Translations under genes and position numbers: made by a program
Shown here: in pieces, positions 1-64,000 of the stretch
Layout of the letters: every line of letters begins with the position of its first letter
How positions within the stretch are numbered: position 1 is the first letter of the stretch
Assembly (NCBI GenBank): GCA_018715125.1
Contig: DVMF01000036.1
Location: 1 to 64,000, forward strand
Direction of reading: 5' to 3'
DNA from: Candidatus Coprousia avicola
GTDB lineage: Bacteria > Actinomycetota > Coriobacteriia > Coriobacteriales > Coriobacteriaceae
Length of the DNA stretch: 64,000 nucleotides
The notes under the pieces: model-generated
Seen by the model: the letters and a program-made list of their open reading frames with translations, nothing else
The model's database searches: none
What the model was told of the DNA's origin: nothing

Positions 1-756
1 TGTCTCTTTGACGACGAGCGCGCGCTCGTGCGCATCGATATGTCCGAGTATATGGAGAAGTTCTCGGTCCAGCGCCTCATCGGTGCGCCTCCGGGATACG
101 TGGGCTACGAGGAGGGCGGTCAGCTGACCGAGGCGGTGCGCCGCCGCCCCTACTCCGTCATCTTGCTCGATGAGATGGAGAAGGCGCACCCGGATGTCTT
201 CAACGTGCTCTTGCAGGTGCTCGACGACGGGCGCCTGACCGACGGCCAGGGACGGCAGGTGTCGTTCAAGAACACGATTATCATCATGACGTCCAACGTC
301 GCGAGCGATGCCATCGCCGCATACTCCGACAAGGACGCCGAGGCCATGAAGCGTGCGGTCGACGAGGCGATGCGGCAGACGTTCCGCCCCGAGTTCCTGA
401 ACCGTATCGACGACATCGTGGTGTTCCACCCGCTCGGCATGGCCCAGATCGAGAAGATCGTGGACATCCAGCTCGCCGAGGTGCGCGAGCGCCTCGCAAA
501 GGAGCGGATGAGCCTCAACATCACGCCGGGCGCCACGCAGATGCTCGCGGTGGGCGGTCTCGACCCGGTCTATGGCGCGCGTCCCCTGAAGCGCCTCATC
601 CAGACCGAGGTGGTGGACGTTATCGCGCGCGCCATCATCGACGGCCGTGTGCACGAGGGCGACGAGATCACCGTTGACGTGGACGCCGACGGCAGCTTCT
701 ACGTCGTCGACGATGCGACCGGCCCCGCGCCGACCTACGAGGTTCCCGAGGCGTAA
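1..756 (+). CDS. clpB: ATP-dependent chaperone ClpB, C-terminal part (5' truncated by window edge)
   Basis: Frame is open from base 1; [59 protein letters not shown] and [18 protein letters not shown] motifs, ClpB-type C-terminus. Confidence 0.93.
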
Positions 757-802
757 ACCCCTTGCTTCTCGGGGAAACGGCGCTCAGGACGCGTCATTCC
801 CG

Positions 803-845
803 TGCGGCGGCACCGGTGCATACCCGGTGCCGCCGCAGCTGTTTT
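803..845 (+). terminator. Rho-independent terminator-like hairpin after clpB
   Basis: TGCGGCGGCACCGG (803-816) / CCGGTGCCGCCGCA (824-837), 14-bp perfect stem, followed by GCTGTTTT. Confidence 0.75.
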
Positions 846-1193
846 GTAGCGAGCCGGCTTCGTCGAATGGGGTTCATGCATGAGAACTCACGCAAGGTAA
901 GGAAATGAAGACTGCTCTTTGAGTACGGTTATGTTGGTGCTTAGAAAACTGCAGGTAAATACGTCGAGCAAAGAGTGGTCTACTTCGCAAGTCAATATCA
1001 ATTCCTTACATTGACGCGAAGTTATTCTCCAGACCTTCCCTACAAGGCGTCAGGGAGGGCTGTTTGGGTCTCCTGCGCCGCCGTCAATCTGTCCGGGAGC
1101 AGCGCGGTTTCCTGAGGCGCGCAGATGGGCGGCGGATGGGCTACAATGCCGGCTGTACGCCGGCATGCGATTTTGACCAAGGAGTACCCGCAG

Positions 1194-1847
1194 ATGAACG
1201 ACCTCGCAGCCGTTATCTTCGATATGGACGGCACGCTCGTGGACACCGAGCGCGTGAGCCAGACGGCGTGGCGCCGTGCGGCGGCGGATCTGGAGCTCCC
1301 GGTGCCGGAGCGCATCTGGGACGCCTTTGTGGGCTGCAGCATGGGGAACGCCCGCGCCATGATCGACGACGAGTTTGGCGACCCCGCGCTCACCGACCGG
1401 CTCTTTGCCCACCAGCACGAGCTGTTCATGCGCTTTCAGAATGAGGAGCTCGAGCCGTGCCCCGGCGCCCTCGAGGCCCTCGGGGCGCTCGCCGAGGCGG
1501 GCGTCACCCTCGCGCTGGCCACCTCGACGGCCCGCGAGCATGCGCTTCCCACGCTCGACCGCTTTGGTATGACGCCGTATTTCTGCTCGCTGACGTTCGG
1601 CGACGAGATCGAGCATGCCAAGCCCGCGCCCGACATCTACCTCAGGGCGGCGGAGCGCCTGACGCTCGAGCCCGCCGTCTGCGCTGCCGTGGAGGACTCC
1701 GTCAACGGCGCCCGTGCCGCCGTGGCCGCCGGCATGCGCACGTACCTGGTTCCTGAGTGGGCTACCCCCACGCCCGATCTCACCGCGCGGTGCGCTGCGG
1801 TGCTGGGTAGCCTGCATGAACTGCCGGCTTTGATTCTTCCGAGGTGA
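1194..1847 (+). CDS. HAD-family hydrolase (beta-phosphoglucomutase-like phosphatase)
   Basis: N-terminal VIFDMDGTLVDTE motif, KPAPDIYL and VEDSVNGARAA motifs; ATG at 1194. Confidence 0.88.
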   Translation: MNDLAAVIFDMDGTLVDTERVSQTAWRRAAADLELPVPERIWDAFVGCSMGNARAMIDDEFGDPALTDRLFAHQHELFMRFQNEELEPCPGALEALGALAEAGVTLALATSTAREHALPTLDRFGMTPYFCSLTFGDEIEHAKPAPDIYLRAAERLTLEPAVCAAVEDSVNGARAAVAAGMRTYLVPEWATPTPDLTARCAAVLGSLHELPALILPR

Positions 1848-1855
1848 CCTGCCCT

Positions 1856-2323
1856 ATGTCCGCTACGGTGATCGTGCTTATCGTCATGGCGCTATGCCTT
1901 ATGGCATGGGTGATCGGTTGCGCGGCGCACTTCGTTCTCGGCGGACGAAGGCTCCTCAACGCGAGCGGTCAAGTCGCGCATTGCACGTGCGAGTCCTGCG
2001 GGGCGGCGTTCGATGTGCCGGCGGGCGAGCTCGGTCGCTCGTGGCTCTCCAAGCAGGCGAGCGTTACGCGCGCGCGCCGTTCCGGGGCTGCCCTGGTGGA
2101 CGAGCCCTCGTACCGCTCCTTCGCCAAAAGGCTCACGTGCCCGCACTGCCACGAGCGCGCCTGGGTGCAGGTGGCCAATGTCAACGAGATCAACGCGTCG
2201 CTGCGCGGGGCGTATCTCGCCTTGGGCCTCAAGCACATCGCCGCTATGGTTGCGGGCGGCTTCCTCATCGTCGCGGTCGTTCAGCTCGCCATGGGCGCAC
2301 TTCGCGCGCTCGGCCTACAATAG
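1856..2323 (+). CDS. Small membrane protein with zinc-ribbon-like Cys pairs, unknown function
   Basis: Two hydrophobic segments, CTCESCG and CPHCH; GAGGTGA SD before ATG 1856. Confidence 0.6.
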   Translation: MSATVIVLIVMALCLMAWVIGCAAHFVLGGRRLLNASGQVAHCTCESCGAAFDVPAGELGRSWLSKQASVTRARRSGAALVDEPSYRSFAKRLTCPHCHERAWVQVANVNEINASLRGAYLALGLKHIAAMVAGGFLIVAVVQLAMGALRALGLQ

Positions 2324-2359
2324 GGGCGTTGCATCCACCTTTGCGTGCGAGGAGCCCTT

Positions 2360-3163
2360 ATGAGATCGGTCTGCAATTTCTACTCCTATGTGCTGAACCG
2401 CGCCGTAGACATCTCCGTCGTGGTGCCGTCGGTCACCTGCCCGGAGTCGCTGGGCCTGGGCGGCACGACGCCCTCGCATGAGCTTCCGGCGAAGTTTCCC
2501 GTGCTGTACCTGCTGCACGGGTTTGGCAACAACCACGCGCAGTGGTTCGGCTACTCCAACGTCGAGATGTATGCCGAGGAGCGCCGCATCGCCGTGGTGA
2601 CGATGTCTGCCGAGAACAAGGCTTATGCCGATGCCGGCGCCGATGACTTTGCGCGCTTTGTGGACGAGGAGCTCCCGGCGTTTGTGACCAACTACTTCCC
2701 GGTTTCCGCCAAGCCGGAGGAGACCTATATCGCGGGCCTCTCCATGGGAGGCTTCGGTGCGCTGCTGCATGGTATCGCGCATCCGGATCGCTACCGCGCC
2801 ATCGGCTCGTTCTCGGGTGGCATCGGCATCAACCCCGTAACCTTTGTCGAGGACCCGCTCGGCGCCAAGGGCATCGAGGCGGAGCTGCCGCGCCGGTTCG
2901 ATCTTGCGGCGCTGGCAGATGATGCCGCGGCGGCGGGCGCGACGCTCCCGCCCCTCTATATCGCCTGCGGAACCGAGGACTTCCTGTATCAGGCAAACCT
3001 GGCCTTCAAGGATCACTTGGTTGAGCTCGGTGCCGATGTGACGTGGGACGAGGTCGTCGGCTTTGGCCATGAGTGGCGCTTCTGGGACATGCAGGTTGAG
3101 AAGTTCCTCGATTGGATTCCGCGCGACGATGTGTATGCCCAGATGGGCAAGCGCTCGGTATAG
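2360..3163 (+). CDS. Esterase family protein (alpha/beta hydrolase, esterase D / tributyrin esterase-like)
   Basis: YLLHGFGNNHAQW, GLSMGGFGAL nucleophile elbow; SD GAGGAG before ATG. Confidence 0.85.
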   Translation: MRSVCNFYSYVLNRAVDISVVVPSVTCPESLGLGGTTPSHELPAKFPVLYLLHGFGNNHAQWFGYSNVEMYAEERRIAVVTMSAENKAYADAGADDFARFVDEELPAFVTNYFPVSAKPEETYIAGLSMGGFGALLHGIAHPDRYRAIGSFSGGIGINPVTFVEDPLGAKGIEAELPRRFDLAALADDAAAAGATLPPLYIACGTEDFLYQANLAFKDHLVELGADVTWDEVVGFGHEWRFWDMQVEKFLDWIPRDDVYAQMGKRSV

Positions 3164-3173
3164 GGTGGTGACC

Positions 3174-3413
3174 ATGATGGAGCTGAGCGACGCTGCGGCA
3201 TCGCCGACTGCAGGCGAGAGTGCAGAACACCGCCCGGCGGCCTCCTCCCGGCCGCAGGCGCCGGCTCGTCCGACGGCGTCAGCGCGTGCTGCCGGTGCGC
3301 CCCCGTGTGACCCGTACCTTCGTGCGGAGAACGAGGATGACGACGGCTACGATCCCTACTCGGACCGCCGGCCTGAGCCGGAGCCGCTTTTTGAGCGCGA
3401 CCCGTGGGGTTAG
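3174..3413 (+). CDS. Short hypothetical protein, acidic/proline-rich
   Basis: ORF follows the esterase directly; no recognisable domain. Confidence 0.3.
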   Translation: MMELSDAAASPTAGESAEHRPAASSRPQAPARPTASARAAGAPPCDPYLRAENEDDDGYDPYSDRRPEPEPLFERDPWG

Positions 3414-3432
3414 CGCACGACCCGCGAAGATA

Positions 3433-3469
3433 GCGGCCGCGCCACCGGAAAGGACGGTGGCGCGGCCGC
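3433..3469. terminator. Strong hairpin between convergent genes (likely bidirectional terminator)
   Basis: GCGGCCGCGCCACCG (3433-3447) / CGGTGGCGCGGCCGC (3455-3469), 15-bp perfect stem, 7-nt loop. Confidence 0.6.
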
Positions 3470-3564
3470 GTATCGAAAAGGTGTCGCCGCGCGGCGCTCG
3501 GTGCTGCGCGCGGCATCCTCGCGGGGCGACGCACCTTTGGGGGAGGCGCCGCCGCCCGGATCGG

Positions 3565-4551
3565 CTACTCGACGGACAGGTCGGCGCGGGCGAGGGCCTT
3601 CTCATAGTCCCGGGTGCCCTTGAAGACCTCCTGCTTGTAGGGGTTCACGCCGAGCTTCTTGGCGCGGTAGATGATGTAGGCGAGCGCCGCCACGTTGGCG
3701 ACGAGGGCGATTACGGATACCACGAGGTTCACGCTCGGGTCGTTGACCGAGTCGGTGGAGAACACCGAGTAGTCCTGGAACATGGGGAACACCTGGGCGA
3801 ACATGCACCAGAGCGCCAGCGTGTTCGCGCGGTTCTGAATCCAGCCGCCCTTGTTCCAGAAGAAGTTCGCCACGGTGGGGGCGAGCAGGAGCGCAAGTCC
3901 GCAGTACCAGGCGTGCGTGGGCAGGCAGTTGTAGGTGTAGCAGAAGTTCCAGAGGTCGTAGGCGACGATGAAGACCCAGGTCATGTCCGGCCAGAGCATG
4001 TCGTCGCGCTTCTTGGAGGTGTAGATGCCCCACCAGCCGGTCATGCAGAAGATGTTCAGGATGCCGGCGATGCCGTTGAAGACGTTGTGCCAGCCGCCCA
4101 TAAGGGTGACGCCCTCGCTCGACACCCACGTGGTGCCCCAGGCGCGGAAGGCGCTCTCAAAGTCGGAGACGACGGCGATGAGGATATTGATGGCCACGAT
4201 CACAAACGGGTACGCGCGGAACCAGTGGCTCTTGCCAAGCGACCCCCAGCGGTACTTCAAGATCATGAAGCCGATGCAGCCGGCGGTTGCCGCATAGAGC
4301 TTGGCGTAGTGGAACCAGCTGTTCATGTGCACGTACGTGGGATTGGTGAGCGCCCACTCGGCACCGGCGGCGGCGCCGACGTAGATGGCGACGAAGTAGA
4401 CGGTGAGCGCCGCGGGAAGCGCGAGGAAGCAGAGGATGCCGCCGAGTTTTGAACGGCGGGCAAATTCGTTGGCGAGGATGAGGGCGGCGAAGACCATCGC
4501 CCAGCCCAGCCATTGAAACAGGGCGTTTTCCCCATAGACTTGGAACAGCAT
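3565..4551 (-). CDS. Multi-pass membrane protein, resembles DUF5692-type family
   Basis: Long hydrophobic ORF MLFQVYGENALFQWLGWAMVFAALILANEFARRSKLGG...; ATG at 4551. Confidence 0.65.
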   Translation of the reverse strand: MLFQVYGENALFQWLGWAMVFAALILANEFARRSKLGGILCFLALPAALTVYFVAIYVGAAAGAEWALTNPTYVHMNSWFHYAKLYAATAGCIGFMILKYRWGSLGKSHWFRAYPFVIVAINILIAVVSDFESAFRAWGTTWVSSEGVTLMGGWHNVFNGIAGILNIFCMTGWWGIYTSKKRDDMLWPDMTWVFIVAYDLWNFCYTYNCLPTHAWYCGLALLLAPTVANFFWNKGGWIQNRANTLALWCMFAQVFPMFQDYSVFSTDSVNDPSVNLVVSVIALVANVAALAYIIYRAKKLGVNPYKQEVFKGTRDYEKALARADLSVE

Positions 4552-4663
4552 GCAGCCTCCTTCGAACATGCCCGGTGCGGGCGCGGTTGCGGGCGAGCGT
4601 CGCGCGGGGCATACCATTCCCCGTGGCAGCCCGGCAGCTCGCCGATTTCAGTCTTGACCGGAG

Positions 4664-4701
4664 TTGACGATATGTCAATCTATAATTTGACGAAACGTCA
4701 A
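4664..4701 (+). promoter_or_regulatory. Two inverted-repeat operator candidates flanking a -10 box (TATAAT 4681-4686) upstream of hypB
   Basis: TTGAC-GATAT-GTCAA (4664-4678) and TTGACG-AAA-CGTCAA (4687-4701). Confidence 0.6.
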
Positions 4702-4726
4702 CACTTTCCGACGAACGGTGGTGACC

Positions 4727-5413
4727 ATGGGCGCTTTTCGCACCATTGAGGTTAAACAGAGCGTATTTGCCGACAACGACCGCAGGGCCGATGCGTTGCG
4801 TGCCCGCCTCAAACGAGAGGGCACGTTTCTGCTGAACCTTATGTCGAGCCCGGGGTCGGGAAAGACGACGACGCTGATGCGGACCATCGAGGCGCTTTCG
4901 GGCGAGCTCTCGATGGCGGTGATGGAGGCGGATATCGACTCGGACGTCGATGCGCGCACCATCGCCGACGCCGGGGTGCAGAGCATCCAGCTCCACACCG
5001 GCGGCATGTGCCACCTGGATGCGTATATGACCGAGCAGGGGCTTGACGCGCTTGCCGCCGAGGCGCCCGCGCAGCCGGACCTGATCGTTTTGGAGAACGT
5101 GGGCAACCTCGTGTGCCCGGCGGAGTTCGATACGGGCGCCGTCGCCAACGCGATGATCCTCTCGGTACCGGAAGGCGATGACAAGCCGCTCAAGTATCCG
5201 CTCATGTTCTCGGTCTCAGACGTGGTGCTCATCAACAAGGTCGATGCCCTGCCCATCTTCGACACGTTCAGCATGGACCGCGTGCGCGCAAACATCGCGG
5301 CGCGGAACCCCGAGGCCGAGGTCATCCCCATCTGCGCAAAGACAGGCGAGGGCATCGACCGGTGGGCGGCCTGGCTCCGCGGGCGCGTGGAGACCTGGAA
5401 GCGCGATGCGTGA
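4727..5413 (+). CDS. hypB: Hydrogenase nickel incorporation GTPase HypB
   Basis: LNLMSSPGSGKTTTLMRTIEAL P-loop, HTGGMCHLDA, ENVGNLVCPAEFDTG, NKVDALP: HypB signature motifs. Confidence 0.92.
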   Translation: MGAFRTIEVKQSVFADNDRRADALRARLKREGTFLLNLMSSPGSGKTTTLMRTIEALSGELSMAVMEADIDSDVDARTIADAGVQSIQLHTGGMCHLDAYMTEQGLDALAAEAPAQPDLIVLENVGNLVCPAEFDTGAVANAMILSVPEGDDKPLKYPLMFSVSDVVLINKVDALPIFDTFSMDRVRANIAARNPEAEVIPICAKTGEGIDRWAAWLRGRVETWKRDA

Positions 5414-5526
5414 GCGCGCACCGGTGTTCGGCCACACGGGGCGTGCCGACTCGCGGGCCCGTCGGTCGCGCTGAGGTCGATAGCGGCCTCTCTTTTCATC
5501 CGTCCCCGTTCGCGAAAGGAACGAGC

Positions 5527-8319
5527 ATGATTCTGAACGGCCCCGGCATCTCCTTTACCGAGCCCGACATCGGCGCGGAGTTTGTGCCGCCCCTGCCCGA
5601 GCATCCGCGCGAGAAGATCGTCGCGCTCTGCCGTCACCTCACCAACCGCACGCTCGGCAAGGGCACCCTTTTGCCCTACGAGTACTGGGCGTTCGAGGGC
5701 GTCACGACCGACGAGATGGCGGACGTGCTCTTGAAGCTCAAGGTCCGCCGTCCCTACACCTTCGAGGAGGTACGGCGGGCGACGGGGCTTGCGGCGGATG
5801 TGCTCCAGCCGCTTCTCGACGAGATGAGCGAGATCGGCCTTCTGGAGTACAACTGGGAGAACCCCACGCGCACCAAGCAGTGGGTGAGCCCCATCTTGGT
5901 GCCCGGCTCCGCCGAGTTTCTCAACATGCGCTGGGAGCAGATGATGGAGCATCCCGCGACCGCGAAGTTCTTCGAGCAAGCGTCGAAGGGCCCGCTCTCG
6001 CGCATCACCCCCATGGTGCCGCCGGGCGGTGCGGGCATCGGCATGCACGTCATCCCCGTCGAGCAGGCCATCGAGACCGAGAACCGGAGCGTCTCGATCG
6101 AGCATATCAGCCACTGGCTCGACAAATACGACGGCAAGTACGCGGCAAGCCCGTGCAGCTGCCGCATGAGCCGCACGGTGCTGGGCGAGGCGTGCGGTGA
6201 CGACCCGGCAGACTGGTGCATCGCGGTGGGCGATATGGCCGACTACGTGGTGGAGACCGGCAAGGGCGGGCGCTACATCACGCGCGACGAGGTGATGGAG
6301 ATCCTCAAGAAGGCCGAGGACAACGGCTTTGTGCACCAGATCACCAACATCGATGGCGAGAACAAGATCTTCGCCATCTGCAACTGCAACGTGAACGTAT
6401 GCTATGCGCTGCGCACCTCGCAGCTCTTCAACACGCCTAACCTCTCGCGTTCCGCCTACGTGGCGCGCACCGAGGCTGAATCCTGCGTCGCGTGCGGCCG
6501 CTGCGTGGAGGTGTGCCCGGCGGGCGCGGTCAAGCTGGGGCAGAAGCTCTGCGAGAAGGCGACGGGCAAGGTGCCCGCCTACCCCAAGCAGGAGCTGCCG
6601 GATGCCGTCAAGTGGGGGCCGGAGAAGTGGTCGCCCGATTACCGCAACAAGAACCGCATCGAGACCTACGACACGGGCACGGCGCCCTGCAAGACGGCGT
6701 GCCCGGCGCACATCGCCGTGCAGGGATACCTGAAGCTCGCGGCGCAGGGCCGCTACACCGAGGCGCTCGCCCTCATCAAGCGCGAGAACCCGCTGCCGGC
6801 CATCTGCGGGCGCATCTGCAACCGCCGTTGCGAAGACGCCTGCACGCGCGGCCGCGTGGACGAGGCCGTGGCGATCGACGAGGTCAAGAAGTTCTTGGCA
6901 GAGCGCGACCTCGATGCGGAGACGCGCTATATCCCGCCCAAGGTCGTGCCGCGCGTGGCGGGCGCGTTTGACGAGAAGATCGCCATCATCGGTGCGGGTC
7001 CCGCCGGCCTCTCGTGCGCGTTCTTCCTGGCGGAGCGCGGCTACCGCCCCGTGGTGTTTGAGAAAAGCGCGCGCCCGGGCGGCATGCTCACCTACGGTAT
7101 CCCGAGCTACAAGCTTGAGAAGAACATCGTCGAGGCCGAGGTCGCCGTCATAGAGGCGTTAGGGGTCGACATCCGCTACGGCGTGGAGGTAGGGCGCGAC
7201 GTGACGCTTGCCGATCTGCGCGTGCAGGGCTTCCAAGCGTTCTATGTGGCCATCGGCTGCCAGGCCGGGCGCCTGCCGGGCATCCCCGGTGAGCGTGCGG
7301 CGGGCGCCACCACGGCCGTCGACTTCTTGCGCGGGGTTGCCGAGGCCCAGCTGGACGGCGGCGCGGCGCCGGCGCTCGACGGCCGCACCATCGTGGTGGG
7401 CGGCGGCAACGTTGCCATCGATGCGGCCCGCACCGCGGCGCGCTTGGGCTCGCCGCACGTGGAGATGTTCTGCCTCGAGCAGGAGGCGGAGATGCCGGCG
7501 AGCGCCGAGGAGGTGCGCGAGGCCACGGAGGACGGCGTCGCCATCAGCCACGGCTGGGGCCCCGTCGAGGTCCGCGCCGATGAGGACGGGCGCGTCCGCG
7601 AGGTCGTGTTCCGCCGCTGCGTGCGCGTCTTCGATGACGAGGGGCGCTTCGCTCCCGTATACGATGACGCCGAGCTCCGCACGGTGGCGGCGGACCGGGT
7701 CATCTTCTCGATCGGGCAGAGCATCGCGTGGGGGAGCTTGCTCGAGGGCACGCGGGTCGTGCGGGGACGGGGCGGCGCCGCCGAGGCCGACGCGAAGACC
7801 TACCAGACGGCCGAGCCCGATATCTTTGTGGGCGGCGACGTCTATACGGGCCCCAAGTTTGCCATCGACGCCATCGCGGCGGGCCATGAGGCCGCGGTCT
7901 CGCTCCATCGGTACGTGCAGGGCGCGACGCTCACCATCGGGCGCAACCCGCGCGTCTACCGCGAGCTCAACAAGGACGCGGCGGACCTCTCAAGCTATGA
8001 CACCGCGAGCCGCGAGCAGCCGGCCACCGAAGCGCATCTCGGGCGCGACACGGCGCCCTTCCGGGCCTATACCGGTACCTTTACGGAGGAGCAGGTCAAA
8101 GCCGAGACCGCGCGCTGCCTGGGGTGCGGCGCGAGCGTTGTGGACGAGAACAAGTGCATCGGCTGCGGCCTTTGCACCACCAAGTGCGCCTTCGACGCGA
8201 TTCACCTGCACCGCGAGCACCCCGAGGCGAGCACGATGATCAAGTACGAGGACAAGCTACCCGCTATCGGCAAGTACGCGCTCAAGCGGGCCATCAAGAT
8301 CAAATTCGGCAAGAAGTAG
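5527..8319 (+). CDS. FAD-dependent oxidoreductase with N-terminal winged-helix-like region, several 4Fe-4S motifs and a GltD-like NAD(P)/FAD module
   Basis: CVACGRCVEVCPAG, CKTACPAHIAVQGYLKL, CGRICNRRCEDAC, AIIGAGPAGLSCAFFLAERG, VVGGGNVAIDAARTA, CIGCGLCTTKCAFDAI; ATG 5527 after GAAAGGAACGAGC. Confidence 0.85.
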   Translation: MILNGPGISFTEPDIGAEFVPPLPEHPREKIVALCRHLTNRTLGKGTLLPYEYWAFEGVTTDEMADVLLKLKVRRPYTFEEVRRATGLAADVLQPLLDEMSEIGLLEYNWENPTRTKQWVSPILVPGSAEFLNMRWEQMMEHPATAKFFEQASKGPLSRITPMVPPGGAGIGMHVIPVEQAIETENRSVSIEHISHWLDKYDGKYAASPCSCRMSRTVLGEACGDDPADWCIAVGDMADYVVETGKGGRYITRDEVMEILKKAEDNGFVHQITNIDGENKIFAICNCNVNVCYALRTSQLFNTPNLSRSAYVARTEAESCVACGRCVEVCPAGAVKLGQKLCEKATGKVPAYPKQELPDAVKWGPEKWSPDYRNKNRIETYDTGTAPCKTACPAHIAVQGYLKLAAQGRYTEALALIKRENPLPAICGRICNRRCEDACTRGRVDEAVAIDEVKKFLAERDLDAETRYIPPKVVPRVAGAFDEKIAIIGAGPAGLSCAFFLAERGYRPVVFEKSARPGGMLTYGIPSYKLEKNIVEAEVAVIEALGVDIRYGVEVGRDVTLADLRVQGFQAFYVAIGCQAGRLPGIPGERAAGATTAVDFLRGVAEAQLDGGAAPALDGRTIVVGGGNVAIDAARTAARLGSPHVEMFCLEQEAEMPASAEEVREATEDGVAISHGWGPVEVRADEDGRVREVVFRRCVRVFDDEGRFAPVYDDAELRTVAADRVIFSIGQSIAWGSLLEGTRVVRGRGGAAEADAKTYQTAEPDIFVGGDVYTGPKFAIDAIAAGHEAAVSLHRYVQGATLTIGRNPRVYRELNKDAADLSSYDTASREQPATEAHLGRDTAPFRAYTGTFTEEQVKAETARCLGCGASVVDENKCIGCGLCTTKCAFDAIHLHREHPEASTMIKYEDKLPAIGKYALKRAIKIKFGKK

Positions 8320-8396
8320 GTTCCCGCGGCGCGGGATGCAGATTTGGTATACCGCGCCGTCCCCGAGCGGGGCGGCGCGCATGGCGAGGGGGCGGC

Positions 8397-8816
8397 GTGC
8401 ACGAGCTCGGCATCGTCTTTCATATCATCAAAAGCGTGGAGGACATCGCGGCCGAGGCCCGCATCGGGCGGGTCTCGGCGGTGACGCTCGAGCTCGGCGA
8501 GGTGTCGGGCATCATCCCGCATTACCTCGAGGATTGCTGGCGCTGGGCGTGCGAGAGACACGAGGTGATGCGCGGCTGCGAGCTGGTGATCGAGGAGATT
8601 CCCGCCCGCACGTACTGCGAGGCGTGCGGCTCGACGTATGAGACGGTGGCCCATGGGCGCACCTGCCCGGTGTGCGGCAGCGGGAGGACCTATCTCGTGC
8701 AGGGCGACGAGGCCGTCATCAAAGAGATCGCCACGCCCGACGAGGGTCCGGGCGACGGCGAGCGGCCCCGCACGGACCTCAGCGCTCCGGGCGGCGCTCC
8801 GGGTACTTCTGCGTAA
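8397..8816 (+). CDS. hypA: Hydrogenase maturation nickel metallochaperone HypA
   Basis: MHELGIVFHIIKSVED N-terminus (GTG start 8397) and CEACG...CPVCGSGRTYLVQGDE zinc site. Confidence 0.9.
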   Translation: MHELGIVFHIIKSVEDIAAEARIGRVSAVTLELGEVSGIIPHYLEDCWRWACERHEVMRGCELVIEEIPARTYCEACGSTYETVAHGRTCPVCGSGRTYLVQGDEAVIKEIATPDEGPGDGERPRTDLSAPGGAPGTSA

Positions 8817-9408
8817 AGCCCTCGATGTGCAGCGTGCTCGCGATGATGTCCTTGATGACGGTTACCTCGACGTCGGGATGTGTGCGGATAAAGAGGATGA
8901 GGCCGCTGATGAGGACGTAGAACGTCTCGTAGATGTGATCGATGAGCACGTCGTGGTAGCGCGAGAAGTCGACGACGGTGGTCTCGCAGATAAAGCGCGC
9001 GCAGCGCTCGGCCACGCGGTCGACAAACGCGGTGTAGAGCACGGCGTCGCCGTCGGCAGCGATGGAGCGCGAGAGGTCGGGCGTCTCCACCACGAGGGTC
9101 TTGAGCAGGGCGGATATGCCATCGAGCGCGCCCTCGATATCGCCCGGTATGCGCTCGCGGTCCCACGCGCGCAGCCGGTCGATAAAGGCGTCGATGGTGA
9201 GCTCGAGGGCCGCATCGAAGGCGGCCTCCTTGCTGGGGAAGTAATGGTAGAACAGCGAGCGCGTGCAGCCGACGCGCGCGGTCACGCTCGAGACGGAGAG
9301 ACGGGCGAGCCCCTGCTCGGCGCAGACGTCGATCACGGCGCGCAGGATCTCGTCGCGGCGCTCATCGCGGGAATGCCGGGTGCGGCTATGCTCATGCGTA
9401 TCGGCCAT
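8779..9408 (-). CDS. TetR/AcrR family transcriptional regulator
   Basis: N-terminal HTH RDEILRAVIDVCAEQGLARLSVSSVTARVGCTRSLFYHYFPSKEAAF; 3' end overlaps hypA 3' end convergently. Confidence 0.85.
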   Translation of the reverse strand: MADTHEHSRTRHSRDERRDEILRAVIDVCAEQGLARLSVSSVTARVGCTRSLFYHYFPSKEAAFDAALELTIDAFIDRLRAWDRERIPGDIEGALDGISALLKTLVVETPDLSRSIAADGDAVLYTAFVDRVAERCARFICETTVVDFSRYHDVLIDHIYETFYVLISGLILFIRTHPDVEVTVIKDIIASTLHIEGFTQKYPERRPER

Positions 9409-9476
9409 GGTGACCTCCCCATCGGGGCGCGTGCCCCCAGCTTGAGGGCGGACTACCCTTTTAGTTTGCCGTGATG

Positions 9477-9491
9477 TTTACGTCGCGTCAA
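9477..9491. promoter_or_regulatory. Palindromic operator candidate upstream of the TetR gene
   Basis: TTTACG-TCG-CGTCAA, matches TTGACG-AAA-CGTCAA at 4687-4701 apart from one arm base and the spacer. Confidence 0.5.
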
Positions 9492-9670
9492 TATGCGCCG
9501 CAACGGTTGGGGACGCCCCGGGGGCGCGGCGCGGAGGGTCTGGGCCATCCGCCTGTGAGACCGACCGTCTGCCCGAGTCGCAGCGGCCGGGCGCGTGTGT
9601 CGCGCGTATGATGGAGGAAGCCGAGTGGCCGCCCTTTTGGGCGGTCGAGCGCCGGGATGAGGGGGCCGTT

Positions 9671-10615
9671 ATGGAGCAGCATAGCGTCGTGGTGTTTGGC
9701 AGCATGAACATGGACCTTTCGGTCGCGTGCCCGCGCATGCCGGTGGCGGGCGAGACGATCACCGGGTCGGACTTCTTCACGGCGGCGGGCGGCAAGGGGG
9801 CCAACCAGGCCGTGGCGTCCGCACGGCGGGGAGCGCCGACCCATATGATCGCCGCGGTGGGAGACGACGCCTTTGGGGCGGAGCTCGTCGCCGGGCTTGC
9901 GGCGGCAGGCGTCGACTGCGCGGAGGTCGAGCGCCGGGCGGACGTCCCGACGGGCACGGCCACCATCTTGCGCTGTGCGGGCGATAACCGCATCGTGCTC
10001 TCGCCCGGGGCAAACGCGGTGCGCGACGCGGCGAGCGCCATCGCCTCGCTGGATGCGCTTATCGCAGCCGGTGCGGCACCCGTGGGGAGCGTGCTGGTGA
10101 CGCAGGGCGAGTGCGACCTTGCGGCGACAGCGGCGATCATCACCCATGCCCATCGACGCGGCCTCTTTACCGTGTTCAACCCCGCTCCCGCATGCCAGCT
10201 GCCGGAGGAGGCGTGGCGCGAGGTCGACCTCGTGTGCCTGAACGAGACGGAATGCGCCGCCATCACGGGCATCGCACCGGATGACGACGCTTCCTGCACG
10301 GCGGCGCTGCAGCGGTTGGGCGCCCTCACCGCGGGCGGCACGGGCATCCTCACCTTGGGCGCGGCGGGTTCGGCGGCGCTCTTGGAGGACGAGCTCATGC
10401 GCGTTCCCGCGCAGCAGTGCGAGGTGGCAGATACCACTGCGGCGGGAGACACCTATATCGGGGTGCTGGCCGCGGCGCGCGCCTCGGGCGAGGTGCTCTT
10501 CGAATGCATGATTCAGGCGTCGCTCGCCTCGGGCGTCGCCGTGACCAGGCTCGGCGCGCAGCCCTCCATACCCACGTGGGCCGAGGTAGAGGAGTGGGCG
10601 TTCGCACGGGTGTGA
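9671..10615 (+). CDS. rbsK: Ribokinase (PfkB family)
   Basis: [41 protein letters not shown] PfkB signatures. Confidence 0.88.
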
Positions 10616-10697
10616 CGAAGCGGCGGCGCCGGCCAGGGCGCGAGGGGTTGCACGCGCCGGGGCGCCGTGCGCAACGTTTGGTGAAGGGACGGTCCTC

Positions 10698-11660
10698 ATG
10701 ACCAAAAAGCTCATCCTCGACCTCGATGCGGGTATCGACGACGCCATGGCGCTCGCCTATGCGCTGGCGAGTCCGGAAGTCGAGCTCATCGGCATCACCA
10801 CCGTGTTTGGCAACGTGCCGTGCGCGCAGTCGATGACAAACTGCCGGGCGCTCCTCGAGCTTCTGGGCGCGCCAGACGTTCCCGTGGTGGCGGGTGCGGA
10901 CCGTGCGCTCGCGGCGACGGAGCCGTACACCACGATGGTGGACGTCCATGGCGCAAACGGTCTCGGCGGCGTTAAGCTGCCCGCCCCGCGGACGGCAGCA
11001 GAGGGCGTGCTGGATGCATGCGCTACGGCAGCGGTGTCGTTTTTGCTGGATGCGGCGCGCCGCTATGGCGAGAACCTCATCTATGTTCCCACCGGTCCGC
11101 TTACCAACCTTGCCCGCGCCCTCGCGCTCGACGCGCAGGCGGTGGCGCGCATCGGCGCCATCACGTTTATGGGCGGCGCGCTCACGGTGCCCGGCAACGT
11201 GACGCCGGGGGCGGAGGCCAACATCGCCAACGACCCCGAGGCGGCGGACGCCGTGGTGCGAAGTAGCGTGCCCGTAACCATGGTGGGGCTCGACGTCACC
11301 CATCAGACCATTTTGCCCGCCGCCGAGATCGAGCGCTGGCGGGCCCTCGGCACGCCAGCGGGCGAGGCGTTTGCCGCCATCGTGGGGTATTACTCCCAGT
11401 TCTATCTGACCCACCAGGGGCACCTCGGCGGCTGCGCGCTGCACGACCCCCTCGCGGTGGCCGCAGCCATCGACACCACGCTTATCGGCACCTTGGGTAT
11501 CAACCTCAAGGTCGATGTGGCAGGGCCGTTCCGCGGCCGTACCGTCGGCGACGCCGCACGTTTGAGAGACGTCTGCAAGACAGCACAGGTAGCGCTTACC
11601 GTGGACGCACCCCGCTTTGTGGCGCGGTTCTGCGAGCGGCTCACGTGCGCGCTCGCCTGA
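10698..11660 (+). CDS. Inosine-uridine-preferring nucleoside hydrolase family
   Basis: LILDLDAGIDDAMALAYAL Asp cluster, TTVFGNV, TGPLTNLARAL, MVGLDVTHQ. Confidence 0.9.
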   Translation: MTKKLILDLDAGIDDAMALAYALASPEVELIGITTVFGNVPCAQSMTNCRALLELLGAPDVPVVAGADRALAATEPYTTMVDVHGANGLGGVKLPAPRTAAEGVLDACATAAVSFLLDAARRYGENLIYVPTGPLTNLARALALDAQAVARIGAITFMGGALTVPGNVTPGAEANIANDPEAADAVVRSSVPVTMVGLDVTHQTILPAAEIERWRALGTPAGEAFAAIVGYYSQFYLTHQGHLGGCALHDPLAVAAAIDTTLIGTLGINLKVDVAGPFRGRTVGDAARLRDVCKTAQVALTVDAPRFVARFCERLTCALA

Positions 11661-11720
11661 ACGTCGCGCAAGTCTGATACTCTAACAGGTACGTGCATAA
11701 CCGGGAAAGGAGCGCTCCCT

Positions 11721-12404
11721 ATGGAGGCATACAAGCAGGGTTTTATCGAGTTTATGGTTGCGTCCGACGTGCTCAAGTTCGGTGAGTTCACGCTCAAGAG
11801 CGGTCGCCGGTCGCCGTTTTTCATGAACGCGGGGGCCTATGTGACGGGCGCGCAGCTGAAGCGTCTCGGCGAGTACTACGCCCAGGCGATCCACGACAAC
11901 TTCGGCCTCGACTTCGACGTCGTCTTCGGCCCGGCGTACAAGGGCATTCCCTTGGCGGTCGTGACGGCCATCGCCCTCAACGACCTCTACGGCAAGGAGG
12001 TCAGGTACTGCTCCGACCGCAAGGAGGTCAAAGACCACGGCGCGGACAAGGGCGGCATGCTCGGTTACGAGCTCAAAGACGGTGACCGCGTGGTGATGGT
12101 GGAGGACGTCACCACCTCGGGCAAGTCCATCGACGAGACGTACCCCAAGCTGATGGCGGCGGCCGACGTCGAGGTCAAGGGCCTTATCGTGAGCCTCAAC
12201 CGCATGGAGGTCGGCAAGGGCGGGGTTACGACGGCGCAAAAGGAGATCGAGGCCAAGTACGGGTTCCCCGTGGCGTCGATCGTGTCGATGGCCGAGGTGT
12301 GCGAGGTGCTCTATAACCGCGAGGTCGACGGTCGCGTGGTGATCGACGATCGAATCAAGGCGGCGCTCGACGCATATTACGCCGAGTACGGCGCCAAGGA
12401 ATAG
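11721..12404 (+). CDS. pyrE: Orotate phosphoribosyltransferase
   Basis: FTLKSGRRSPFFMNAGAY and VVMVEDVTTSGKSI PRPP motif. Confidence 0.92.
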   Translation: MEAYKQGFIEFMVASDVLKFGEFTLKSGRRSPFFMNAGAYVTGAQLKRLGEYYAQAIHDNFGLDFDVVFGPAYKGIPLAVVTAIALNDLYGKEVRYCSDRKEVKDHGADKGGMLGYELKDGDRVVMVEDVTTSGKSIDETYPKLMAAADVEVKGLIVSLNRMEVGKGGVTTAQKEIEAKYGFPVASIVSMAEVCEVLYNREVDGRVVIDDRIKAALDAYYAEYGAKE

Positions 12405-12548
12405 GGAAGAGGCCGGCGCGGGCGCTGGCTTTGGACCTGTCGGGGCGACGGCTGCATACAGGCGGCACCCGTTGGACCGACGGCGCCGAGGCAGCGTGCG
12501 CGCGGGACTGGTCGCGCTCGACGTGAGCGCTCGTTTTGGGGAGGACCC

Positions 12549-13100
12549 ATGAGAAAGAAGTTCACCGTAGCCCTGATGGCGCTTTTCGCCGCTTGCCTTC
12601 TGGTGCTGAGCGGCTGCGGCGGCCCGTCGGTCGAGGAGCTCATCCGCGAGGACCTGACGACGCAGTTCGACGAGGTCAAGAACGGCGAGGAAGATTTCCT
12701 CGAGGGACTGGAGGAGGGCGCGGGCGACAGCTTCGACCAGCTCGGCGTCGATGCGTCCGCCTTCGCGCAGGCGTATCTCGACGGCTTTGACTACTCCATC
12801 GACGAGATTGTGGTGGAGGACACCACCGCCACGGCGACCGTCACCCTCAAGGTGAAGTCGATGGGCGACATCGTGAACGAGTTCAATCTCCAGTTTGCCG
12901 ACTACATGTCGACGGTCGACCTCTCGACGATTACGGAGGACGACCTGTACGCCGCCGCCGGGCAGATGATGCTGGATATCACCAACGCCGCCGAGCTCAA
13001 AGACGTAACCTGCAACTTCACCTACTCGCAGGACGACGAGGGCGAGTGGAGCGCCGACGAGAGCGCGGAAACCGAGCTCACCAACGCGCTCATGAGCTAG
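12549..13100 (+). CDS. Lipoprotein of unknown function
   Basis: Signal peptide with lipobox LVLSGCGG; acidic mature part. Confidence 0.75.
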   Translation: MRKKFTVALMALFAACLLVLSGCGGPSVEELIREDLTTQFDEVKNGEEDFLEGLEEGAGDSFDQLGVDASAFAQAYLDGFDYSIDEIVVEDTTATATVTLKVKSMGDIVNEFNLQFADYMSTVDLSTITEDDLYAAAGQMMLDITNAAELKDVTCNFTYSQDDEGEWSADESAETELTNALMS

Positions 13101-13132
13101 CGCGCTAACAGGGCGCATCCAACAGAGATGAC

Positions 13133-13164
13133 GGCGGGGCGTCGGCTGCGGTCGGCGCCCCGCC
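13133..13164. terminator. Hairpin between convergent lipoprotein and GntR genes
   Basis: GGCGGGGCG (13133-13141) / CGCCCCGCC (13156-13164). Confidence 0.5.
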
Positions 13165-13171
13165 TCGTATC

Positions 13172-13951
13172 TTAGGGGCGCTTGCGGTGCGGGCGCGTGG
13201 CGAGGATGCGCGCTGAGAAGAACTCGGGGTGCTGGCGCGAGTAGATTACCTCGAACTGGTTGCCCGTCGAAGCGAAGGTGTGCGATTCCACCAGGGCGAT
13301 GTAGGTCATAGGGTCGAGGTTGAGCAGCGCGCCGTCCTGGACGCCCGCGCGCCGCATGCTCAGCGTGCGCTTGCTGGTGAGAATCTCCATGCCGAGGGTC
13401 TGCTCGATGTGGCGGTAGGTGCCCGAGACGGCAATCTCGGGCGTGATACCGGGTACCTCGGTCTCCGACGTGTAGGTCTCCTCCACGGCAACGGGCTTGC
13501 CGCTTGCGATGCGGAGCCGCAGCAGGTGGACGAGGGGCGTGCCGGGGGTAAAGCCGGTGGATGCGGCGACGCGGTCGTCGGCGAAGAGCCGCTCAAAGGT
13601 GAGAAGGCGCGTCTTGGGGGTGAGGCCACGGGCAGCGCAGATCTCGGGGAAGGTGTCGAGTCCGCCGGTAGCATAGCCCTGCGTACCCGCCTGTTCGGGC
13701 TGCCAGATGACGGTGACGCCGCGACCTTGACGGGCCTGCACGTAACCCTCTTGCGCAAGCAGCGCGAGCGCGCGGCGCACCGGTGCGTGCGAGCAGCTGA
13801 AGCGCTCGCAGAGGGCGGCTTCGGTGGGCAGGAGGCCCTGGAAGGGGTAGGCGCCCGCGCGGATCTCACGGCGCAGGGCGGCGGCGACCCACGTCGCTCC
13901 CGATATCGACGAGGACGGCCTATACGTCGCCTGCAAGGACCTCGGCCTCAT
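13172..13951 (-). CDS. GntR family transcriptional regulator with UTRA-type domain
   Basis: ALRREIRAGAYPFQGLLPTEAALCERFSCSHAPVRRALALLAQEGYVQARQGRGVTV wHTH; start could be 13984. Confidence 0.85.
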   Translation of the reverse strand: MRPRSLQATYRPSSSISGATWVAAALRREIRAGAYPFQGLLPTEAALCERFSCSHAPVRRALALLAQEGYVQARQGRGVTVIWQPEQAGTQGYATGGLDTFPEICAARGLTPKTRLLTFERLFADDRVAASTGFTPGTPLVHLLRLRIASGKPVAVEETYTSETEVPGITPEIAVSGTYRHIEQTLGMEILTSKRTLSMRRAGVQDGALLNLDPMTYIALVESHTFASTGNQFEVIYSRQHPEFFSARILATRPHRKRP

Positions 13952-13994
13952 ATAACGCGGTTCCGCTCCGCCTTCGCGCCTCATGCGACTTCCC

Positions 13995-14038
13995 TGTCCC
14001 CGGGGACAATGCTCCTGTCATATTCCCGTTGACAGGAG
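13995..14038. promoter_or_regulatory. Palindrome plus SD-containing hairpin upstream of the recombinase
   Basis: TGTCCCCGGGGACA perfect palindrome (13995-14008); CTCCTGTCA (14012-14020) / TGACAGGAG (14030-14038), the right arm overlapping the AGGAGG SD of the gene starting at 14048. Confidence 0.6.
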
Positions 14039-14047
14039 GTTGTTACG

Positions 14048-14677
14048 ATGCAGTACGGCTATGCGCGGGTTTCGACGCGCGATCAGAATGTCGATCGCCA
14101 ATTGGATGCGCTGCGGGCGTTTCCCCTTGAGGAACGTCGGATTTACACCGACTACTTCACGGGAGCGAGCTTCGAGCGTCCGCGCTACCTCAGCTTGATG
14201 CGCAAGCTTGCCCCGGGCGATGTGATGGTGGTGACGAGCATCGACCGGCTGGGCCGTAACTACGATGAGATCATCCAGCAATGGCGTCGGCTGACGCATG
14301 AGCGGCATATCGACATCGTGGTGCTCGACATGCCGCTACTCGACACGCGCGCCCGCGGTGCGGTGGAAAACGATGTGACGCGGAAGTTCATATCGGACCT
14401 GCTGCTGCAGCTGCTCTCGTATGTGGCCCAGGTGGAGCGCGAGAACATCCGGCGACGTCAAGCCGAGGGCATCGCTGCCGCACGGGCAAGGGGCGCGCGG
14501 TTCGGGCGGCCTGAGAAACGGCGTCCCGATGGCGCAGAGGCGGTTTTGGATGAGGTCCGTGCCGGTGCCACCACAAAAATGGCAGCTGCCGAACGGCTCG
14601 GCATTAGCCGCGCTACGCTGGACAAATGGCTTAGGCAAGACTTACACGTGTTAGCAAACTGCGAAGAAACTGTCTAA
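14048..14677 (+). CDS. Serine recombinase (resolvase/invertase family)
   Basis: YGYARVSTRDQNVDRQLDAL, SIDRLGRNYDEI, VERENIRRRQAEGIAAARARGARFGRP, C-terminal HTH TKMAAAERLGISRATLDKWL. Confidence 0.92.
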   Translation: MQYGYARVSTRDQNVDRQLDALRAFPLEERRIYTDYFTGASFERPRYLSLMRKLAPGDVMVVTSIDRLGRNYDEIIQQWRRLTHERHIDIVVLDMPLLDTRARGAVENDVTRKFISDLLLQLLSYVAQVERENIRRRQAEGIAAARARGARFGRPEKRRPDGAEAVLDEVRAGATTKMAAAERLGISRATLDKWLRQDLHVLANCEETV

Positions 14678-14857
14678 AAACCTAGACTTTTATTACACCG
14701 AGTCTTTACGCTTCTCCTTACCTTCCCCCTCAAGGTCCTCCGCAAAGTGGCGCAGGTATGCGCAATAGATAGGAGTCCCCCTTGGGAACGCGTCAATCTT
14801 AACCCTCCCTTATGTAAAAGTCTGCTTTTCTGGCAGCGGCTAAGGAGGACGCGTTAC

Positions 14858-16909
14858 ATGAAAATCAAGGGTAAGCACATCGCGATCACGGCGGGCTTGA
14901 GCGCCGTGCTGGCGCTGAGCCCGGTGGTCGGTACGGTGAGCTCGGTCTACGCCGAGGGAGACGGCAGTGCCGCGAATGCGCGCGTCGCCGATGAGATCAA
15001 CATCACCATGAAGTATCTCGACCAAAACGGTGAGCGGGCCAGCTATACGACGGGTACGGTTGGCGGCCAGCTGCAGGCTGTCGATATCCCGATGAACGTT
15101 CCCGGCAAGCAGCTTGTAGGGTTCGAGGTCACCAGCGGCACGTTTGGCGATCAGGGCACTCCCTTCGGGAGTGTTGACGAGCTTCTCTCGTTCCAGTTCC
15201 AGGGCAACGCGACGGTGGAGGCGCTCTACGAGGACGTGGCCCCGGTCGACCCCGTTGAGACCCACAACATCACGGTGAAGTACCTCGACGAGAACGGCAA
15301 CGAGGCGACCCTCGCCACCACGACCGGCGCCGACGGCCGCATCATCTCGCTCCCCGGCGCGCCGACTGAGGTCCCCGGCAAGAGGCTCGTCCGCTGGGTC
15401 GTCACCGAGGGCGTGCTCGAGGACAAGGCCTCCTGGTTCTCCTCGGAGGAGAACATGGCGACGTTCGTGTTCAAGGGCGACGCGACGGTCGAGGCCGTCT
15501 ACGAGGACGTTGAGCCCGAGGAGCCCGAGCAGCGCTACATCACCGTCCACTTCATGGATGGCGATGAGGAGATCAGCACCGGCGCGGTGCTGAACGGCAC
15601 CTCCGACTGGAGTGGCGTCACCAACCCCACCAAGGACGGCTACACCTTCGCCGGCTGGAACTTCGAGGGCGAGACCACGCTTTACCAGGACCTCGACACG
15701 GTGGCTGTGGCATATGACAGCTCGATTACCGAGATCAACCTCTATGCCAACTGGACCAAGGACGAAGAGGTTCCGTTCGAGCGCTACATCGACGTCAACT
15801 ACTGGGACGGCGACCAGCTCCTCGGCACCGGCCAGGTCCTCAACGGCACGACGCAGTGGAGCGGCATCGTCAACCCGACCAAGGACGGCTACACCTTCGC
15901 CGGCTGGAGCTTCGAGGGCGAGACGGCGACCTACCCCGACCTCGACGTGGTGCGTGCCGCCTACGATGCCACGATCGATGAGATCAACGTCTACGCCAAC
16001 TGGACCGAGAACGAGGCTCCTGCGCCCGAGCAGCGCTACATAGACGTCAACTACTGGGACGGCGACCAGCTCCTCGGCACCGGCGCCGTGCTGAACGGCA
16101 CCTCCGACTGGAGCGGCGTCGTCAGCCCGACCAAGGACGGCTACACCTTCGCCGGCTGGCAGTTCGATGGCGAGTCGACCATCTACACGGATGCCGAGCT
16201 CGACGGTGTGGTTATCGCCGCTGACGAGTCCGTGACCGAGATCAACCTGTACGCCCAGTGGGACGAGGTCGTTCCCGAGCAGCGCTACATCGATGTCAAC
16301 TACTGGGACGGCGACCAGCTCCTCGGCACCGGCGCCGTGCTGAACGGCACTAACCAGTGGAGCGGTATCGTCAACCCGACCAAGGACGGCTACACCTTCG
16401 CCGGCTGGCAGTTCGAGGGTGAGGACACGGTTACCTCCGATCTCGACAAGGTGGTCTTCGCGGGCGATGCATCGGTGACCGAGATCAACCTCTACGCCCA
16501 GTGGAACAAGGTCATCGATCCGGAGACCAAGTTCTACACGGTGACCTTCGACGATTGCCTCGCCAACACGGAGAACCTGACCGTCCAGGTGGAGGAGGGC
16601 AAGACCGTCCTCAAGCCCATCGATCCCACCTGCGAGGGCTGGAAGTTCGAGGGCTGGTTCACCGACACTGCGCTCACTCAGGCCTATGACTTCGATGCGC
16701 CGGTTACCGCCGACCTCACGCTCTACGCCAAGTGGAGCCAGGTTGAGGGCGCGGGTGAGACCGAGGATGCCGTCACCCCCACCAAGCCCGAGGATAAGGG
16801 CGGCCTGCCCCAGACGGGCGACATCGCCGCTATCGCTACGGCTGCGGTGGCTGTCGCGGGCGCCGGTATCGCCGGTGCCGGTGCGCTGATCAACAAGCGC
16901 CGCAAGTAA
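14858..16909 (+). CDS. LPXTG cell-wall-anchored surface protein with InlB B-type (Listeria-Bacteroides) repeats
   Basis: Signal peptide; repeats ...NPTKDGYTFAGW..EGE...EINLYANW; C-terminal LPQTG + hydrophobic segment + KRRK. Confidence 0.88.
   Translation: MKIKGKHIAITAGLSAVLALSPVVGTVSSVYAEGDGSAANARVADEINITMKYLDQNGERASYTTGTVGGQLQAVDIPMNVPGKQLVGFEVTSGTFGDQGTPFGSVDELLSFQFQGNATVEALYEDVAPVDPVETHNITVKYLDENGNEATLATTTGADGRIISLPGAPTEVPGKRLVRWVVTEGVLEDKASWFSSEENMATFVFKGDATVEAVYEDVEPEEPEQRYITVHFMDGDEEISTGAVLNGTSDWSGVTNPTKDGYTFAGWNFEGETTLYQDLDTVAVAYDSSITEINLYANWTKDEEVPFERYIDVNYWDGDQLLGTGQVLNGTTQWSGIVNPTKDGYTFAGWSFEGETATYPDLDVVRAAYDATIDEINVYANWTENEAPAPEQRYIDVNYWDGDQLLGTGAVLNGTSDWSGVVSPTKDGYTFAGWQFDGESTIYTDAELDGVVIAADESVTEINLYAQWDEVVPEQRYIDVNYWDGDQLLGTGAVLNGTNQWSGIVNPTKDGYTFAGWQFEGEDTVTSDLDKVVFAGDASVTEINLYAQWNKVIDPETKFYTVTFDDCLANTENLTVQVEEGKTVLKPIDPTCEGWKFEGWFTDTALTQAYDFDAPVTADLTLYAKWSQVEGAGETEDAVTPTKPEDKGGLPQTGDIAAIATAAVAVAGAGIAGAGALINKRRK
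15530..16505 (+). repeat. Four intragenic tandem repeats, ~250 bp each, in the surface protein gene
   Basis: YID/TVxxxDGDxxxxTGxVLNGTxxWSGxxxPTKDGYTFAGWxFEGE repeated four times, near-identical DNA at ~15781, ~16033 and ~16283. Confidence 0.85.
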
Positions 16910-16932
16910 TTTCGTAGCACGCAGATGCTGCT

Positions 16933-16969
16933 GGCGGCTCGCTCGCATCCCGAGCGAGCCGCCTTTTTT
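16933..16969 (+). terminator. Rho-independent terminator of the surface protein gene
   Basis: GGCGGCTCGCTCG / CGAGCGAGCCGCC 13-bp stem, 5-nt loop, TTTTTT. Confidence 0.9.
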
Positions 16970-17032
16970 GATGGATTGGGTGCGTGGCGGGAGACGGCCT
17001 GTCTCTGCAGGCACCCCCGTGCGGAGGTTGCC

Positions 17033-17341
17033 ATGGGGCACAAAGAGGGCATTTCGCTCGAAGGCATCAGCGAGCGCCGAGGTCATCGGCATGCGTTTGT
17101 GTACGAGCGCGTGTATGAGATTATCGCGCGCGACACCGATGCCACGGGTTCGACTACGTTCTCAAAGCGCTCGCTTGCCGCATCGCTTGATTGCTCGTTA
17201 CGCTCGGTCGATACGGCGATCCAGCGTCTCCGCAACGACGGCGTCATCGAGGCCGTGCCGCAGTATGGCGAAAACGGCGCACAGCTTGCAAACGTCTATA
17301 GGCTCTGCCGCCCGTTAGGGTCCGCTCCCGCGTCTCGGTGA
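17033..17341 (+). CDS. Small winged-helix/HTH protein, putative regulator
   Basis: FSKRSLAASLDCSLRSVDTAIQRLRNDGVIEAVPQ wHTH pattern. Confidence 0.55.
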   Translation: MGHKEGISLEGISERRGHRHAFVYERVYEIIARDTDATGSTTFSKRSLAASLDCSLRSVDTAIQRLRNDGVIEAVPQYGENGAQLANVYRLCRPLGSAPASR

Positions 17342-17453
17342 GGGGCTGCGCGGGCACAGGTTCTGGCGATTATGGCTCGTGCGTGCATGACGCGTACCCG
17401 TTCGCTATGTATGCTGACCCTGCGCTAAGATAGGGGCAAACGAGAACGAATGA

Positions 17454-17481
17454 CCCGCGCCGACTTGTTCGGGCGGGTTTT
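17454..17481 (+). terminator. Hairpin with U-tract upstream of mfd
   Basis: CCCGC-g-CCGA / TCGG-GCGGG followed by TTTT. Confidence 0.5.
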
Positions 17482-17532
17482 CGGCGTGCGCGCTAACGGC
17501 GTGTCGCGCCGCCGGGCAAGACGGGAGACCGC

Positions 17533-20500
17533 ATGCTGATTCATCGCATCGCCGCGCAGCTGTTTCAAGCCGAGGGACCGCGCACCATCGAGCAGGCGCT
17601 AGATGAGGGAAAAGATGCCACGCTCGCGGTTTCGCAGTCGGGGCGCACGCTGTTGCTTGCGGCTCAGTTTGCCCGCCGTCCGCGTCCGGTGGTCTACGTT
17701 GTCTCGGGGGAGGAGGCGGCCGATCGCGCGGCCCGCGCACTCGTCGCCTATCTAGGGCTTGAACGGGTGGTCCGCTACCCCGAGCGGCGCGACCTGCCAT
17801 GGAGCGCCAAAGCGGATCTCGACGACGCCGCCGTGGCGCAGCGCTGCTTCGCCTTGGGGCGCATCGCGCGGGGAGAGGCCGTCATCATGGTCGCGTCTGC
17901 GCGGGCGCTGCTGCGCTGCGTGCCCGGGCCCGAGACGCCGTACTGGCGTGAGGCGCATTTTGCCGTGGGGGAGGAGATACCCTTCGAGGAGGTGCCGCGC
18001 CGCCTGGTGAGCATGGGCTACACCTCTTCGGAGGCCGCCGACGCCCCGGGGCTTTTCCGCGTGCACGGCGACACGGTTGACGTCTTGCCCGCGCAGGCGA
18101 CCGCTCCGGTGCGGCTTGAGTTCTTCGGTGACGAGATAGACCGCATTCGCCGCATGGTGGGCACGACGGGCCAGACCATCGGCGACGAGGACGCTATCGA
18201 CATCTATCCGTGCCGCGAGCTCGCGCTCACCGACGATGCCGTGGCCCGTTTGCGTGCGGCGCTCTACCAGCCCGCACAGCAGGATACCGAGCTGGCGGCG
18301 CTCCTCGAGCTCGCCTGCGCGCGCGTGGCCACGCCCGAGCTCGATCGCTTCCTCCCTCTCCTCTACGAGCGTACGGACTCACCTCTCGCGCACATCGCGC
18401 CAAATGCGCTCGTAGTGCTCTCGGAGCCGCGTTCGCTCTTCGACGACTGCGCTCGCGCCTACGAGGACCTCGACCGCCGCGCGGGCGAGGCGCGCGTCGA
18501 TAGGCTCGACGGGCTCTACGTGCGTCCGCAGGAACTCGATTTCGGTCGCCAGCAGCGGTTGAACTACGTCTCGCTCATCCGTGCGGGCGGCGCCGTAACT
18601 GCGGAGCTCAAGATCGAGCAGCCCGCCATCGCCGGGTCGGACACGCGCTTCATCTCCCGCATCCGCGAATGCGTCTCCAACCGTTTCGCCGTGGTCTTCG
18701 CTGCGCCCGATCGCGGGGCGCGCGAGTCGCTCGAGCTCTCGTTTGGCGACGAATCGATACCCTTTGAGGAGTCTCTGCAGGCAGCGCCCGAGAACGAAGG
18801 CGAGGTCAGCGCCTCCGTTCGGCTGCGCGTGACCGACCCTTTGAACCTCAAGCGCATCGATCCCGCCGAGCGCGTGCATACGGTGCCCACGCTTACGCGC
18901 GGGCGCGTCACGTTTATCGACCTCGCGCTTCCCGCCGGTGTCGTGGTTCCCGAGGCGCATCTCGCAGTCTTCTCCATCGCGGACCTTAACGCCCGCTTGG
19001 ACGCGCGCCGCGGCCGCACCGCACGCCGCAAGGTCGACATCACCGAGGTGACCTTCCCCTTCAAGCCGGGCGATTACGTGGTGCACGCCACGCACGGCAT
19101 CGCGTTGTTCTCGGCGATCGTGCGGCAGGAGGTCGCCGGTCGCGAGCGCGACTACTTTCTCTTGGAGTATGCGGGCGGCGACAAGCTCTACGTACCGCTT
19201 GAGCAGGTGGACCGCATCACGCGCTACGTGGGTCCCGACGGCGACAGCCCCCGTCTCACGCGCCTCAACACGGCCGACTGGTCGCGCGCGACCAACAAGG
19301 CGCGCAAGAGCGCCAAAAAGCTCGCCTTCGACCTCGTCGACCTCTACACGCGCCGCAGCTCCATCACCGGTTTCGCCTGTCCGCCCGACACGCCCGAGCA
19401 GCTCGAGATGGAGGCGAGTTTCCCCTACGAGCCCACGCACGACCAGATGGAGGCCATTGACGACATCAAGGCGGATATGGAGTCGCCTAAGCCCATGGAC
19501 CGTCTGCTCTGCGGCGACGTGGGCTTTGGCAAGACGGAGGTCGCCCTGCGCGCCGCCTTCAAGTGCGTCGACTCCGGACGTCAGGTGATGGTGCTCTGCC
19601 CCACCACCATTCTGGCCCAGCAGCACTATCAGACGTTCTTCGAGCGCTTCGCCCCCTTTGGTGTGGAAGTCGAGGTGCTCTCCCGCTTTAGGACGCCCGC
19701 GCAGCAGAGGCGCGCGCTCTCGGCGTTTGCCGAGGGCAAGGTCGACGTGCTGGTGGGCACGCACCGCCTGCTCTCCGCCGATGTCAACCCGGCGCGCCTC
19801 GGGCTCGTTATCATCGACGAGGAGCAGCGTTTCGGCGTGCAGCACAAAGAGCAGCTTAAAAACCTGCGCGAGCAGATCGATGTGCTCACGCTTTCGGCTA
19901 CGCCCATCCCGCGCACCATGCAGATGGCGATCAGCGGGGTGCGCGACATGAGCCTCATCACCACGCCGCCCACGGGACGCCGCCCCGTGATCGTGCATGT
20001 GGGGGAGTACGATCCAGACGTGGTCTCGGCGGCCATCCGTCTGGAACTGGGGCGCAAGGGTCAGGTCTACTACGTGTCCAACCGCGTCAAGACCATCGAC
20101 GACGCCGTCGACCGCGTGCACGAAGTCGCACCCGAGGCGCGCGTGGGCGTGGCGCACGGCAAGATGAGCCCGCGCGAGGTCGAGGACGTCATGATCGACT
20201 TTGCGACGGGCAGGATCGACGTGCTCGTCGCCACGACGATTATCGAGAGCGGTATCGACAACCCGCATACCAACACGCTGATCATCGAGGACTCGCAGCG
20301 ACTCGGTTTGGCGCAGCTCTACCAGCTCAAGGGCCGTGTGGGACGCTCTGCCACACAGGCGTACGCCTACTTTATGTTCCCCGGCGAGATTCCGCTCACG
20401 CCCGAGGCGACGGAGCGCCTGACCGCGCTCGCCGAGTTTCAGGACCTGGGCAGCGGCATGCGCATCGCCATGCGCGACCTCGAGATTCGCGGCGCGGGGT

Positions 20501-21099
20501 CGCTCGTGGGCGCCGAGCAGCACGGCAACCTCTCGAGCGTGGGCTTCGACCTCTTTACGCAGATGCTGGGTCAGGCTGTGGCCGAGGCGCGCGGCGAAGG
20601 CGGAGAGGTAGAGCAGGCGACGGTGGCCATCAATCTGCCCGCCGACTTCTTCTTGGCCGAGGAGTACGTGCCCGCCGTCGACAAGCGCGTGCTCGTCTAC
20701 CGCAAGGTTGCGGCGGCGGAGACCTTGGCAGAGGTCGATGCGGCCGAGGCGGCCTGCGAGGAGGAGTTCGGCGCGCTGCCGCTTGCGGCCAAGAACCTGT
20801 TCGACCGCGCGCGCCTGCGCATCCGGGCGGACCGTCTGGGGATGGAGAGCATCTCGCTTGCGGCGGGGCGCCTCACGTTCCAGGGCGTCGACGTGCCCAA
20901 GACGGTGGCATTCGACCTCAAGAGCCGTCTCTCGGCCGTCAATTTCCCCAAGAGCCGCAAGCTCTCGGTGCCCTACAAGGCAGGTGCCGGGTCGGGCACC
21001 GGCGTGGGCCGCGGGCTCGATGCCAACGACCCTGCGGGCCCCGTGGCGGCGGCACTCAAAGTGCTCGAGCAGCTCGGACCGAGTGGAGATGACGACTAG
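17533..21099 (+). CDS. mfd: Transcription-repair coupling factor Mfd
   Basis: [52 protein letters not shown], RVGRS motifs; RID domain [14 protein letters not shown]. Confidence 0.95.
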   Translation: [1188 protein letters not shown]

Positions 21100-21239
21100 G
21101 GGTGCCCTGCGGGCAGCATCTACTCTTTTTGCTGTAGTTGCTAAACTTTCTACCGTTGCTATTTTTGCTATTCAGGTAGATGACCTATATAGCAGTTGTG
21201 TGCGAGCGGATTCCGATTTGAATGGCGGGGGATGGCGCA

Positions 21240-21881
21240 ATGGCGAACGTGATGAACGGGACGATGTCGGAGGGTGGCGCTGTGCGCATCCGCGTGGCGA
21301 CGCTTGCGGACGCGGCTCGCTGCCATGAGATCTATGTGCCCTACGTGCGCGACACGGCAGTGACCTTCGAGTACGAGCCGCCGACGTTCGACGAGTTTCG
21401 CACCCGCATGGCAAAGACCCTCGAGCGCTATCCCTATCTTGTTGCCGAAAAGACGGATGCCGGCGCACGCGACGGCAGCGCCCGCATCGTCGGTTACATG
21501 TACGTGAGCCCTTTCAAGGAGCGTCCTGCCTACGACTGGGCGGTCGAGACCTCAATCTACGTCGACCGTGCATGCCGGCGCGGCGGTGTGGGCCGCGCGC
21601 TGCATGCCGCGATGGAGCGCTGCCTTACGGCGCAGGGCATTCTCAACATGGAGGCATGTATCGCCACCACCGAGGTCGAAGACGAGCATCTTACCAACGA
21701 CAGCTGGCGCTTCCACGAGCGGATGGGCTATCGGCTGGTTGGTGAGTTCAGGCAGTGCGGCTACAAGTACCACCGGTGGTACAACATGATCTGGATGGAG
21801 AAGCACATCGCACCGCATCGGGAGGACCAGCCGCCCGTCATCCCGTTCCCTGAAGTGCGTGGGCGCCTCGGAATCGCGTAA
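21240..21881 (+). CDS. GNAT N-acetyltransferase (phosphinothricin acetyltransferase-like)
   Basis: VTFEYEPPTFDEFRTRMAKTLERYPYLVAE, SIYVDRACRRGGVGRAL; start could be 21222. Confidence 0.85.
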   Translation: MANVMNGTMSEGGAVRIRVATLADAARCHEIYVPYVRDTAVTFEYEPPTFDEFRTRMAKTLERYPYLVAEKTDAGARDGSARIVGYMYVSPFKERPAYDWAVETSIYVDRACRRGGVGRALHAAMERCLTAQGILNMEACIATTEVEDEHLTNDSWRFHERMGYRLVGEFRQCGYKYHRWYNMIWMEKHIAPHREDQPPVIPFPEVRGRLGIA

Positions 21882-21908
21882 TTCCACACTTCGTAGGCTT
21901 GGAATCGC

Positions 21909-23618
21909 CTACCCTACGACGCGATAGCGGGTTGCCCGGGCGCGGCCGACCTTCTCGAGTTTCCCCTCCTTCACGAGGCCATTGATGACCTTGAGCGTCG
22001 TGTCGCGTCCCGTCCCGAGCGCCTTCTGCGCTTCTTCACGCGAAAACCCTTTCTTATCCGAGGCGAAGGTGACGAGAAGGTGCTCGATGGCGGACCTGCC
22101 GGTGTCCTCCGTGGTGTTGTGAACGGGCGTTTCGCGAACGCTTCTTTTGGTGCCTGGGGTTTCGCCATCGATAGCTGCATCGTCGACTATCGTTTGGGGA
22201 ATCCAGCGCCCTCCCTTTTCTCTGAGCTCGGGGGCACCCGGTCCCATCATGTCGGCCCATCGGGCATCGTCCTCTGTTTCATCCATCGTGGGCATGCCGA
22301 TTGCGGCGAGCGCGTGCTGGAATGCATCGCGCGCGCTCATGCCTCGCGCCTCTCCCGCCTCGCGGATACGTTGGAAGCGCAGCGCCTCGGCGCGCCGCTC
22401 GCACTCGCGATCGTACTCCGCCTTCACGTCGGTGGGGAGCGCTCCCATGGCGTTGAGTTTGTCAAACGCTTCATGTCCGCCGCGAAGACCGGGCCCATCG
22501 TTTCTTGTCCTGCTGAGATAGGGGTTATGCGTGGTGTTGATGTTAGGCAGACGTAAGGTGAAGAAGTTGCCCACTTCGACGGTCGCCTTCAGCTTCTCGT
22601 ACTGGTATAGCTCTTGGATGCGTGGCAGCCCCGATCCATATGCCTCGACCTCGTTGAATCTGTGGAACAGCGCCAGAAGCCGGGGATTGCGCGCGCTGGA
22701 TACGTTAGAGAAGATCTCTTTCTCTCGTACATGGTAGAGGTCGCCATAGGAGGTAAACGAAAGCGCGGTCCTGCTCATCTTGATAAGCGTCGGTGTGTAG
22801 AGGCTCTCGTCGTAATCGCGATGAATGATGGAGTTGAGAAGGCCCTCGCGTACGGCGTAGAGCGGGTAGTCTCGTACGTCTACGCGCGTGTGGCTGGGAA
22901 AATAGGATCTGAGGTTGCTGGCGCTTTGCAGGAACGAGAAGGCATCGTTGAACTGTTTGAGTATCGACCCGTCGCAGTCAAGACTGTTGAGAAACTCCGT
23001 GCAGGCGTCGTCATTGAACGTGGCGCATTTCAGGTTGTACGGATTCTGATCAGAAATAAGCAGGGCGAGGTTCGAGAAATAACCGTCGTCGGCATATAGG
23101 CCGAGCGCTTTGAAGCGCTCGCGTGAGAAATCCACGCCTTTCAGTTTGAAAAACGACTCTGCATAGGAAAACGTGAGGTCTTGGACCTTGGCATGACGGC
23201 TGTCGAAGAAGTCACCATCGGTCTCGCGGATCATACGGCGGATGTCACGCCTGCTCATAGGGACGGTCGCCGGTCCGAGGCGCGTGAAGACGCCCGCTGG
23301 AATGAGCCCCTTGTGAGCGAGGTAATAGGGCTTCTCGTCGCCCGACTCAACGCTCACTGCGATGATGCGCTTCCTCTCTAGCTCGATGGGTTCGATATGC
23401 ACGAACTGGAGCAGCTCGGGGCAGATGAGATCGTGTACGTAGTTGGATATCTTGAGCATGTCGCCGTCGATGTCCTCGAGGTCGAGCACGTTGCCAAAAT
23501 CGTCGATTCCGACGTAGATCTCGCCGCCGGTGCCGTTGGCGAACGCGATGATGGTTTTGCAGATACGTTCATTCACGCTGCGCTTGAACTCGATACGCTC
23601 GGTTTCCTGCAGTTGCAT
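21909..23618 (-). CDS. AlbA_2/Schlafen-type ATP-binding transcriptional regulator-like protein with C-terminal HTH
   Basis: ETERIEFKRSVNERICKTIIAFANGTGGEIYVGIDDFGNV; REGLLNSIIHRDYDE; C-term FSREEAQKALGTGRDTTLKVINGLVKEGKLEKVG; SD GGAGG before ATG 23618. Confidence 0.82.
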   Translation of the reverse strand: MQLQETERIEFKRSVNERICKTIIAFANGTGGEIYVGIDDFGNVLDLEDIDGDMLKISNYVHDLICPELLQFVHIEPIELERKRIIAVSVESGDEKPYYLAHKGLIPAGVFTRLGPATVPMSRRDIRRMIRETDGDFFDSRHAKVQDLTFSYAESFFKLKGVDFSRERFKALGLYADDGYFSNLALLISDQNPYNLKCATFNDDACTEFLNSLDCDGSILKQFNDAFSFLQSASNLRSYFPSHTRVDVRDYPLYAVREGLLNSIIHRDYDESLYTPTLIKMSRTALSFTSYGDLYHVREKEIFSNVSSARNPRLLALFHRFNEVEAYGSGLPRIQELYQYEKLKATVEVGNFFTLRLPNINTTHNPYLSRTRNDGPGLRGGHEAFDKLNAMGALPTDVKAEYDRECERRAEALRFQRIREAGEARGMSARDAFQHALAAIGMPTMDETEDDARWADMMGPGAPELREKGGRWIPQTIVDDAAIDGETPGTKRSVRETPVHNTTEDTGRSAIEHLLVTFASDKKGFSREEAQKALGTGRDTTLKVINGLVKEGKLEKVGRARATRYRVVG

Positions 23619-23640
23619 GACGCCTCCATACCGTGTCTCG

Positions 23641-23685
23641 TATCGACGATATGCATACGACGATACTAGCATATAATCGTCGATA
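23641..23685. promoter_or_regulatory. Cluster of three CGACGAT-core repeats in the AlbA_2 / recQ divergent intergenic region
   Basis: TATCGACGAT (23641-23650), ATACGACGATACT (middle copy), inverted ATCGTCGATA (23676-23685). Confidence 0.6.
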
Positions 23686-23717
23686 AGGGCTTGGAAAACG
23701 ATGTCCGGGCGACACCG

Positions 23718-23723
23718 TATAAT
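23718..23723 (+). promoter_or_regulatory. -10 box candidate for recQ
   Basis: TATAAT about 80 bp before the RecQ-type N-terminus; no good -35 seen. Confidence 0.4.
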
Positions 23724-23801
23724 GGGCCGATGAAAAGGATGGGCGTTGAAGGCGGCTCTCCGCATGTCGGTACCGCCAAGATCACGAGGACGGGTGGAGC
23801 G

Positions 23802-25820
23802 ATGTTCGATGCGGGCGCGGCGACGATGGAGGAAGCGCGGGAGGCGCTTTCCACCTATTTTGGATACGACGCCTTCCGCCCGGGGCAGGAGCGCCTCGTC
23901 TCCGCCATTCTCGCCGGGCGCGATGCCTTGGGCGTCATGCCCACCGGCGCCGGTAAGTCGATCTGCTACCAGATTCCCGCGCTCGCGTTGCCCGGTCTCA
24001 CGCTGGTGGTGAGCCCCCTCGTCTCTCTCATGGGCGATCAGGTGCGCGCCCTCAAGGCGGCCGGTGCCCGCCCGAGCTATCTTAATTCCACCCTCACGGT
24101 GCCGCAGCAGAACACGGTGCTCAAGCGCGCCCGCGAGGGCTGGTACCAGATTATGTACGTCGCGCCCGAGCGCTTGGCAGACGAGCGCTTTCTCGCCTTT
24201 GCGCGCGAGCTCGCCGGGCCGGACGGCATCGGTATCCCGCTCGTGGCGGTGGATGAGGCGCATTGCGTGAGCCAATGGGGGCAGGATTTTCGTCCCTCGT
24301 ACCTCGAGATAGCGCGGTTCATCGACAGCCTTCCCGTGCGTCCGGTTGTGGCGGCGTTCACGGCGACGGCCACCGAGCGCGTGCGCACCGATATCGTGCA
24401 GATGCTCGGCCTGCGCCGGCCCGAGACGGTGGTGACCGGCTTTGACCGGCAGAATCTCTATTTTGGTGTGGAGGAGATGGGCGATAAGGCCAAGGCCCTG
24501 TGGATCCGGGACTTTGTGCTCTCGCATGCCGACGCCTCCGGCATCATCTACTGTTCGACGCGCCGGGCGGTGGATGAGCTCGCTTTCGCGCTGGGACGCG
24601 AGCTCGCGCCGGCGGGCATCCGCGTGGGGCGCTACCATGCGGGTATGGCTGTCGACGAGCGGACTGAGAACCAGGCGGCGTTTATCGACGACCTCGTGCC
24701 CGTTATCGTGGCGACCAATGCGTTTGGCATGGGGATCGACAAGCCCAACGTGCGCTATGTGATCCACCACAACGTGCCCGAGAGCATCGAGGCGTACTAC
24801 CAGGAGGCGGGCCGCGCCGGGCGCGACGGTGACCCGGCGGAGTGCCACCTGCTCTGGAACGGCAACGACTTCCGGCTGCGGCGCTATCTGATCGATCGCG
24901 GCGACGATGAGAGCGAGCTGGATGATGATGCGCGCGAGCGGGCACGGCAGAACCGCTATCGCCTGCTCTCCGCCATGGAGGGCTACTGCGAGACCACGGG
25001 ATGCTTGCGCGCGTACATACTGCGCTACTTTGGGGACGAGGGCGCGCTCGGCGTGGAGACCGCCGCCGCGCCGGCTCATGACACGACGGATGCCACCGCG
25101 TGCGCGGAAGGGCCGTCCGGTGGCTGCGGCAACTGCTCCAACTGCACCAATCCCGCCGAAGCGGAGGATGTGACCGCCATCGCGCGCGAGGCGGTGCTGC
25201 TCGTGCGCGCCACCGGCGGCCGTTTTGGCCGTGCGCTGGTGGCCGATGCGCTCCATGGGGCCAACACCGAGCGTATCCGGCAGTACCGGCTCGACGAGAC
25301 GCCGGGGTTCGGGACGTTTGCCAGCGAGCCCGTCGCGCACATCAAAGACGTCATCGGCCAGCTCATCGGACGCGGCTACCTCAGCCAGTCGCAGGGGCAG
25401 TTCCCCACGGTGGCGCTCGGTCCGCGCGCGGTCGAGGTGCTTGAGGAGGCGCCCGGAAAGCCGTTCGCGTTCACTATGAAGCGGCGCGCGGGCGGCAGGC
25501 GCGCGGCTATGCGGGCCCGGCAGGCGGTCGACTTGCTGCGCGACGAGGCGTCCCGCGACGCGCGCCCCCGCGTGGGAGATGACGGGGCGCTCTTCGAGCG
25601 TCTGCGCGAACTGCGTCGAGAACTTGCGCTTGAACGCAATTGGGCTCCGTACATGATTTGCACCGACAAAGCCCTGCGCGGCATGTGCCGACGTCGTCCG
25701 GCAACGCTTGACGACCTGTTGGAGGTGCCAGGTATCGGGGCTAAGAAGGCGGACGATTTCGGCGAGGCGTTTCTTGCGGAAATCGCCCGCTTTGAAGACG
25801 CGAACACCGGGATGGCGTGA
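23802..25820 (+). CDS. recQ: ATP-dependent DNA helicase RecQ
   Basis: FRPGQERLVSAILAGRDALGVMPTGAGKSICYQIPAL, DEAHCVSQWGQDFRPSY, Zn Cys cluster CGNCSNC, HRDC-like C-terminus; upstream ATG at 23730 also possible. Confidence 0.93.
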   Translation: MFDAGAATMEEAREALSTYFGYDAFRPGQERLVSAILAGRDALGVMPTGAGKSICYQIPALALPGLTLVVSPLVSLMGDQVRALKAAGARPSYLNSTLTVPQQNTVLKRAREGWYQIMYVAPERLADERFLAFARELAGPDGIGIPLVAVDEAHCVSQWGQDFRPSYLEIARFIDSLPVRPVVAAFTATATERVRTDIVQMLGLRRPETVVTGFDRQNLYFGVEEMGDKAKALWIRDFVLSHADASGIIYCSTRRAVDELAFALGRELAPAGIRVGRYHAGMAVDERTENQAAFIDDLVPVIVATNAFGMGIDKPNVRYVIHHNVPESIEAYYQEAGRAGRDGDPAECHLLWNGNDFRLRRYLIDRGDDESELDDDARERARQNRYRLLSAMEGYCETTGCLRAYILRYFGDEGALGVETAAAPAHDTTDATACAEGPSGGCGNCSNCTNPAEAEDVTAIAREAVLLVRATGGRFGRALVADALHGANTERIRQYRLDETPGFGTFASEPVAHIKDVIGQLIGRGYLSQSQGQFPTVALGPRAVEVLEEAPGKPFAFTMKRRAGGRRAAMRARQAVDLLRDEASRDARPRVGDDGALFERLRELRRELALERNWAPYMICTDKALRGMCRRRPATLDDLLEVPGIGAKKADDFGEAFLAEIARFEDANTGMA

Positions 25821-25831
25821 TCTCGCCAGCT

Positions 25832-26698
25832 TCATTCCGACCAATCCAGGGTGAGACCATACAGTGGATCGCCCTTGGTGCTGGGAAAACGGCTGATGTA
25901 GCAAGACGATAGCAGGTCGAAGAAGTAGGTAACCGCGTATTTCGAATAAACGCCGAGTCGATCGATGCCGTTGCCTGCGCTGCTGAGACGGTACGTACGA
26001 TCGAAGGTCCGTGCTGTCGTCTCGCTGCTAAAGGCGGTGATTAGTACCTTTCTCCCTTTACGTCGCGAGAGCTCTTCATGGGCTTGGGCAGCGAAGAGGC
26101 CTGACACCGAGACCACGATGATGAGCGCGGCAGAAGTGTCGTCGGGATTCTTCGATGCCGCGATATCTGGACCCGATACGATGCGTACGATTTTCCCGGC
26201 GAAGAACATCTCTTGCTGAAAGCGGGTGAGATTTCCGCTTACGTTGTTAGTGCACCAGATCTCAACATGAGCATGTTGCTCTATTTCGTCGGCTAGATGT
26301 TTAACCACAACGTCGGATACACGGCTTTCCACCTCGGCGAACATCTCGATCATGCGAACATCGAGCTCGGCGCGATAGTCCTCGTATCCTATTTCCGCTT
26401 CGCGATGGCTGAGATCGCTGGGAAAGATGGATTGGGAAAACGATTCCTTCAGGTCACTAAGTGACTGATACCCCAAGCGATTGCAGAAGCGTCTCACTGC
26501 AGAGCGGGTCACAAACGCCTCGCGCGTGATGGCGGTTACGTTGATATCGCGTGATTGCCTGAGGTGGCTGATGAGATAGCGCGCAATGGAGGCGTCATTG
26601 CTGCCGAATTCGGTGTTGATGATGGCGCTGATGCGGTTGAGCACGTCGAAGTCGCTGATGTTCAATCGAATCCCCTTTCCGGGCATCCAGGTGTGCAT
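25832..26698 (-). CDS. MurR/RpiR family transcriptional regulator
   Basis: N-term HTH ITREAFVTRSAVRRFCNRLGYQSLSDLK, SIS-like C-terminal domain; divergent from GH1-PTS genes. Confidence 0.8.
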   Translation of the reverse strand: MHTWMPGKGIRLNISDFDVLNRISAIINTEFGSNDASIARYLISHLRQSRDINVTAITREAFVTRSAVRRFCNRLGYQSLSDLKESFSQSIFPSDLSHREAEIGYEDYRAELDVRMIEMFAEVESRVSDVVVKHLADEIEQHAHVEIWCTNNVSGNLTRFQQEMFFAGKIVRIVSGPDIAASKNPDDTSAALIIVVSVSGLFAAQAHEELSRRKGRKVLITAFSSETTARTFDRTYRLSSAGNGIDRLGVYSKYAVTYFFDLLSSCYISRFPSTKGDPLYGLTLDWSE

Positions 26699-26835
26699 GG
26701 TTCGTTTATTGGATCAAGACGCCATGATTATCTCCCTATAGTGGGAGCTGGATGACGTCGTCAGCATCATTACGGTATCCGAGCAGCGCGCGAGATGCAG
26801 GCCGCACGGCGCGCTGGATGGCGAGAGGGGGAATT

Positions 26836-28266
26836 ATGCGAGATCGGGCGGATCGGCCGTCGGAAACCCCGTTCTTATGGGGGTCGGCAACGGCCGCATA
26901 TCAATGCGAAGGCGCGTGGAACGAAGACGGCAAGGGGCTGGGAGAATGGGATTTCTTCAACCATACCAGCGCTAAGAACATCAATCATGTTGATGGTGAT
27001 ATATCGAGCGACTTCTATCACCGCTTCGAAGAAGATATCCGGCTCATGCGGGAGGGAGGACAGAATACGTTCAGGTTCTCTCTTTCTTGGAGCCGCATTA
27101 TTCCAGATGGCGTGGGGCTGGTAAATGAGGCAGGCGTAGCGTTCTATAACCGTGTGATCGATTGCTGTCTTGATAATGGCATCGAGCCAAATGTCACATT
27201 GTTTCATTACGACTTGCCCTATGCGCTCGCATGCAAAGGCGGATGGCTTAACGCTGATATCGCGGAGTGGTTTTGCTCATACGCACGCGTGTGCTTCGAA
27301 CGCTTCGGAGATCGCGTCAAGTTGTGGGCAACGGTCAATGAGCCGCATTACTACAGCTACTGTGTAAACGTTTTGGGAAACTATCCGCCCAATCGCACAC
27401 TCGATATCCAATCATTCATGCAGTACCAATACAACCTGATGCGGGCAAGCGCCCTTGCGGTGCGTGCATACCGCGAAGTGGATGGAGAGGGCAGCATCGG
27501 CGTTGTGCATGACGGCGGCGTTGTTGAACTTGATCCTGCGACGGAGAAGCCCGATGAGGTGTTTAGTTACGCCGACTTCTTTGCGAACCGAATGATACTG
27601 GCCCCCTGCCTTCAGGGTGAGCTTCCTCCTGAGATGGATGACGTTCTCAAGAGGCTCGGCGTGTCGCTCTATCGCGTTCCGGGGGATGAGGATGATTTCC
27701 GGAGCGGAATCGCGGATTTCATCGGTCTTAACGTGTATTGCCGTGAGTACGTCACCGATTGGCATGGTGGGGATCTTTCGGTTTCTGCTAACAACAAAGG
27801 TGGTTCAAGTAAGCGCATCGAGGGTAAATGCATCGCTCCGCTCTTTGAGAGCGCGCGCGATCCATCGGTGCCTCGTAACAAGTGGGGACGCGAGATCCTT
27901 CCTAGTTGCATGTACTCGACCATTATGGACATTCATGAGCGTTACGGTGCCCCGCGGATCTTCATAACCGAAAACGGTCACGGTGCCTACGAGCAGCCTG
28001 GCCCGGACGGGATGGTTGACGACGAGGACCGCATAGAGCTCTTGGGCCAGTTCATCTCGCATATGCTGCGCGCCAAGCGTGATGGCGCCCGTGTTGAAGG
28101 GTACTACCTTTGGTCAACGATGGATCTCTATAGCTGGATAAACGGTTATGAAAAGCGGTACGGATTGGTACACGTCGATTTCGAGCACGGGCTGACTCGC
28201 ACGCCAAAAAGAAGTTGGTATTGGTATCGCGATCTCATCAATCGGTACAGCAACGAGGAAAGGTAG
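26836..28266 (+). CDS. Glycoside hydrolase family 1 (6-phospho-beta-glucosidase type)
   Basis: FLWGSATAAYQCEGAWNEDGKG, TVNEPH, IFITENGHG GH1 signatures. Confidence 0.92.
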   Translation: MRDRADRPSETPFLWGSATAAYQCEGAWNEDGKGLGEWDFFNHTSAKNINHVDGDISSDFYHRFEEDIRLMREGGQNTFRFSLSWSRIIPDGVGLVNEAGVAFYNRVIDCCLDNGIEPNVTLFHYDLPYALACKGGWLNADIAEWFCSYARVCFERFGDRVKLWATVNEPHYYSYCVNVLGNYPPNRTLDIQSFMQYQYNLMRASALAVRAYREVDGEGSIGVVHDGGVVELDPATEKPDEVFSYADFFANRMILAPCLQGELPPEMDDVLKRLGVSLYRVPGDEDDFRSGIADFIGLNVYCREYVTDWHGGDLSVSANNKGGSSKRIEGKCIAPLFESARDPSVPRNKWGREILPSCMYSTIMDIHERYGAPRIFITENGHGAYEQPGPDGMVDDEDRIELLGQFISHMLRAKRDGARVEGYYLWSTMDLYSWINGYEKRYGLVHVDFEHGLTRTPKRSWYWYRDLINRYSNEER

Positions 28267-28275
28267 GGGAGACAG

Positions 28276-29676
28276 ATGAAATACCAGGCTATGTCCGAGG
28301 CGGTTATTGCTGCTGCAGGAGGCAGGGGCAATATCACATCGGTCACTCATTGTGCAACGCGCCTTCGCATCGACGTGCGCGATACCTCGGCGATCGACGT
28401 GGGTGCGGCAAAGGCGGCGGATCAGGCGCTGGGCGCTGTGGTGAGTGGCGGACAGCTGCAAGTTATCATCGGCCCCAATGTTACGGAAGCGTATAACGAT
28501 TTTCTGGAAACCGCCGGGTTCGAGATTGGCGGCGGTGCGGTTGCCGATGACGAGCAGACGGCAAAGGATATCGCCGCGGGAATTAAACAAGGCAATGTTG
28601 CGATGGGCTTAATCGAGCGGTTTGGCAATATCTCGGCACAGGTGTTCATGCCCATCGTCCCGGCATTGATCGTGGGAGGTCTCATTCTCTCCATCAAGAA
28701 CCTCTTGGTGAACTATGGGGGCATGAGCACCGACAGCGGTACCGCGCAAGTCTTGCTGGCAATCTTTAGCGCTTCATTCAGCTTCCTTCCCGTTTATCTG
28801 GGGTATCAGCTTGCAGCTGTGATGAAGATGCAGCCCATCATGGGAGCGATGCTTGGTGCGCTCATGATAAGCTCTTCGATTAGCGGCGTTGAGGGGCTTG
28901 ATTTCTTCGGCATTCCTATACCTGCAAATGACTACTCAAGCACCGTTGTTCCCATCGTGCTTGGCGTGGTGTTTATGTACTTCGTGGATAGGGTGCTGCA
29001 GAAAATCATCCCCGATGTCACGAAGCTGTTCCTCAAGCCGCTTCTTACAATGATCATCGTGGTTCCGGTCGAGCTGATTGTCCTTGGTCCTATTGGCAGC
29101 ATGATGGGCTATGCTCTGAGCGACGCTGTGACGTGGCTTATGAACAACGTGGCGTTTATCGCCACACCTATCCTTGCTGCCCTCAATCCCTATTTTGTCA
29201 TGCTCGGTTTGGATAAAGCCTATATTGCCATCGAGGTCACGAGCTTGGCGCAGTTGGGGTGGGCGCCTATCATCTTCGGCTTCATTTCTAATCTGTGCAT
29301 CGGCGGAACGAGTTTGGCTTTGGCAACGGCTATGAAGGGCGATAAGGCCAAGCGCGGCATGGTGACTACCGTCGCGATAACCGCTCTTTGCGGCGTGACG
29401 GAGCCTGCGTTTTACGGCAGCCTTATCGAGCGTCCGCGTTTGCTTATCGGTACGGCGATCGGCGCTCTGTGTGCGGGGCTTGTGGCAGGTGTCTTTGTGC
29501 TGAAAGAGTATGTTGCTGGAGCTTGTCCTGGCTTGCTCTCGGCGCTTATCTTCATTGCACCCGATGGCTCAATGGGCAACTTTGTGCTTGCTTGTGTGGT
29601 TGCTGCCATCTCCATTGCGGTGTCGTTCATCGCTGCGCGCGTGATTATCGCCAAGTATCCCGAGTACGCCATGTAG
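28276..29676 (+). CDS. PTS transporter EIIBC (beta-glucoside/sucrose family)
   Basis: EIIB VTHCATRLRIDV with GPNV; EIIC multi-pass region; no EIIA domain. Confidence 0.9.
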   Translation: MKYQAMSEAVIAAAGGRGNITSVTHCATRLRIDVRDTSAIDVGAAKAADQALGAVVSGGQLQVIIGPNVTEAYNDFLETAGFEIGGGAVADDEQTAKDIAAGIKQGNVAMGLIERFGNISAQVFMPIVPALIVGGLILSIKNLLVNYGGMSTDSGTAQVLLAIFSASFSFLPVYLGYQLAAVMKMQPIMGAMLGALMISSSISGVEGLDFFGIPIPANDYSSTVVPIVLGVVFMYFVDRVLQKIIPDVTKLFLKPLLTMIIVVPVELIVLGPIGSMMGYALSDAVTWLMNNVAFIATPILAALNPYFVMLGLDKAYIAIEVTSLAQLGWAPIIFGFISNLCIGGTSLALATAMKGDKAKRGMVTTVAITALCGVTEPAFYGSLIERPRLLIGTAIGALCAGLVAGVFVLKEYVAGACPGLLSALIFIAPDGSMGNFVLACVVAAISIAVSFIAARVIIAKYPEYAM

Positions 29677-29718
29677 CGTTTGCTCTGGTACGAGTGACGG
29701 GATATTTCGTCGTCATTA

Positions 29719-29745
29719 GGGGCGGGCGGTGTGTCCGCCCCTTTC
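29719..29745 (+). terminator. Terminator after PTS gene
   Basis: GGGGCGG / CCGCCCC then TTTCCTT. Confidence 0.65.
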
Positions 29746-29804
29746 CTTGTCATGCCTTCAGGAGTTTTGGTCGGCGACATTCGCCATCGAGGGGAGGGGG
29801 CTTT

Positions 29805-30713
29805 ATGGCTCCGTTTGGGTTCGCACTCGCGGGTATCAACCTGTACTGGGGACTCACGCAGATCCTTATAAAGCACGCGCTGCTCTACATGTCATCAAGC
29901 ATGTATGCCACGCTGCGGTTTGGTGCGGCAGCCCTGCTGCTTGCGGGGATTGCTCTCGTGCGCGGTGTCCATATCGACCGGACGGCGCTCCGTCACGGGA
30001 CAGTGCTCGGTGTGCTGGTGGGCGGGCAGATGCTTGTGAGCACCTACAGTCTCTATTTCACCTCATCAACCAACGCGGTCTTCATCACACAACTCTCTGT
30101 CGTTGTGGTCCCGACGCTCTGCTGCTGGCGCGCGCGACGTCTGCCTTCCCGCCGCCTCGTGGCCGCCATCGTTATTGTTTTGATGGGGCTGATCGTCTTT
30201 ACTGGAGTTTTTTCCGGGGCACTTAACGTCGGCGATGCGATTGCGTTGTTCGCGATGGTGGGCTCATGCGCACAGATTATTTACGGAGCCCGCGTCACAG
30301 CGCGTGATGACGTGTTCGCACTTACCGTTGTGCAGATGATTGCAGCGACGGCGCTTTCTCTTCCGTGCGCGCTGCTGCAAGGTGGTACGGTGACTTGGAC
30401 GCCGGAGAGCGCGGCAATTATCGTGCTCACGGGTCTTATTGGAAGCGGAGTTTGTCACTCTCTCATGCTTGTCGTGCAGAAGCATGTGCGGCCAGCTGCT
30501 GTTTCGTTCATTAACGTGCTGTATCCCGTGTTTGCCATGATGGGGGCGGCGCTCATTCCCGATGTCGCCAGCAATGCCGACACCATTACGCCCATAAAAC
30601 TTGTAGGGGCGATGATTGTCATCGGAGGCATGCTGGTTTTCGTTGTCGGAGAGCGTGTGCCAGCGGAGCGGAAGCCCGAGCCCGCTCCGCGTTCTATAAT
30701 GAGCGGTAGCTGA
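29805..30713 (+). CDS. DMT (EamA-like) family transporter
   Basis: About ten hydrophobic segments; SD GGGGAGGGGG before ATG 29805. Confidence 0.8.
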   Translation: MAPFGFALAGINLYWGLTQILIKHALLYMSSSMYATLRFGAAALLLAGIALVRGVHIDRTALRHGTVLGVLVGGQMLVSTYSLYFTSSTNAVFITQLSVVVVPTLCCWRARRLPSRRLVAAIVIVLMGLIVFTGVFSGALNVGDAIALFAMVGSCAQIIYGARVTARDDVFALTVVQMIAATALSLPCALLQGGTVTWTPESAAIIVLTGLIGSGVCHSLMLVVQKHVRPAAVSFINVLYPVFAMMGAALIPDVASNADTITPIKLVGAMIVIGGMLVFVVGERVPAERKPEPAPRSIMSGS

Positions 30714-30760
30714 CGCAAGAGCGCCGCATGTTGGTGTTCGCGATGAAGGGAGTCCCGTCT

Positions 30761-31891
30761 ATGACCGCGTATCGCACTGTTGCCTCCCGTCCGCTCGATT
30801 CCGCTGCTGCGGCTGATGCCGCGTTTGCCGCCGTTGCGGGCAAGCCCTTTCCCGCCGACCTTTTCTCGGCACCGCGACTCAACTGGGCGGTCATAGGGTG
30901 CGGGGTCATCGCCAACCAGATGGCGCAGACGCTTGCGCTTGCCGGACGCCACCTTGTGGGCGTGGCGAACCGCACCTACGACAAGGCGCAGGCATTTGCC
31001 GAGCGCTACGGCGTGGAGCGCGTCTATAAGACGTATGCGGACCTGTACGCCGATCCCGCCATCGATGCCGTGTACATCACGACGCCGCATAACACCCACA
31101 TCGCGTTTTTGCGGGAAGCGCTTGCCGCGGGCAAGCACGTGCTCTGCGAGAAGTCCATCACGCTCAACAGCGCCGAGCTCGCCGAGGCGCGCGCCCTGGC
31201 GGCCGAGCACGGTGTCGTCCTTATGGACGCGACCACCATCTTGCACATGCCGCTCTATCGCAAGCTGCTCGCCGAGGCGCGCTCCGGTGCGTTTGGCCCG
31301 CTTACGCTCGCGCAGGTTAATTTTGGCAGCTACAAGGAGTACGGCGATCTTACCAACCGGTTCTACAACCCCCGCCTCGCCGGCGGCGCCATGCTCGACA
31401 TCGGCGTGTACGCGCTCACGGTCGCGCGCCTCTTCATGGCGAGCGCGCCCGATGAGGTGGTGTCGCTTGCCAACCGTGCCCAGACCGGTGTGGACGAGAC
31501 GAGCGGTTTTGTGACGCGCAATGCCGAGGGCGAACTCGGGGTGTTCTCGCTCTCGCTCCATGCCAAGCAGCCCAAGCGCGCCCTTCTCTCGTTCGATCGC
31601 TGCTATGTGGAGATCACCGATTACCCGCGGGCCGATCGCGCCGTCATCACATGGACGGCCGACGGCCGCCACGAGATCGTCGAGGCGGGCGAGGAGGGCT
31701 ACGCGCTCGCCTACGAGGTGGCGGACCTCGAGCGCGCCGTCGCCGGCGATGCGGAGGCCGCGGGGCTCATCGATATCGCCGCGGACGTGATGGATGTCAT
31801 GACGCGCCTGCGCTACGACTGGGGCGTGTATTATCCCGAGGAGGCAGACGCGGCGCGTGCCGCCGGTGTGCCGGTCGCCGGCGAGGCGTAA
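30761..31891 (+). CDS. Gfo/Idh/MocA family oxidoreductase
   Basis: [43 protein letters not shown]; start could be 30728. Confidence 0.88.
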
Positions 31892-31931
31892 TGCGCGCCG
31901 AGTCCCGCTTGCTGTCGTAAAGGAGTCGACT

Positions 31932-32879
31932 GTGCCCATCCGCATTCCCGATGCCCTGCCCGCCACGGCGGCGCTTGAGGCCGAGAACATCTTTGTCATG
32001 ACCGAGTACCGCGCCATCCATCAGGACATCCGTCCTCTGCGCGTGCTCATCTTGAACCTCATGCCCACCAAGATCGCCACCGAGACGCAAATCATGCGCA
32101 AGCTTTCCAATACGCCCCTGCAGATCGAGGTCGAGCTTCTGCGCACGGCGAGCCATGAGGCCGCGCATGTGGCGGCGAGCCACCTGGAGACGTTCTACCG
32201 CACGTTCGATGAGGTTAAAGACGAGCGCTTCGACGGTCTCATCATCACGGGTGCACCGGTGGAAGAAATGCCCTTCGAGCAGGTCGATTATTGGGACGAG
32301 CTCTGTCAGATCATGGCGTGGTCCACAACGCACGTGCATTCGACGCTCCATATCTGCTGGGGCGCGCAGGCAGGGCTGTACTTCCATTACGGAATCGATA
32401 AGCATCCGCTGCCCAAGAAGGCGTCGGGCGTGTTCGCCCATCGTATCGTAAAGCCGAGCTCGCCGCTTGTGCGCGGGCTCGACGACCGGTTCTTCGCGGT
32501 GCATTCGCGCAACACCGAGGTGCGAGCCGAGGATGTTGCGCGCGTGCCCGAGCTCGAGGTCATCGCCACCTCCGATGAGGTGGGACTCTATATCGTCAAG
32601 TCGACGGACAGCCGGCGGTTCTTTATCTTTGGCCATCCCGAGTACGATGCCGACACCTTGAGGCGGGAGTACGAGCGCGACGTGGCACGCGGTCTCGACC
32701 CCGAGATTCCCAAGAACTACTTTCCGGATGACGATCCGGCGCGTGCGCCTCTGAACGTCTGGAACAGCCAGGCGCAGCTGCTCTATACCAACTGGCTCAA
32801 TTACTACGTGTACCAGACCACGCCCTATGATATCCGCGAGGCGGGCCGTACCGACCCCGGCGCGGCCAGCTCGGCGTAG
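31932..32879 (+). CDS. metA: Homoserine O-acyltransferase MetA
   Basis: [65 protein letters not shown] start with AAAGGAG SD. Confidence 0.93.
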
Positions 32880-32919
32880 GCTACGGGTAGTCCGACATAA
32901 CCGTCTGCTTTCTGTGGTA

Positions 32920-32954
32920 AGAAAACGGGCCCACCCCGATGCGAGATGGGCCCG
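32920..32954 (-). terminator. Terminator of the minus-strand surface protein gene
   Basis: CGGGCCCA (32926-32933) / TGGGCCCG (32947-32954); minus strand continues GTTTTCTT. Confidence 0.6.
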
Positions 32955-32978
32955 ATGCTGCGTGCGATCGCGTTTGGA

Positions 32979-34793
32979 TTACTGGCGCTTGCGGAGGCGC
33001 GTGCCAAGGCAGAGGGCGCCGGCACCAGCAGCGGTCGTGCTGACGAGCGCGGCGAGGGCGGGGTCTCCCGTGCCGGGCAGCTTGTTTTTCGCAGTGCTCT
33101 TGTTTTCATCGACAGGCTTCTGCGGCGTCTCGGGTTTGCGCTCCAGGGCGGCGAGCGCCTCATCGAGGGCGGCAGTCAGCGCATCGATATCGCTCTGGCG
33201 GCTCGCGCCCCATCCGGCCGTGCTGCCGGCGCGGGCGGCTTCGAGCGCTTGGTCGAGCGCGGCGAGAGAGTCGTCGGTGTAAGGGGTTCGGTCGATGGCA
33301 ACCGCCTTCTCGATGGCAGCGTTGAGCGCGGAGCAATCGGCGAGCTTCTCGAGCGCAGCAACCGCATCGTTGATGGCTTGGGCCATGGCATCGACCTCGT
33401 CTTGGCGGTCAGAGGTGAGCGTGCGGTCGACGGCGGCAACCGCTTCATTCACCACCTGCGCGCTGGCGGCAGTGTAGGAGGAGAGGTCACCGGGCACGGC
33501 GTCGATCGCGGCGTCGACCGCAGCGTAGTCGGCGGGAATCTGGTCGGTCTGGTGCCAGAGCACCGGGTAGCCGTTGACGCCCATTGCCCATGAGATTCCC
33601 TGACTGGCATGCTCGTTCAGCTTGACAATGAGTTCGGGATCGGAGAAATCGGTAACCGGTGTGCCGAAATCCGTCTGATTCGTAGGGGCGGAGACGCTGC
33701 CGTCGTTGTCTGCGAGGTATACACCTGCTCCGAAGCTTTGCGGCCACAGGCACGAGGAGACAGACGCACTTCCGTCTGCTTCGGTGAAAGCGACGGCGAT
33801 AGGGGCGAAGAGCGAGTCTTCGGTAAGCTCGACCGAATCGGGGTTAGAGAGACAATTCGTGCAGTTTACCACACGATCCCCCAACGGATACTGGCCTCCA
33901 AGGCCAACGATGCCGGCGGCGAAGGTGCCGGGTGTTGCCGATTGGATGGAACCTGTGAAAGAGCAATCGGTAACTCGGGTTCCGGCGGACGTGTTGCCCC
34001 ATCCGCCTACGATGCCACCAATCAGGGGTGCGCATTCGCTCGAGACCGGTTGGTGGCTGAAATCGATGTCCGATGAGCAGCCGATGACCTCTACATCGAA
34101 ATTGCCAAACGCAAGGATTCCGCCAATCGTGCGGCTGATGGTGTCACCTGCAGGGTCGCTGTTGATGAAGGAACCTGAGACGCTGCAGTTGGAGATGCTA
34201 ACCATGCTGATATTGTCCAAGCCGACGCGGTTGGTCGCATAGGTAACCAAGCCTCCGTAATTAAAGCCAAGTGCCGCCCCTGATGCAGGGGAAATATCTA
34301 TAGCAATATTATTCAACTGGACGTTTTTAATCGCAGCGCCCTCAGGCGTGGTGCTGCGAACAGAGGCGAATAGGCCGCTCTCCGTGTACGCGTTTGTTTG
34401 GGTCATGCCCGAGATAGAATGCTGCTGGCCGTCAAAAACGCCGCTGAAGTCGCGGGAAGGGGTTCCCGCATACGATCCGATGCTCTCCCATTCATGTCCC
34501 GAAAGATCGACATCCGCATCAAGATAGATGGTGGCACCGGCAAAGGTATTCCCCTGATCAACAAGTTGAGCCAAGCCCGCAAGGTCCTCGGCGGAATCGA
34601 GCGTGAAGGTCTCGGCGTCGGGATTGGTATCGTACCAGCTCGTGTCGGCGGTGCCGTCCCACGTATCCGTAGTGTCCGCGGCGCGGGCGCTGACGGGCGC
34701 GGCGACGAGCGCTGCGAGGGCAAGTAGCGTGCAGCAGCAGGTCAATATGAGTGTCTTTACGTTAGGGGGGGTGGTTCCAGGTCTTCTTATCAT
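32979..34793 (-). CDS. LPXTG cell-wall-anchored surface protein with GLUG-like and FIVAR-like repeats
   Basis: Signal peptide, two alpha-helical FIVAR-like repeats, C-terminal LPGTG + hydrophobic segment + RLRKRQ; SD AGGAGG before ATG 34793. Confidence 0.85.
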   Translation of the reverse strand: MIRRPGTTPPNVKTLILTCCCTLLALAALVAAPVSARAADTTDTWDGTADTSWYDTNPDAETFTLDSAEDLAGLAQLVDQGNTFAGATIYLDADVDLSGHEWESIGSYAGTPSRDFSGVFDGQQHSISGMTQTNAYTESGLFASVRSTTPEGAAIKNVQLNNIAIDISPASGAALGFNYGGLVTYATNRVGLDNISMVSISNCSVSGSFINSDPAGDTISRTIGGILAFGNFDVEVIGCSSDIDFSHQPVSSECAPLIGGIVGGWGNTSAGTRVTDCSFTGSIQSATPGTFAAGIVGLGGQYPLGDRVVNCTNCLSNPDSVELTEDSLFAPIAVAFTEADGSASVSSCLWPQSFGAGVYLADNDGSVSAPTNQTDFGTPVTDFSDPELIVKLNEHASQGISWAMGVNGYPVLWHQTDQIPADYAAVDAAIDAVPGDLSSYTAASAQVVNEAVAAVDRTLTSDRQDEVDAMAQAINDAVAALEKLADCSALNAAIEKAVAIDRTPYTDDSLAALDQALEAARAGSTAGWGASRQSDIDALTAALDEALAALERKPETPQKPVDENKSTAKNKLPGTGDPALAALVSTTAAGAGALCLGTRLRKRQ

Positions 34794-34955
34794 GGGTCCT
34801 CCTAGAATTGAGACGGGCCCCTCCCATCTTACCCTCTCGGTTGTGTCGAATTTGCCGCGCACCGGCGAACGGTCGCTCGTTCGCTGCCCGACCCCGTTCA
34901 TTCAAACGGAAGAACCGATGTGCAGATTAATCTTCCTCAGGTTGACGGCACCAAA

Positions 34956-34993
34956 GCTGTCCGGCCGGGAAGGCCTTTTCCCGACCGGACAGC
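34956..34993 (-). terminator. Hairpin downstream of the M16 peptidase gene
   Basis: GCTGTCCGGcCGGGAA / TTCCCGaCCGGACAGC. Confidence 0.5.
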
Positions 34994-35018
34994 GTTCCTT
35001 ATGTGGGTGGGCAGGGCG

Positions 35019-38000
35019 CTATCCCAGTAGCTCCACCACGTTCCAGCCGGCGTCGCTTGCCTCGATGATGTCGCGGCCGCCAAAGACGCAAGCCGGCGCC
35101 TCGGCGGCAACGCGGGTGACCGCGGGTCCTATGCGGTGCAGGTCCTCGGGCGTGCAGGCGAGGGTGTCAGCGCGCACCTGGGCGCGGAAGGAGGGTTCGC
35201 GTCCGGCAAAGTATTCGCCGCAGCGGCGTTTTGTCTGGGCGAACGGCTTCACGGGGGCGTCCTGCGCGGCAACGCTCGAGACGATAAAGCCCTCAAAGGC
35301 GGCCCGATCGGGCGTAAAGCCCTCTAGCCAGGAGCCGGCGCGGGCAATGCGGGTGAGCGAGGGGTCGATAGCCGGATCACGGTACGTATAGAATGCGAGC
35401 TGGCGCCCCACTGCCGCACGGAACCCGCACCCGTACGCACCGCCCTTCACGCGGATCTCGTTCCACAGGTAGTCATAGGAGAGCGCGTTGGCGGCAACGG
35501 CCCAGCGTCCGTCCGTCGCGATGTCGAGGCGGCGCGGGTCGGTTGCGAGTGCGGTGTAGCTCACGTCGCTCGGGATGACAAACGCCTCGTGCTTGTCCTC
35601 GGGCGCAGGCACGTACAGCTCTTTGGCGGGCGCCGTGCGCGGTGCGAGCCCCAGGTTGCCGGCGGCTGCCCAATAGCGGCGGTAATCCTCTGCCGAACCG
35701 GTGAAGCTCGCGACGGTTCCCGTTGCGGTAAAGATGCGACCCTGCAGCTCGCGCAGCTTGGTACAGAGCTCCTCGGCACGCTCGTCAAAGTGCTCGACGA
35801 GGTCTTTCAGGAAGAAGTAGAAATCGATGCCTCCCAGCTGCTCGTGCACGACGCCGGCGGGGGAGACGTAGGAGATGGAGCGTGCGAGCGCCGCCTGATG
35901 GCCCGACACGATGAAGCCCTGCTCCATCCCGATCTTGAGCTGCACGAGCACGTCGCGCATGCGGTCGGTGTCCTCAAAGAGCGTCTCGGCCCACACCTCG
36001 CGCGGAATCGCGGCGAGCGCCTCGATCTTCTCGGAGAGCGCGCCCGCGGCTACGCAGAGCATGGGCCGGGCAAGGCGCCAGTTCTCGTCCCGGTAGAAGA
36101 CCTCGGGCGTAAACGAGAGGAAGCCGAGGTTGCTGGTGATGTAGCTGTCGAGCTCGGCCGCGGTGCGGCGGCTCGTGGCGAGCTGCTGCATGAGGCGGCA
36201 GAGCACCTTGACGTAGGGCAGCTCCTGATAGCTCAGATAGGTGAGGTCGAAGTAGGTAAGCGCATAGGCGATGCGGTGGGTGGGCAGCGGGTGCACGAGG
36301 CAGGGGAGCGGTGCCTCCCGGTCGAGCGCGAGCGGGGGCTCGGGCCGCGCCGCGCCGATGTCGGCTACGGTGAGGCGGGGGAGCGTTGCCTTGGCCTCGG
36401 GGCTGTCCTCGGCCTCCTGCGCTGCCCGGAGCGCGGCGACGCGCTCCTCCGCCTCAGCCGCCTCCTCCTCGCTCATAAGGGTGTCGGGGGCATCGGTTGC
36501 GGTGTCGTCTGCCGCGTCCTCCACGCCGTCGTCCGTCGAAAGTTGGGGCGCTGCCGCTCCGCCGTCTGCCGTACCGGTGGGCACGAGCTCGACAAGCGCC
36601 TGGTGCCCGCTCTCGAGCACCAGCTCGCGCAGCAACCGTTCAAAGAAGTCGCCCTCGAGCTCACGGCGGAGCCGCTCGAACGTCTTCGCATAGGTGAGGG
36701 CGGACGTGGCGGAGCGCGTGTCGGCCGTGTCCTCCTCATACAGCCAGGTCGATAGCGCCTCGCAGGCAAGCACGACGCCATCGGCGGTGCCGTAGTCGCG
36801 CTGACGGAGCGCGTACTCGTTGCTCGAGATGACCGCTTCAAGACGGTCGCGCGGGATGCCGTGCTCCACCAGGTCGCGGCACGTGTCCTCGATAATCTGG
36901 CGGAAGGTGCGCGCCGCCTCGGGGTGGGCGTTCTGCAAGATGATGAGCTCGTAGGGCTGGAGGCAGGCCGACGAGGTGTAGCTCGTCACGTTGCCCCCAA
37001 TGCCCGCCTGGATGAGGGCGCGCTTGACGGGCGCCTCGTTGGAGCCCAGAAGCGCATCGAAGAGCACGTCTGCCGCGACGGTGCGGAAGCTGTCGAGTGC
37101 GTCACCGATGACATAGGCCTGGCCCACGAGCGCGTTGTCGGGCGTGGTCGCCATCTCGACGCGCGCGTAGTCGCAGACGAGGGGCTGCTGGTAGCCGAGC
37201 TCATTGGGGGCGCCCACGTGCGCCGGCGCATGCCCCGTGGCGGCGCGTGCCCGCGCCTGCTGCGTCCGCGCAGCGTCGCCGAGATAGCCCTCGTCCAAGA
37301 AGGCGAGCTCGCGCCGCACGTCGTCGAAGGCGCCGTAGAGGACGAGGTAGCTGTTGGAGAGGTTGTAGTGACGCGCGTGCGTGTCGAGGAAGGCCTCGTA
37401 GGTGAGCGAGGGGATGGCGCAGGGGTTCCCGCCCGACTCGTGCGCGTAGGCCGTGTGGGGGAAGAGCTCCCGGTTGATGGCGTTGTCGAGCACGTCCATG
37501 GGGTCGGACAGCGCGCCTTTCATCTCGTTGTACACCACGCCGTTCAGGCGGCGGTGCGGCCGGCCCTTCTCATCTCGCTCGACCTCGATGTGCCAGCCCT
37601 CCTGCTCAAAGATGGTGGGCTTGGTGTAGATGGCCGGATTGAGCACGGCGTCGAGGTAGACGTCCATAAGGTTCAGGAGGTCCTGCTCGTTGGTTGAGGC
37701 GACCGGGTAAATCGTCTTGTCCGGATAGGTCATGGCGTTCAAGAAGGTCTGCATCGAGCTCTTGATGAGGTCGACGAAGGGCTCCTTCACGGGGAACTTG
37801 GCGCTGCCGCAGAGCACCGAGTGCTCGAGGATGTGGAAGACGCCCGTGTCGTCGGCGGGCGGAGTCTTGAAACCGATGGCGAAGGCCTTGTTCTCGTCTT
37901 CGCAGGCGAGGTAGAGCAGGCGTGCGCCCGAGGCCGCGTGACGGAGCACGTAGGCGTCGGCGTCGAGTTCCTCAATCGCCTCGCGGCGGCAGACGGTAAA

Positions 38001-38072
38001 GCCCGAGACGGCCGCGCCGGGGGCGAGCAGGTGGGCGGCGGATGCGCAGGCAGCGGATTCGATGGTGGCCAT
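35019..38072 (-). CDS. M16C (presequence protease/insulinase-like) metallopeptidase
   Basis: TGVFHILEHSVLCGSAKFPVKEPFVDLIKSSMQTFLNAMTYPDKTIYPVAS (HxxEH motif). Confidence 0.92.
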   Translation of the reverse strand: MATIESAACASAAHLLAPGAAVSGFTVCRREAIEELDADAYVLRHAASGARLLYLACEDENKAFAIGFKTPPADDTGVFHILEHSVLCGSAKFPVKEPFVDLIKSSMQTFLNAMTYPDKTIYPVASTNEQDLLNLMDVYLDAVLNPAIYTKPTIFEQEGWHIEVERDEKGRPHRRLNGVVYNEMKGALSDPMDVLDNAINRELFPHTAYAHESGGNPCAIPSLTYEAFLDTHARHYNLSNSYLVLYGAFDDVRRELAFLDEGYLGDAARTQQARARAATGHAPAHVGAPNELGYQQPLVCDYARVEMATTPDNALVGQAYVIGDALDSFRTVAADVLFDALLGSNEAPVKRALIQAGIGGNVTSYTSSACLQPYELIILQNAHPEAARTFRQIIEDTCRDLVEHGIPRDRLEAVISSNEYALRQRDYGTADGVVLACEALSTWLYEEDTADTRSATSALTYAKTFERLRRELEGDFFERLLRELVLESGHQALVELVPTGTADGGAAAPQLSTDDGVEDAADDTATDAPDTLMSEEEAAEAEERVAALRAAQEAEDSPEAKATLPRLTVADIGAARPEPPLALDREAPLPCLVHPLPTHRIAYALTYFDLTYLSYQELPYVKVLCRLMQQLATSRRTAAELDSYITSNLGFLSFTPEVFYRDENWRLARPMLCVAAGALSEKIEALAAIPREVWAETLFEDTDRMRDVLVQLKIGMEQGFIVSGHQAALARSISYVSPAGVVHEQLGGIDFYFFLKDLVEHFDERAEELCTKLRELQGRIFTATGTVASFTGSAEDYRRYWAAAGNLGLAPRTAPAKELYVPAPEDKHEAFVIPSDVSYTALATDPRRLDIATDGRWAVAANALSYDYLWNEIRVKGGAYGCGFRAAVGRQLAFYTYRDPAIDPSLTRIARAGSWLEGFTPDRAAFEGFIVSSVAAQDAPVKPFAQTKRRCGEYFAGREPSFRAQVRADTLACTPEDLHRIGPAVTRVAAEAPACVFGGRDIIEASDAGWNVVELLG

Positions 38073-38251
38073 ACAGCTCCTATCAAGGCAAACGTAGCGA
38101 ACGAGGGTGCTTATACCCATACTACCGCCTGGCGCCACCGTTTACCGCGGTATCCAATCCGCCTGCGGGGGGGGGCAGCCTTCTATCGCTCCTGATACAG
38201 GGCCATCGTGGGTATATAGGCCCTATCGTTTCCCGTTCGCGAGGAGGCACC

Positions 38252-38830
38252 ATGAACGGCATCGTCGACATGCTCAAGACGTCGTGGCAGGTGATGGGGG
38301 AGCAGGCGCGACGCAAGTTCCTTCGGTATCTGGTGTTTACCTTGGTGGCGGACGCCATCGCCTCTATAGCGCTTATCGTGCTGAATGTGATGGATGCCGT
38401 GGGCGTCAATCCGTTTGGACAGTTGGATACGCTGCAGGCATTCAACTTGATAATTGGCCTCTATCTGTTCTTCTTTGTGTTCTTGATCATCACGATCATC
38501 TTCATTGCGAGTGCCTACAAGGCGATCAAGCGCGACTACTTTGCCCGGAACTTCGCAGGGGAGACCTTTGTGGAGCAGAACCACTGGGGCAAGAAGGACG
38601 CGTCTCTGCTCTATACTGGGCTCGTGGGCCTGGTGGCGTTCATCCCCAACATCGTTTTGCTTCTGGCGGAGCTTGTGCCGCCCATCAATCCCGATGTGAC
38701 GGGCATCATCACGTGCATCGTCTGGATCGGCCTTGCCATCTACGCCGTGCCGCGCTGCTGCGAGCGCTACCTCTCGCCTGCGCCCAAACTAGATGCTCCC
38801 TCAACCGAAGACGGGCCGCATGCCGATTAG
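38252..38830 (+). CDS. Small multi-pass membrane protein, unknown
   Basis: Four hydrophobic segments; SD GAGGAGG before ATG 38252. Confidence 0.65.
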   Translation: MNGIVDMLKTSWQVMGEQARRKFLRYLVFTLVADAIASIALIVLNVMDAVGVNPFGQLDTLQAFNLIIGLYLFFFVFLIITIIFIASAYKAIKRDYFARNFAGETFVEQNHWGKKDASLLYTGLVGLVAFIPNIVLLLAELVPPINPDVTGIITCIVWIGLAIYAVPRCCERYLSPAPKLDAPSTEDGPHAD

Positions 38831-38964
38831 GTAGCGCATGCATCTCCCAGCACGTGCTTTAGCCTGCCAAAGCGACTTTGCCCTCTGACGTTCTTTTTGT
38901 CCGATACCCCTTTTAACCTGCGCAATCATACGCTATGGTGTGTCGCGGACCAAAGGGGGCAGGC

Positions 38965-39939
38965 ATGGCAGAACAAGAGGATATTACAGCGGAAGATTTC
39001 GGCACCGATGCCGCCTCCCGTGCCCGCCGTCGCGGCATCCGCGAGCGTCTCAACGCCTCGGCAAACCGCAAACTCATCACGGGCTTTCTGGCTACGCTTG
39101 GGGGCGGTATCTTCTGGGGGTTCTCGGGTACGTGCGCGAGCTACCTCTTTGAGAACTACGCCGTCGATACCGCCTGGCTCATGGTGGTGCGCCAGCTCTG
39201 CTCGGGGGCGCTCTTTCTCGTCTTCATCTTGGCTACGGATCGCGCGCGTCTGAAGCAGCTGCTCACCACGCCGCGCGATCTTTGCGTGCTCGTCATCTTT
39301 GCGGCGAGCGGCGTCTTTCTCAACCAGTATTTCTACCTGCTCGCGGTGCGCGCCATGAACGCCGGGACGGCGACGGTGCTTCAGTGCCTGCAGCTCATCA
39401 TCATTATGGTGTATGCCTGCATACGGGCACGGCGCGGGCCGCGCAAGCGCGAGTTCGCGGGCGTGGCGCTGGCGCTGGCGGGGACGTATCTGCTTGCCAC
39501 CGCGGGCAACCCCTCCACGCTCGTCATCCCGCCCGAGGGCCTGGCCATCGGGCTTATGGCAGCGGTGGGCGCCGCCTGCATGTCGATCATCCCCACCAGG
39601 CTCCTCGCCACGTACGGATCCTCCATCGTCACGGGCATGGGCATGCTCGTGTCGGGGGCTGCCTCCTCTGTGGTCATCCGCCCGTGGGAGCAGGTGCCGG
39701 CCTTCGATGCCATGGGATGGGGCGCTTTTCTGGTGCTCGTCTTCGTGGGGTCGTTCCTCGCCTACTTCTTATATATGCAGGGCGTGAAGGACATCGGCTC
39801 CATGCGCGCGAGCCTGATAGGCACGGTCGAGCCCGTCTCGGCCACCATCACGAGCGCGTTCTTTCTGGGCACCGTCTTCGCGCCGACGGACATCGTGGGC
39901 TTCGTTCTCATCATCGCCATGGTGTTTCTCACGGTGTAG
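38965..39939 (+). CDS. DMT (EamA) family transporter
   Basis: GGGIFWGFSGTCASYLFENY...; ten hydrophobic segments. Confidence 0.85.
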   Translation: MAEQEDITAEDFGTDAASRARRRGIRERLNASANRKLITGFLATLGGGIFWGFSGTCASYLFENYAVDTAWLMVVRQLCSGALFLVFILATDRARLKQLLTTPRDLCVLVIFAASGVFLNQYFYLLAVRAMNAGTATVLQCLQLIIIMVYACIRARRGPRKREFAGVALALAGTYLLATAGNPSTLVIPPEGLAIGLMAAVGAACMSIIPTRLLATYGSSIVTGMGMLVSGAASSVVIRPWEQVPAFDAMGWGAFLVLVFVGSFLAYFLYMQGVKDIGSMRASLIGTVEPVSATITSAFFLGTVFAPTDIVGFVLIIAMVFLTV

Positions 39940-40119
39940 GCGCCCGCGCCCCACGGCGCCTGTCTCGGTGCCGCGCGCGGGCGCGCCCATCGCCCGGCAC
40001 GTTGTGGGGATTTTCTGCGCGCGGGCAACTTGGTTATACTGTCCCGCAAGAAACCACCGCCGCCGCGTATCTGCCGGCGGCGCATGATATCCGGAAATCG
40101 GCCGGCAAGGGGTCCCCAC

Positions 40120-42681
40120 GTGAAGCTCGTCGTCGCAGAGAAAAACATCGCCGCGCAGAAGATCGCGCAGCTGCTCTCCACCACCAAACCGAAAAACGAC
40201 AAGGTGTACAACACGCAGGTCTATCGTTTCGAGGTGGATGGCGAGGAATGGGTTTCCATGGGTCTTGCGGGGCACATCCTCGCGCCCGATTTTCCCGATG
40301 ACGTGCTCTTCGACAAGAAGCAGGGCTGGTACAGCGTGACGGAGGACGGTGAGGTGCTGCCCGCAGACATTCCCGACGGCCTGGCGCGCCCGCCCTACGA
40401 CACCAAACGCAAGCCCTATCTCGCCAACGGCATCTCGCTCAAGGGGTGGAAGGTGGAGAGCCTGCCCTACCTCACGTGGGCGCCCGTTCTCAAGAAGCCC
40501 GCCGAGAAGGAGATCATCCGCGTCCTCAAGAACCTTGCCAAGAAGGCCGATGCCGTCATCATCGCGACGGACTTCGACCGCGAGGGCGAGCTCATCGGTT
40601 CGGACGCGCTCGACATGGTGCGCGAGGTCGCGCCGGAGCTGCCCGCCTTCCGCGCGCGCTACTCCGCCCTCATCAAGGGCGAGGTGACGGCCGCCTTCGA
40701 GAACCTCGTCACGCTCGACCAGAATCTGGCCGATGCGGGCGAGAGCCGTCAGTATATCGACCTCATCTGGGGCGCGGTGCTCACGCGCTACCTTACGCTC
40801 GCGCGCTTCGGCGGGTTTGGCAACGTGCGCTCTGCCGGCCGCGTGCAGACCCCTACGCTGGCGCTGGTGGTCGAGCGCGAGCGCGAGCGCATGGCGTTTG
40901 TGCCCGAGGACTACTGGCAGATCCGCGGGCTCGCCGCCAAGGAGGGCGATGAGTTCAAGATCGCGCACGCGACGGCCCGCTTTACCGACAAGGCTGCGGC
41001 CGAGACCGCGTTCGCGCACGTCGAGCATGCGCAGGCGGGCACCGTCACCCAAGTGACCAAGCGCGCCCGCAAGCAGCAGCCGCCCATTCCCTTCAACACG
41101 ACGAGCCTGCAGGCCGCGGCGGCGGCGGAGGGGATATCCCCGGCGCGCACCATGCGCATCGCCGAGAGCCTCTACATGGCGGGCCTCATCTCCTACCCGC
41201 GCGTCGACAACACGGTCTATCCGCGCACACTCGACTTCGCGGGCGTGGTCCGGGGCCTCGCGGACACCAACCCGGCGCTCCGCCCCGTGGCAGCCAAGGT
41301 ACTCGCCGGGCCGATGAAGCCGACGCGCGGCAAGGTCGAGACGACGGACCATCCGCCCATCCATCCCACCGGCCAAGGCGACCCCTCCTCGCTCGACGGC
41401 GGCCAGAAGAAGCTCTACCAGCTTATCGCGCGCCGTTTTTTGGCGACGCTCATGGGTCCCGCGACCATCGAGAACACCAAGCTCGCCATCGACGTGGCGG
41501 GCGAGCCCTTTACCGCTTCGGGCGACGTGCTGGTGGAGCAGGGCTTCCGCGAGGCCTACCCGTACGGTCTCAAGCGCGACGAGCAGCTGCCGGCGCTTGC
41601 CGAGGGCGATACCGTCGACGTGCGCGACCTCAAGCTCGAGGCCAAGCAGACCGAGCCCCCGGCGCGCTACAGCCAGGGCCGCCTCGTGCAGGAGATGGAG
41701 AAGCGCGGGCTTGGCACCAAATCGACGCGCGCCTCGATCATCGAGCGCCTCTACCAGGTGCGCTACCTCAAAAACGATCCCATCGAGCCGAGTCAGCTCG
41801 GCATGGCCATCGTCGATGCGCTGCATGAGTTCGCGCCGCGCATCACCACGCCCGAGATGACGGCGGAGCTCGATCAGGACATGACGCGCGTGGCCGAGGG
41901 GCAGGACACGCAGGAGCACGTGGTCGAGCACTCGCGGACGCTGCTCGCCGGCATGCTCGATGCCCTTATCGACCATAAGGACGATCTGGGCGACCGCATC
42001 GCTGACGCCGTGACGGCGGATGCCAAGGTGGGAACCTGCCCCAAGTGCGGCAAGGACCTGGTCATGAAGACCTCTGCCAAGACCCGCGGCAGCTTCATCG
42101 GCTGCATGGGCTGGCCGGATTGCGACGTCACCTACCCCGTGCCCTCCGGCGTCAAAGTGAGCCCGCTTGAGGGCGAGGCGGCCGTGTGCCCGGAGTGCGG
42201 GGCCCCGCGCATCAAGTGCCAGCCGTTCCGGAGCAAGGCGTACGAGATCTGCGTGAACCCCCAGTGCCCCACCAACTTTGAGCCCGACCTCAAGGTGGGC
42301 GAATGCCCCACCTGTGCGGCAGCAGGCAGGCATGGCGACCTCATCGCCCACAAGTCGGAGAGAAGCGGCAAGCGTTTCATCCGCTGCACCAACTACGACG
42401 AATGCGGCGTCTCCTACCCGCTGCCCGCCCGCGGCAAGCTCGAGGCGACCGGCGAGGTGTGCGAGCATTGCGGCGCGCCCATCGTGGTGGTCGAGACGGC
42501 GCGCGGCCCCTGGCGCATCTGCGTCAACATGGACTGCCCGGCCAAAGAGCAGAAACCGGCCCGTGGGCGCGGGCGCGCGGCGACGGGCAAGTCCTCGGCT
42601 AAGAAGGGCGCTGCCGCCAAGAAGTCGTCGTCCAAGAAGACGACGGCCGGAAAAGCGACGGGCGCGCGTACGAAGAAGTAA
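40120..42681 (+). CDS. topA: Type IA DNA topoisomerase I with C-terminal zinc fingers
   Basis: KLVVAEKNIAAQKIAQLL, ATDFDREGELIG, GRVQTPTLALVVERE, LISYPRVDNTVYP, several CPxCG zinc motifs; GTG start. Confidence 0.92.
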   Translation: MKLVVAEKNIAAQKIAQLLSTTKPKNDKVYNTQVYRFEVDGEEWVSMGLAGHILAPDFPDDVLFDKKQGWYSVTEDGEVLPADIPDGLARPPYDTKRKPYLANGISLKGWKVESLPYLTWAPVLKKPAEKEIIRVLKNLAKKADAVIIATDFDREGELIGSDALDMVREVAPELPAFRARYSALIKGEVTAAFENLVTLDQNLADAGESRQYIDLIWGAVLTRYLTLARFGGFGNVRSAGRVQTPTLALVVERERERMAFVPEDYWQIRGLAAKEGDEFKIAHATARFTDKAAAETAFAHVEHAQAGTVTQVTKRARKQQPPIPFNTTSLQAAAAAEGISPARTMRIAESLYMAGLISYPRVDNTVYPRTLDFAGVVRGLADTNPALRPVAAKVLAGPMKPTRGKVETTDHPPIHPTGQGDPSSLDGGQKKLYQLIARRFLATLMGPATIENTKLAIDVAGEPFTASGDVLVEQGFREAYPYGLKRDEQLPALAEGDTVDVRDLKLEAKQTEPPARYSQGRLVQEMEKRGLGTKSTRASIIERLYQVRYLKNDPIEPSQLGMAIVDALHEFAPRITTPEMTAELDQDMTRVAEGQDTQEHVVEHSRTLLAGMLDALIDHKDDLGDRIADAVTADAKVGTCPKCGKDLVMKTSAKTRGSFIGCMGWPDCDVTYPVPSGVKVSPLEGEAAVCPECGAPRIKCQPFRSKAYEICVNPQCPTNFEPDLKVGECPTCAAAGRHGDLIAHKSERSGKRFIRCTNYDECGVSYPLPARGKLEATGEVCEHCGAPIVVVETARGPWRICVNMDCPAKEQKPARGRGRAATGKSSAKKGAAAKKSSSKKTTAGKATGARTKK

Positions 42682-42776
42682 CGGTCCGCGTCCTGTACGG
42701 TGTCCGGGCGTTCGTTTACCATGAGACGATGCCGCGCATGGCGCGGTCACCTGTTTCGCTCATTTAGGAGGCGCGT

Positions 42777-43865
42777 ATGGCCACCTGTCCTGTGTGCGGG
42801 TACGAATTCGAGCCCGCCAGTGCCGAGAACGTCCGCTGCCCTGCCTGCGGCGCGCCGCTCGCCGGTGAAAAGACGCCCGATGCGGAAGACGCGCCCGCGG
42901 CGGAGGCGGCACCTGCTGCCCCCGAGGGTGCAGAGCCTGCCTCCGGCGATAGCGCCGAGGGGCCGGTTGCCAGCGCCGACGCGGCTCCGGAGACGCCGTC
43001 TTATGAGCCCGTTGCCGCCGGCGCCCCCGGCACCGAGGTGCACCCCGTGATCGCCGACCCGTACCGCCCGAGCCCGCTCGCGCGCGCCTGGGAGGATTTC
43101 AAGGCATCGCCCGGCAAGCTCTGGATCATTCTCAAGCTCGCGCTCTTCCAGTTCGTTCCCGGGGTGGGGAGCCTCGTCCTCAACGGCTACGTCTATACCT
43201 GGGCGCGCGAGCAGGCGCTCGGCCGGCATCTGCCGCTGCCGCACAAGATCGTGCGTCCCGGCGTGCTCGACAACGGCCTCTATATCTACGGCGTCTCCAT
43301 CATCATGTCCGTCTGCCTCATCGTCCTCGGTCTCTTCTCGGCAACGGTGTTCGGCGCGCTGGGGCTCCCCCTCATCTACGTGCTGCTCGTCATCGCGTTC
43401 GCCGTGTGCTGCACGCCGTTTATGGCGGTCGTCAATATGCGCACCGCGCTCTGCGGCCGCGTGCGCTCCGGCATCAATCTCAAGCGCGCTTGGTCGCTCT
43501 TCGCCGCCCCCGGCAAGACCGGGCAGGTCTTTGCCGCGACGTGGGCGCCGCTCGCCATCGTGATCTTGTGCTCGGCGGTGCTCTATGTGCTGCTCGCGCT
43601 CGTCGTGCTGGGTTCGAGTGTCTCGGTCGCTTACGGCATGGGCACCGCCTATCACTCGGACTGGTATATCTTCGCGCAGCTCGTGGCGCTTTTCGTGTCC
43701 TGCATCCCGCTGCTGCTCGTCGTGGCGTTCGCCATCTTCTTTGTGGGCACGGTCGCCTCCATGGTGACGGCGCGCGCCCTCGGGTACTGGGTGCAGGATT
43801 TCCACCCCGAGCGGTGGCCGGAGTACCAGGAGAACGTCAAGTACTATATGGATCGCGCGGTATAG
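42777..43865 (+). CDS. Zinc-ribbon membrane protein, DUF4013-like
   Basis: N-term CPVCGYEF...CPACGAPL; C-terminal multi-pass region. Confidence 0.7.
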   Translation: MATCPVCGYEFEPASAENVRCPACGAPLAGEKTPDAEDAPAAEAAPAAPEGAEPASGDSAEGPVASADAAPETPSYEPVAAGAPGTEVHPVIADPYRPSPLARAWEDFKASPGKLWIILKLALFQFVPGVGSLVLNGYVYTWAREQALGRHLPLPHKIVRPGVLDNGLYIYGVSIIMSVCLIVLGLFSATVFGALGLPLIYVLLVIAFAVCCTPFMAVVNMRTALCGRVRSGINLKRAWSLFAAPGKTGQVFAATWAPLAIVILCSAVLYVLLALVVLGSSVSVAYGMGTAYHSDWYIFAQLVALFVSCIPLLLVVAFAIFFVGTVASMVTARALGYWVQDFHPERWPEYQENVKYYMDRAV

Positions 43866-43877
43866 GGGGCACTTGGC

Positions 43878-44540
43878 ATGCTTGATGTGGCGCCCACCGT
43901 GCCCGAGCCGCCCTTCATCACCGTAGAGGGCATCGATGGCTGCGGTAAAACGACGCAGGCGGCCCTTATGGTCGATGCGCTCGAGCGAGCGGGCTATGCG
44001 GTGCTCGCCCTGCGCGAGCCGGGCGGCGTGACGCTGTCCGAGAAGATCCGCGCCCTTCTGCTCGATCCGACGTATACCGAGATGAGCGACACCTGCGAGC
44101 TTCTGCTCTACGAGGCGGCGCGCGCTCAGCTCGTGCACGAGCGCATCGCTCCCGCCCTCGCGGCGGGGACGGTGGTCGTCTGCGACCGGTTCTTCGACTC
44201 GACGACGTGCTATCAGGCCTTTGGCGGCGGGCTCGACCGTGCGGTCGTCGGCCGCGCTAACGAGCTCGCGGTCGGCGCGTGCCGCCCACGACTCACCTTG
44301 GTCTTCGACATCGATCCGGTGGACGCGGCGGCGCGCGCGGCGGCGCGCGACGGTTCGCCGGATCGCATGGAGGCCAAAGGGCTTGCGTACCAGGAGCGGG
44401 TCGCCGCGGGGTTTCGCGCCCTCGCCGCCGAGGAGCCCGATCGCGTCAAGCTCATCGACGCGGCGCGCCCTGTCGAGGTGGTCTTTGCCGATGTCTGCAC
44501 CTGCCTGCGCGGGGCGGGCTTCGCCCTGGCAGAGGCGTAA
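43878..44540 (+). CDS. tmk: Thymidylate kinase
   Basis: FITVEGIDGCGKTTQAALM, LREPGGVTLSEKIR, VVCDRFFDSTTCYQ. Confidence 0.94.
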   Translation: MLDVAPTVPEPPFITVEGIDGCGKTTQAALMVDALERAGYAVLALREPGGVTLSEKIRALLLDPTYTEMSDTCELLLYEAARAQLVHERIAPALAAGTVVVCDRFFDSTTCYQAFGGGLDRAVVGRANELAVGACRPRLTLVFDIDPVDAAARAAARDGSPDRMEAKGLAYQERVAAGFRALAAEEPDRVKLIDAARPVEVVFADVCTCLRGAGFALAEA

Positions 44541-44549
44541 GGGGGCGCT

Positions 44550-45686
44550 ATGTCATCTCATGCTCCCGAAACCGCGAGCCTTCTCGCGGCGCTCGATACC
44601 CAGCCCCGCGTGCGGGCGTTTCTGACGCGCGCCGTCGAGAGCGACCGCACGAGCCATGCCTACCTCTTTTTGGGCGCGCCCGGCTCCGGCAAGCTCGATG
44701 CGGCCTGGGCGCTGGCGCAGGCTATCATCTGCGAGAGCCACGGCTGCGGCACCTGCGAGGCCTGCGTGCGCGTGGCCAGGCGCACGCATCCGGACGTGCA
44801 CTATCTCGCACCGGAGAGCGTAACGGGCTACCTCATCGGCCAGACGCGCGACCTCATCGAGGACGTGGCTTTGGCCCCTATCCGGGCGCACGCGAAGGTC
44901 TACATCATCGACCGGGCGGAGCAGCTGCGGGCCGATTCCGCAAACGCGCTGCTGAAAACCCTCGAGGAGCCGCCTCGCGGGGTGACCTTCATCCTGTTGG
45001 GAACCTCATCCGAAACCATTCTCCCCACCATTGTCTCGCGTTGCCAGTGCGTGCCGTTTCGCTTGGTGTCGCCTGCCGATGCGGCCGCTGCCGTCGCCCG
45101 CGCCACGGGGGCGGCGCCCGAGCGCTGCCAGATGGCCGTCGCGGTGGCGGGGAGCCCCCAGCGCGCCGTCGCGTTTCTCAAGAGCGCCGAGCGCCAGGAG
45201 GCGCGCCGCGTCATGGTGCGCGCGCTCGACGCCCTGCCCCATGCTGACGACCTCGATATCCTGAATGCCGCCAAGGAGCTCATCGTGGCGGTGAAGGCGC
45301 CGCTTGCCGAGGTGAAGTCGACGCAGGAGGCCGTGCTCAGCCAAAACGCCGATTATCTTTCGCGTGGAGCCTTGAAGCAGCTTGAGGACCGCCAGAAGCG
45401 CGAGCTCAACGCGCGGGAGCGTTCGGGTATCATGGAAGTGCTGGCGAGCGCACGTTCGCTTCTGCGCGACGTGCTGGTCGTGCGCGAGGGCATCGTCGAC
45501 GGCATCACCAATACCGACGTCGCCGAAGTCTCGAGCCGTCTCGCGGCGAAGACCGATACACCAGGAGCGGTGGGCGCCCTCGATGCCGTCGCGCGCGCCG
45601 AACGCGCCATCGCCCGCAACAGTACCCCTCAGCTGACCCTGGAGGTCATGCTCTTTGCTATCAGGAAGGCGCTTCTATGCCGCTAG
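44550..45686 (+). CDS. holB: DNA polymerase III delta' subunit
   Basis: SHAYLFLGAPGSGKLDAAWALAQA, CGTCEACVRVARRTHPDV, ANALLKTLEEPPRGVTFIL; tmk-holB-ricT order. Confidence 0.9.
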   Translation: MSSHAPETASLLAALDTQPRVRAFLTRAVESDRTSHAYLFLGAPGSGKLDAAWALAQAIICESHGCGTCEACVRVARRTHPDVHYLAPESVTGYLIGQTRDLIEDVALAPIRAHAKVYIIDRAEQLRADSANALLKTLEEPPRGVTFILLGTSSETILPTIVSRCQCVPFRLVSPADAAAAVARATGAAPERCQMAVAVAGSPQRAVAFLKSAERQEARRVMVRALDALPHADDLDILNAAKELIVAVKAPLAEVKSTQEAVLSQNADYLSRGALKQLEDRQKRELNARERSGIMEVLASARSLLRDVLVVREGIVDGITNTDVAEVSSRLAAKTDTPGAVGALDAVARAERAIARNSTPQLTLEVMLFAIRKALLCR

Positions 45687-47278
45687 TTGTTCCCGTTAAG
45701 TTTCCCTTTGCCGCGCGCGAGCTGTGGTTCGACCCGCAGGGGCTCGATATCGTGGAGGGCGATTACGCCGTTTGCTCCACGGAGCGCGGAACCGAGTTGG
45801 GGTTGGTGACCGAAGACCCGTATGAGGTGGAGGAGGCCGATCTCGCCGCGCCGCTGAAGCCGGTGCTGCGTATCGCCACGGATGCCGACCTCGACCGCGC
45901 CGATGAGCTCGCCGACCGCGGGGATGCCGCGATGACGGAGTTCAGGCGCCTCGTCAAGCAGAACGGGCTCGACATGAAGCCCGTGGGCGTCGAGTTTCTC
46001 TTTGGGGGCGAGAAGGCCGTCTTCTACTTCGCCGCCGAGGACCGCGTGGACTTCCGCCAGCTGGTGAAGGATTTGGCGTCGAGTCTCCACGTGCGCGTGG
46101 ATATGCGTCAGATCGGGGTGCGCGACGAGACGCGCCTCGCCGGCGGGTACGCCCAGTGCGGGCAGGAGCTCTGCTGCACGCGTTTTGGCGGGCAGTTCGA
46201 GCCCGTGTCCATCCGTATGGCCAAAGAGCAGGACCTGCCGCTCAACTCCTCTAAGATCTCGGGCGTGTGCGGGCGCCTCATGTGCTGTCTGCGCTACGAG
46301 TTCGAGGCGTACAAGGACTTCAAGAGCCGCGCGCCCAAAAAGAAGACGCTGATCGACACACCGCTCGGTAAGGCGAAGATCCAGGAGTACGACACCCCGC
46401 GCGAGCAGCTGGTGCTGCGTTTGGAGAGCGGGAAGGTCTTCCGGGTGAGCCTGTCAGACATGACATGCTCCGATGCCTGTAAGAAGCGTGCGGAGGAGCA
46501 GCATTGCGCCTGCCGCCCCGATTGCGTGACGCGCGACGTGCTCGAGAAGATCGAGTCGGCCGACATCTCGCTCGCCCTGCTGGAGCTCGACCGTCAGAAC
46601 GGCGTCGATGTGGGGGGCGGCCTCTCTCAGGCGGACCGCATCGTGACCTCCGGCCCCACGCGCACGAAGCGCCGCGGTCAGGACGGTTCGGGCGAGACGG
46701 GTACACCGGGGCGCAAGCGCACGCGCGGCAAGGCGGGACAGGCCGCCGGGGCCGAGGAGCGCGCGACAGGGGAGGGCGGCGAGCGCCGCCGTCGCCGCAA
46801 GCGCTCGGCAGCACCCGAGGCGGACCGCGCGACGGAGACCGCGCCCGAGAGCCGCTCCGAGAGCGGCAAGGGCACCACGGCGCGCCGTCGCCGCCGGCAC
46901 CTTTCAGCCGAGGAGCGCGACGAGGCGTTCCGCAGTGCCGCCGCGCGCGACGCCGCCCCCGCGTCCGCGGAGGCGCCGACCCCCCAGCGGTCGCGCCGTC
47001 GCCGCCACACCGCCGCGTCTGGTGCTGCGGCGGGCGAGGGACGTTCGCGCTCTGTCAAGCCGTCGATGCCCTCGGTCGCCGATCAGGTGGCAGATGGCGA
47101 GGTCAAGGTTACGCGTCGTCGTCCGGGGGACGGCGGCGGCGCGCGCTCGCAGGCTCCGCGCGACGATGCGGGCGCGCCCGATGAGGCGGCACCCAAGCGC
47201 CGGCGCCGCCGCCGTTCGCGCAAGCCTCGGGGCGAGGGAGGAGACGCCTCCGCACCCACGCCCCCTTCTGCTGAGTAG
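45677..47278 (+). CDS. ricT: PSP1 domain protein (RicT/YaaT-like) with long basic low-complexity C-terminus
   Basis: FGGEKAVFYFAAEDRVDFRQLVKDLASSLHVRVDMRQIGVRDETRLAGGYAQCGQELCCTRF, SGVCGRLMCCLRYE. Confidence 0.88.
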   Translation: MPLVVPVKFPFAARELWFDPQGLDIVEGDYAVCSTERGTELGLVTEDPYEVEEADLAAPLKPVLRIATDADLDRADELADRGDAAMTEFRRLVKQNGLDMKPVGVEFLFGGEKAVFYFAAEDRVDFRQLVKDLASSLHVRVDMRQIGVRDETRLAGGYAQCGQELCCTRFGGQFEPVSIRMAKEQDLPLNSSKISGVCGRLMCCLRYEFEAYKDFKSRAPKKKTLIDTPLGKAKIQEYDTPREQLVLRLESGKVFRVSLSDMTCSDACKKRAEEQHCACRPDCVTRDVLEKIESADISLALLELDRQNGVDVGGGLSQADRIVTSGPTRTKRRGQDGSGETGTPGRKRTRGKAGQAAGAEERATGEGGERRRRRKRSAAPEADRATETAPESRSESGKGTTARRRRRHLSAEERDEAFRSAAARDAAPASAEAPTPQRSRRRRHTAASGAAAGEGRSRSVKPSMPSVADQVADGEVKVTRRRPGDGGGARSQAPRDDAGAPDEAAPKRRRRRRSRKPRGEGGDASAPTPPSAE

Positions 47279-47314
47279 CGAGCTCCCCTAACGGGTACCG
47301 TGTAACCATCGCCA

Positions 47315-47345
47315 CCCTCCCTCGACCTTACCGGGGGAGGGTTTT
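47315..47345 (+). terminator. Terminator after the PSP1 gene
   Basis: CCCTCCCTCG / CGGGGGAGGG then TTTT. Confidence 0.65.
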
Positions 47346-47351
47346 GCGTAT

Positions 47352-48134
47352 ATGGATGCACGGGGGTGGATTGGGGCGCGGGCCGGTGCCGTGCGCGAGC
47401 GCCTGCAGGCAGCGCTGCTCGAGGCGCTCTCGCCCACCCGATGCGCCGGCTGCGAGCGAAGGGGCGTGCTCATCTGCGACGCGTGCCTCGCGCGCCTTGC
47501 CCTGATCGACCCGAAAACGTCGTGTCTTGCCTGCGGGGCGCCGTTCGGGTCGCTCATCTGCACCGAGTGCGCCGGCGCGCCGCGCGCCGGGGAGGTGCCG
47601 CCACGGGTGCGCGACGGGCCCGACCGCGTGCTCGCCATGGCGGTTTTCGCCGACCCGCTGCCGCGCATCATCCGCGCCTACAAGGATGGGGGCGAGAAGC
47701 GTCTCGCCCCGCTGATCGCGCAGATGCTCGTCGATTGCGCCGAGCACGCCGAGGAGGTGGCGCCCGAGCGATACGGGGGTATCCTCACCGCCGCGGATGC
47801 GGTGACATTCGTGCCCGTGACAGCGCGCGCCTGGCGGCGGCGCGGCTTCGACCATATGGAGGATATCGCGCGCGCCTTCGCGGCGGAGACGGGTCTTCCG
47901 GTCGTTGACGCGCTCGTCAAACGCGGTAGCGCCGACCAACGCGCCCTCGGCCGCACGGGGAGGCAGGCGAGCGCCCGGGGTGCCTACGAGGTGGTTGCCG
48001 ACGTGGGCGGCGAGCGCCTGCTCCTTCTAGACGACGTCATCACCACCGGGGCGACCATCGCCGCCGCTGCGAGCTCGCTTGCCGCATCCGGCGCGGCGCG
48101 CGTGGACGCCTTGGCTGCCGCGCGCGTATGGTAG
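47352..48134 (+). CDS. comF: ComF family phosphoribosyltransferase-like protein
   Basis: CAGCERRGVLICDACLARL, CLACGAPFGSLICTECAG, VPVTARAWRRRGFDHMEDIARAF, LLLDDVITTGATI. Confidence 0.88.
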   Translation: MDARGWIGARAGAVRERLQAALLEALSPTRCAGCERRGVLICDACLARLALIDPKTSCLACGAPFGSLICTECAGAPRAGEVPPRVRDGPDRVLAMAVFADPLPRIIRAYKDGGEKRLAPLIAQMLVDCAEHAEEVAPERYGGILTAADAVTFVPVTARAWRRRGFDHMEDIARAFAAETGLPVVDALVKRGSADQRALGRTGRQASARGAYEVVADVGGERLLLLDDVITTGATIAAAASSLAASGAARVDALAAARVW

Positions 48135-48157
48135 GTGCCGTGATGCCCGCGACCTGC

Positions 48158-48163
48158 TATAAT
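48158..48163 (+). promoter_or_regulatory. Extended -10 promoter element
   Basis: TGCTATAAT directly before the structured non-coding interval. Confidence 0.6.
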
Positions 48164-48169
48164 GCCCAT

Positions 48170-48440
48170 CGTCCCTCAGGCTGTGGTTGCGGGCGCCCGG
48201 CGCCCTAGTCCAAGACAGACGCGGTCGAAAGGATCCACGTAAGCGTCCGCGTGCGCGCGGCGCGATCATGGCGCGTCCTAGAGGTAAGCCGCACCGCCCG
48301 TTTCTACCTTTTGGGGCAATCCCGCCCCGCGGGCGAGCGGGCTAGTCGTGAAGGGTGCCGCGGCACCCCGAGCAAACGCCCCAGTGCGCAGGTGTGGGGT
48401 CAAAGACCAGGTCAGCTGAGGGGCTTGGGACAGCATGCCG
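48170..48440 (+). ncRNA. Structured ncRNA candidate, probable raiA RNA (boundaries approximate)
   Basis: Non-coding interval between comF and hpf/raiA loci, extended -10 promoter, 5'/3' closing pairing CCCTCAG-g-CTG (48173-48183) with CAGCTGAGGG (48413-48422), internal hairpins (e.g. GGGTGCCGCGGCACCC 48353-48368). Confidence 0.6.
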
Positions 48441-48499
48441 CTCTCCTCTCGAGGGCGGATCGAGGTCGCTCGGGCGGCGGGTAAAGGACGGACGGTACC

Positions 48500-49453
48500 A
48501 TGGTGGGGACGACGAGAACGGTTGTGGCAAAGGCGGCGGCGCTCATCTGCGCCGGGGTGATTGCGCTCGGCGTGAGCGGCTGCTCGCTCACGGTACCGCC
48601 GCTCTCGGAGGCCGAGGCGCCCCAGACGTACGCGCAGACCATTGACGACAGCCTGCTGGTCGCGCCGGGCACGCTTACCGTCGCCGTGGACACGGCGGAC
48701 GCTCCGCAGGCCATGGCGCAAAACGGCGGTATCGAGGGCTACGACGTCGATTTCGCCCGCCTGCTCGCCGCGCGCATGGGGCTCGATCTGAATGTCGTCG
48801 AGGGGACCTCCGCCGAGTCGACGGTGGGCGAGGGGCTCGCCGATGTGTACCTCGGTGCCGAGACGAGCGACGGTTCCTCGTCCATCACCGTCTCCGGTGT
48901 CTATCTTGAGAACGCGACCGCGGTTTTCGGTCGTACCGAGAGCGCCGGCACCGGGCTCACCTCTGACGTGCTCGCCCAGGCGGTCGTGGGCGTGCAGGAG
49001 AGCTCGGCCTCGCAGGAGGTGCTCGTGCGCGCGGGCATCGCTTCTACCCAACAGACGTTCAGCAACGTGAACGCGTGCTTCGAGGCGCTGGGCCAGGGCC
49101 AGGTGGACTACGTGGTCTGCGATGCCACGGCGGGCGCCTATCTTGCCCGCGCCTATCCCGGCGTGACGTTTTTGGGAACGCTCAGCACCACGACGACCTT
49201 CGGTCTTGCCACAAGCGCGGATGCGGGCGACCTGACCGATGCGCTCACCCAGGCTCTTGACGACATTACGTCGGACGGTTCCATCGACGCGGTGCACACC
49301 GCGTGGTACGGGCATCTTCCCGTGAGCCTTGCCAATACGGCCGTCTCGGGGGTGACGGTGGCGGATACCGGCACGGATGACGATTCGTCTGCCGATGCCG
49401 CGACGACGAGCGACGCTCCGTCCGACCCCGACAGCATGAACAGCCTCGACTAG
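48500..49453 (+). CDS. Lipoprotein with bacterial extracellular solute-binding (SBP_bac_3-like) domain
   Basis: Lipobox LGVSGCS; GTLTVAVDTADAPQAMAQNGGIEGYDVDFARLLAARMGLDLNVVEG. Confidence 0.8.
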   Translation: MVGTTRTVVAKAAALICAGVIALGVSGCSLTVPPLSEAEAPQTYAQTIDDSLLVAPGTLTVAVDTADAPQAMAQNGGIEGYDVDFARLLAARMGLDLNVVEGTSAESTVGEGLADVYLGAETSDGSSSITVSGVYLENATAVFGRTESAGTGLTSDVLAQAVVGVQESSASQEVLVRAGIASTQQTFSNVNACFEALGQGQVDYVVCDATAGAYLARAYPGVTFLGTLSTTTTFGLATSADAGDLTDALTQALDDITSDGSIDAVHTAWYGHLPVSLANTAVSGVTVADTGTDDDSSADAATTSDAPSDPDSMNSLD

Positions 49454-49616
49454 CGCTCGCCCCTCTTGCGCTAACCCCTCGTCTTGTCCAGCCTGCATCG
49501 GTGGACGGGGTGCATGTTCTCGTCAGCGGGCATCCGCTTGGCGCGGTGCTCAACTCGCGCGGGTTTGGGTACAACGTGAGTACCCAGTCCTATCCCCGAG
49601 GAGAACAGGAGCATTC

Positions 49617-50201
49617 ATGGATATCACCGTATCGGGACGCAAGACCACGGTAACCGATGCCCTGCGCGCACATGTTGATGAGAAGATCGGCGGAGCCCTC
49701 AAGGTCTTCGATATCGAGCCCATGACGGCCGATGTCGTGCTCAGGTACGAGAAGAACCCCGCCAACCCCGAGCCCGCGATTGTCGAGGTTACGGTCCGCG
49801 CCCGCGGCTCGGTGATTCGCGTCGCCGAGCACGGGGTCGATATGTATTCGGCCATCGATCTTGCGGCCGACAAGGTCACCCGCCAGCTCCGCAAGTTCAA
49901 GACCAAGGTTATCGACAACCGGCAGCAGGGGCCCTCGGCGGCCGAGGTGGCGCCGGAGGCGCGCGTTGAGGACCTCGCCGACCTGCTCATCCCCGAGGAC
50001 CAAGACGATCAGCTCGTCCGCGAGAAGGTCATCGAGATCACCCCGATGACCGAGGAGCAGGCCCTCGTCCAGACCGATCTCATCGGTCACGACTTCTACG
50101 TCTTCGAGAACGCCGCGACCGGTCTCATCAATGTGGTATATCACCGCAAAAACGGTGGATATGGCATCATCAAGCCCAAGATTGAGGAGCTTGAGGCGTA
50201 A
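49617..50201 (+). CDS. hpf: Ribosome hibernation-promoting factor, HPF/RaiA family (long form)
   Basis: MDITVSGRKTTVTDALRAHVDEKIGGALKVFD; C-term MTEEQALVQTDLIGHDFYVFENAATGLINVVYHRKNGGYGIIKP. Confidence 0.94.
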   Translation: MDITVSGRKTTVTDALRAHVDEKIGGALKVFDIEPMTADVVLRYEKNPANPEPAIVEVTVRARGSVIRVAEHGVDMYSAIDLAADKVTRQLRKFKTKVIDNRQQGPSAAEVAPEARVEDLADLLIPEDQDDQLVREKVIEITPMTEEQALVQTDLIGHDFYVFENAATGLINVVYHRKNGGYGIIKPKIEELEA

Positions 50202-50239
50202 AAGCGAGTAAAATTGATGCCTGTTACGCGTAAAGTGAT

Positions 50240-50270
50240 GGGCGGCCATCCGTACGGGTGGCCGCCCTTT
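50240..50270 (+). terminator. Terminator after hpf
   Basis: GGGCGGCCATCC / GGGTGGCCGCCC then TTT. Confidence 0.75.
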
Positions 50271-50285
50271 CATGTAGGAAAGGGT

Positions 50286-51242
50286 ATGGAGATGGCTGAG
50301 CCTTCCTCTTCGGGCCATGCAAACCGCTATCGCATCGTGGTCGACACGTGCGCCGATCTCACGCCCGAGATCGCCGCGACGCTTGACGTCGACATTCTCG
50401 GGTTCCCCTACATCGTGGACGGCGAAGAGAAGACCGACGACATCTGGACGTCCATCACGCCCAAGGAGTTCTACGACGAGATCCGCGGGGGCGTGAAGAT
50501 GTCCACGTCGGCCATCTCGCTCGGGCGCTACCTCGAGTTCTTCACCGAGTGCGCCAAAGAGGGCACGCCGACGGTCTACCTGTGCTTCACGAGCGCGCTC
50601 TCGGGTAGCTATGATTTTGCGTGCCAGGCTGCCGAGCAGGTGCGTGCGAGCTATCCTGATTTCGAGCTCTACATCGTCGACAACTGCCTGCCGTGTGCCT
50701 GCGGCGAGCTGCTCGCGCTCGAGGCGGTGCGCCAGCGCTCGGCGGGTCTTTCCGCCCGCGAGCTCGTGGACTGGGCAAACGAGGCCAAGCACTACGTGCA
50801 CGGCTACTTCACGCTCGACAGCCTCGATTCGCTCGCGGCGGGCGGGCGCATCCCGCCGGCTGCCGCGCAGCTCTCCAGCAAGCTCGATGTCAAGGCGTCG
50901 CTCTCGTTCGACCTGGCGGGCTCGCTCTCGCTCACGGGCGTTAACCGGGGCCGCAAGAAGGCCCTGAAGGCGCTCGTCAAGGCGTTCCAGGAAAACTATG
51001 TGCTCGATCCGGCGCTGCCGCTCACCATCGTGACGGCAGACGCCGAGAAAGACGGCGATTGGGTCGAGGCGGCGGTCCGCAAGGAGCCGGGCTGCGCCGA
51101 CCTCACCATCATCCGCGGCTCGGTGGGACCGACCATCGGCGCGCACGTGGGCCCGGGCATGGTCGCCCTCATCTTCTGGGGCAAGAACCGCGCCGAGAAG
51201 GTATCGCTCTCCGACCGCATCGCCCGCCGCGTTCGCAAGTAA
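50286..51242 (+). CDS. DegV family fatty-acid-binding protein
   Basis: RIVVDTCADLTPEIAATLDVDILGFPYIVDGEE, MSTSAISLGRYLEFF, GYFTLDSLDSLAAGGRIPPAAA. Confidence 0.92.
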   Translation: MEMAEPSSSGHANRYRIVVDTCADLTPEIAATLDVDILGFPYIVDGEEKTDDIWTSITPKEFYDEIRGGVKMSTSAISLGRYLEFFTECAKEGTPTVYLCFTSALSGSYDFACQAAEQVRASYPDFELYIVDNCLPCACGELLALEAVRQRSAGLSARELVDWANEAKHYVHGYFTLDSLDSLAAGGRIPPAAAQLSSKLDVKASLSFDLAGSLSLTGVNRGRKKALKALVKAFQENYVLDPALPLTIVTADAEKDGDWVEAAVRKEPGCADLTIIRGSVGPTIGAHVGPGMVALIFWGKNRAEKVSLSDRIARRVRK

Positions 51243-51274
51243 GTCGCTCGATTCCAACCTGCAAAGGAGCAGTC

Positions 51275-52357
51275 ATGGCAGATAAGAAGCAATCCGTCGC
51301 GTTCATCGGTACCGGCATCATGGGTGCGCCCATCGCCGGGCACATCTTGGACGCCGGGTATCCCGTGACCGTGTACAACCGCACGGCCGCCAAGGCGCAG
51401 CCGCTGCTGGAGCGCGGCGCCGTGTGGGCGGAGACCGCCGCCGACGCCGTGCGCGGGGCGGACGTGGTCTTTACCATGGTGGGATACCCCGAGGACGTCG
51501 AGGAGCTCTACCTTGCCGGCGACGGCCTGCTGGCCTCCTCGAAGCCGGGCGCGATCCTGATCGACCTCACCACGAGCTCCCCGTCGCTGGCGCGCGATAT
51601 CGCGGGCGCCGCCGCGGTGAGCGAGCGCACGGCGTTCGACTGCCCCGTAACGGGCGGCGAGGCCGGTGCCATCGCGGGTACGCTCACGGCCATCGCGGGC
51701 GCCACCGAGCGCGATATCGAGCCGGTGCGCGCGCTTCTCGAGACGTTTACGAGCAAGATCTTCTGCTTCGGCGGTGCGGGTAAGGGCCAGAGCGCGAAGC
51801 TCGCCAACCAGGTGTCGCTCGCGGCATCGATGGTGGGTATGGCGGACGCCCTCTCCTTCGCGCAGCAGGAGGGGCTCGACCTCGCCCAGACGCGCGAGAT
51901 GATTCTCACCGGCACCGGTGCCACGGGCGTCCTCGCCTCGCTTGCCCCCAAGGCGCTCGACGGCGATTGGAAGCCCGGTTTCAAGGTGCGCCATTTTATG
52001 AAGGATCTGGGGCTCGCCCTCGCCGAGGCAGAGGAGCGCGACATCGCCCTGCCGGGGTGCGACGTCGCCTTCACCCTGTACGACATGCTCGACGCCATCG
52101 GCGGCGCCGAGCTGGGCACGCAGGCCATCACCCTGCTCTACCAAGAGGAGGCCGAGGCGGTTGCGGCCGGTTTGGACTGGTCGCTCTACACGGCGGAGCA
52201 TGAGCACGAGGACGGGTGCGGCTGCGGCCACGACCACGGCGACGGCCACGAGTGCACGTGCGGCCACGACCACGGCGACGACCATGAGTGCTGCCACGGG
52301 GCGGGCCACCACCATGAGCATGGTGAGGGCTGCTGCCACGGGGCCGACGGGGAGTAG
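51275..52357 (+). CDS. 3-hydroxyisobutyrate dehydrogenase-family NAD(P)-dependent oxidoreductase with His/Cys-rich C-terminal tail
   Basis: VAFIGTGIMGAPIAGHILDAGYPVTVYNRT, DCPVTGGEAGAIAGTLT, GKGQSAKLANQ; tail EHEHEDGCGCGHDHGDGHECTCGHDHGDDHECCHGAGHHHEHGEGCCHGADGE. Confidence 0.9.
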   Translation: MADKKQSVAFIGTGIMGAPIAGHILDAGYPVTVYNRTAAKAQPLLERGAVWAETAADAVRGADVVFTMVGYPEDVEELYLAGDGLLASSKPGAILIDLTTSSPSLARDIAGAAAVSERTAFDCPVTGGEAGAIAGTLTAIAGATERDIEPVRALLETFTSKIFCFGGAGKGQSAKLANQVSLAASMVGMADALSFAQQEGLDLAQTREMILTGTGATGVLASLAPKALDGDWKPGFKVRHFMKDLGLALAEAEERDIALPGCDVAFTLYDMLDAIGGAELGTQAITLLYQEEAEAVAAGLDWSLYTAEHEHEDGCGCGHDHGDGHECTCGHDHGDDHECCHGAGHHHEHGEGCCHGADGE

Positions 52358-52360
52358 CGG

Positions 52361-52828
52361 ATGGGGGACGTTGCCTTCGTCATCTGCTTCGCGCTGCTGT
52401 TCGTCTTCAGCGTGTACCTCGGCTTTATCGTAGGTAACCACTGGGGCGAGCGCGCCCTCTCCGCAGGGGCGTACTGGCTCTACAACGCCGTCGCCATCAT
52501 CGCCTGCGTGGTGCTGGCGGCGGTGCTCACGCTCTTCCCGCTCCTGTACGCCACGCCGCTCGGGTTGCTGATGGGCGCCATCGCCGGTCTCAAAATGGGT
52601 TTTGGCGAGTCGGTGGGCCCTTGGAAGCTGCTCGACCGTTTCTTTGACGTCAACCGGCGCCAGCGAGGCGCGGCGGGGGCGGCGGCGCGTGCGGCCCGCA
52701 AGCGGCGCAAGACCGGAGAGAAGGCGCCCGATCTCATCTCGGTTTCGGGCGACAAGGTCCAACCTTCGGCCGGGCGCGCACCCAAGACGGCGCGCCGTAC
52801 CGACAATCATTCGAGAAACAAGAGGTAG
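52361..52828 (+). CDS. Small membrane protein, unknown
   Basis: Two hydrophobic segments and basic C-terminus; tightly linked to neighbours. Confidence 0.6.
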   Translation: MGDVAFVICFALLFVFSVYLGFIVGNHWGERALSAGAYWLYNAVAIIACVVLAAVLTLFPLLYATPLGLLMGAIAGLKMGFGESVGPWKLLDRFFDVNRRQRGAAGAAARAARKRRKTGEKAPDLISVSGDKVQPSAGRAPKTARRTDNHSRNKR

Positions 52829-52833
52829 ATAGC

Positions 52834-53532
52834 ATGGCTCAGCCCATTATGGAAGAGATGAACGACGAGGAGCGCGCCGAGCTCGAGCGCGTCGAGAAGG
52901 ATGCGAACGCGCTCGGCGCGCTGGTGGAGGACCTGGCGTGCGCAAGCCGTCGCAAGCGCCAGTTCGCCGCCCGCGTGGTGTCGCACCTGGCGGCAGAGGA
53001 GCCCGAGCTCGTCGCGGGGCACATCGACGCCCTCATCGACGCGCTCTATCGCCCCGAGGCGCAGACCCGTTGGGAGGTGCTCGACGCCCTCACCTGCCTG
53101 GTGCCGACGCACGCCAAGGAGGTCGGCGCCGCCTTCGAGGGCGCGGAGGCCGCGCTGTTCGACGAGCTGTCCTCGACGCTGCGCTTCTCCGCCTTCAACT
53201 TCCTGGCGACCTGGGGGGCCTCGGAGCGCGGCCGCTCCAAGAAGGTCTGGCCCATTCTGGACGAGGCGATCCAGTGCTACCACGGCGACCTTGAGTACCG
53301 CGACATGCTGGCATGCCTGCTGGTGTTCGCCGAGGGCAAGATCGCGGGCGAGGTCGCCGACGAGCTGGCCGGCCGCCTGCAGTTCGACGCGCAGAACGGC
53401 AAGGGCGCTTTCATCAAATCGCGCTCGGCCGAGATCTACGACATGCTCGTCAAGCGTTTCAAGCTCAAGGACCCCAAGAAGCGTGCGCGTGTGACGCCCA
53501 AGGACGACGAGGAAGAAGACGAAGAGGAGTAG
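52834..53532 (+). CDS. Helical (HEAT-repeat-like) protein, unknown
   Basis: Alpha-helical repeat pattern RQFAARVVSHLAAEEPELVAGHIDALIDAL...; 6 bp after preceding ORF. Confidence 0.65.
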   Translation: MAQPIMEEMNDEERAELERVEKDANALGALVEDLACASRRKRQFAARVVSHLAAEEPELVAGHIDALIDALYRPEAQTRWEVLDALTCLVPTHAKEVGAAFEGAEAALFDELSSTLRFSAFNFLATWGASERGRSKKVWPILDEAIQCYHGDLEYRDMLACLLVFAEGKIAGEVADELAGRLQFDAQNGKGAFIKSRSAEIYDMLVKRFKLKDPKKRARVTPKDDEEEDEEE

Positions 53533-53535
53533 CCC

Positions 53536-54621
53536 ATGAGTCACGACGTGGTCCTTATCCCCGGTGACGGCATCGGTCCCGAGATCACGCAGGCCATGCG
53601 CCGCGTGGTGGATGCTACCGGTGTCTCCATCTCCTGGCACGTTGCCGAGGCCGGCGCGGCCCAGATCGAGAGTGCCGGCACACCCCTGCCGCCCGAGACG
53701 CTCGAGGCGGTGCGGACGTACGGCGTCGCCATCAAGGGTCCGGTCACCACGCCGGTGGGGACGGGGTTTCGCAGCGTCAACGTCGCGCTGCGCCAAGCGT
53801 TCGACCTCTACGCCTGCGTGCGCCCGTGTCGGTCGCTGCCGGGCGACGGCTCGCGCTACCGTGACGTCGATTTGGTGATCGTGCGCGAGAACACCGAGGA
53901 CCTCTACGCGGGTATCGAGTTCGAGGCGGGGGCGCCCGAGGTGGATGAGCTCGCGGGCATCGTCGAGCGCTCGGGCCAGCGGGCGATTCGCCCCGGGTCG
54001 GCCATCTCCATCAAGCCGATTTCTGCCGAGGGCTCGCGCCGTATCGTGACCTATGCCTTCGAGTACGCGCGCCGTGCCGGGCGCCGCAAGGTGACGGCGG
54101 TGCATAAGGCGAACATCATGAAGGCTACCGACGGGCTCTTTCTGCGCGTCGCGCGCGAGGTTGCCGCCGCGTATCCCGACATCGCCTTCGAGGACAAGAT
54201 CGTCGACGCCTGCTGCATGGGTCTCGTGCAGGATCCGCAGCAGTTCGATGTGCTCGTGCTGCCCAACCTGTACGGCGACATCGTCTCCGACCTCTGCGCC
54301 GGCCTCACGGGCGGGCTGGGCATGGCGCCCGGTGCCAACATCGGCGATGGGCTGGCGGTGTTCGAGGCGACGCACGGCTCGGCGCCCGATATCGCCGGAA
54401 AGGATATCGCCAACCCCACGGCGGAGATACTGTCTGCCGCGTTGATGCTCGAGCACCTGGGCGAGACCGAGGCTGCGGGCCGCGTGCGCGCGGCGGTGGT
54501 GTCGGTCCTCAGCGAGGGTGCGCAGGTGACGGCTGATGTGCGGCGCGCTCAGACGGGTGCGGCCGCGGGTGCGGTCGGCACGGCCGCGTTCGCCGATGCC
54601 GTGATCGCGCATCTGGGCTAG
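53536..54621 (+). CDS. Isocitrate/isopropylmalate dehydrogenase family protein
   Basis: LIPGDGIGPEITQAMRRVV, DLVIVRENTEDLYAGIEFE, NLYGDIVSDLCAGLTGGLGMAPGANIG, FEATHGSAPDIAGKDIANPTA. Confidence 0.93.
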   Translation: MSHDVVLIPGDGIGPEITQAMRRVVDATGVSISWHVAEAGAAQIESAGTPLPPETLEAVRTYGVAIKGPVTTPVGTGFRSVNVALRQAFDLYACVRPCRSLPGDGSRYRDVDLVIVRENTEDLYAGIEFEAGAPEVDELAGIVERSGQRAIRPGSAISIKPISAEGSRRIVTYAFEYARRAGRRKVTAVHKANIMKATDGLFLRVAREVAAAYPDIAFEDKIVDACCMGLVQDPQQFDVLVLPNLYGDIVSDLCAGLTGGLGMAPGANIGDGLAVFEATHGSAPDIAGKDIANPTAEILSAALMLEHLGETEAAGRVRAAVVSVLSEGAQVTADVRRAQTGAAAGAVGTAAFADAVIAHLG

Positions 54622-54642
54622 CAAGCGAAGGGAGAACACCCT

Positions 54643-55800
54643 ATGGGTTTCATTCAGAAGCGAAACGAAGAGGAGCGCGAACAGATCGAGGGCATCCAGA
54701 TCATCGAGCGTTCCGACGTGCCTGATGACCTGCCTCAAAACGACGTCGACCTTGTGGAGGGCCCTTCTGCCGAGAGCATCGCGCGCGGCCGTCACTTTAG
54801 CGGCGAGAACGCCTCGCAAGAGGAGGAGGCAGGGTCTGCTGCCGCGTCGCAAGACAAAGAGCCTGCGGAGGATGCGGCGTCTCAGGCGCCGGTACCGTCT
54901 GTGGACGAGGACCCCGATGCAGACGGCGCCGCCTCCGCTAACGAGCCGAAGGATGGTGCGGATGCCCCGCGCCGCCGCTCGCGCATGCCGCTTTTCGTCG
55001 CCGGTGCCGTAATCGCGGTCATCGTGGCGGCGATTCTCGGCTACGTCGTGGGGTCGGGTGGTCTGGCGCCGCACTCCGTCGAAGGCGCGACCGTTACCGA
55101 GGCCGAGCTCGACACCCCGCTGGCTCGGTACACCTATAACGGCGCCCAGCACACAATCAGCGTGCGCGAGGCCATCGAGAGCCAGTACAGCCTCGATGTC
55201 GCCCAGACCGACGACGGCTCCTACACGGTGCCCTCTGCCGAGGTGATCCTGACCGAGGTGCGCAACCGTATCCTGACCGCAGATGCGGAGGCCCGCGGTA
55301 TCGAGGCCAGCGACGATGAGTTGGCGAGCCATGCCGAGGAGACCCTCGGCACGTCCGACTTTGCGGAGATCGCCGAGCAGTATCAGATCAGTGAGGAGCA
55401 GGCGCGCGAGATCGTGCGCGAGAACGTGCTGATCTCTAAGCTGTACGAGCAGATCGCGCCCACCGATACGGCCTCGATGCCCACGCAGCCCACCGCGCCC
55501 GAGAACGGTGACGAGAGCACGAGCTCGCCGGAGTACGCCACCTATATCATCAACCTGCTCGGGGATGAGTGGGATAGCTCCACGGGCACGTGGGCGCGCA
55601 CCGACGGGGCGATGTACGCGGCTATCGGCGGAGCGGACTTCGACGGCCAGACGGCTACCTATGCCCAGGCGACCGCGGCGTTCTACGTTGCGTATCAGGC
55701 GTACTACGAGACGGCGAGCACGGCGCAGCAGGCATGGACCACCTATGCCAACAACCTCTACGCGCAGTGCGACCTGACGCTGCTCGGCGTGTTTCAGTAA
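54643..55800 (+). CDS. Membrane-anchored SurA N-terminal-like domain protein
   Basis: Acidic N-terminus, one TM segment, then ITADAEARGIEASDDELASHAEETLGTSDFAEIAEQYQISEEQAREIVRENVLISKLYEQI pattern. Confidence 0.65.
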   Translation: MGFIQKRNEEEREQIEGIQIIERSDVPDDLPQNDVDLVEGPSAESIARGRHFSGENASQEEEAGSAAASQDKEPAEDAASQAPVPSVDEDPDADGAASANEPKDGADAPRRRSRMPLFVAGAVIAVIVAAILGYVVGSGGLAPHSVEGATVTEAELDTPLARYTYNGAQHTISVREAIESQYSLDVAQTDDGSYTVPSAEVILTEVRNRILTADAEARGIEASDDELASHAEETLGTSDFAEIAEQYQISEEQAREIVRENVLISKLYEQIAPTDTASMPTQPTAPENGDESTSSPEYATYIINLLGDEWDSSTGTWARTDGAMYAAIGGADFDGQTATYAQATAAFYVAYQAYYETASTAQQAWTTYANNLYAQCDLTLLGVFQ

Positions 55801-55814
55801 GAAGGGGGCGCCCG

Positions 55815-56282
55815 ATGATTTACGGCACCTGGAATGATCTTGAGCGGTATCGCGGGCTCTACCGGAGCCTCGATGTTCTCATCGATTGGAGCCGCGACCA
55901 CGATTTCCGCACGCTTCCGGTCGGGTCTCACCCCATCGATGGCGAGCGCGTGTACGCCAACGTGATGGAGGCGACCACGCGCGACGCGGCGGATGCGTCG
56001 TTTGAGACGCATTACCGCTATATGGATGTGCAGGTAGATGTCGAGGGCAGGGAGGCGTTTCAGGTCGCAGCGGGGCAGACGACGCCGGTCGCCGCCTATG
56101 ACGAGGCGGATGATTTCGAGCTCGTGGATTGCGCAGATGCACTCAGCGGCGACCTTGCCCACGGTGCCTTCGTTCTCTTTATGGCGGGCGAGCCGCATAA
56201 GCCCACGCTGCTGTACGGCGCGGACGGTCCGGCACCGGTGCGCAAGATCTGCTTCAAGCTCATCGTGGACGAGCTGTTCTAG
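55815..56282 (+). CDS. YhcH/YjgK/YiaL family protein
   Basis: FETHYRYMDVQVDVEGREAF, FVLFMAGEPHKPTLL, RKICFKLIVDELF. Confidence 0.85.
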   Translation: MIYGTWNDLERYRGLYRSLDVLIDWSRDHDFRTLPVGSHPIDGERVYANVMEATTRDAADASFETHYRYMDVQVDVEGREAFQVAAGQTTPVAAYDEADDFELVDCADALSGDLAHGAFVLFMAGEPHKPTLLYGADGPAPVRKICFKLIVDELF

Positions 56283-56319
56283 CGGCCGGGTTTCGTCGCA
56301 GAGATTCACACGGGATGAA

Positions 56320-56351
56320 AAAGAGGTATCGACTCGCGTCGATACCTCTTT
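56320..56351 (+). terminator. Terminator after the YhcH family gene
   Basis: AAAGAGGTATCGAC / GTCGATACCTCTTT 14-bp perfect stem, 4-nt loop. Confidence 0.8.
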
Positions 56352-56396
56352 GCCTATACCGCGCACACGGATAGCCCTTTTGGTCGAAGCAACGTA

Positions 56397-56422
56397 AAAA
56401 GGCCCCATACCCGGGGCCTTTT
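56397..56422 (-). terminator. Terminator of tRNA-Leu(CAG) (bidirectional hairpin)
   Basis: AAAAGGCCCC / GGGGCCTTTT. Confidence 0.8.
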
Positions 56423-56431
56423 CAAATCTTA

Positions 56432-56518
56432 TGGTGCGGGCGAAAGGACTTGAACCTTCACGGGGTTGCCCCCATATGGACCTGAACCATACGCGTCTGC
56501 CAATTCCGCCACGCCCGC
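56432..56518 (-). tRNA. tRNA-Leu (anticodon CAG), encoded CCA
   Basis: Minus strand GCGGGCGTGGCGGAATTGGCAGACGCGTATGGTTCAGGTCCATA...GGTTCAAGTCC...CGCCCGCACCA; 7-bp acceptor stem. Confidence 0.95.
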
Positions 56519-56559
56519 GTCTTTCAGCTTGCGCCAAAAGCAGGGACCATCATACCCTA

Positions 56560-56603
56560 GCCCCTCGCGGGATGCAAGTACAAAGTTGCATCCCGCGAGG
56601 GGC
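56560..56603 (-). terminator. 18-bp perfect hairpin downstream of PTS IIB (terminator or other element)
   Basis: GCCCCTCGCGGGATGCAA / TTGCATCCCGCGAGGGGC, 8-nt loop; no clear T-tract. Confidence 0.5.
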
Positions 56604-56621
56604 CGGCAACGGCAGCAGCCG

Positions 56622-56906
56622 TTAGCAGCCGAGCGCCTCGAGAACCTCCTGCTCGGCAGCGGGGCGGCCAATGCCGGTCAGGAACGGCACGCCGTTGACA
56701 TACGGGCAGGTAAGGCCTTCCGGCGCCACGGTGGTGGCGATGAGAAGGTCGGCGTCGGCACATGCGTCCTTTGCCTCGTTGAGCGCGCACTGTACGATTT
56801 CGTAGGCGCCCTCCATACCGTTGGCGTCGAGCAGGGCGGAGACCTTCTGGGCCACCACTGCCGATGTCGCTACGCCTGCGCCGCAGGCAAGCACGATTTT
56901 CTTCAT
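56622..56906 (-). CDS. Stand-alone PTS sugar transporter EIIB (galactitol-like)
   Basis: KKIVLACGAGVATSAVVAQKV phosphocysteine motif; 94 aa; ATG 56906 with GGGGG SD. Confidence 0.88.
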   Translation of the reverse strand: MKKIVLACGAGVATSAVVAQKVSALLDANGMEGAYEIVQCALNEAKDACADADLLIATTVAPEGLTCPYVNGVPFLTGIGRPAAEQEVLEALGC

Positions 56907-56961
56907 CACAAACGCCCCCTTTGGAGTGAGATGATCTGACGTCCCCATGACGTGGAGACGA

Positions 56962-57046
56962 TGGTAGGGGCGGTGGGACTCGAACCCACAATCCTTGCGG
57001 CCGAAGATTTTAAGTCTCCTGCGTATGCCAATTCCGCCACGCCCCC
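56962..57046 (-). tRNA. tRNA-Leu (anticodon TAA), encoded CCA
   Basis: Minus strand GGGGGCGTGGCGGAATTGGCATACGCAGGAGACTTAAAATCTTC...GGGTTCGAGTCCC...CGCCCCTACCA. Confidence 0.94.
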
Positions 57047-57335
57047 ACGTTGCCCTAGTCTACCAGATTGCCCCGACCCCGTAGGCGATACGCCCGGAGC
57101 GTCTGCTCGCTTACGCTTCTCCGACCGCAATCTTACGAGGGCTCTGCCACATGCGGCGATTTTTACACCGTTGTCGCGTAAATAATCAACAAAGGTTCGG
57201 TAAACGTACTGGCATATTCGGCGAATACGATACCTATAGTTGCCAAAAAGGTGCCCCACCCCCACAGATAATGACGCCCATCGCTGCCATGTCGGGAACT
57301 GCGCGCACGATATGACGAACGCCCGTTGCAATGCG

Positions 57336-57373
57336 TCTGATAAAAACCTGAAGTCAATCTGACGGAAACCTGA
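57336..57373 (+). promoter_or_regulatory. Two 16-nt direct repeats, 22-bp offset (four CTGA at 11-bp spacing)
   Basis: TCTGATAAAAACCTGA (57336-57351), TCTGACGGAAACCTGA (57358-57373). Confidence 0.65.
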
Positions 57374-57455
57374 CCGGCTTTCCCTGAGTCGAAAAATGCG
57401 CATCGAGCGTTCCCGCCGTCATGGTTATGGTGTGAAAAAGGAAGGATGGGAGCGT

Positions 57456-60400
57456 ATGAAAACGCATGATGCTGACACAAGTCGAGAGGCCCTTCTCGCA
57501 CAAAAGCCGACGGAAGAACATGGTGCCCCCGCCCAAGGTGAGGACGAAGAGGCCCCCGTGCTCGCCCCCGAGGTCGTGGCACCGGCGAAGACGCCGCGGC
57601 TCCCCATGGGCGAGAGCTTCACGGTGCAGCGAACCGATCTTCTGCGAGAGCTCACGAAGAAGGTCCTGTCTGCAGGCATGGTGGTCCTTGTTGCGCCCGA
57701 GGGCTTCGGAAAGACGGCTCTGCTGCTTCAGTATGTCGAAGAAGTGCGCAGCGATCCCTCGCGCGGGATGGCCCGCGTGATCGACGCGGCGGGGCTGTCA
57801 TGCTCCGAGGTGCTTGCGCAGATGCAGGCGAGCCGCGAGGAGCTCCCGGTGAGCCTCGATCCCCTCGTCGCCATCGACAACGTTCCGGCTTGGTCGCGCG
57901 AGGAGCTCGATCGCTTCGCGCGCGGCGTGCGGGCTCTGCACGGGGCGGGCTGCGAGGTGGTGATGACGGCGACGCCCGCAAACCGGGACCTCATGGTGAC
58001 GCTCGGCGATGCGGAGAAGATCGGCGCTCAGGCGCTCAAGGTGCGACCGCGCGAGTACGCCGTCTGGATGAGGACGTTCTCGATAGCGGGAGACTTGGAC
58101 GTCTATCGTCTGACGCAGGGCGTTCCGGTCTTGGTTGCAGCGCTGTCGGCGGTGGTGGAGGGTACGGGGGCGTCCTCGGCGCTCGAGCGCTATACCGAGC
58201 ACCTGTATCGCGCGATGTGGCGCGAGCTCGAGAAGGGGCCGGTTGATATCCTCCGGGCGGCGGGCATGCTTCTGCTCATGGGGGACGGTGCCCTCCCGGA
58301 GGTCGAGGCGTCCGGTATCAAGGTCTCGCAGACGGCTCGCGTGCGCTTCCTCCATGATTACCCGCTGTTCGGCATCGACGTGACGACAGGGTCGTTCGCG
58401 TGTTTGGGGCGACCGGCGTCGCAAGGGGCGCTGCACCGGCTCATTGCCGAGCGGTTTGCCGAGCTGCCCGGTAAGGCGGTGCGCGCGCTCATGCGCTCCG
58501 GTCGGGTGGCTGCGGCGATGGCGCTGTCTGAGGAGTTGCTCTCGCCGGAAGACGCCCTCAGGGAGATCGGGCGGCATCCCACGGCGTGCGCCCTCGCCGG
58601 CAAGGGGGCCTATGTCGAGCGCATCGCCCAGGAGGTGATGCTGCACAGTCCGGGGGAGCTTCCTTCAGTCGGCTGTCAGTTGGCGCGCTATGCAGCGGCG
58701 CTCACCATGGGTGATTTCAAGACCGCGCGCGCCTTGGCAACCGAGCTCGCGGTGCGGGCACACGATGTCGAGCAGGAGATACCCGCGGCCGATTGGAGTA
58801 TCGCCTGCGCGCTTCGCGGCGTCTGGGCCTCCTGTCCGGGCATCGGTTTGCCGTCGATGCGCTTCAAAGGAGGCAAGAGCGTCGCGAGCGATGCGGCGCG
58901 CAAGATCCGGTCCTTCACGGTCGCGCTGCGCGCCTTCATGGAGGAGAAGACGGTGCACACCAAGGAGCGGGATGCGCGGGGAGCAAGCGAGGACGATGCC
59001 GGACGAGACCTGCCGCTCACCGTGGCCGACCTGTTCGCACTGTGCGCCGAGCTCATCGGGGAGGTGGCGGGCGGCAGGTCGGAGAAGCTCGACGAGCGAG
59101 ACGCCAGGCTCGAGAAGGCGCTCGATGCGCTGCGCGCCGACCGTCTTGCCCCTGTGCTCATGCTCGTGCGCCTAGTGGTTTCGCTCAGGCGGGTCTATGC
59201 GGGAAAGCCCGTGGTGGACGAGCGCGCCTTTGCCGATGCGGGCACGATGGCAATCCGCACATCCGACCAGCCCCTGCAACTGCTCTGCCTCGTGCTCGAG
59301 GGTTGGCAGTACCTCGGGATGGAGCAGATGGTGAATGCCCACTTCCGTGCGCAGCAGGTCATCAAGCTCACCGACCAGCGCACGCCCTTCATCCGCAACC
59401 AGGCGATCGTGTTAGAGAAGATCTCGCATATCTGCAACACCTCGCGGGTGGCCTTGAGCGAGGAAGCGGAGGTGATCGACCTCGGTAGGAGCACGGTCAA
59501 GCCGTCCGAGGCGTGGGCGACGGCGCTCGCGCTGGCGGCGGTGCGCTTCGATGCCGAGCTGTCCGCATGGGCATCGCTGCACAAACGCGAGCTGATGGAT
59601 GCGGGCATACGCCCCGCCGCCCGTCTTGCCCTGCACGCGCTGGGCGAGCGCGCGGGCGCCATCGTGCGCCTGCTTCCGCCGGACCTGCAGCCGCGCTACC
59701 AGAACAGCCCCATCCGCACGGAGGCCGCCCAGGGGCTCTTTGAGGTGGTGGGCGAGACGGAGCGAGTGGTCGTGGGGCAGATAAGCATCCGGCTGTTCGG
59801 CGGTATCAAAATCGAGCGGAACGGCCATGTGCTGACAAGCTCTCTGTGGCGGCGGCGCAAGACCAGTGCGCTTGCGGCGCGTCTCGCGCTCTCTCCGGGC
59901 GCCTTCGTCTCGCGTGCGTCGCTGCAGAAGGAATTCTGGCCGAAAACCGATTACGACCATGCGCGGAACAGCCTGTACTCGACGCTCTCGGTGCTGCGCC
60001 GCGCACTGGGGCAGACCAAAGACGGTCCGCAGTACCTGCTGGTCCAAGGTGAGGGCATCTCCTTCAACATGGAGTACGTGATAACCGACGTCATGCGGTT
60101 CGACATGATCGCGCGCGAGGTGCTTCTCAAGCGCAAGGGCATATCGGTGCCGCAGATCATCGACAGCTGTCTCAAGATCGAGCAGCTGTACCGCGGCCCG
60201 CTCTACCTGCCCGATGCCGGGAGCGCAACGTTTTTCTCGCAGATGCGCGAGGCGTACCAGACGAAGTTCGTCGACTGCATGCTGCGCGGCATCGATGCGG
60301 CGCTCGAGGAGGAAGACCTTCCCACGGCCTCATGGATGGTCGAGGCGGCGCTCTCGCAGGCGCCGATGCGCGAGGACGTGGTGCGCCAGGCGATGCGGGT

Positions 60401-60578
60401 GTACGAGCGGGGCGGCAGGCGCCGTGAGATCGTAGAGCTCTTCCATAGGCACCAAGAGGGTCTTAAGCGCTCGGGCGCCGCGCCCGAGCTCAAGACGAGG
60501 CTTCTGTACGACCGGATCGTCGCGGGTGAGGGCGCCGACGCATCGATGCGCGCCGAGCATGCACGGCAAAGGAGGTGA
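57456..60578 (+). CDS. Large transcriptional regulator: N-terminal ATPase (STAND-like), C-terminal OmpR-type wHTH plus BTAD (SARP-like)
   Basis: P-loop VLVAPEGFGKTALLLQY; C-terminal ISIRLFGGIKIERNGHVLTSSLWRRRKTSALAARLALSPGAFVSRASLQKEFWPKTDYDHARNSLYSTLSVLRRALG; SD GGGAG before ATG. Confidence 0.85.
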   Translation: MKTHDADTSREALLAQKPTEEHGAPAQGEDEEAPVLAPEVVAPAKTPRLPMGESFTVQRTDLLRELTKKVLSAGMVVLVAPEGFGKTALLLQYVEEVRSDPSRGMARVIDAAGLSCSEVLAQMQASREELPVSLDPLVAIDNVPAWSREELDRFARGVRALHGAGCEVVMTATPANRDLMVTLGDAEKIGAQALKVRPREYAVWMRTFSIAGDLDVYRLTQGVPVLVAALSAVVEGTGASSALERYTEHLYRAMWRELEKGPVDILRAAGMLLLMGDGALPEVEASGIKVSQTARVRFLHDYPLFGIDVTTGSFACLGRPASQGALHRLIAERFAELPGKAVRALMRSGRVAAAMALSEELLSPEDALREIGRHPTACALAGKGAYVERIAQEVMLHSPGELPSVGCQLARYAAALTMGDFKTARALATELAVRAHDVEQEIPAADWSIACALRGVWASCPGIGLPSMRFKGGKSVASDAARKIRSFTVALRAFMEEKTVHTKERDARGASEDDAGRDLPLTVADLFALCAELIGEVAGGRSEKLDERDARLEKALDALRADRLAPVLMLVRLVVSLRRVYAGKPVVDERAFADAGTMAIRTSDQPLQLLCLVLEGWQYLGMEQMVNAHFRAQQVIKLTDQRTPFIRNQAIVLEKISHICNTSRVALSEEAEVIDLGRSTVKPSEAWATALALAAVRFDAELSAWASLHKRELMDAGIRPAARLALHALGERAGAIVRLLPPDLQPRYQNSPIRTEAAQGLFEVVGETERVVVGQISIRLFGGIKIERNGHVLTSSLWRRRKTSALAARLALSPGAFVSRASLQKEFWPKTDYDHARNSLYSTLSVLRRALGQTKDGPQYLLVQGEGISFNMEYVITDVMRFDMIAREVLLKRKGISVPQIIDSCLKIEQLYRGPLYLPDAGSATFFSQMREAYQTKFVDCMLRGIDAALEEEDLPTASWMVEAALSQAPMREDVVRQAMRVYERGGRRREIVELFHRHQEGLKRSGAAPELKTRLLYDRIVAGEGADASMRAEHARQRR

Positions 60579-60601
60579 TATGCGGTTGCTGCGGGCTGCT
60601 C

Positions 60602-63046
60602 CTAGCCCAGGACCTGCTCGGCGATGCGGGCCGAGGCGGCGGCATCTTTGGCGTAGAAATCCGCGCCGATTGCGCGCGCATAGGCGCGGGTGAGCACGGC
60701 TCCCCCGACGAAGACCCGCACCTCGGGCTCCTCGCGATGGATGAGCTCGATGGTCTCCTGCATGCTCTTGACCGTGGTGGTCATGAGTGCGGAGAGGCCC
60801 ACGAGCTTGAGGTCGTGGGCGCGCACGCAGGCGAGCACGTCCTCGGGCGCCACGTCGCGGCCCAGGTCGTACACGCGGTAGCCGTAGTTCTCGAGCAGCA
60901 TGCGCACGATGTTCTTGCCGATATCGTGGATGTCGCCCTTAACGGTGGCGAGGCAGAGCGCGCCCTTGCTCGCGGCGGCATCGGCGGGCAGGGCGGCCCG
61001 GATGACATCGAAACCCGCGCCCGCTGCCTCGGCGGAGGCCATGAGCTGGGGCAAGAAGTACGTCCCCGCCTCAAAGCGCGCGCCCACCTCGTCGAGGGCG
61101 GGTATGAGCTCATCGTTTATGACGGCAAGGGGGTCGGTTGCGGCAAGGAGCTCCCGCACGCAAGCGGCGACCTCGCCTTTGCGTCCGCTGATGACGAGGC
61201 GCTGCAGGGCGGATCCATCTGGTGCGGGCGGTTGCGCCCCGGTGTCCCGCTGCGCGGGCGCACCCTCGCTGGAGCTCGCGTGCGCGGGCGCGGGGGCAGT
61301 ATGGGCGCGATAGGGATCGGTCCAGTCCGCATAGCGCTCGATGAAGCGCTGGGAGCCCGCGTCCTGGGCGTTGAGCACGCGATAAGCGTTGACAGTGTCG
61401 CGGTAGCGCGCGGAGCCGGGGTTGAGGATGGGGGCATCGAGCCCGGCGCCCAGGGCGGCCGCGAGAAACGTTGCGTTGAGCAGCGGGCGCTCGGGCAGGC
61501 CGAAGCTCACGTTGGAGACGCCGAGGGTGGTGTAGGTGCCGAGCTCGCGCTTGACGCGGCCGATGGCGGCAAGCGTCTCGCCCGCTTGCGTCTGATCGGT
61601 CGAGACGGTGAGGGCCAGGCAGTCGATGAGGAGGCGCTCGGGTGCGATGCCGGCATCTCCGGCGGCGCTCACGATGCGGCGAGCGATGGCGAGGCGCTCG
61701 TCCGCCGTTGCGGGGAGGCCGTGCTCATCGAGCGTGAGGCCGACGAGGCGGGCGCCGTAGCGCGCGGCGATGGGCAGGATCGCCTCGAGGCTCTCGGGGC
61801 TTCCGTTGACGGAGTTGATGATGGGGATGCCGGGATAGCGCCGGCAGGCAGCCTCGAGCGCGAGGGGATCGGAGGAATCGAGCATGAGGGGGAGCGACAC
61901 GCTGCCGCAAAGCGCCTCGACGACGCGGGGCAGAAGCTCGGCCTCATCGATTCCCGGGAGGCCGATGTTGACGTCGAGGATGTCCGCCCCCTCCTCCTGC
62001 TGGGAGATGCCGAGCGAGACCACGTAGTCGATCTCCCCGGCGCTGAGCGCCTCTTGCAGGCGCTTCTTGCCGGTGGGATTGATGCGCTCCCCGATGACGG
62101 CGATGCGCCCCGCCCCTTGGGGGAGTGCGACGAGGTTCTGCGCGCTGGTGACCGTGAGCGCGGGCTCGACCGCGTGCGTCACCGGCCGTCTGCCCGAGAC
62201 GATGCGGTCGAGAAGGCAGATGTAGGCGGGGGTGGTCCCGCAGCACCCGCCGACAAGGTCCACCCCTGCGTCCACGAGTGCGCGCACCGCGTCCGCATAG
62301 GCCTCGGGTCCGATATCGTAGACAGTGGCGTCCCCCTCGACATGGGGGAGTCCGGCGTTCGCCTGAACGAGGAGCGGTTTGGCGGTCACGGCGCGCATGC
62401 GCTTCGCAAGCGGGAGCAGCTCGGTGGGGCCGAGCGAGCAGTTGATGCCGACGGCATCGGCGCCGAGGGCGTCGAAGGTCACCGCGGCGACCTCGGGGCT
62501 CGTGCCCAAAAACGTGCGCCCATCCTCCCCAAACGTCATGGTTACGATAACGGGCAGGTCGGTGTTCTCGCGGCAGGCGAGGTAGGCCGCCTTTGCCTCG
62601 GCGAGGTCGGTCATGGTCTCGACGATGAAGAGGTCGGCGCCTGCTCGCGCAGCGGCGCGCGCCTCCTCGGCAAAAAGATCGTAAGCCTCGTCGAACGAGA
62701 GCGTGCCGAGCGGGCGGAGGAGCGCCCCGGTGGGCCCTATGTCCGCGGCGACGTAGCGGGCGCCCGCGGCGCGTGCGCAGGCGACGGCGGCGGCAAAGAC
62801 ATCGTCTACGGCGGCGGCCCCGGCGAGCTTCAGGCGGTTCGCGCCAAAGGTGTTGGTGGTCACCACGTCGCTGCCCGCCTCCACGTACGCGCGATGCACG
62901 GCGGTGACGGCGTCGGCGTGCGTGAGGCACCAGAGCTCGGGCACCTCTCCCGCAACAAGGCCCGCAGCCTGCAGCATCGTTCCCATACCGCCGTCAAACA
63001 GGAGATGCGCGTCCCCTGCGAGGGCGTCGGTCAAGGTACGTTCCAT
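60602..63046 (-). CDS. metH: Cobalamin-dependent methionine synthase, homocysteine-, pterin- and B12-binding domains (no reactivation domain)
   Basis: FDGGMGTMLQAAGL, VGGCCGTTPAYI, GERINPTGKKRLQEAL, KGDIHDIGKNIVRMLLENYGYRVYDLG. Confidence 0.92.
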   Translation of the reverse strand: MERTLTDALAGDAHLLFDGGMGTMLQAAGLVAGEVPELWCLTHADAVTAVHRAYVEAGSDVVTTNTFGANRLKLAGAAAVDDVFAAAVACARAAGARYVAADIGPTGALLRPLGTLSFDEAYDLFAEEARAAARAGADLFIVETMTDLAEAKAAYLACRENTDLPVIVTMTFGEDGRTFLGTSPEVAAVTFDALGADAVGINCSLGPTELLPLAKRMRAVTAKPLLVQANAGLPHVEGDATVYDIGPEAYADAVRALVDAGVDLVGGCCGTTPAYICLLDRIVSGRRPVTHAVEPALTVTSAQNLVALPQGAGRIAVIGERINPTGKKRLQEALSAGEIDYVVSLGISQQEEGADILDVNIGLPGIDEAELLPRVVEALCGSVSLPLMLDSSDPLALEAACRRYPGIPIINSVNGSPESLEAILPIAARYGARLVGLTLDEHGLPATADERLAIARRIVSAAGDAGIAPERLLIDCLALTVSTDQTQAGETLAAIGRVKRELGTYTTLGVSNVSFGLPERPLLNATFLAAALGAGLDAPILNPGSARYRDTVNAYRVLNAQDAGSQRFIERYADWTDPYRAHTAPAPAHASSSEGAPAQRDTGAQPPAPDGSALQRLVISGRKGEVAACVRELLAATDPLAVINDELIPALDEVGARFEAGTYFLPQLMASAEAAGAGFDVIRAALPADAAASKGALCLATVKGDIHDIGKNIVRMLLENYGYRVYDLGRDVAPEDVLACVRAHDLKLVGLSALMTTTVKSMQETIELIHREEPEVRVFVGGAVLTRAYARAIGADFYAKDAAASARIAEQVLG

Positions 63047-63081
63047 AAGGGGGTCCTTTCTGCCTGCCGTCACACGTCGGT

Positions 63082-63849
63082 TTAACGATAGCAGCGCGCG
63101 CCGCGCTTGCGGAAGGAGCAATCTTCGATGAGGGCGCACCGGGCGCAGGTGCGCGCGGCGTCCCGGGGCGCGCCCTCGCCGTCGAAAAGGCCGAGAAACG
63201 CCGTGATGCTTTTTTGCGGAACGAGCAGGCCCGTGGGGGTAACCGTGAGACCGATCGCGCGCGTGGCGTCGAGGGCATCGACGAGGGGGCGCTGCGCGGT
63301 GAGCGGGCAGTCCCCGTAGCCGGGGGAGAAGCGGCCGTTGCGGGTGAGGCCCAGAGCGCCCGCGTCCGCCCCCAGCGCTGCGTCGATGGCGTCCGCTGCG
63401 GCTTCGACGAGGGCGGACGAGGCGGCATCGTAGAGCGCCGCCTCGAGGGGGTCGGTGCGCGCGAGGGTGCCGAGCCGCCGCTCGTTTTCCGCCCCGAGGG
63501 TGACGGCGAGCACCGCCGCGGCGCAGGCGCCGTCGAGATGGCGGCGAACGGAGTCGCCCGTAAGCTCGACGACCGTGCCCGTGAGGTGCACGGAGGGGGT
63601 GCCCGTCTGCGCATGCGGTCGATCCTCGACGCCGAACACCTGGCAGATGCCCCGCGCCTGGCTTTCGTCCTCGACGGTGCGGGCGACGCGCTCGATGCGG
63701 GCGGCGAGGCCGTCGTCCATGTCCTGGCCGGCGTAGCCGAGATAGCGCAGCATCTCGGCACGGTCGACGCGAAGCGTCTGGCCAAGCCGATAGCGCACGG
63801 GTCCCGCCAGCGCGCGCCAAGGGGTAGCGGTAGAAGAGGGCGCCGTCAT
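63082..63849 (-). CDS. Methionine synthase B12-reactivation-domain protein (separate polypeptide)
   Basis: MLRYLGYAGQDMDDGL, RFSPGYGDCPLTAQRPLVDALDATRAIGLTVTPTGLLVPQKSITAFLGL, Cys-rich end CARCALIEDCSFR. Confidence 0.87.
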   Translation of the reverse strand: MTAPSSTATPWRALAGPVRYRLGQTLRVDRAEMLRYLGYAGQDMDDGLAARIERVARTVEDESQARGICQVFGVEDRPHAQTGTPSVHLTGTVVELTGDSVRRHLDGACAAAVLAVTLGAENERRLGTLARTDPLEAALYDAASSALVEAAADAIDAALGADAGALGLTRNGRFSPGYGDCPLTAQRPLVDALDATRAIGLTVTPTGLLVPQKSITAFLGLFDGEGAPRDAARTCARCALIEDCSFRKRGARCYR

Positions 63850-63859
63850 CGGAGCGGCC

Positions 63860-64000
63860 CTATCGCCCTAGGGCCTGCATGGCGGCGCGAGCCACCGAGG
63901 GGCGGTTCATGGTGTAGACGTGCAGGCCGTCCACGCCGTGCTCGGCAAGGTCGACGAGCTGGTCGCAGGCGTAGTCGATGCCCGCGCGCATAAGGCCGTC
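63860..64000 (-). CDS. metF: Methylenetetrahydrofolate reductase, C-terminal end (truncated by window edge)
   Basis: Minus-strand translation ...MRAGIDYACDQLVDLAEHGVDGLHVYTMNRPSVARAAMQALGR*. Confidence 0.8.
   Translation of the reverse strand, partial: DGLMRAGIDYACDQLVDLAEHGVDGLHVYTMNRPSVARAAMQALGR

Follow-up and report, generated by a model that had tools for sequence, protein, structure and literature searches.

The 64,000-nt stretch of Candidatus Coprousia avicola DNA analyzed here (contig DVMF01000036.1; hereafter the window) carries a genuine raiA (ModT) RNA at 48171-48424, an identification that we regard as virtually certain. Throughout the Coriobacteriia loci sampled, this RNA is followed on the same strand by an SBP lipoprotein gene. 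Comparison of sequences further suggests that the Coriobacteriia form has shed a terminator still recognizable in other Actinomycetota, and that transcription most likely continues from the RNA into the lipoprotein gene.

Identity of the RNA

A cmscan of the whole window returned three matches over threshold, namely two tRNAs and the raiA RNA. The match to the Rfam raiA model (RF03072) covers model positions 1-209 on the plus strand, full length and without truncation, and scores 144.7 bits (E = 7.7e-36) against an Rfam cut-off (gathering threshold) of 101.3 bits. The window's genome has a single copy. The initial annotation had called a raiA RNA in this place and proposed this very search, and the full-length match well above the cut-off bears out its call. 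The interval it gave, 48170-48440, does hold the RNA, but the 3' end falls at about 48424, a little inside that interval. It had also correctly named comF (ending at 48134) and hpf as neighbors, with a lipoprotein gene standing between the RNA and hpf, and it was right that no credible ORF begins before 48500 and that an extended -10, TGCTATAAT, occupies 48155-48163, in letters as in coordinates. The two tRNA genes (56435-56518 and 56965-57046, minus strand) have long variable arms and are probably tRNA-Leu genes.

Fold and covariation

We mapped the anatomy of the C. acetobutylicum cryo-EM structure (PMC11751092) onto the window through the Rfam alignment and examined it in 63 distinct, aligned Coriobacteriia homologues (Table 1). 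In the model structure 92.2% of cells are paired, and the covariation score is 0.275 compared with 0.156 after shuffling. Both-sided changes occur at 51 of the 77 model pairs (30.0 ± 2.2 in shuffles); these and the following covariation counts are to be read as support and not as probabilities, because related sequences were counted separately. Sliding the partners by 1-3 columns reduced pairing to about half or worse. Conservation and compensatory changes of the RNA are strong across Coriobacteriia, in line with the second comparison proposed along with the cmscan search.

The closing stem P1 is present with its internal bulge and conserved inner segment and has both-sided changes at 13 of 17 pairs; it is the outer pairing CCCTCAG(g)CTG 48173-48183 with CAGCTGAGGG 48413-48422 that the initial annotation had recognized. 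P2, found in 62 of the 63 homologues, is highly variable in length and covaries. P3a and P3b are 98-100% paired, with numbering that agrees with the C. acetobutylicum structure, and the P3 loop (48217-48223) provides one strand of pk-1. This pseudoknot, already seen by cryo-EM (PMC11751092), joins the P3 loop to the P5-P6 junction and is paired in 63/63 homologues, with both-sided changes at four of its six pairs. P4 (100% paired) and the two pairs of pk-2, whose bases are present, are nearly invariant and hence carry no covariation signal. The P6-P8 region is of the multi-stem variant 2.

Table 1. Features at and around the raiA RNA (window coordinates)
Feature	Position	Strand	Remarks
comF (ComFC-like phosphoribosyltransferase)	47352..48134	+	weak Pribosyltran and DZR_2 matches
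Extended -10 TGCTATAAT	48155..48163	+	7 nt 5' of P1; predicted start ~48170
raiA (ModT) RNA	48171..48424	+	RF03072, model 1-209
P1 5' strand	48171..48188	+	pairs with 48405-48409 and 48413-48424; G48180 bulged
P2 optional hairpin GGGCG/CGCCC	48191..48205	+	92.6% paired; both-sided changes 4/5 pairs
P3 hairpin	48208..48234	+	P3a 48208-48211/48231-48234; P3b 48214-48216/48224-48226
pk-1 5' strand GACGCG	48218..48223	+	pairs with 48272-48277
P4 5' strand	48235..48240	+	pairs with 48392-48397
P5 hairpin	48243..48263	+	82.9% paired; both-sided changes 8/8 pairs
pk-2 5' half UG	48269..48270	+	partner CA 48401-48402; position assigned by homology to cryo-EM structure
pk-1 3' strand CGCGUC	48272..48277	+	pairs with 48218-48223
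P6	48290-48294/48384-48388	+	encloses P7 and P8 (48290..48388)
P7	48295-48300/48330-48335	+	inside P6
P8	48339-48342/48378-48381	+	tip 48353-48358/48363-48368; inside P6
P4 3' strand	48392..48397	+	pairs with 48235-48240
P1 3' strand	48405..48424	+	model match and covariation
SBP_bac_3 lipoprotein gene	48500..49453	+	75 nt 3' of RNA, no terminator between
hpf/raiA, long ribosome hibernation factor	49617..50201	+	Ribosomal_S30AE and its C-terminal domain

Two of the four local hairpins listed initially, GGGCG/CGCCC and GGGTGCCGCGGCACCC, are retained here as P2 and the tip of P8. The other two show no covariation and compete with helices of the model. ACGCGG/CCGCGT, which competes with pk-1 because it takes the same 5' bases, can pair in 75% of cells, hardly more than in shuffles, and 159 of 500 shuffles reached its covariation score; we rejected it in favor of P3 and pk-1. 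CCCCA/TGGGG has zero both-sided changes and was rejected in favor of P4 and P8, the latter of which takes the same bases and does show such changes.

Minimum-free-energy folding gives only a weak signal (z = -1.6) and a fold that misses pk-1, so that energy alone does not suffice to reveal the RNA. This modest z-score is what one might expect if the region were no raiA RNA at all and the lipoprotein mRNA simply had a structured 5' UTR of the ordinary kind, but that reading is refuted by the covariance-model score, the invariant core motifs and the covariation of pk-1, and we give it practically no credence.

The window RNA thus has the same P1-P8, the same pk-1 and pk-2 bases and the same P6-P8 variant 2 as known raiA/ModT RNAs (PMC11706538, PMC11751092), a family for which two knock-outs and several cryo-EM structures have been published. 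It likewise has comF upstream and hpf downstream, an arrangement that is common but not obligatory in the family. It possesses the optional P2 and misses one model nucleotide (U11) in P1. It differs in having neither an outward extension of P1 nor a U-tract, in the SBP lipoprotein gene placed between RNA and hpf, and in a host without Spo0A.

Promoter

The -10-like hexamer closest to consensus ends a median of 8 nt 5' of P1 (IQR 7-9) in 59 distinct loci from Coriobacteriia, compared with 13 nt in other Actinomycetota, and 42 of the 59 have the TGn of an extended -10. The RNA is thereby assigned a SigA-type promoter with a conserved extended -10, by consensus match alone and with no -35 demanded. 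We rejected a second promoter as a general feature of the SBP gene: an extended -10 occurs within just 4 of 64 RNA-SBP gaps, three of them from one family, and gaps as short as 21-43 nt leave little space for one. At three loci of one family, with gaps of 125-128 nt (L007, L059 and L064), the gap contains a conserved extended -10, TGATAGAGT, perhaps a separate SBP promoter.

The lipoprotein gene and its neighbors

The lipoprotein gene is the next same-strand gene at 64/64 Coriobacteriia loci, beginning 21-128 nt after P1 (median 70). This link is tighter than that to comF, which precedes the RNA in the same direction by no more than 600 nt at 42/62 loci, or to hpf, found no more than 1.5 kb downstream at 46/60. 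All 64 RNA-linked lipoproteins align as one family with an invariant lipobox Cys, and Pfam assigns SBP_bac_3 to the window's protein and to all six divergent members run. With the lipoprotein of one relative (G046) as query, the best match in the window's genome was the window's copy (72 vs 38 bits). The nearest named relatives of the window's protein are from Collinsella (e.g. Collinsella sp. An268, 97% identity). At the aligned positions that we take to be ligand residues of the SBP_bac_3 family, the usual Arg is retained in 1/64 proteins and the Asp in 56/64; the RNA-linked SBP thus apparently lacks the usual ligand Arg.

The best SBP match in the three RNA-less genomes scored 75-104 bits, compared with 281 and 234 in two RNA-bearing controls, although these poor matches could come from assembly gaps. 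Several distant families have a second, canonical-looking SBP gene and/or permease and ATPase genes (all named from sequence alone) before or after hpf. In the window's family no permease or ATPase gene lies beside the SBP lipoprotein gene.

According to a review that cites the original motif survey, raiA RNAs occur upstream of periplasmic-binding-protein genes (PMC11477304), the layout that we see here. Compared with the association as given in that review, the one in the sampled Coriobacteriia is invariant, same-strand and close, has no terminator, and involves a protein with the ligand Arg kept in one of 64.

Loss of the terminator in Coriobacteriia

In other Actinomycetota, P1 can be extended outward with a score of at least 5 at 22/27 loci (2.4% in shuffled sequence), and at 16/27 P1 is followed, no more than 20 nt away, by a T-rich tract (5 or more T among 8 positions). 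The raiA RNA of these bacteria therefore appears to carry a built-in intrinsic terminator, formed by the P1 extension and a U-tract. Among Coriobacteriia the extension is found at 4/59 loci and the T-rich tract at 7/64, the latter count being lowered by the higher G+C of Coriobacteriia loci (64% vs 55% in other Actinomycetota). Within loci, T enrichment is seen outside Coriobacteriia only (Wilcoxon p = 0.005, vs 0.26 in Coriobacteriia). By these comparisons, the outward extension and the U-tract are lost in the Coriobacteriia form.

A search of the 64 RNA-SBP gaps found no convincing intrinsic terminator; for this reason transcription most likely runs from the RNA into the SBP gene. Rho-dependent termination, which sequence does not readily reveal, may nonetheless occur 3' of the RNA. 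Inspection of the same 64 gaps revealed no conserved hairpin, and gap sequence and length vary freely. A gap hairpin can be formed in several genomes, but its z-scores scatter around zero and we do not claim it.

These features raise the question of whether the Coriobacteriia RNA works in cis, as a riboswitch-like or protein-binding leader controlling the SBP gene, plus hpf where co-transcribed. A cis element would also stay strictly beside a single gene in a fixed orientation. The consistent riboswitch-type position before the SBP gene at all 64 loci (its regulation being putative) is likewise expected of one, and the 21-128 nt spacing and the lost P1 extension and U-tract fit as well. Transporter genes precede hpf in more distant families, and the usual objection of variable distance and wrong orientation (PMC11477304) is void in Coriobacteriia. 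However, neither the terminator search nor the inspection for a conserved hairpin revealed a riboswitch expression platform, or any terminator/antiterminator, in the 64 freely varying gaps, and in three genomes belonging to a single family the extended -10 within the gap would make the SBP gene independent of the RNA. Moreover, the same fold is elsewhere a terminated stand-alone RNA, and trans complementation works in clostridia. Amino-acid-transporter riboswitches, too, are structured leader RNAs of transporter-type genes but differ in fold and family, and relatives of the present RNA act in trans. Taken together, we consider a cis-acting leader unlikely.

Alternatively, the adjacency might be inherited synteny, with a stand-alone trans RNA whose terminator has decayed or is Rho-dependent and an SBP gene that is a mere passenger. 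All loci share descent, so the 64/64 linkage does not represent 64 independent events, and the comF-RNA-hpf order is an old arrangement. Nevertheless, the RNA-SBP link survives where comF is inverted or has moved off and where hpf has left, and we regard this explanation as somewhat unlikely.

Distribution, Spo0A and c-di-GMP

The raiA RNA is present in 58 of 61 relatives searched (the window's genome included), with every match over the cut-off and nearly all in single copy; phylum-wide, 77 of 199 genomes have a match, 75 of them over the cut-off. One relative, G017, has two raiA RNAs, L009 (G017:C133:604-856) and L079 (G017:C41), and the copy on a 3.2-kb contig is probably foreign contamination, judging from its sequence and neighbors, which are those of another lineage.

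Spo0A, the product of the master gene for sporulation, was found in 0/61 relatives, and by this test the group is non-sporulating. GGDEF domains occur in 32/61 genomes and EAL domains in 20/61. No GGDEF match was obtained in 28 of the 58 raiA-bearing genomes, or in 20/39 among those at least 95% complete, and GGDEF is present in two of the three that lack the RNA, all three being at most 90% complete. By these counts the RNA is not positively associated with c-di-GMP synthesis here, and together with the lack of Spo0A they indicate that effects on sporulation and c-di-GMP are not the RNA's general function.

Almost universal retention of the RNA by these non-sporulating gut bacteria, about half of the raiA-bearing genomes being without GGDEF, makes the clostridial effects on sporulation and c-di-GMP look like consequences of a more basic process. 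The ModT paper expected a more basic function, from the presence of the RNA in non-spore-formers (PMC11706538). This lineage narrows the RNA's biochemical function, and its compact locus, in which the RNA is accompanied by a single lipoprotein gene and hpf, offers a simple test site for it.

Proposed mode of action

The raiA RNA is abundant and acts in trans in C. difficile and C. acetobutylicum; clostridial work has established its abundance, trans action and stationary-phase phenotypes (PMC11706538). Trans action has been demonstrated in Bacillota only. The one complementing ortholog described there as actinomycetotal comes from Acetohalobium arabaticum (PMC11706538), which NCBI taxonomy places in Bacillota, so that we find no actinomycetotal raiA RNA in the complementation work covered.

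For Coriobacteriia we think it probable that the RNA acts in trans and is processed from a longer raiA-SBP(-hpf) transcript. Transcription would start near 48170, at the foot of P1, from the conserved extended -10, and would read through into the SBP gene, perhaps as far as hpf. The compact fold would then outlast a putative 3' processing of the longer transcript and leave a stable mature RNA with a predicted 3' end. By analogy with two clostridia, the mature RNA would act in trans, likely together with a protein, when exponential growth ends. Its role would not generally run via Spo0A nor, in many hosts, via GGDEF-made c-di-GMP. It is also conceivable, if decidedly improbable, that an ancient RNA, self-terminating and standing alone, lost its terminator and became a dual-function leader that is either kept in or cut from the SBP-hpf message. 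If true, such a leader would couple the growth signal of the RNA to synthesis of a non-canonical-looking surface lipoprotein and a ribosome hibernation factor.

The family and its fold are already published, as is an association with periplasmic-binding-protein genes (PMC11477304). The class-wide SBP invariance, the terminator loss, an SBP apparently without its ligand Arg and the comparison with Spo0A and GGDEF may be new; we found no prior report of these Coriobacteriia features in the literature covered.

The second gene upstream of the RNA, at 45677-47278, encodes a RicT-like protein that combines a PSP1 domain and a long tail rich in arginine. In Bacillus, processing by RNase Y involves RicT homologues, which makes this protein a candidate partner for maturing the terminator-less RNA.

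Follow-up and report, generated by a model that had tools for sequence, protein, structure and literature searches.

Why should a dehydrogenase end in a dense run of histidines and cysteines, and could that run hold metal? The question is raised by an open reading frame at positions 51275-52357 (forward strand) of a 64,000-nucleotide stretch of the Candidatus Coprousia avicola genome, referred to below as the window. The frame encodes 360 amino acids; the ATG at 51275 is the start backed by homologues, the position 51059 given by a mechanical ORF caller being too early, and the stop codon ends at 52357. An earlier note on this DNA had described a 53-residue C-terminal tail with 14 His and 8 Cys at 52196-52354 (forward strand), which matches residues 308-360 of the ORF exactly. 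AlphaFold2 attaches the tail through a flexible linker after the last modelled helices and predicts it to be disordered, with pLDDT below 50 at residues 310-320 and 322-360. The underlying DNA contains a nearly exact tandem repeat (52223-52291, period 36 bp, 93% matches), which is the probable source of the changes in tail length. Searching the PDB with the tail alone retrieved nothing, even at an E value of 10, and a search of the same genome with the tail sequence detected no locus besides the dehydrogenase. Motif scans of this genome found one further strong His-rich stretch, in the nickel-insertion protein LarC (L239:4281-5747, G000 contig 36), where it is long and internal (HDHGHCHDHDHACDHHHDHGG...).

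The protein that carries the tail is predicted to be a catalytically intact enzyme. The core and a short linker occupy 51275-52195 (forward strand), with the dehydrogenase domain at about residues 1-299, and AlphaFold2 models the core with pLDDT over 90. Pfam detects the N-terminal Rossmann domain (NAD_binding_2, E 9e-46) and the C-terminal domain (NAD_binding_11, E 3.2e-25). The core contains the GxGxxG motif at residues 12-17, D-x-P-V-x-G-G at 122-128, and the catalytic Lys175, Asn178 and Lys243-Asp244. In an alignment of 30 homologues G12, G14, G17, D122, P124, V125, G127, G128, G131, A132, K175 and N178 are invariant, as are K243 and D244, and K175 falls in the KLxNQ segment of L-serine 3-dehydrogenase when the two are aligned. 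The two Pfam domains, the GxGxxG and DxPVxGGxxGA motifs, the catalytic lysine and the fold place the enzyme in the beta-hydroxyacid dehydrogenase (HIBADH/GLYR) superfamily. Its closest PDB match is L-serine 3-dehydrogenase (40% identity, E 1.9e-29). With the enzyme of Pyrobaculum calidifontis (3w6u, 5xvh, 3ws7; 40% identity over about 280 residues), as with other beta-hydroxyacid dehydrogenases, it shares the two-domain fold and the catalytic lysine region, but the alignment stops short of the tail and none of the matches listed reaches into it. The name 3-hydroxyisobutyrate dehydrogenase, used in the earlier note, thus holds at the superfamily level but not as an equivalog: the score against TIGR01692 (3-hydroxyisobutyrate dehydrogenase proper) is 176.8 bits against a cut-off of 291.6, and the nearest structures are L-serine 3-dehydrogenases. 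The NCBIfam search yielded no equivalog over its cut-off. Our nearest guess for the substrate, from sequence, would be L-serine or a similar 3-hydroxy acid.

Sequencing error, an assembly artefact or a quirk of one strain can be ruled out as the origin of the tail, since the same tail, with variation that preserves His and Cys, is present in independently sequenced genomes of Collinsella, Enorma and Atopobiaceae. This disposes of the two doubts that had been attached to the original observation, namely absence from close homologues and sequencing error. A scan of 41 genomes for HECxxGHxH (as DNA) placed 32 of its 33 matches at the dehydrogenase locus, while the reversed-pattern control gave none. 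Across 98 tree rows the tail is 29-89 aa long and has a median content of 14 His and 8 Cys. In these 98 tails, 740 of 760 cysteines (97%) are paired as CC or CxC, compared with 42 ± 2% in shuffled sequences, and 76% of histidines lie in HH or HxH, compared with 66 ± 1%. The motif scan and the pairing of cysteines relative to shuffles exclude a chance origin.

We then compared codons in 34 sequence-disjoint pairs. In the His and Cys codons of the tail, 92 differences were nonsynonymous and 133 synonymous; the ratio is 0.69, whereas 3.1-4.8 is predicted by a neutral codon model; misaligned repeats in divergent pairs add some nonsynonymous counts, so the constraint on these codons is, if anything, underestimated. 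The Asp, Glu and Gly spacers are looser (161 nonsynonymous, 144 synonymous, ratio 1.1, expected 2.5-3.1). These counts argue that the His and Cys codons of the tail are under purifying selection. A functionless, nearly neutral tail of low complexity arising by repeat slippage would agree with the tandem repeats in the DNA, the variable length and the several losses described below, but given that selection, the conserved Cys pairing and the retention of the tail across two families, we consider it very improbable.

The tail is found at one syntenic locus in nearly all Coriobacteriaceae (Collinsella, Enorma) and in most Atopobiaceae sampled. In other families of the class the orthologues (L138-L147) end at about GTQALWLLYE, without a His/Cys tail, and in further families of the order the ends are His-rich (L029, L030, L219, L221), acidic (L220) or neither (L028). 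The distribution of the tail on a 131-row tree calls for at least eight changes overall and at least five inside Coriobacteriaceae and Atopobiaceae, which, as read from the sequences, fits one old gain followed by several losses. Examples of such losses are those in Collinsella sp. AK_207A (L056/L092); in L057, L120 and L132; in L124 and L126; and in L133, L135 and L137. Since the tail has been lost several times while the enzyme was retained, it is dispensable in some lineages. The loose pattern CxGHxH, as applied to tail-less genomes, is too degenerate for recognising a replacement tail.

The composition of the tail also varies. On the same enzyme, L123, L127, L129 and L130 carry short His-only tails that resemble a natural His-tag, whereas in L117 the Cys pairs are kept and His is swapped for Asn, Ser, Thr or Asp, leaving 9 Cys and 2 His among 68 residues. 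Tails rich in His titrate near pH 6, and this general chemistry, together with the lineages that have His only or mainly Cys, would suit a tail that sequesters excess metal, or responds to pH or oxidants, and plays no part in supply. We find such detoxification or acid/redox buffering improbable: extreme CC/CxC pairing beside HxH is the signature of a metal site and not of a pH buffer.

The genes around the dehydrogenase follow the order comF, amino-acid binding protein, hpf, degV, dehydrogenase, membrane protein, 232-aa protein, (isocitrate dehydrogenase) and 385-aa protein. This order is largely kept in both families, some members being missing or undetected, which indicates that the tail was inherited along with the gene. 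The degV family gene (50214-51242, forward strand; TIGR00762, 188 bits) lies directly upstream as a conserved, syntenic neighbour. A gene for a 155-aa membrane-like protein (52361-52828, forward strand), likewise syntenic, starts 3 bp past the dehydrogenase stop and is likely to be on the same transcript; the protein has no Pfam or NCBIfam match, carries a GLKMGFGESVGPWKxxDRF motif and adjoins the dehydrogenase in many relatives. A conserved gene for a 232-aa protein with an acidic C-terminal end and no Pfam or NCBIfam match follows 5 bp further on (52834-53532, forward strand), and then, in part of the relatives, an isocitrate dehydrogenase-like gene (53536-54621, forward strand; NF006529, 413.7 bits, below the cut-off of 510). 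Family searches and synteny revealed no recognisable metal transporter or metalloregulator among the conserved neighbours.

We also considered whether the tail is tied to the downstream membrane protein, and rejected this: the tail-less L056, L133, L135 and L137 still have that protein when its presence is scored by tblastn, a strict motif test missing copies. In one complete Atopobiaceae genome (L107:3992-5467) a single frame of 491 aa runs through the dehydrogenase, a shortened version of the His/Cys tail and the membrane protein. In its near relative L096 a stop codon intervenes, and the membrane protein follows 3 bp later; the in-frame fusion of L107 may be either natural or an error. Four Atopobiaceae (L098, L096, L088, L093) have an extra gene downstream of the dehydrogenase with a SSIAVLIDFENLALGTG-like start, which by sequence looks like an NYN/LabA-type nuclease.

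If the tail holds metal, which system might it serve? The earlier note pointed out hypA and hypB in the window, a hint at nickel, and hypB, encoding the nickel-incorporation GTPase, is indeed present in the window (4718-5413, forward strand; TIGR00073, 225.8 bits, cut-off 121.2), while larC lies elsewhere in the same genome. HypB and LarC proteins can have His-rich stretches that, like the tail, are acidic, of low complexity and thought to hold metal, and the LarC of this genome has one of its own; unlike the tail, theirs belong to dedicated nickel-delivery proteins, and that of LarC is internal. The tail could then be a nickel reservoir supplying HypB for hydrogenase or LarC for the nickel-pincer cofactor, in line with SlyD and HspA, whose tails serve nickel. 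The distribution of the genes speaks against it. In 26 tail-bearing tree rows the genome has neither hypB nor larC, and in 8 tail-less rows it has both. Across Coriobacteriaceae and Atopobiaceae, when hypB matches under the family cut-off were scored as absences and a single ambiguous genome was excluded, the tail was not associated with hypB (Fisher p 0.72), and its relation to larC (odds ratio 0.15, p 0.05) ran opposite to a nickel link. Phylogenetically independent pairs gave nothing significant for the tail against hypB or larC. The co-occurrence expected of a nickel-delivery accessory is therefore lacking, and the tail is not an accessory of those two systems. A reservoir for them is thus quite unlikely, and the hint drawn from the hyp genes is not borne out across the two families; nickel for some other use is possible.

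Known proteins offer a model for how such a tail could work. The SlyD tail of E. coli binds up to 7 Ni(II) and that of Helicobacter pylori 2.4 Ni or 3.3 Zn, and the enzyme activity of SlyD is reversibly inhibited when its tail binds nickel (PMC7055735). The His/Cys extension of H. pylori HspA (GroES) binds nickel in vitro and is regarded as a pool that stores and sequesters it (PMC3856676). The tail described here is like these in the way it would work, without being a member of either group: it is C-terminal, predicted to be disordered, rich in His and paired Cys, and absent from most members of the enzyme family. As in HspA, a conserved housekeeping protein has gained a C-terminal His/Cys-rich extension, here predicted to bind metal; however, the carrier is a dehydrogenase and not a co-chaperonin, and HspA has links to NikR and to hydrogenase maturation, whereas the dehydrogenase tail occurs independently of hypB and larC. 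As in the SlyD of E. coli and H. pylori, an enzyme ends in a disordered C-terminal tail, that of SlyD being rich in His, Cys, Asp and Glu, but a Pfam scan found no FKBP peptidyl-prolyl isomerase domain in the dehydrogenase. An origin of the tail by borrowing from the SlyD of the same genome was rejected, as the SlyD-like proteins there are tail-less, and the FKBP ends examined in a few relatives are tail-less as well. With its SlyD-like proteins lacking one, this genome could have the dehydrogenase tail stand in for them.

By analogy with these systems, we propose that an intact cytosolic beta-hydroxyacid dehydrogenase doubles as a transition-metal buffer through its disordered, multi-site C-terminal tail, with Zn(II) the most likely metal, and we rate the chances for and against this proposal as about even. 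Several weak, fast-exchanging sites would be strung along the tail, each made of a Cys pair (CC or CxC) and nearby HxH histidines and repeated down its length. Judging by its family, the enzyme is probably an oligomer, and each particle would then display several tails. Several transition-metal ions should bind to the tail with micromolar or better affinity, most likely Zn(II), otherwise Ni(II), Co(II) or Cu(I). It would keep free metal low and hand it back to client proteins, much as the HspA and SlyD tails do for nickel. A buffer is favoured by the flexibility of the tail, by its variable length and repeats and by its lack of connection to particular metal enzymes, and zinc is chosen for the one reason that the link to the two nickel systems failed. 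Such a role needs high expression.

The most interesting rival to a buffer is a gated enzyme, with the tail acting as a sensor and not as a store: metal bound to it would alter how active the dehydrogenase is, how it oligomerises or where it is located. The inhibition of SlyD by nickel offers a precedent, and the tail has stayed on one catalytically intact enzyme without moving between proteins. We nonetheless think this rather unlikely: the flexible linker, the predicted disorder and the range of lengths from 29 to 89 aa fit a store better than a defined switch, and to our knowledge the beta-hydroxyacid dehydrogenase core is itself not a metal enzyme. We put forward only tentatively, as doubtful, the idea that intracellular metal controls the activity or assembly of the dehydrogenase through the tail, in which case Collinsella and Atopobiaceae would have an enzyme of central metabolism as their metal sensor or zinc store.

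That a His/Cys tail can be added to a housekeeping protein is already known. No description of its fusion to this dehydrogenase was found in the open-licence literature searched or in the matched Pfam and NCBIfam families, and its absence from ordinary members agrees with the earlier remark that it is unexpected on this family; the carrier enzyme and the conservation across two families appear to be new. The carriers, Collinsella and relatives, are human and animal gut bacteria, and the enzyme is a common metabolic one. If the tail is a natural metal binder, affinity columns charged with Ni or Zn should retain the enzyme in its native form. If it holds metal, Collinsella and Atopobiaceae would store or buffer transition metal on a housekeeping enzyme and not on a dedicated chaperone, a parallel to HspA of H. 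pylori that here is conserved across two whole families, and truncation of the tail would provide a simple handle on zinc or nickel management in these common gut and vaginal bacteria.
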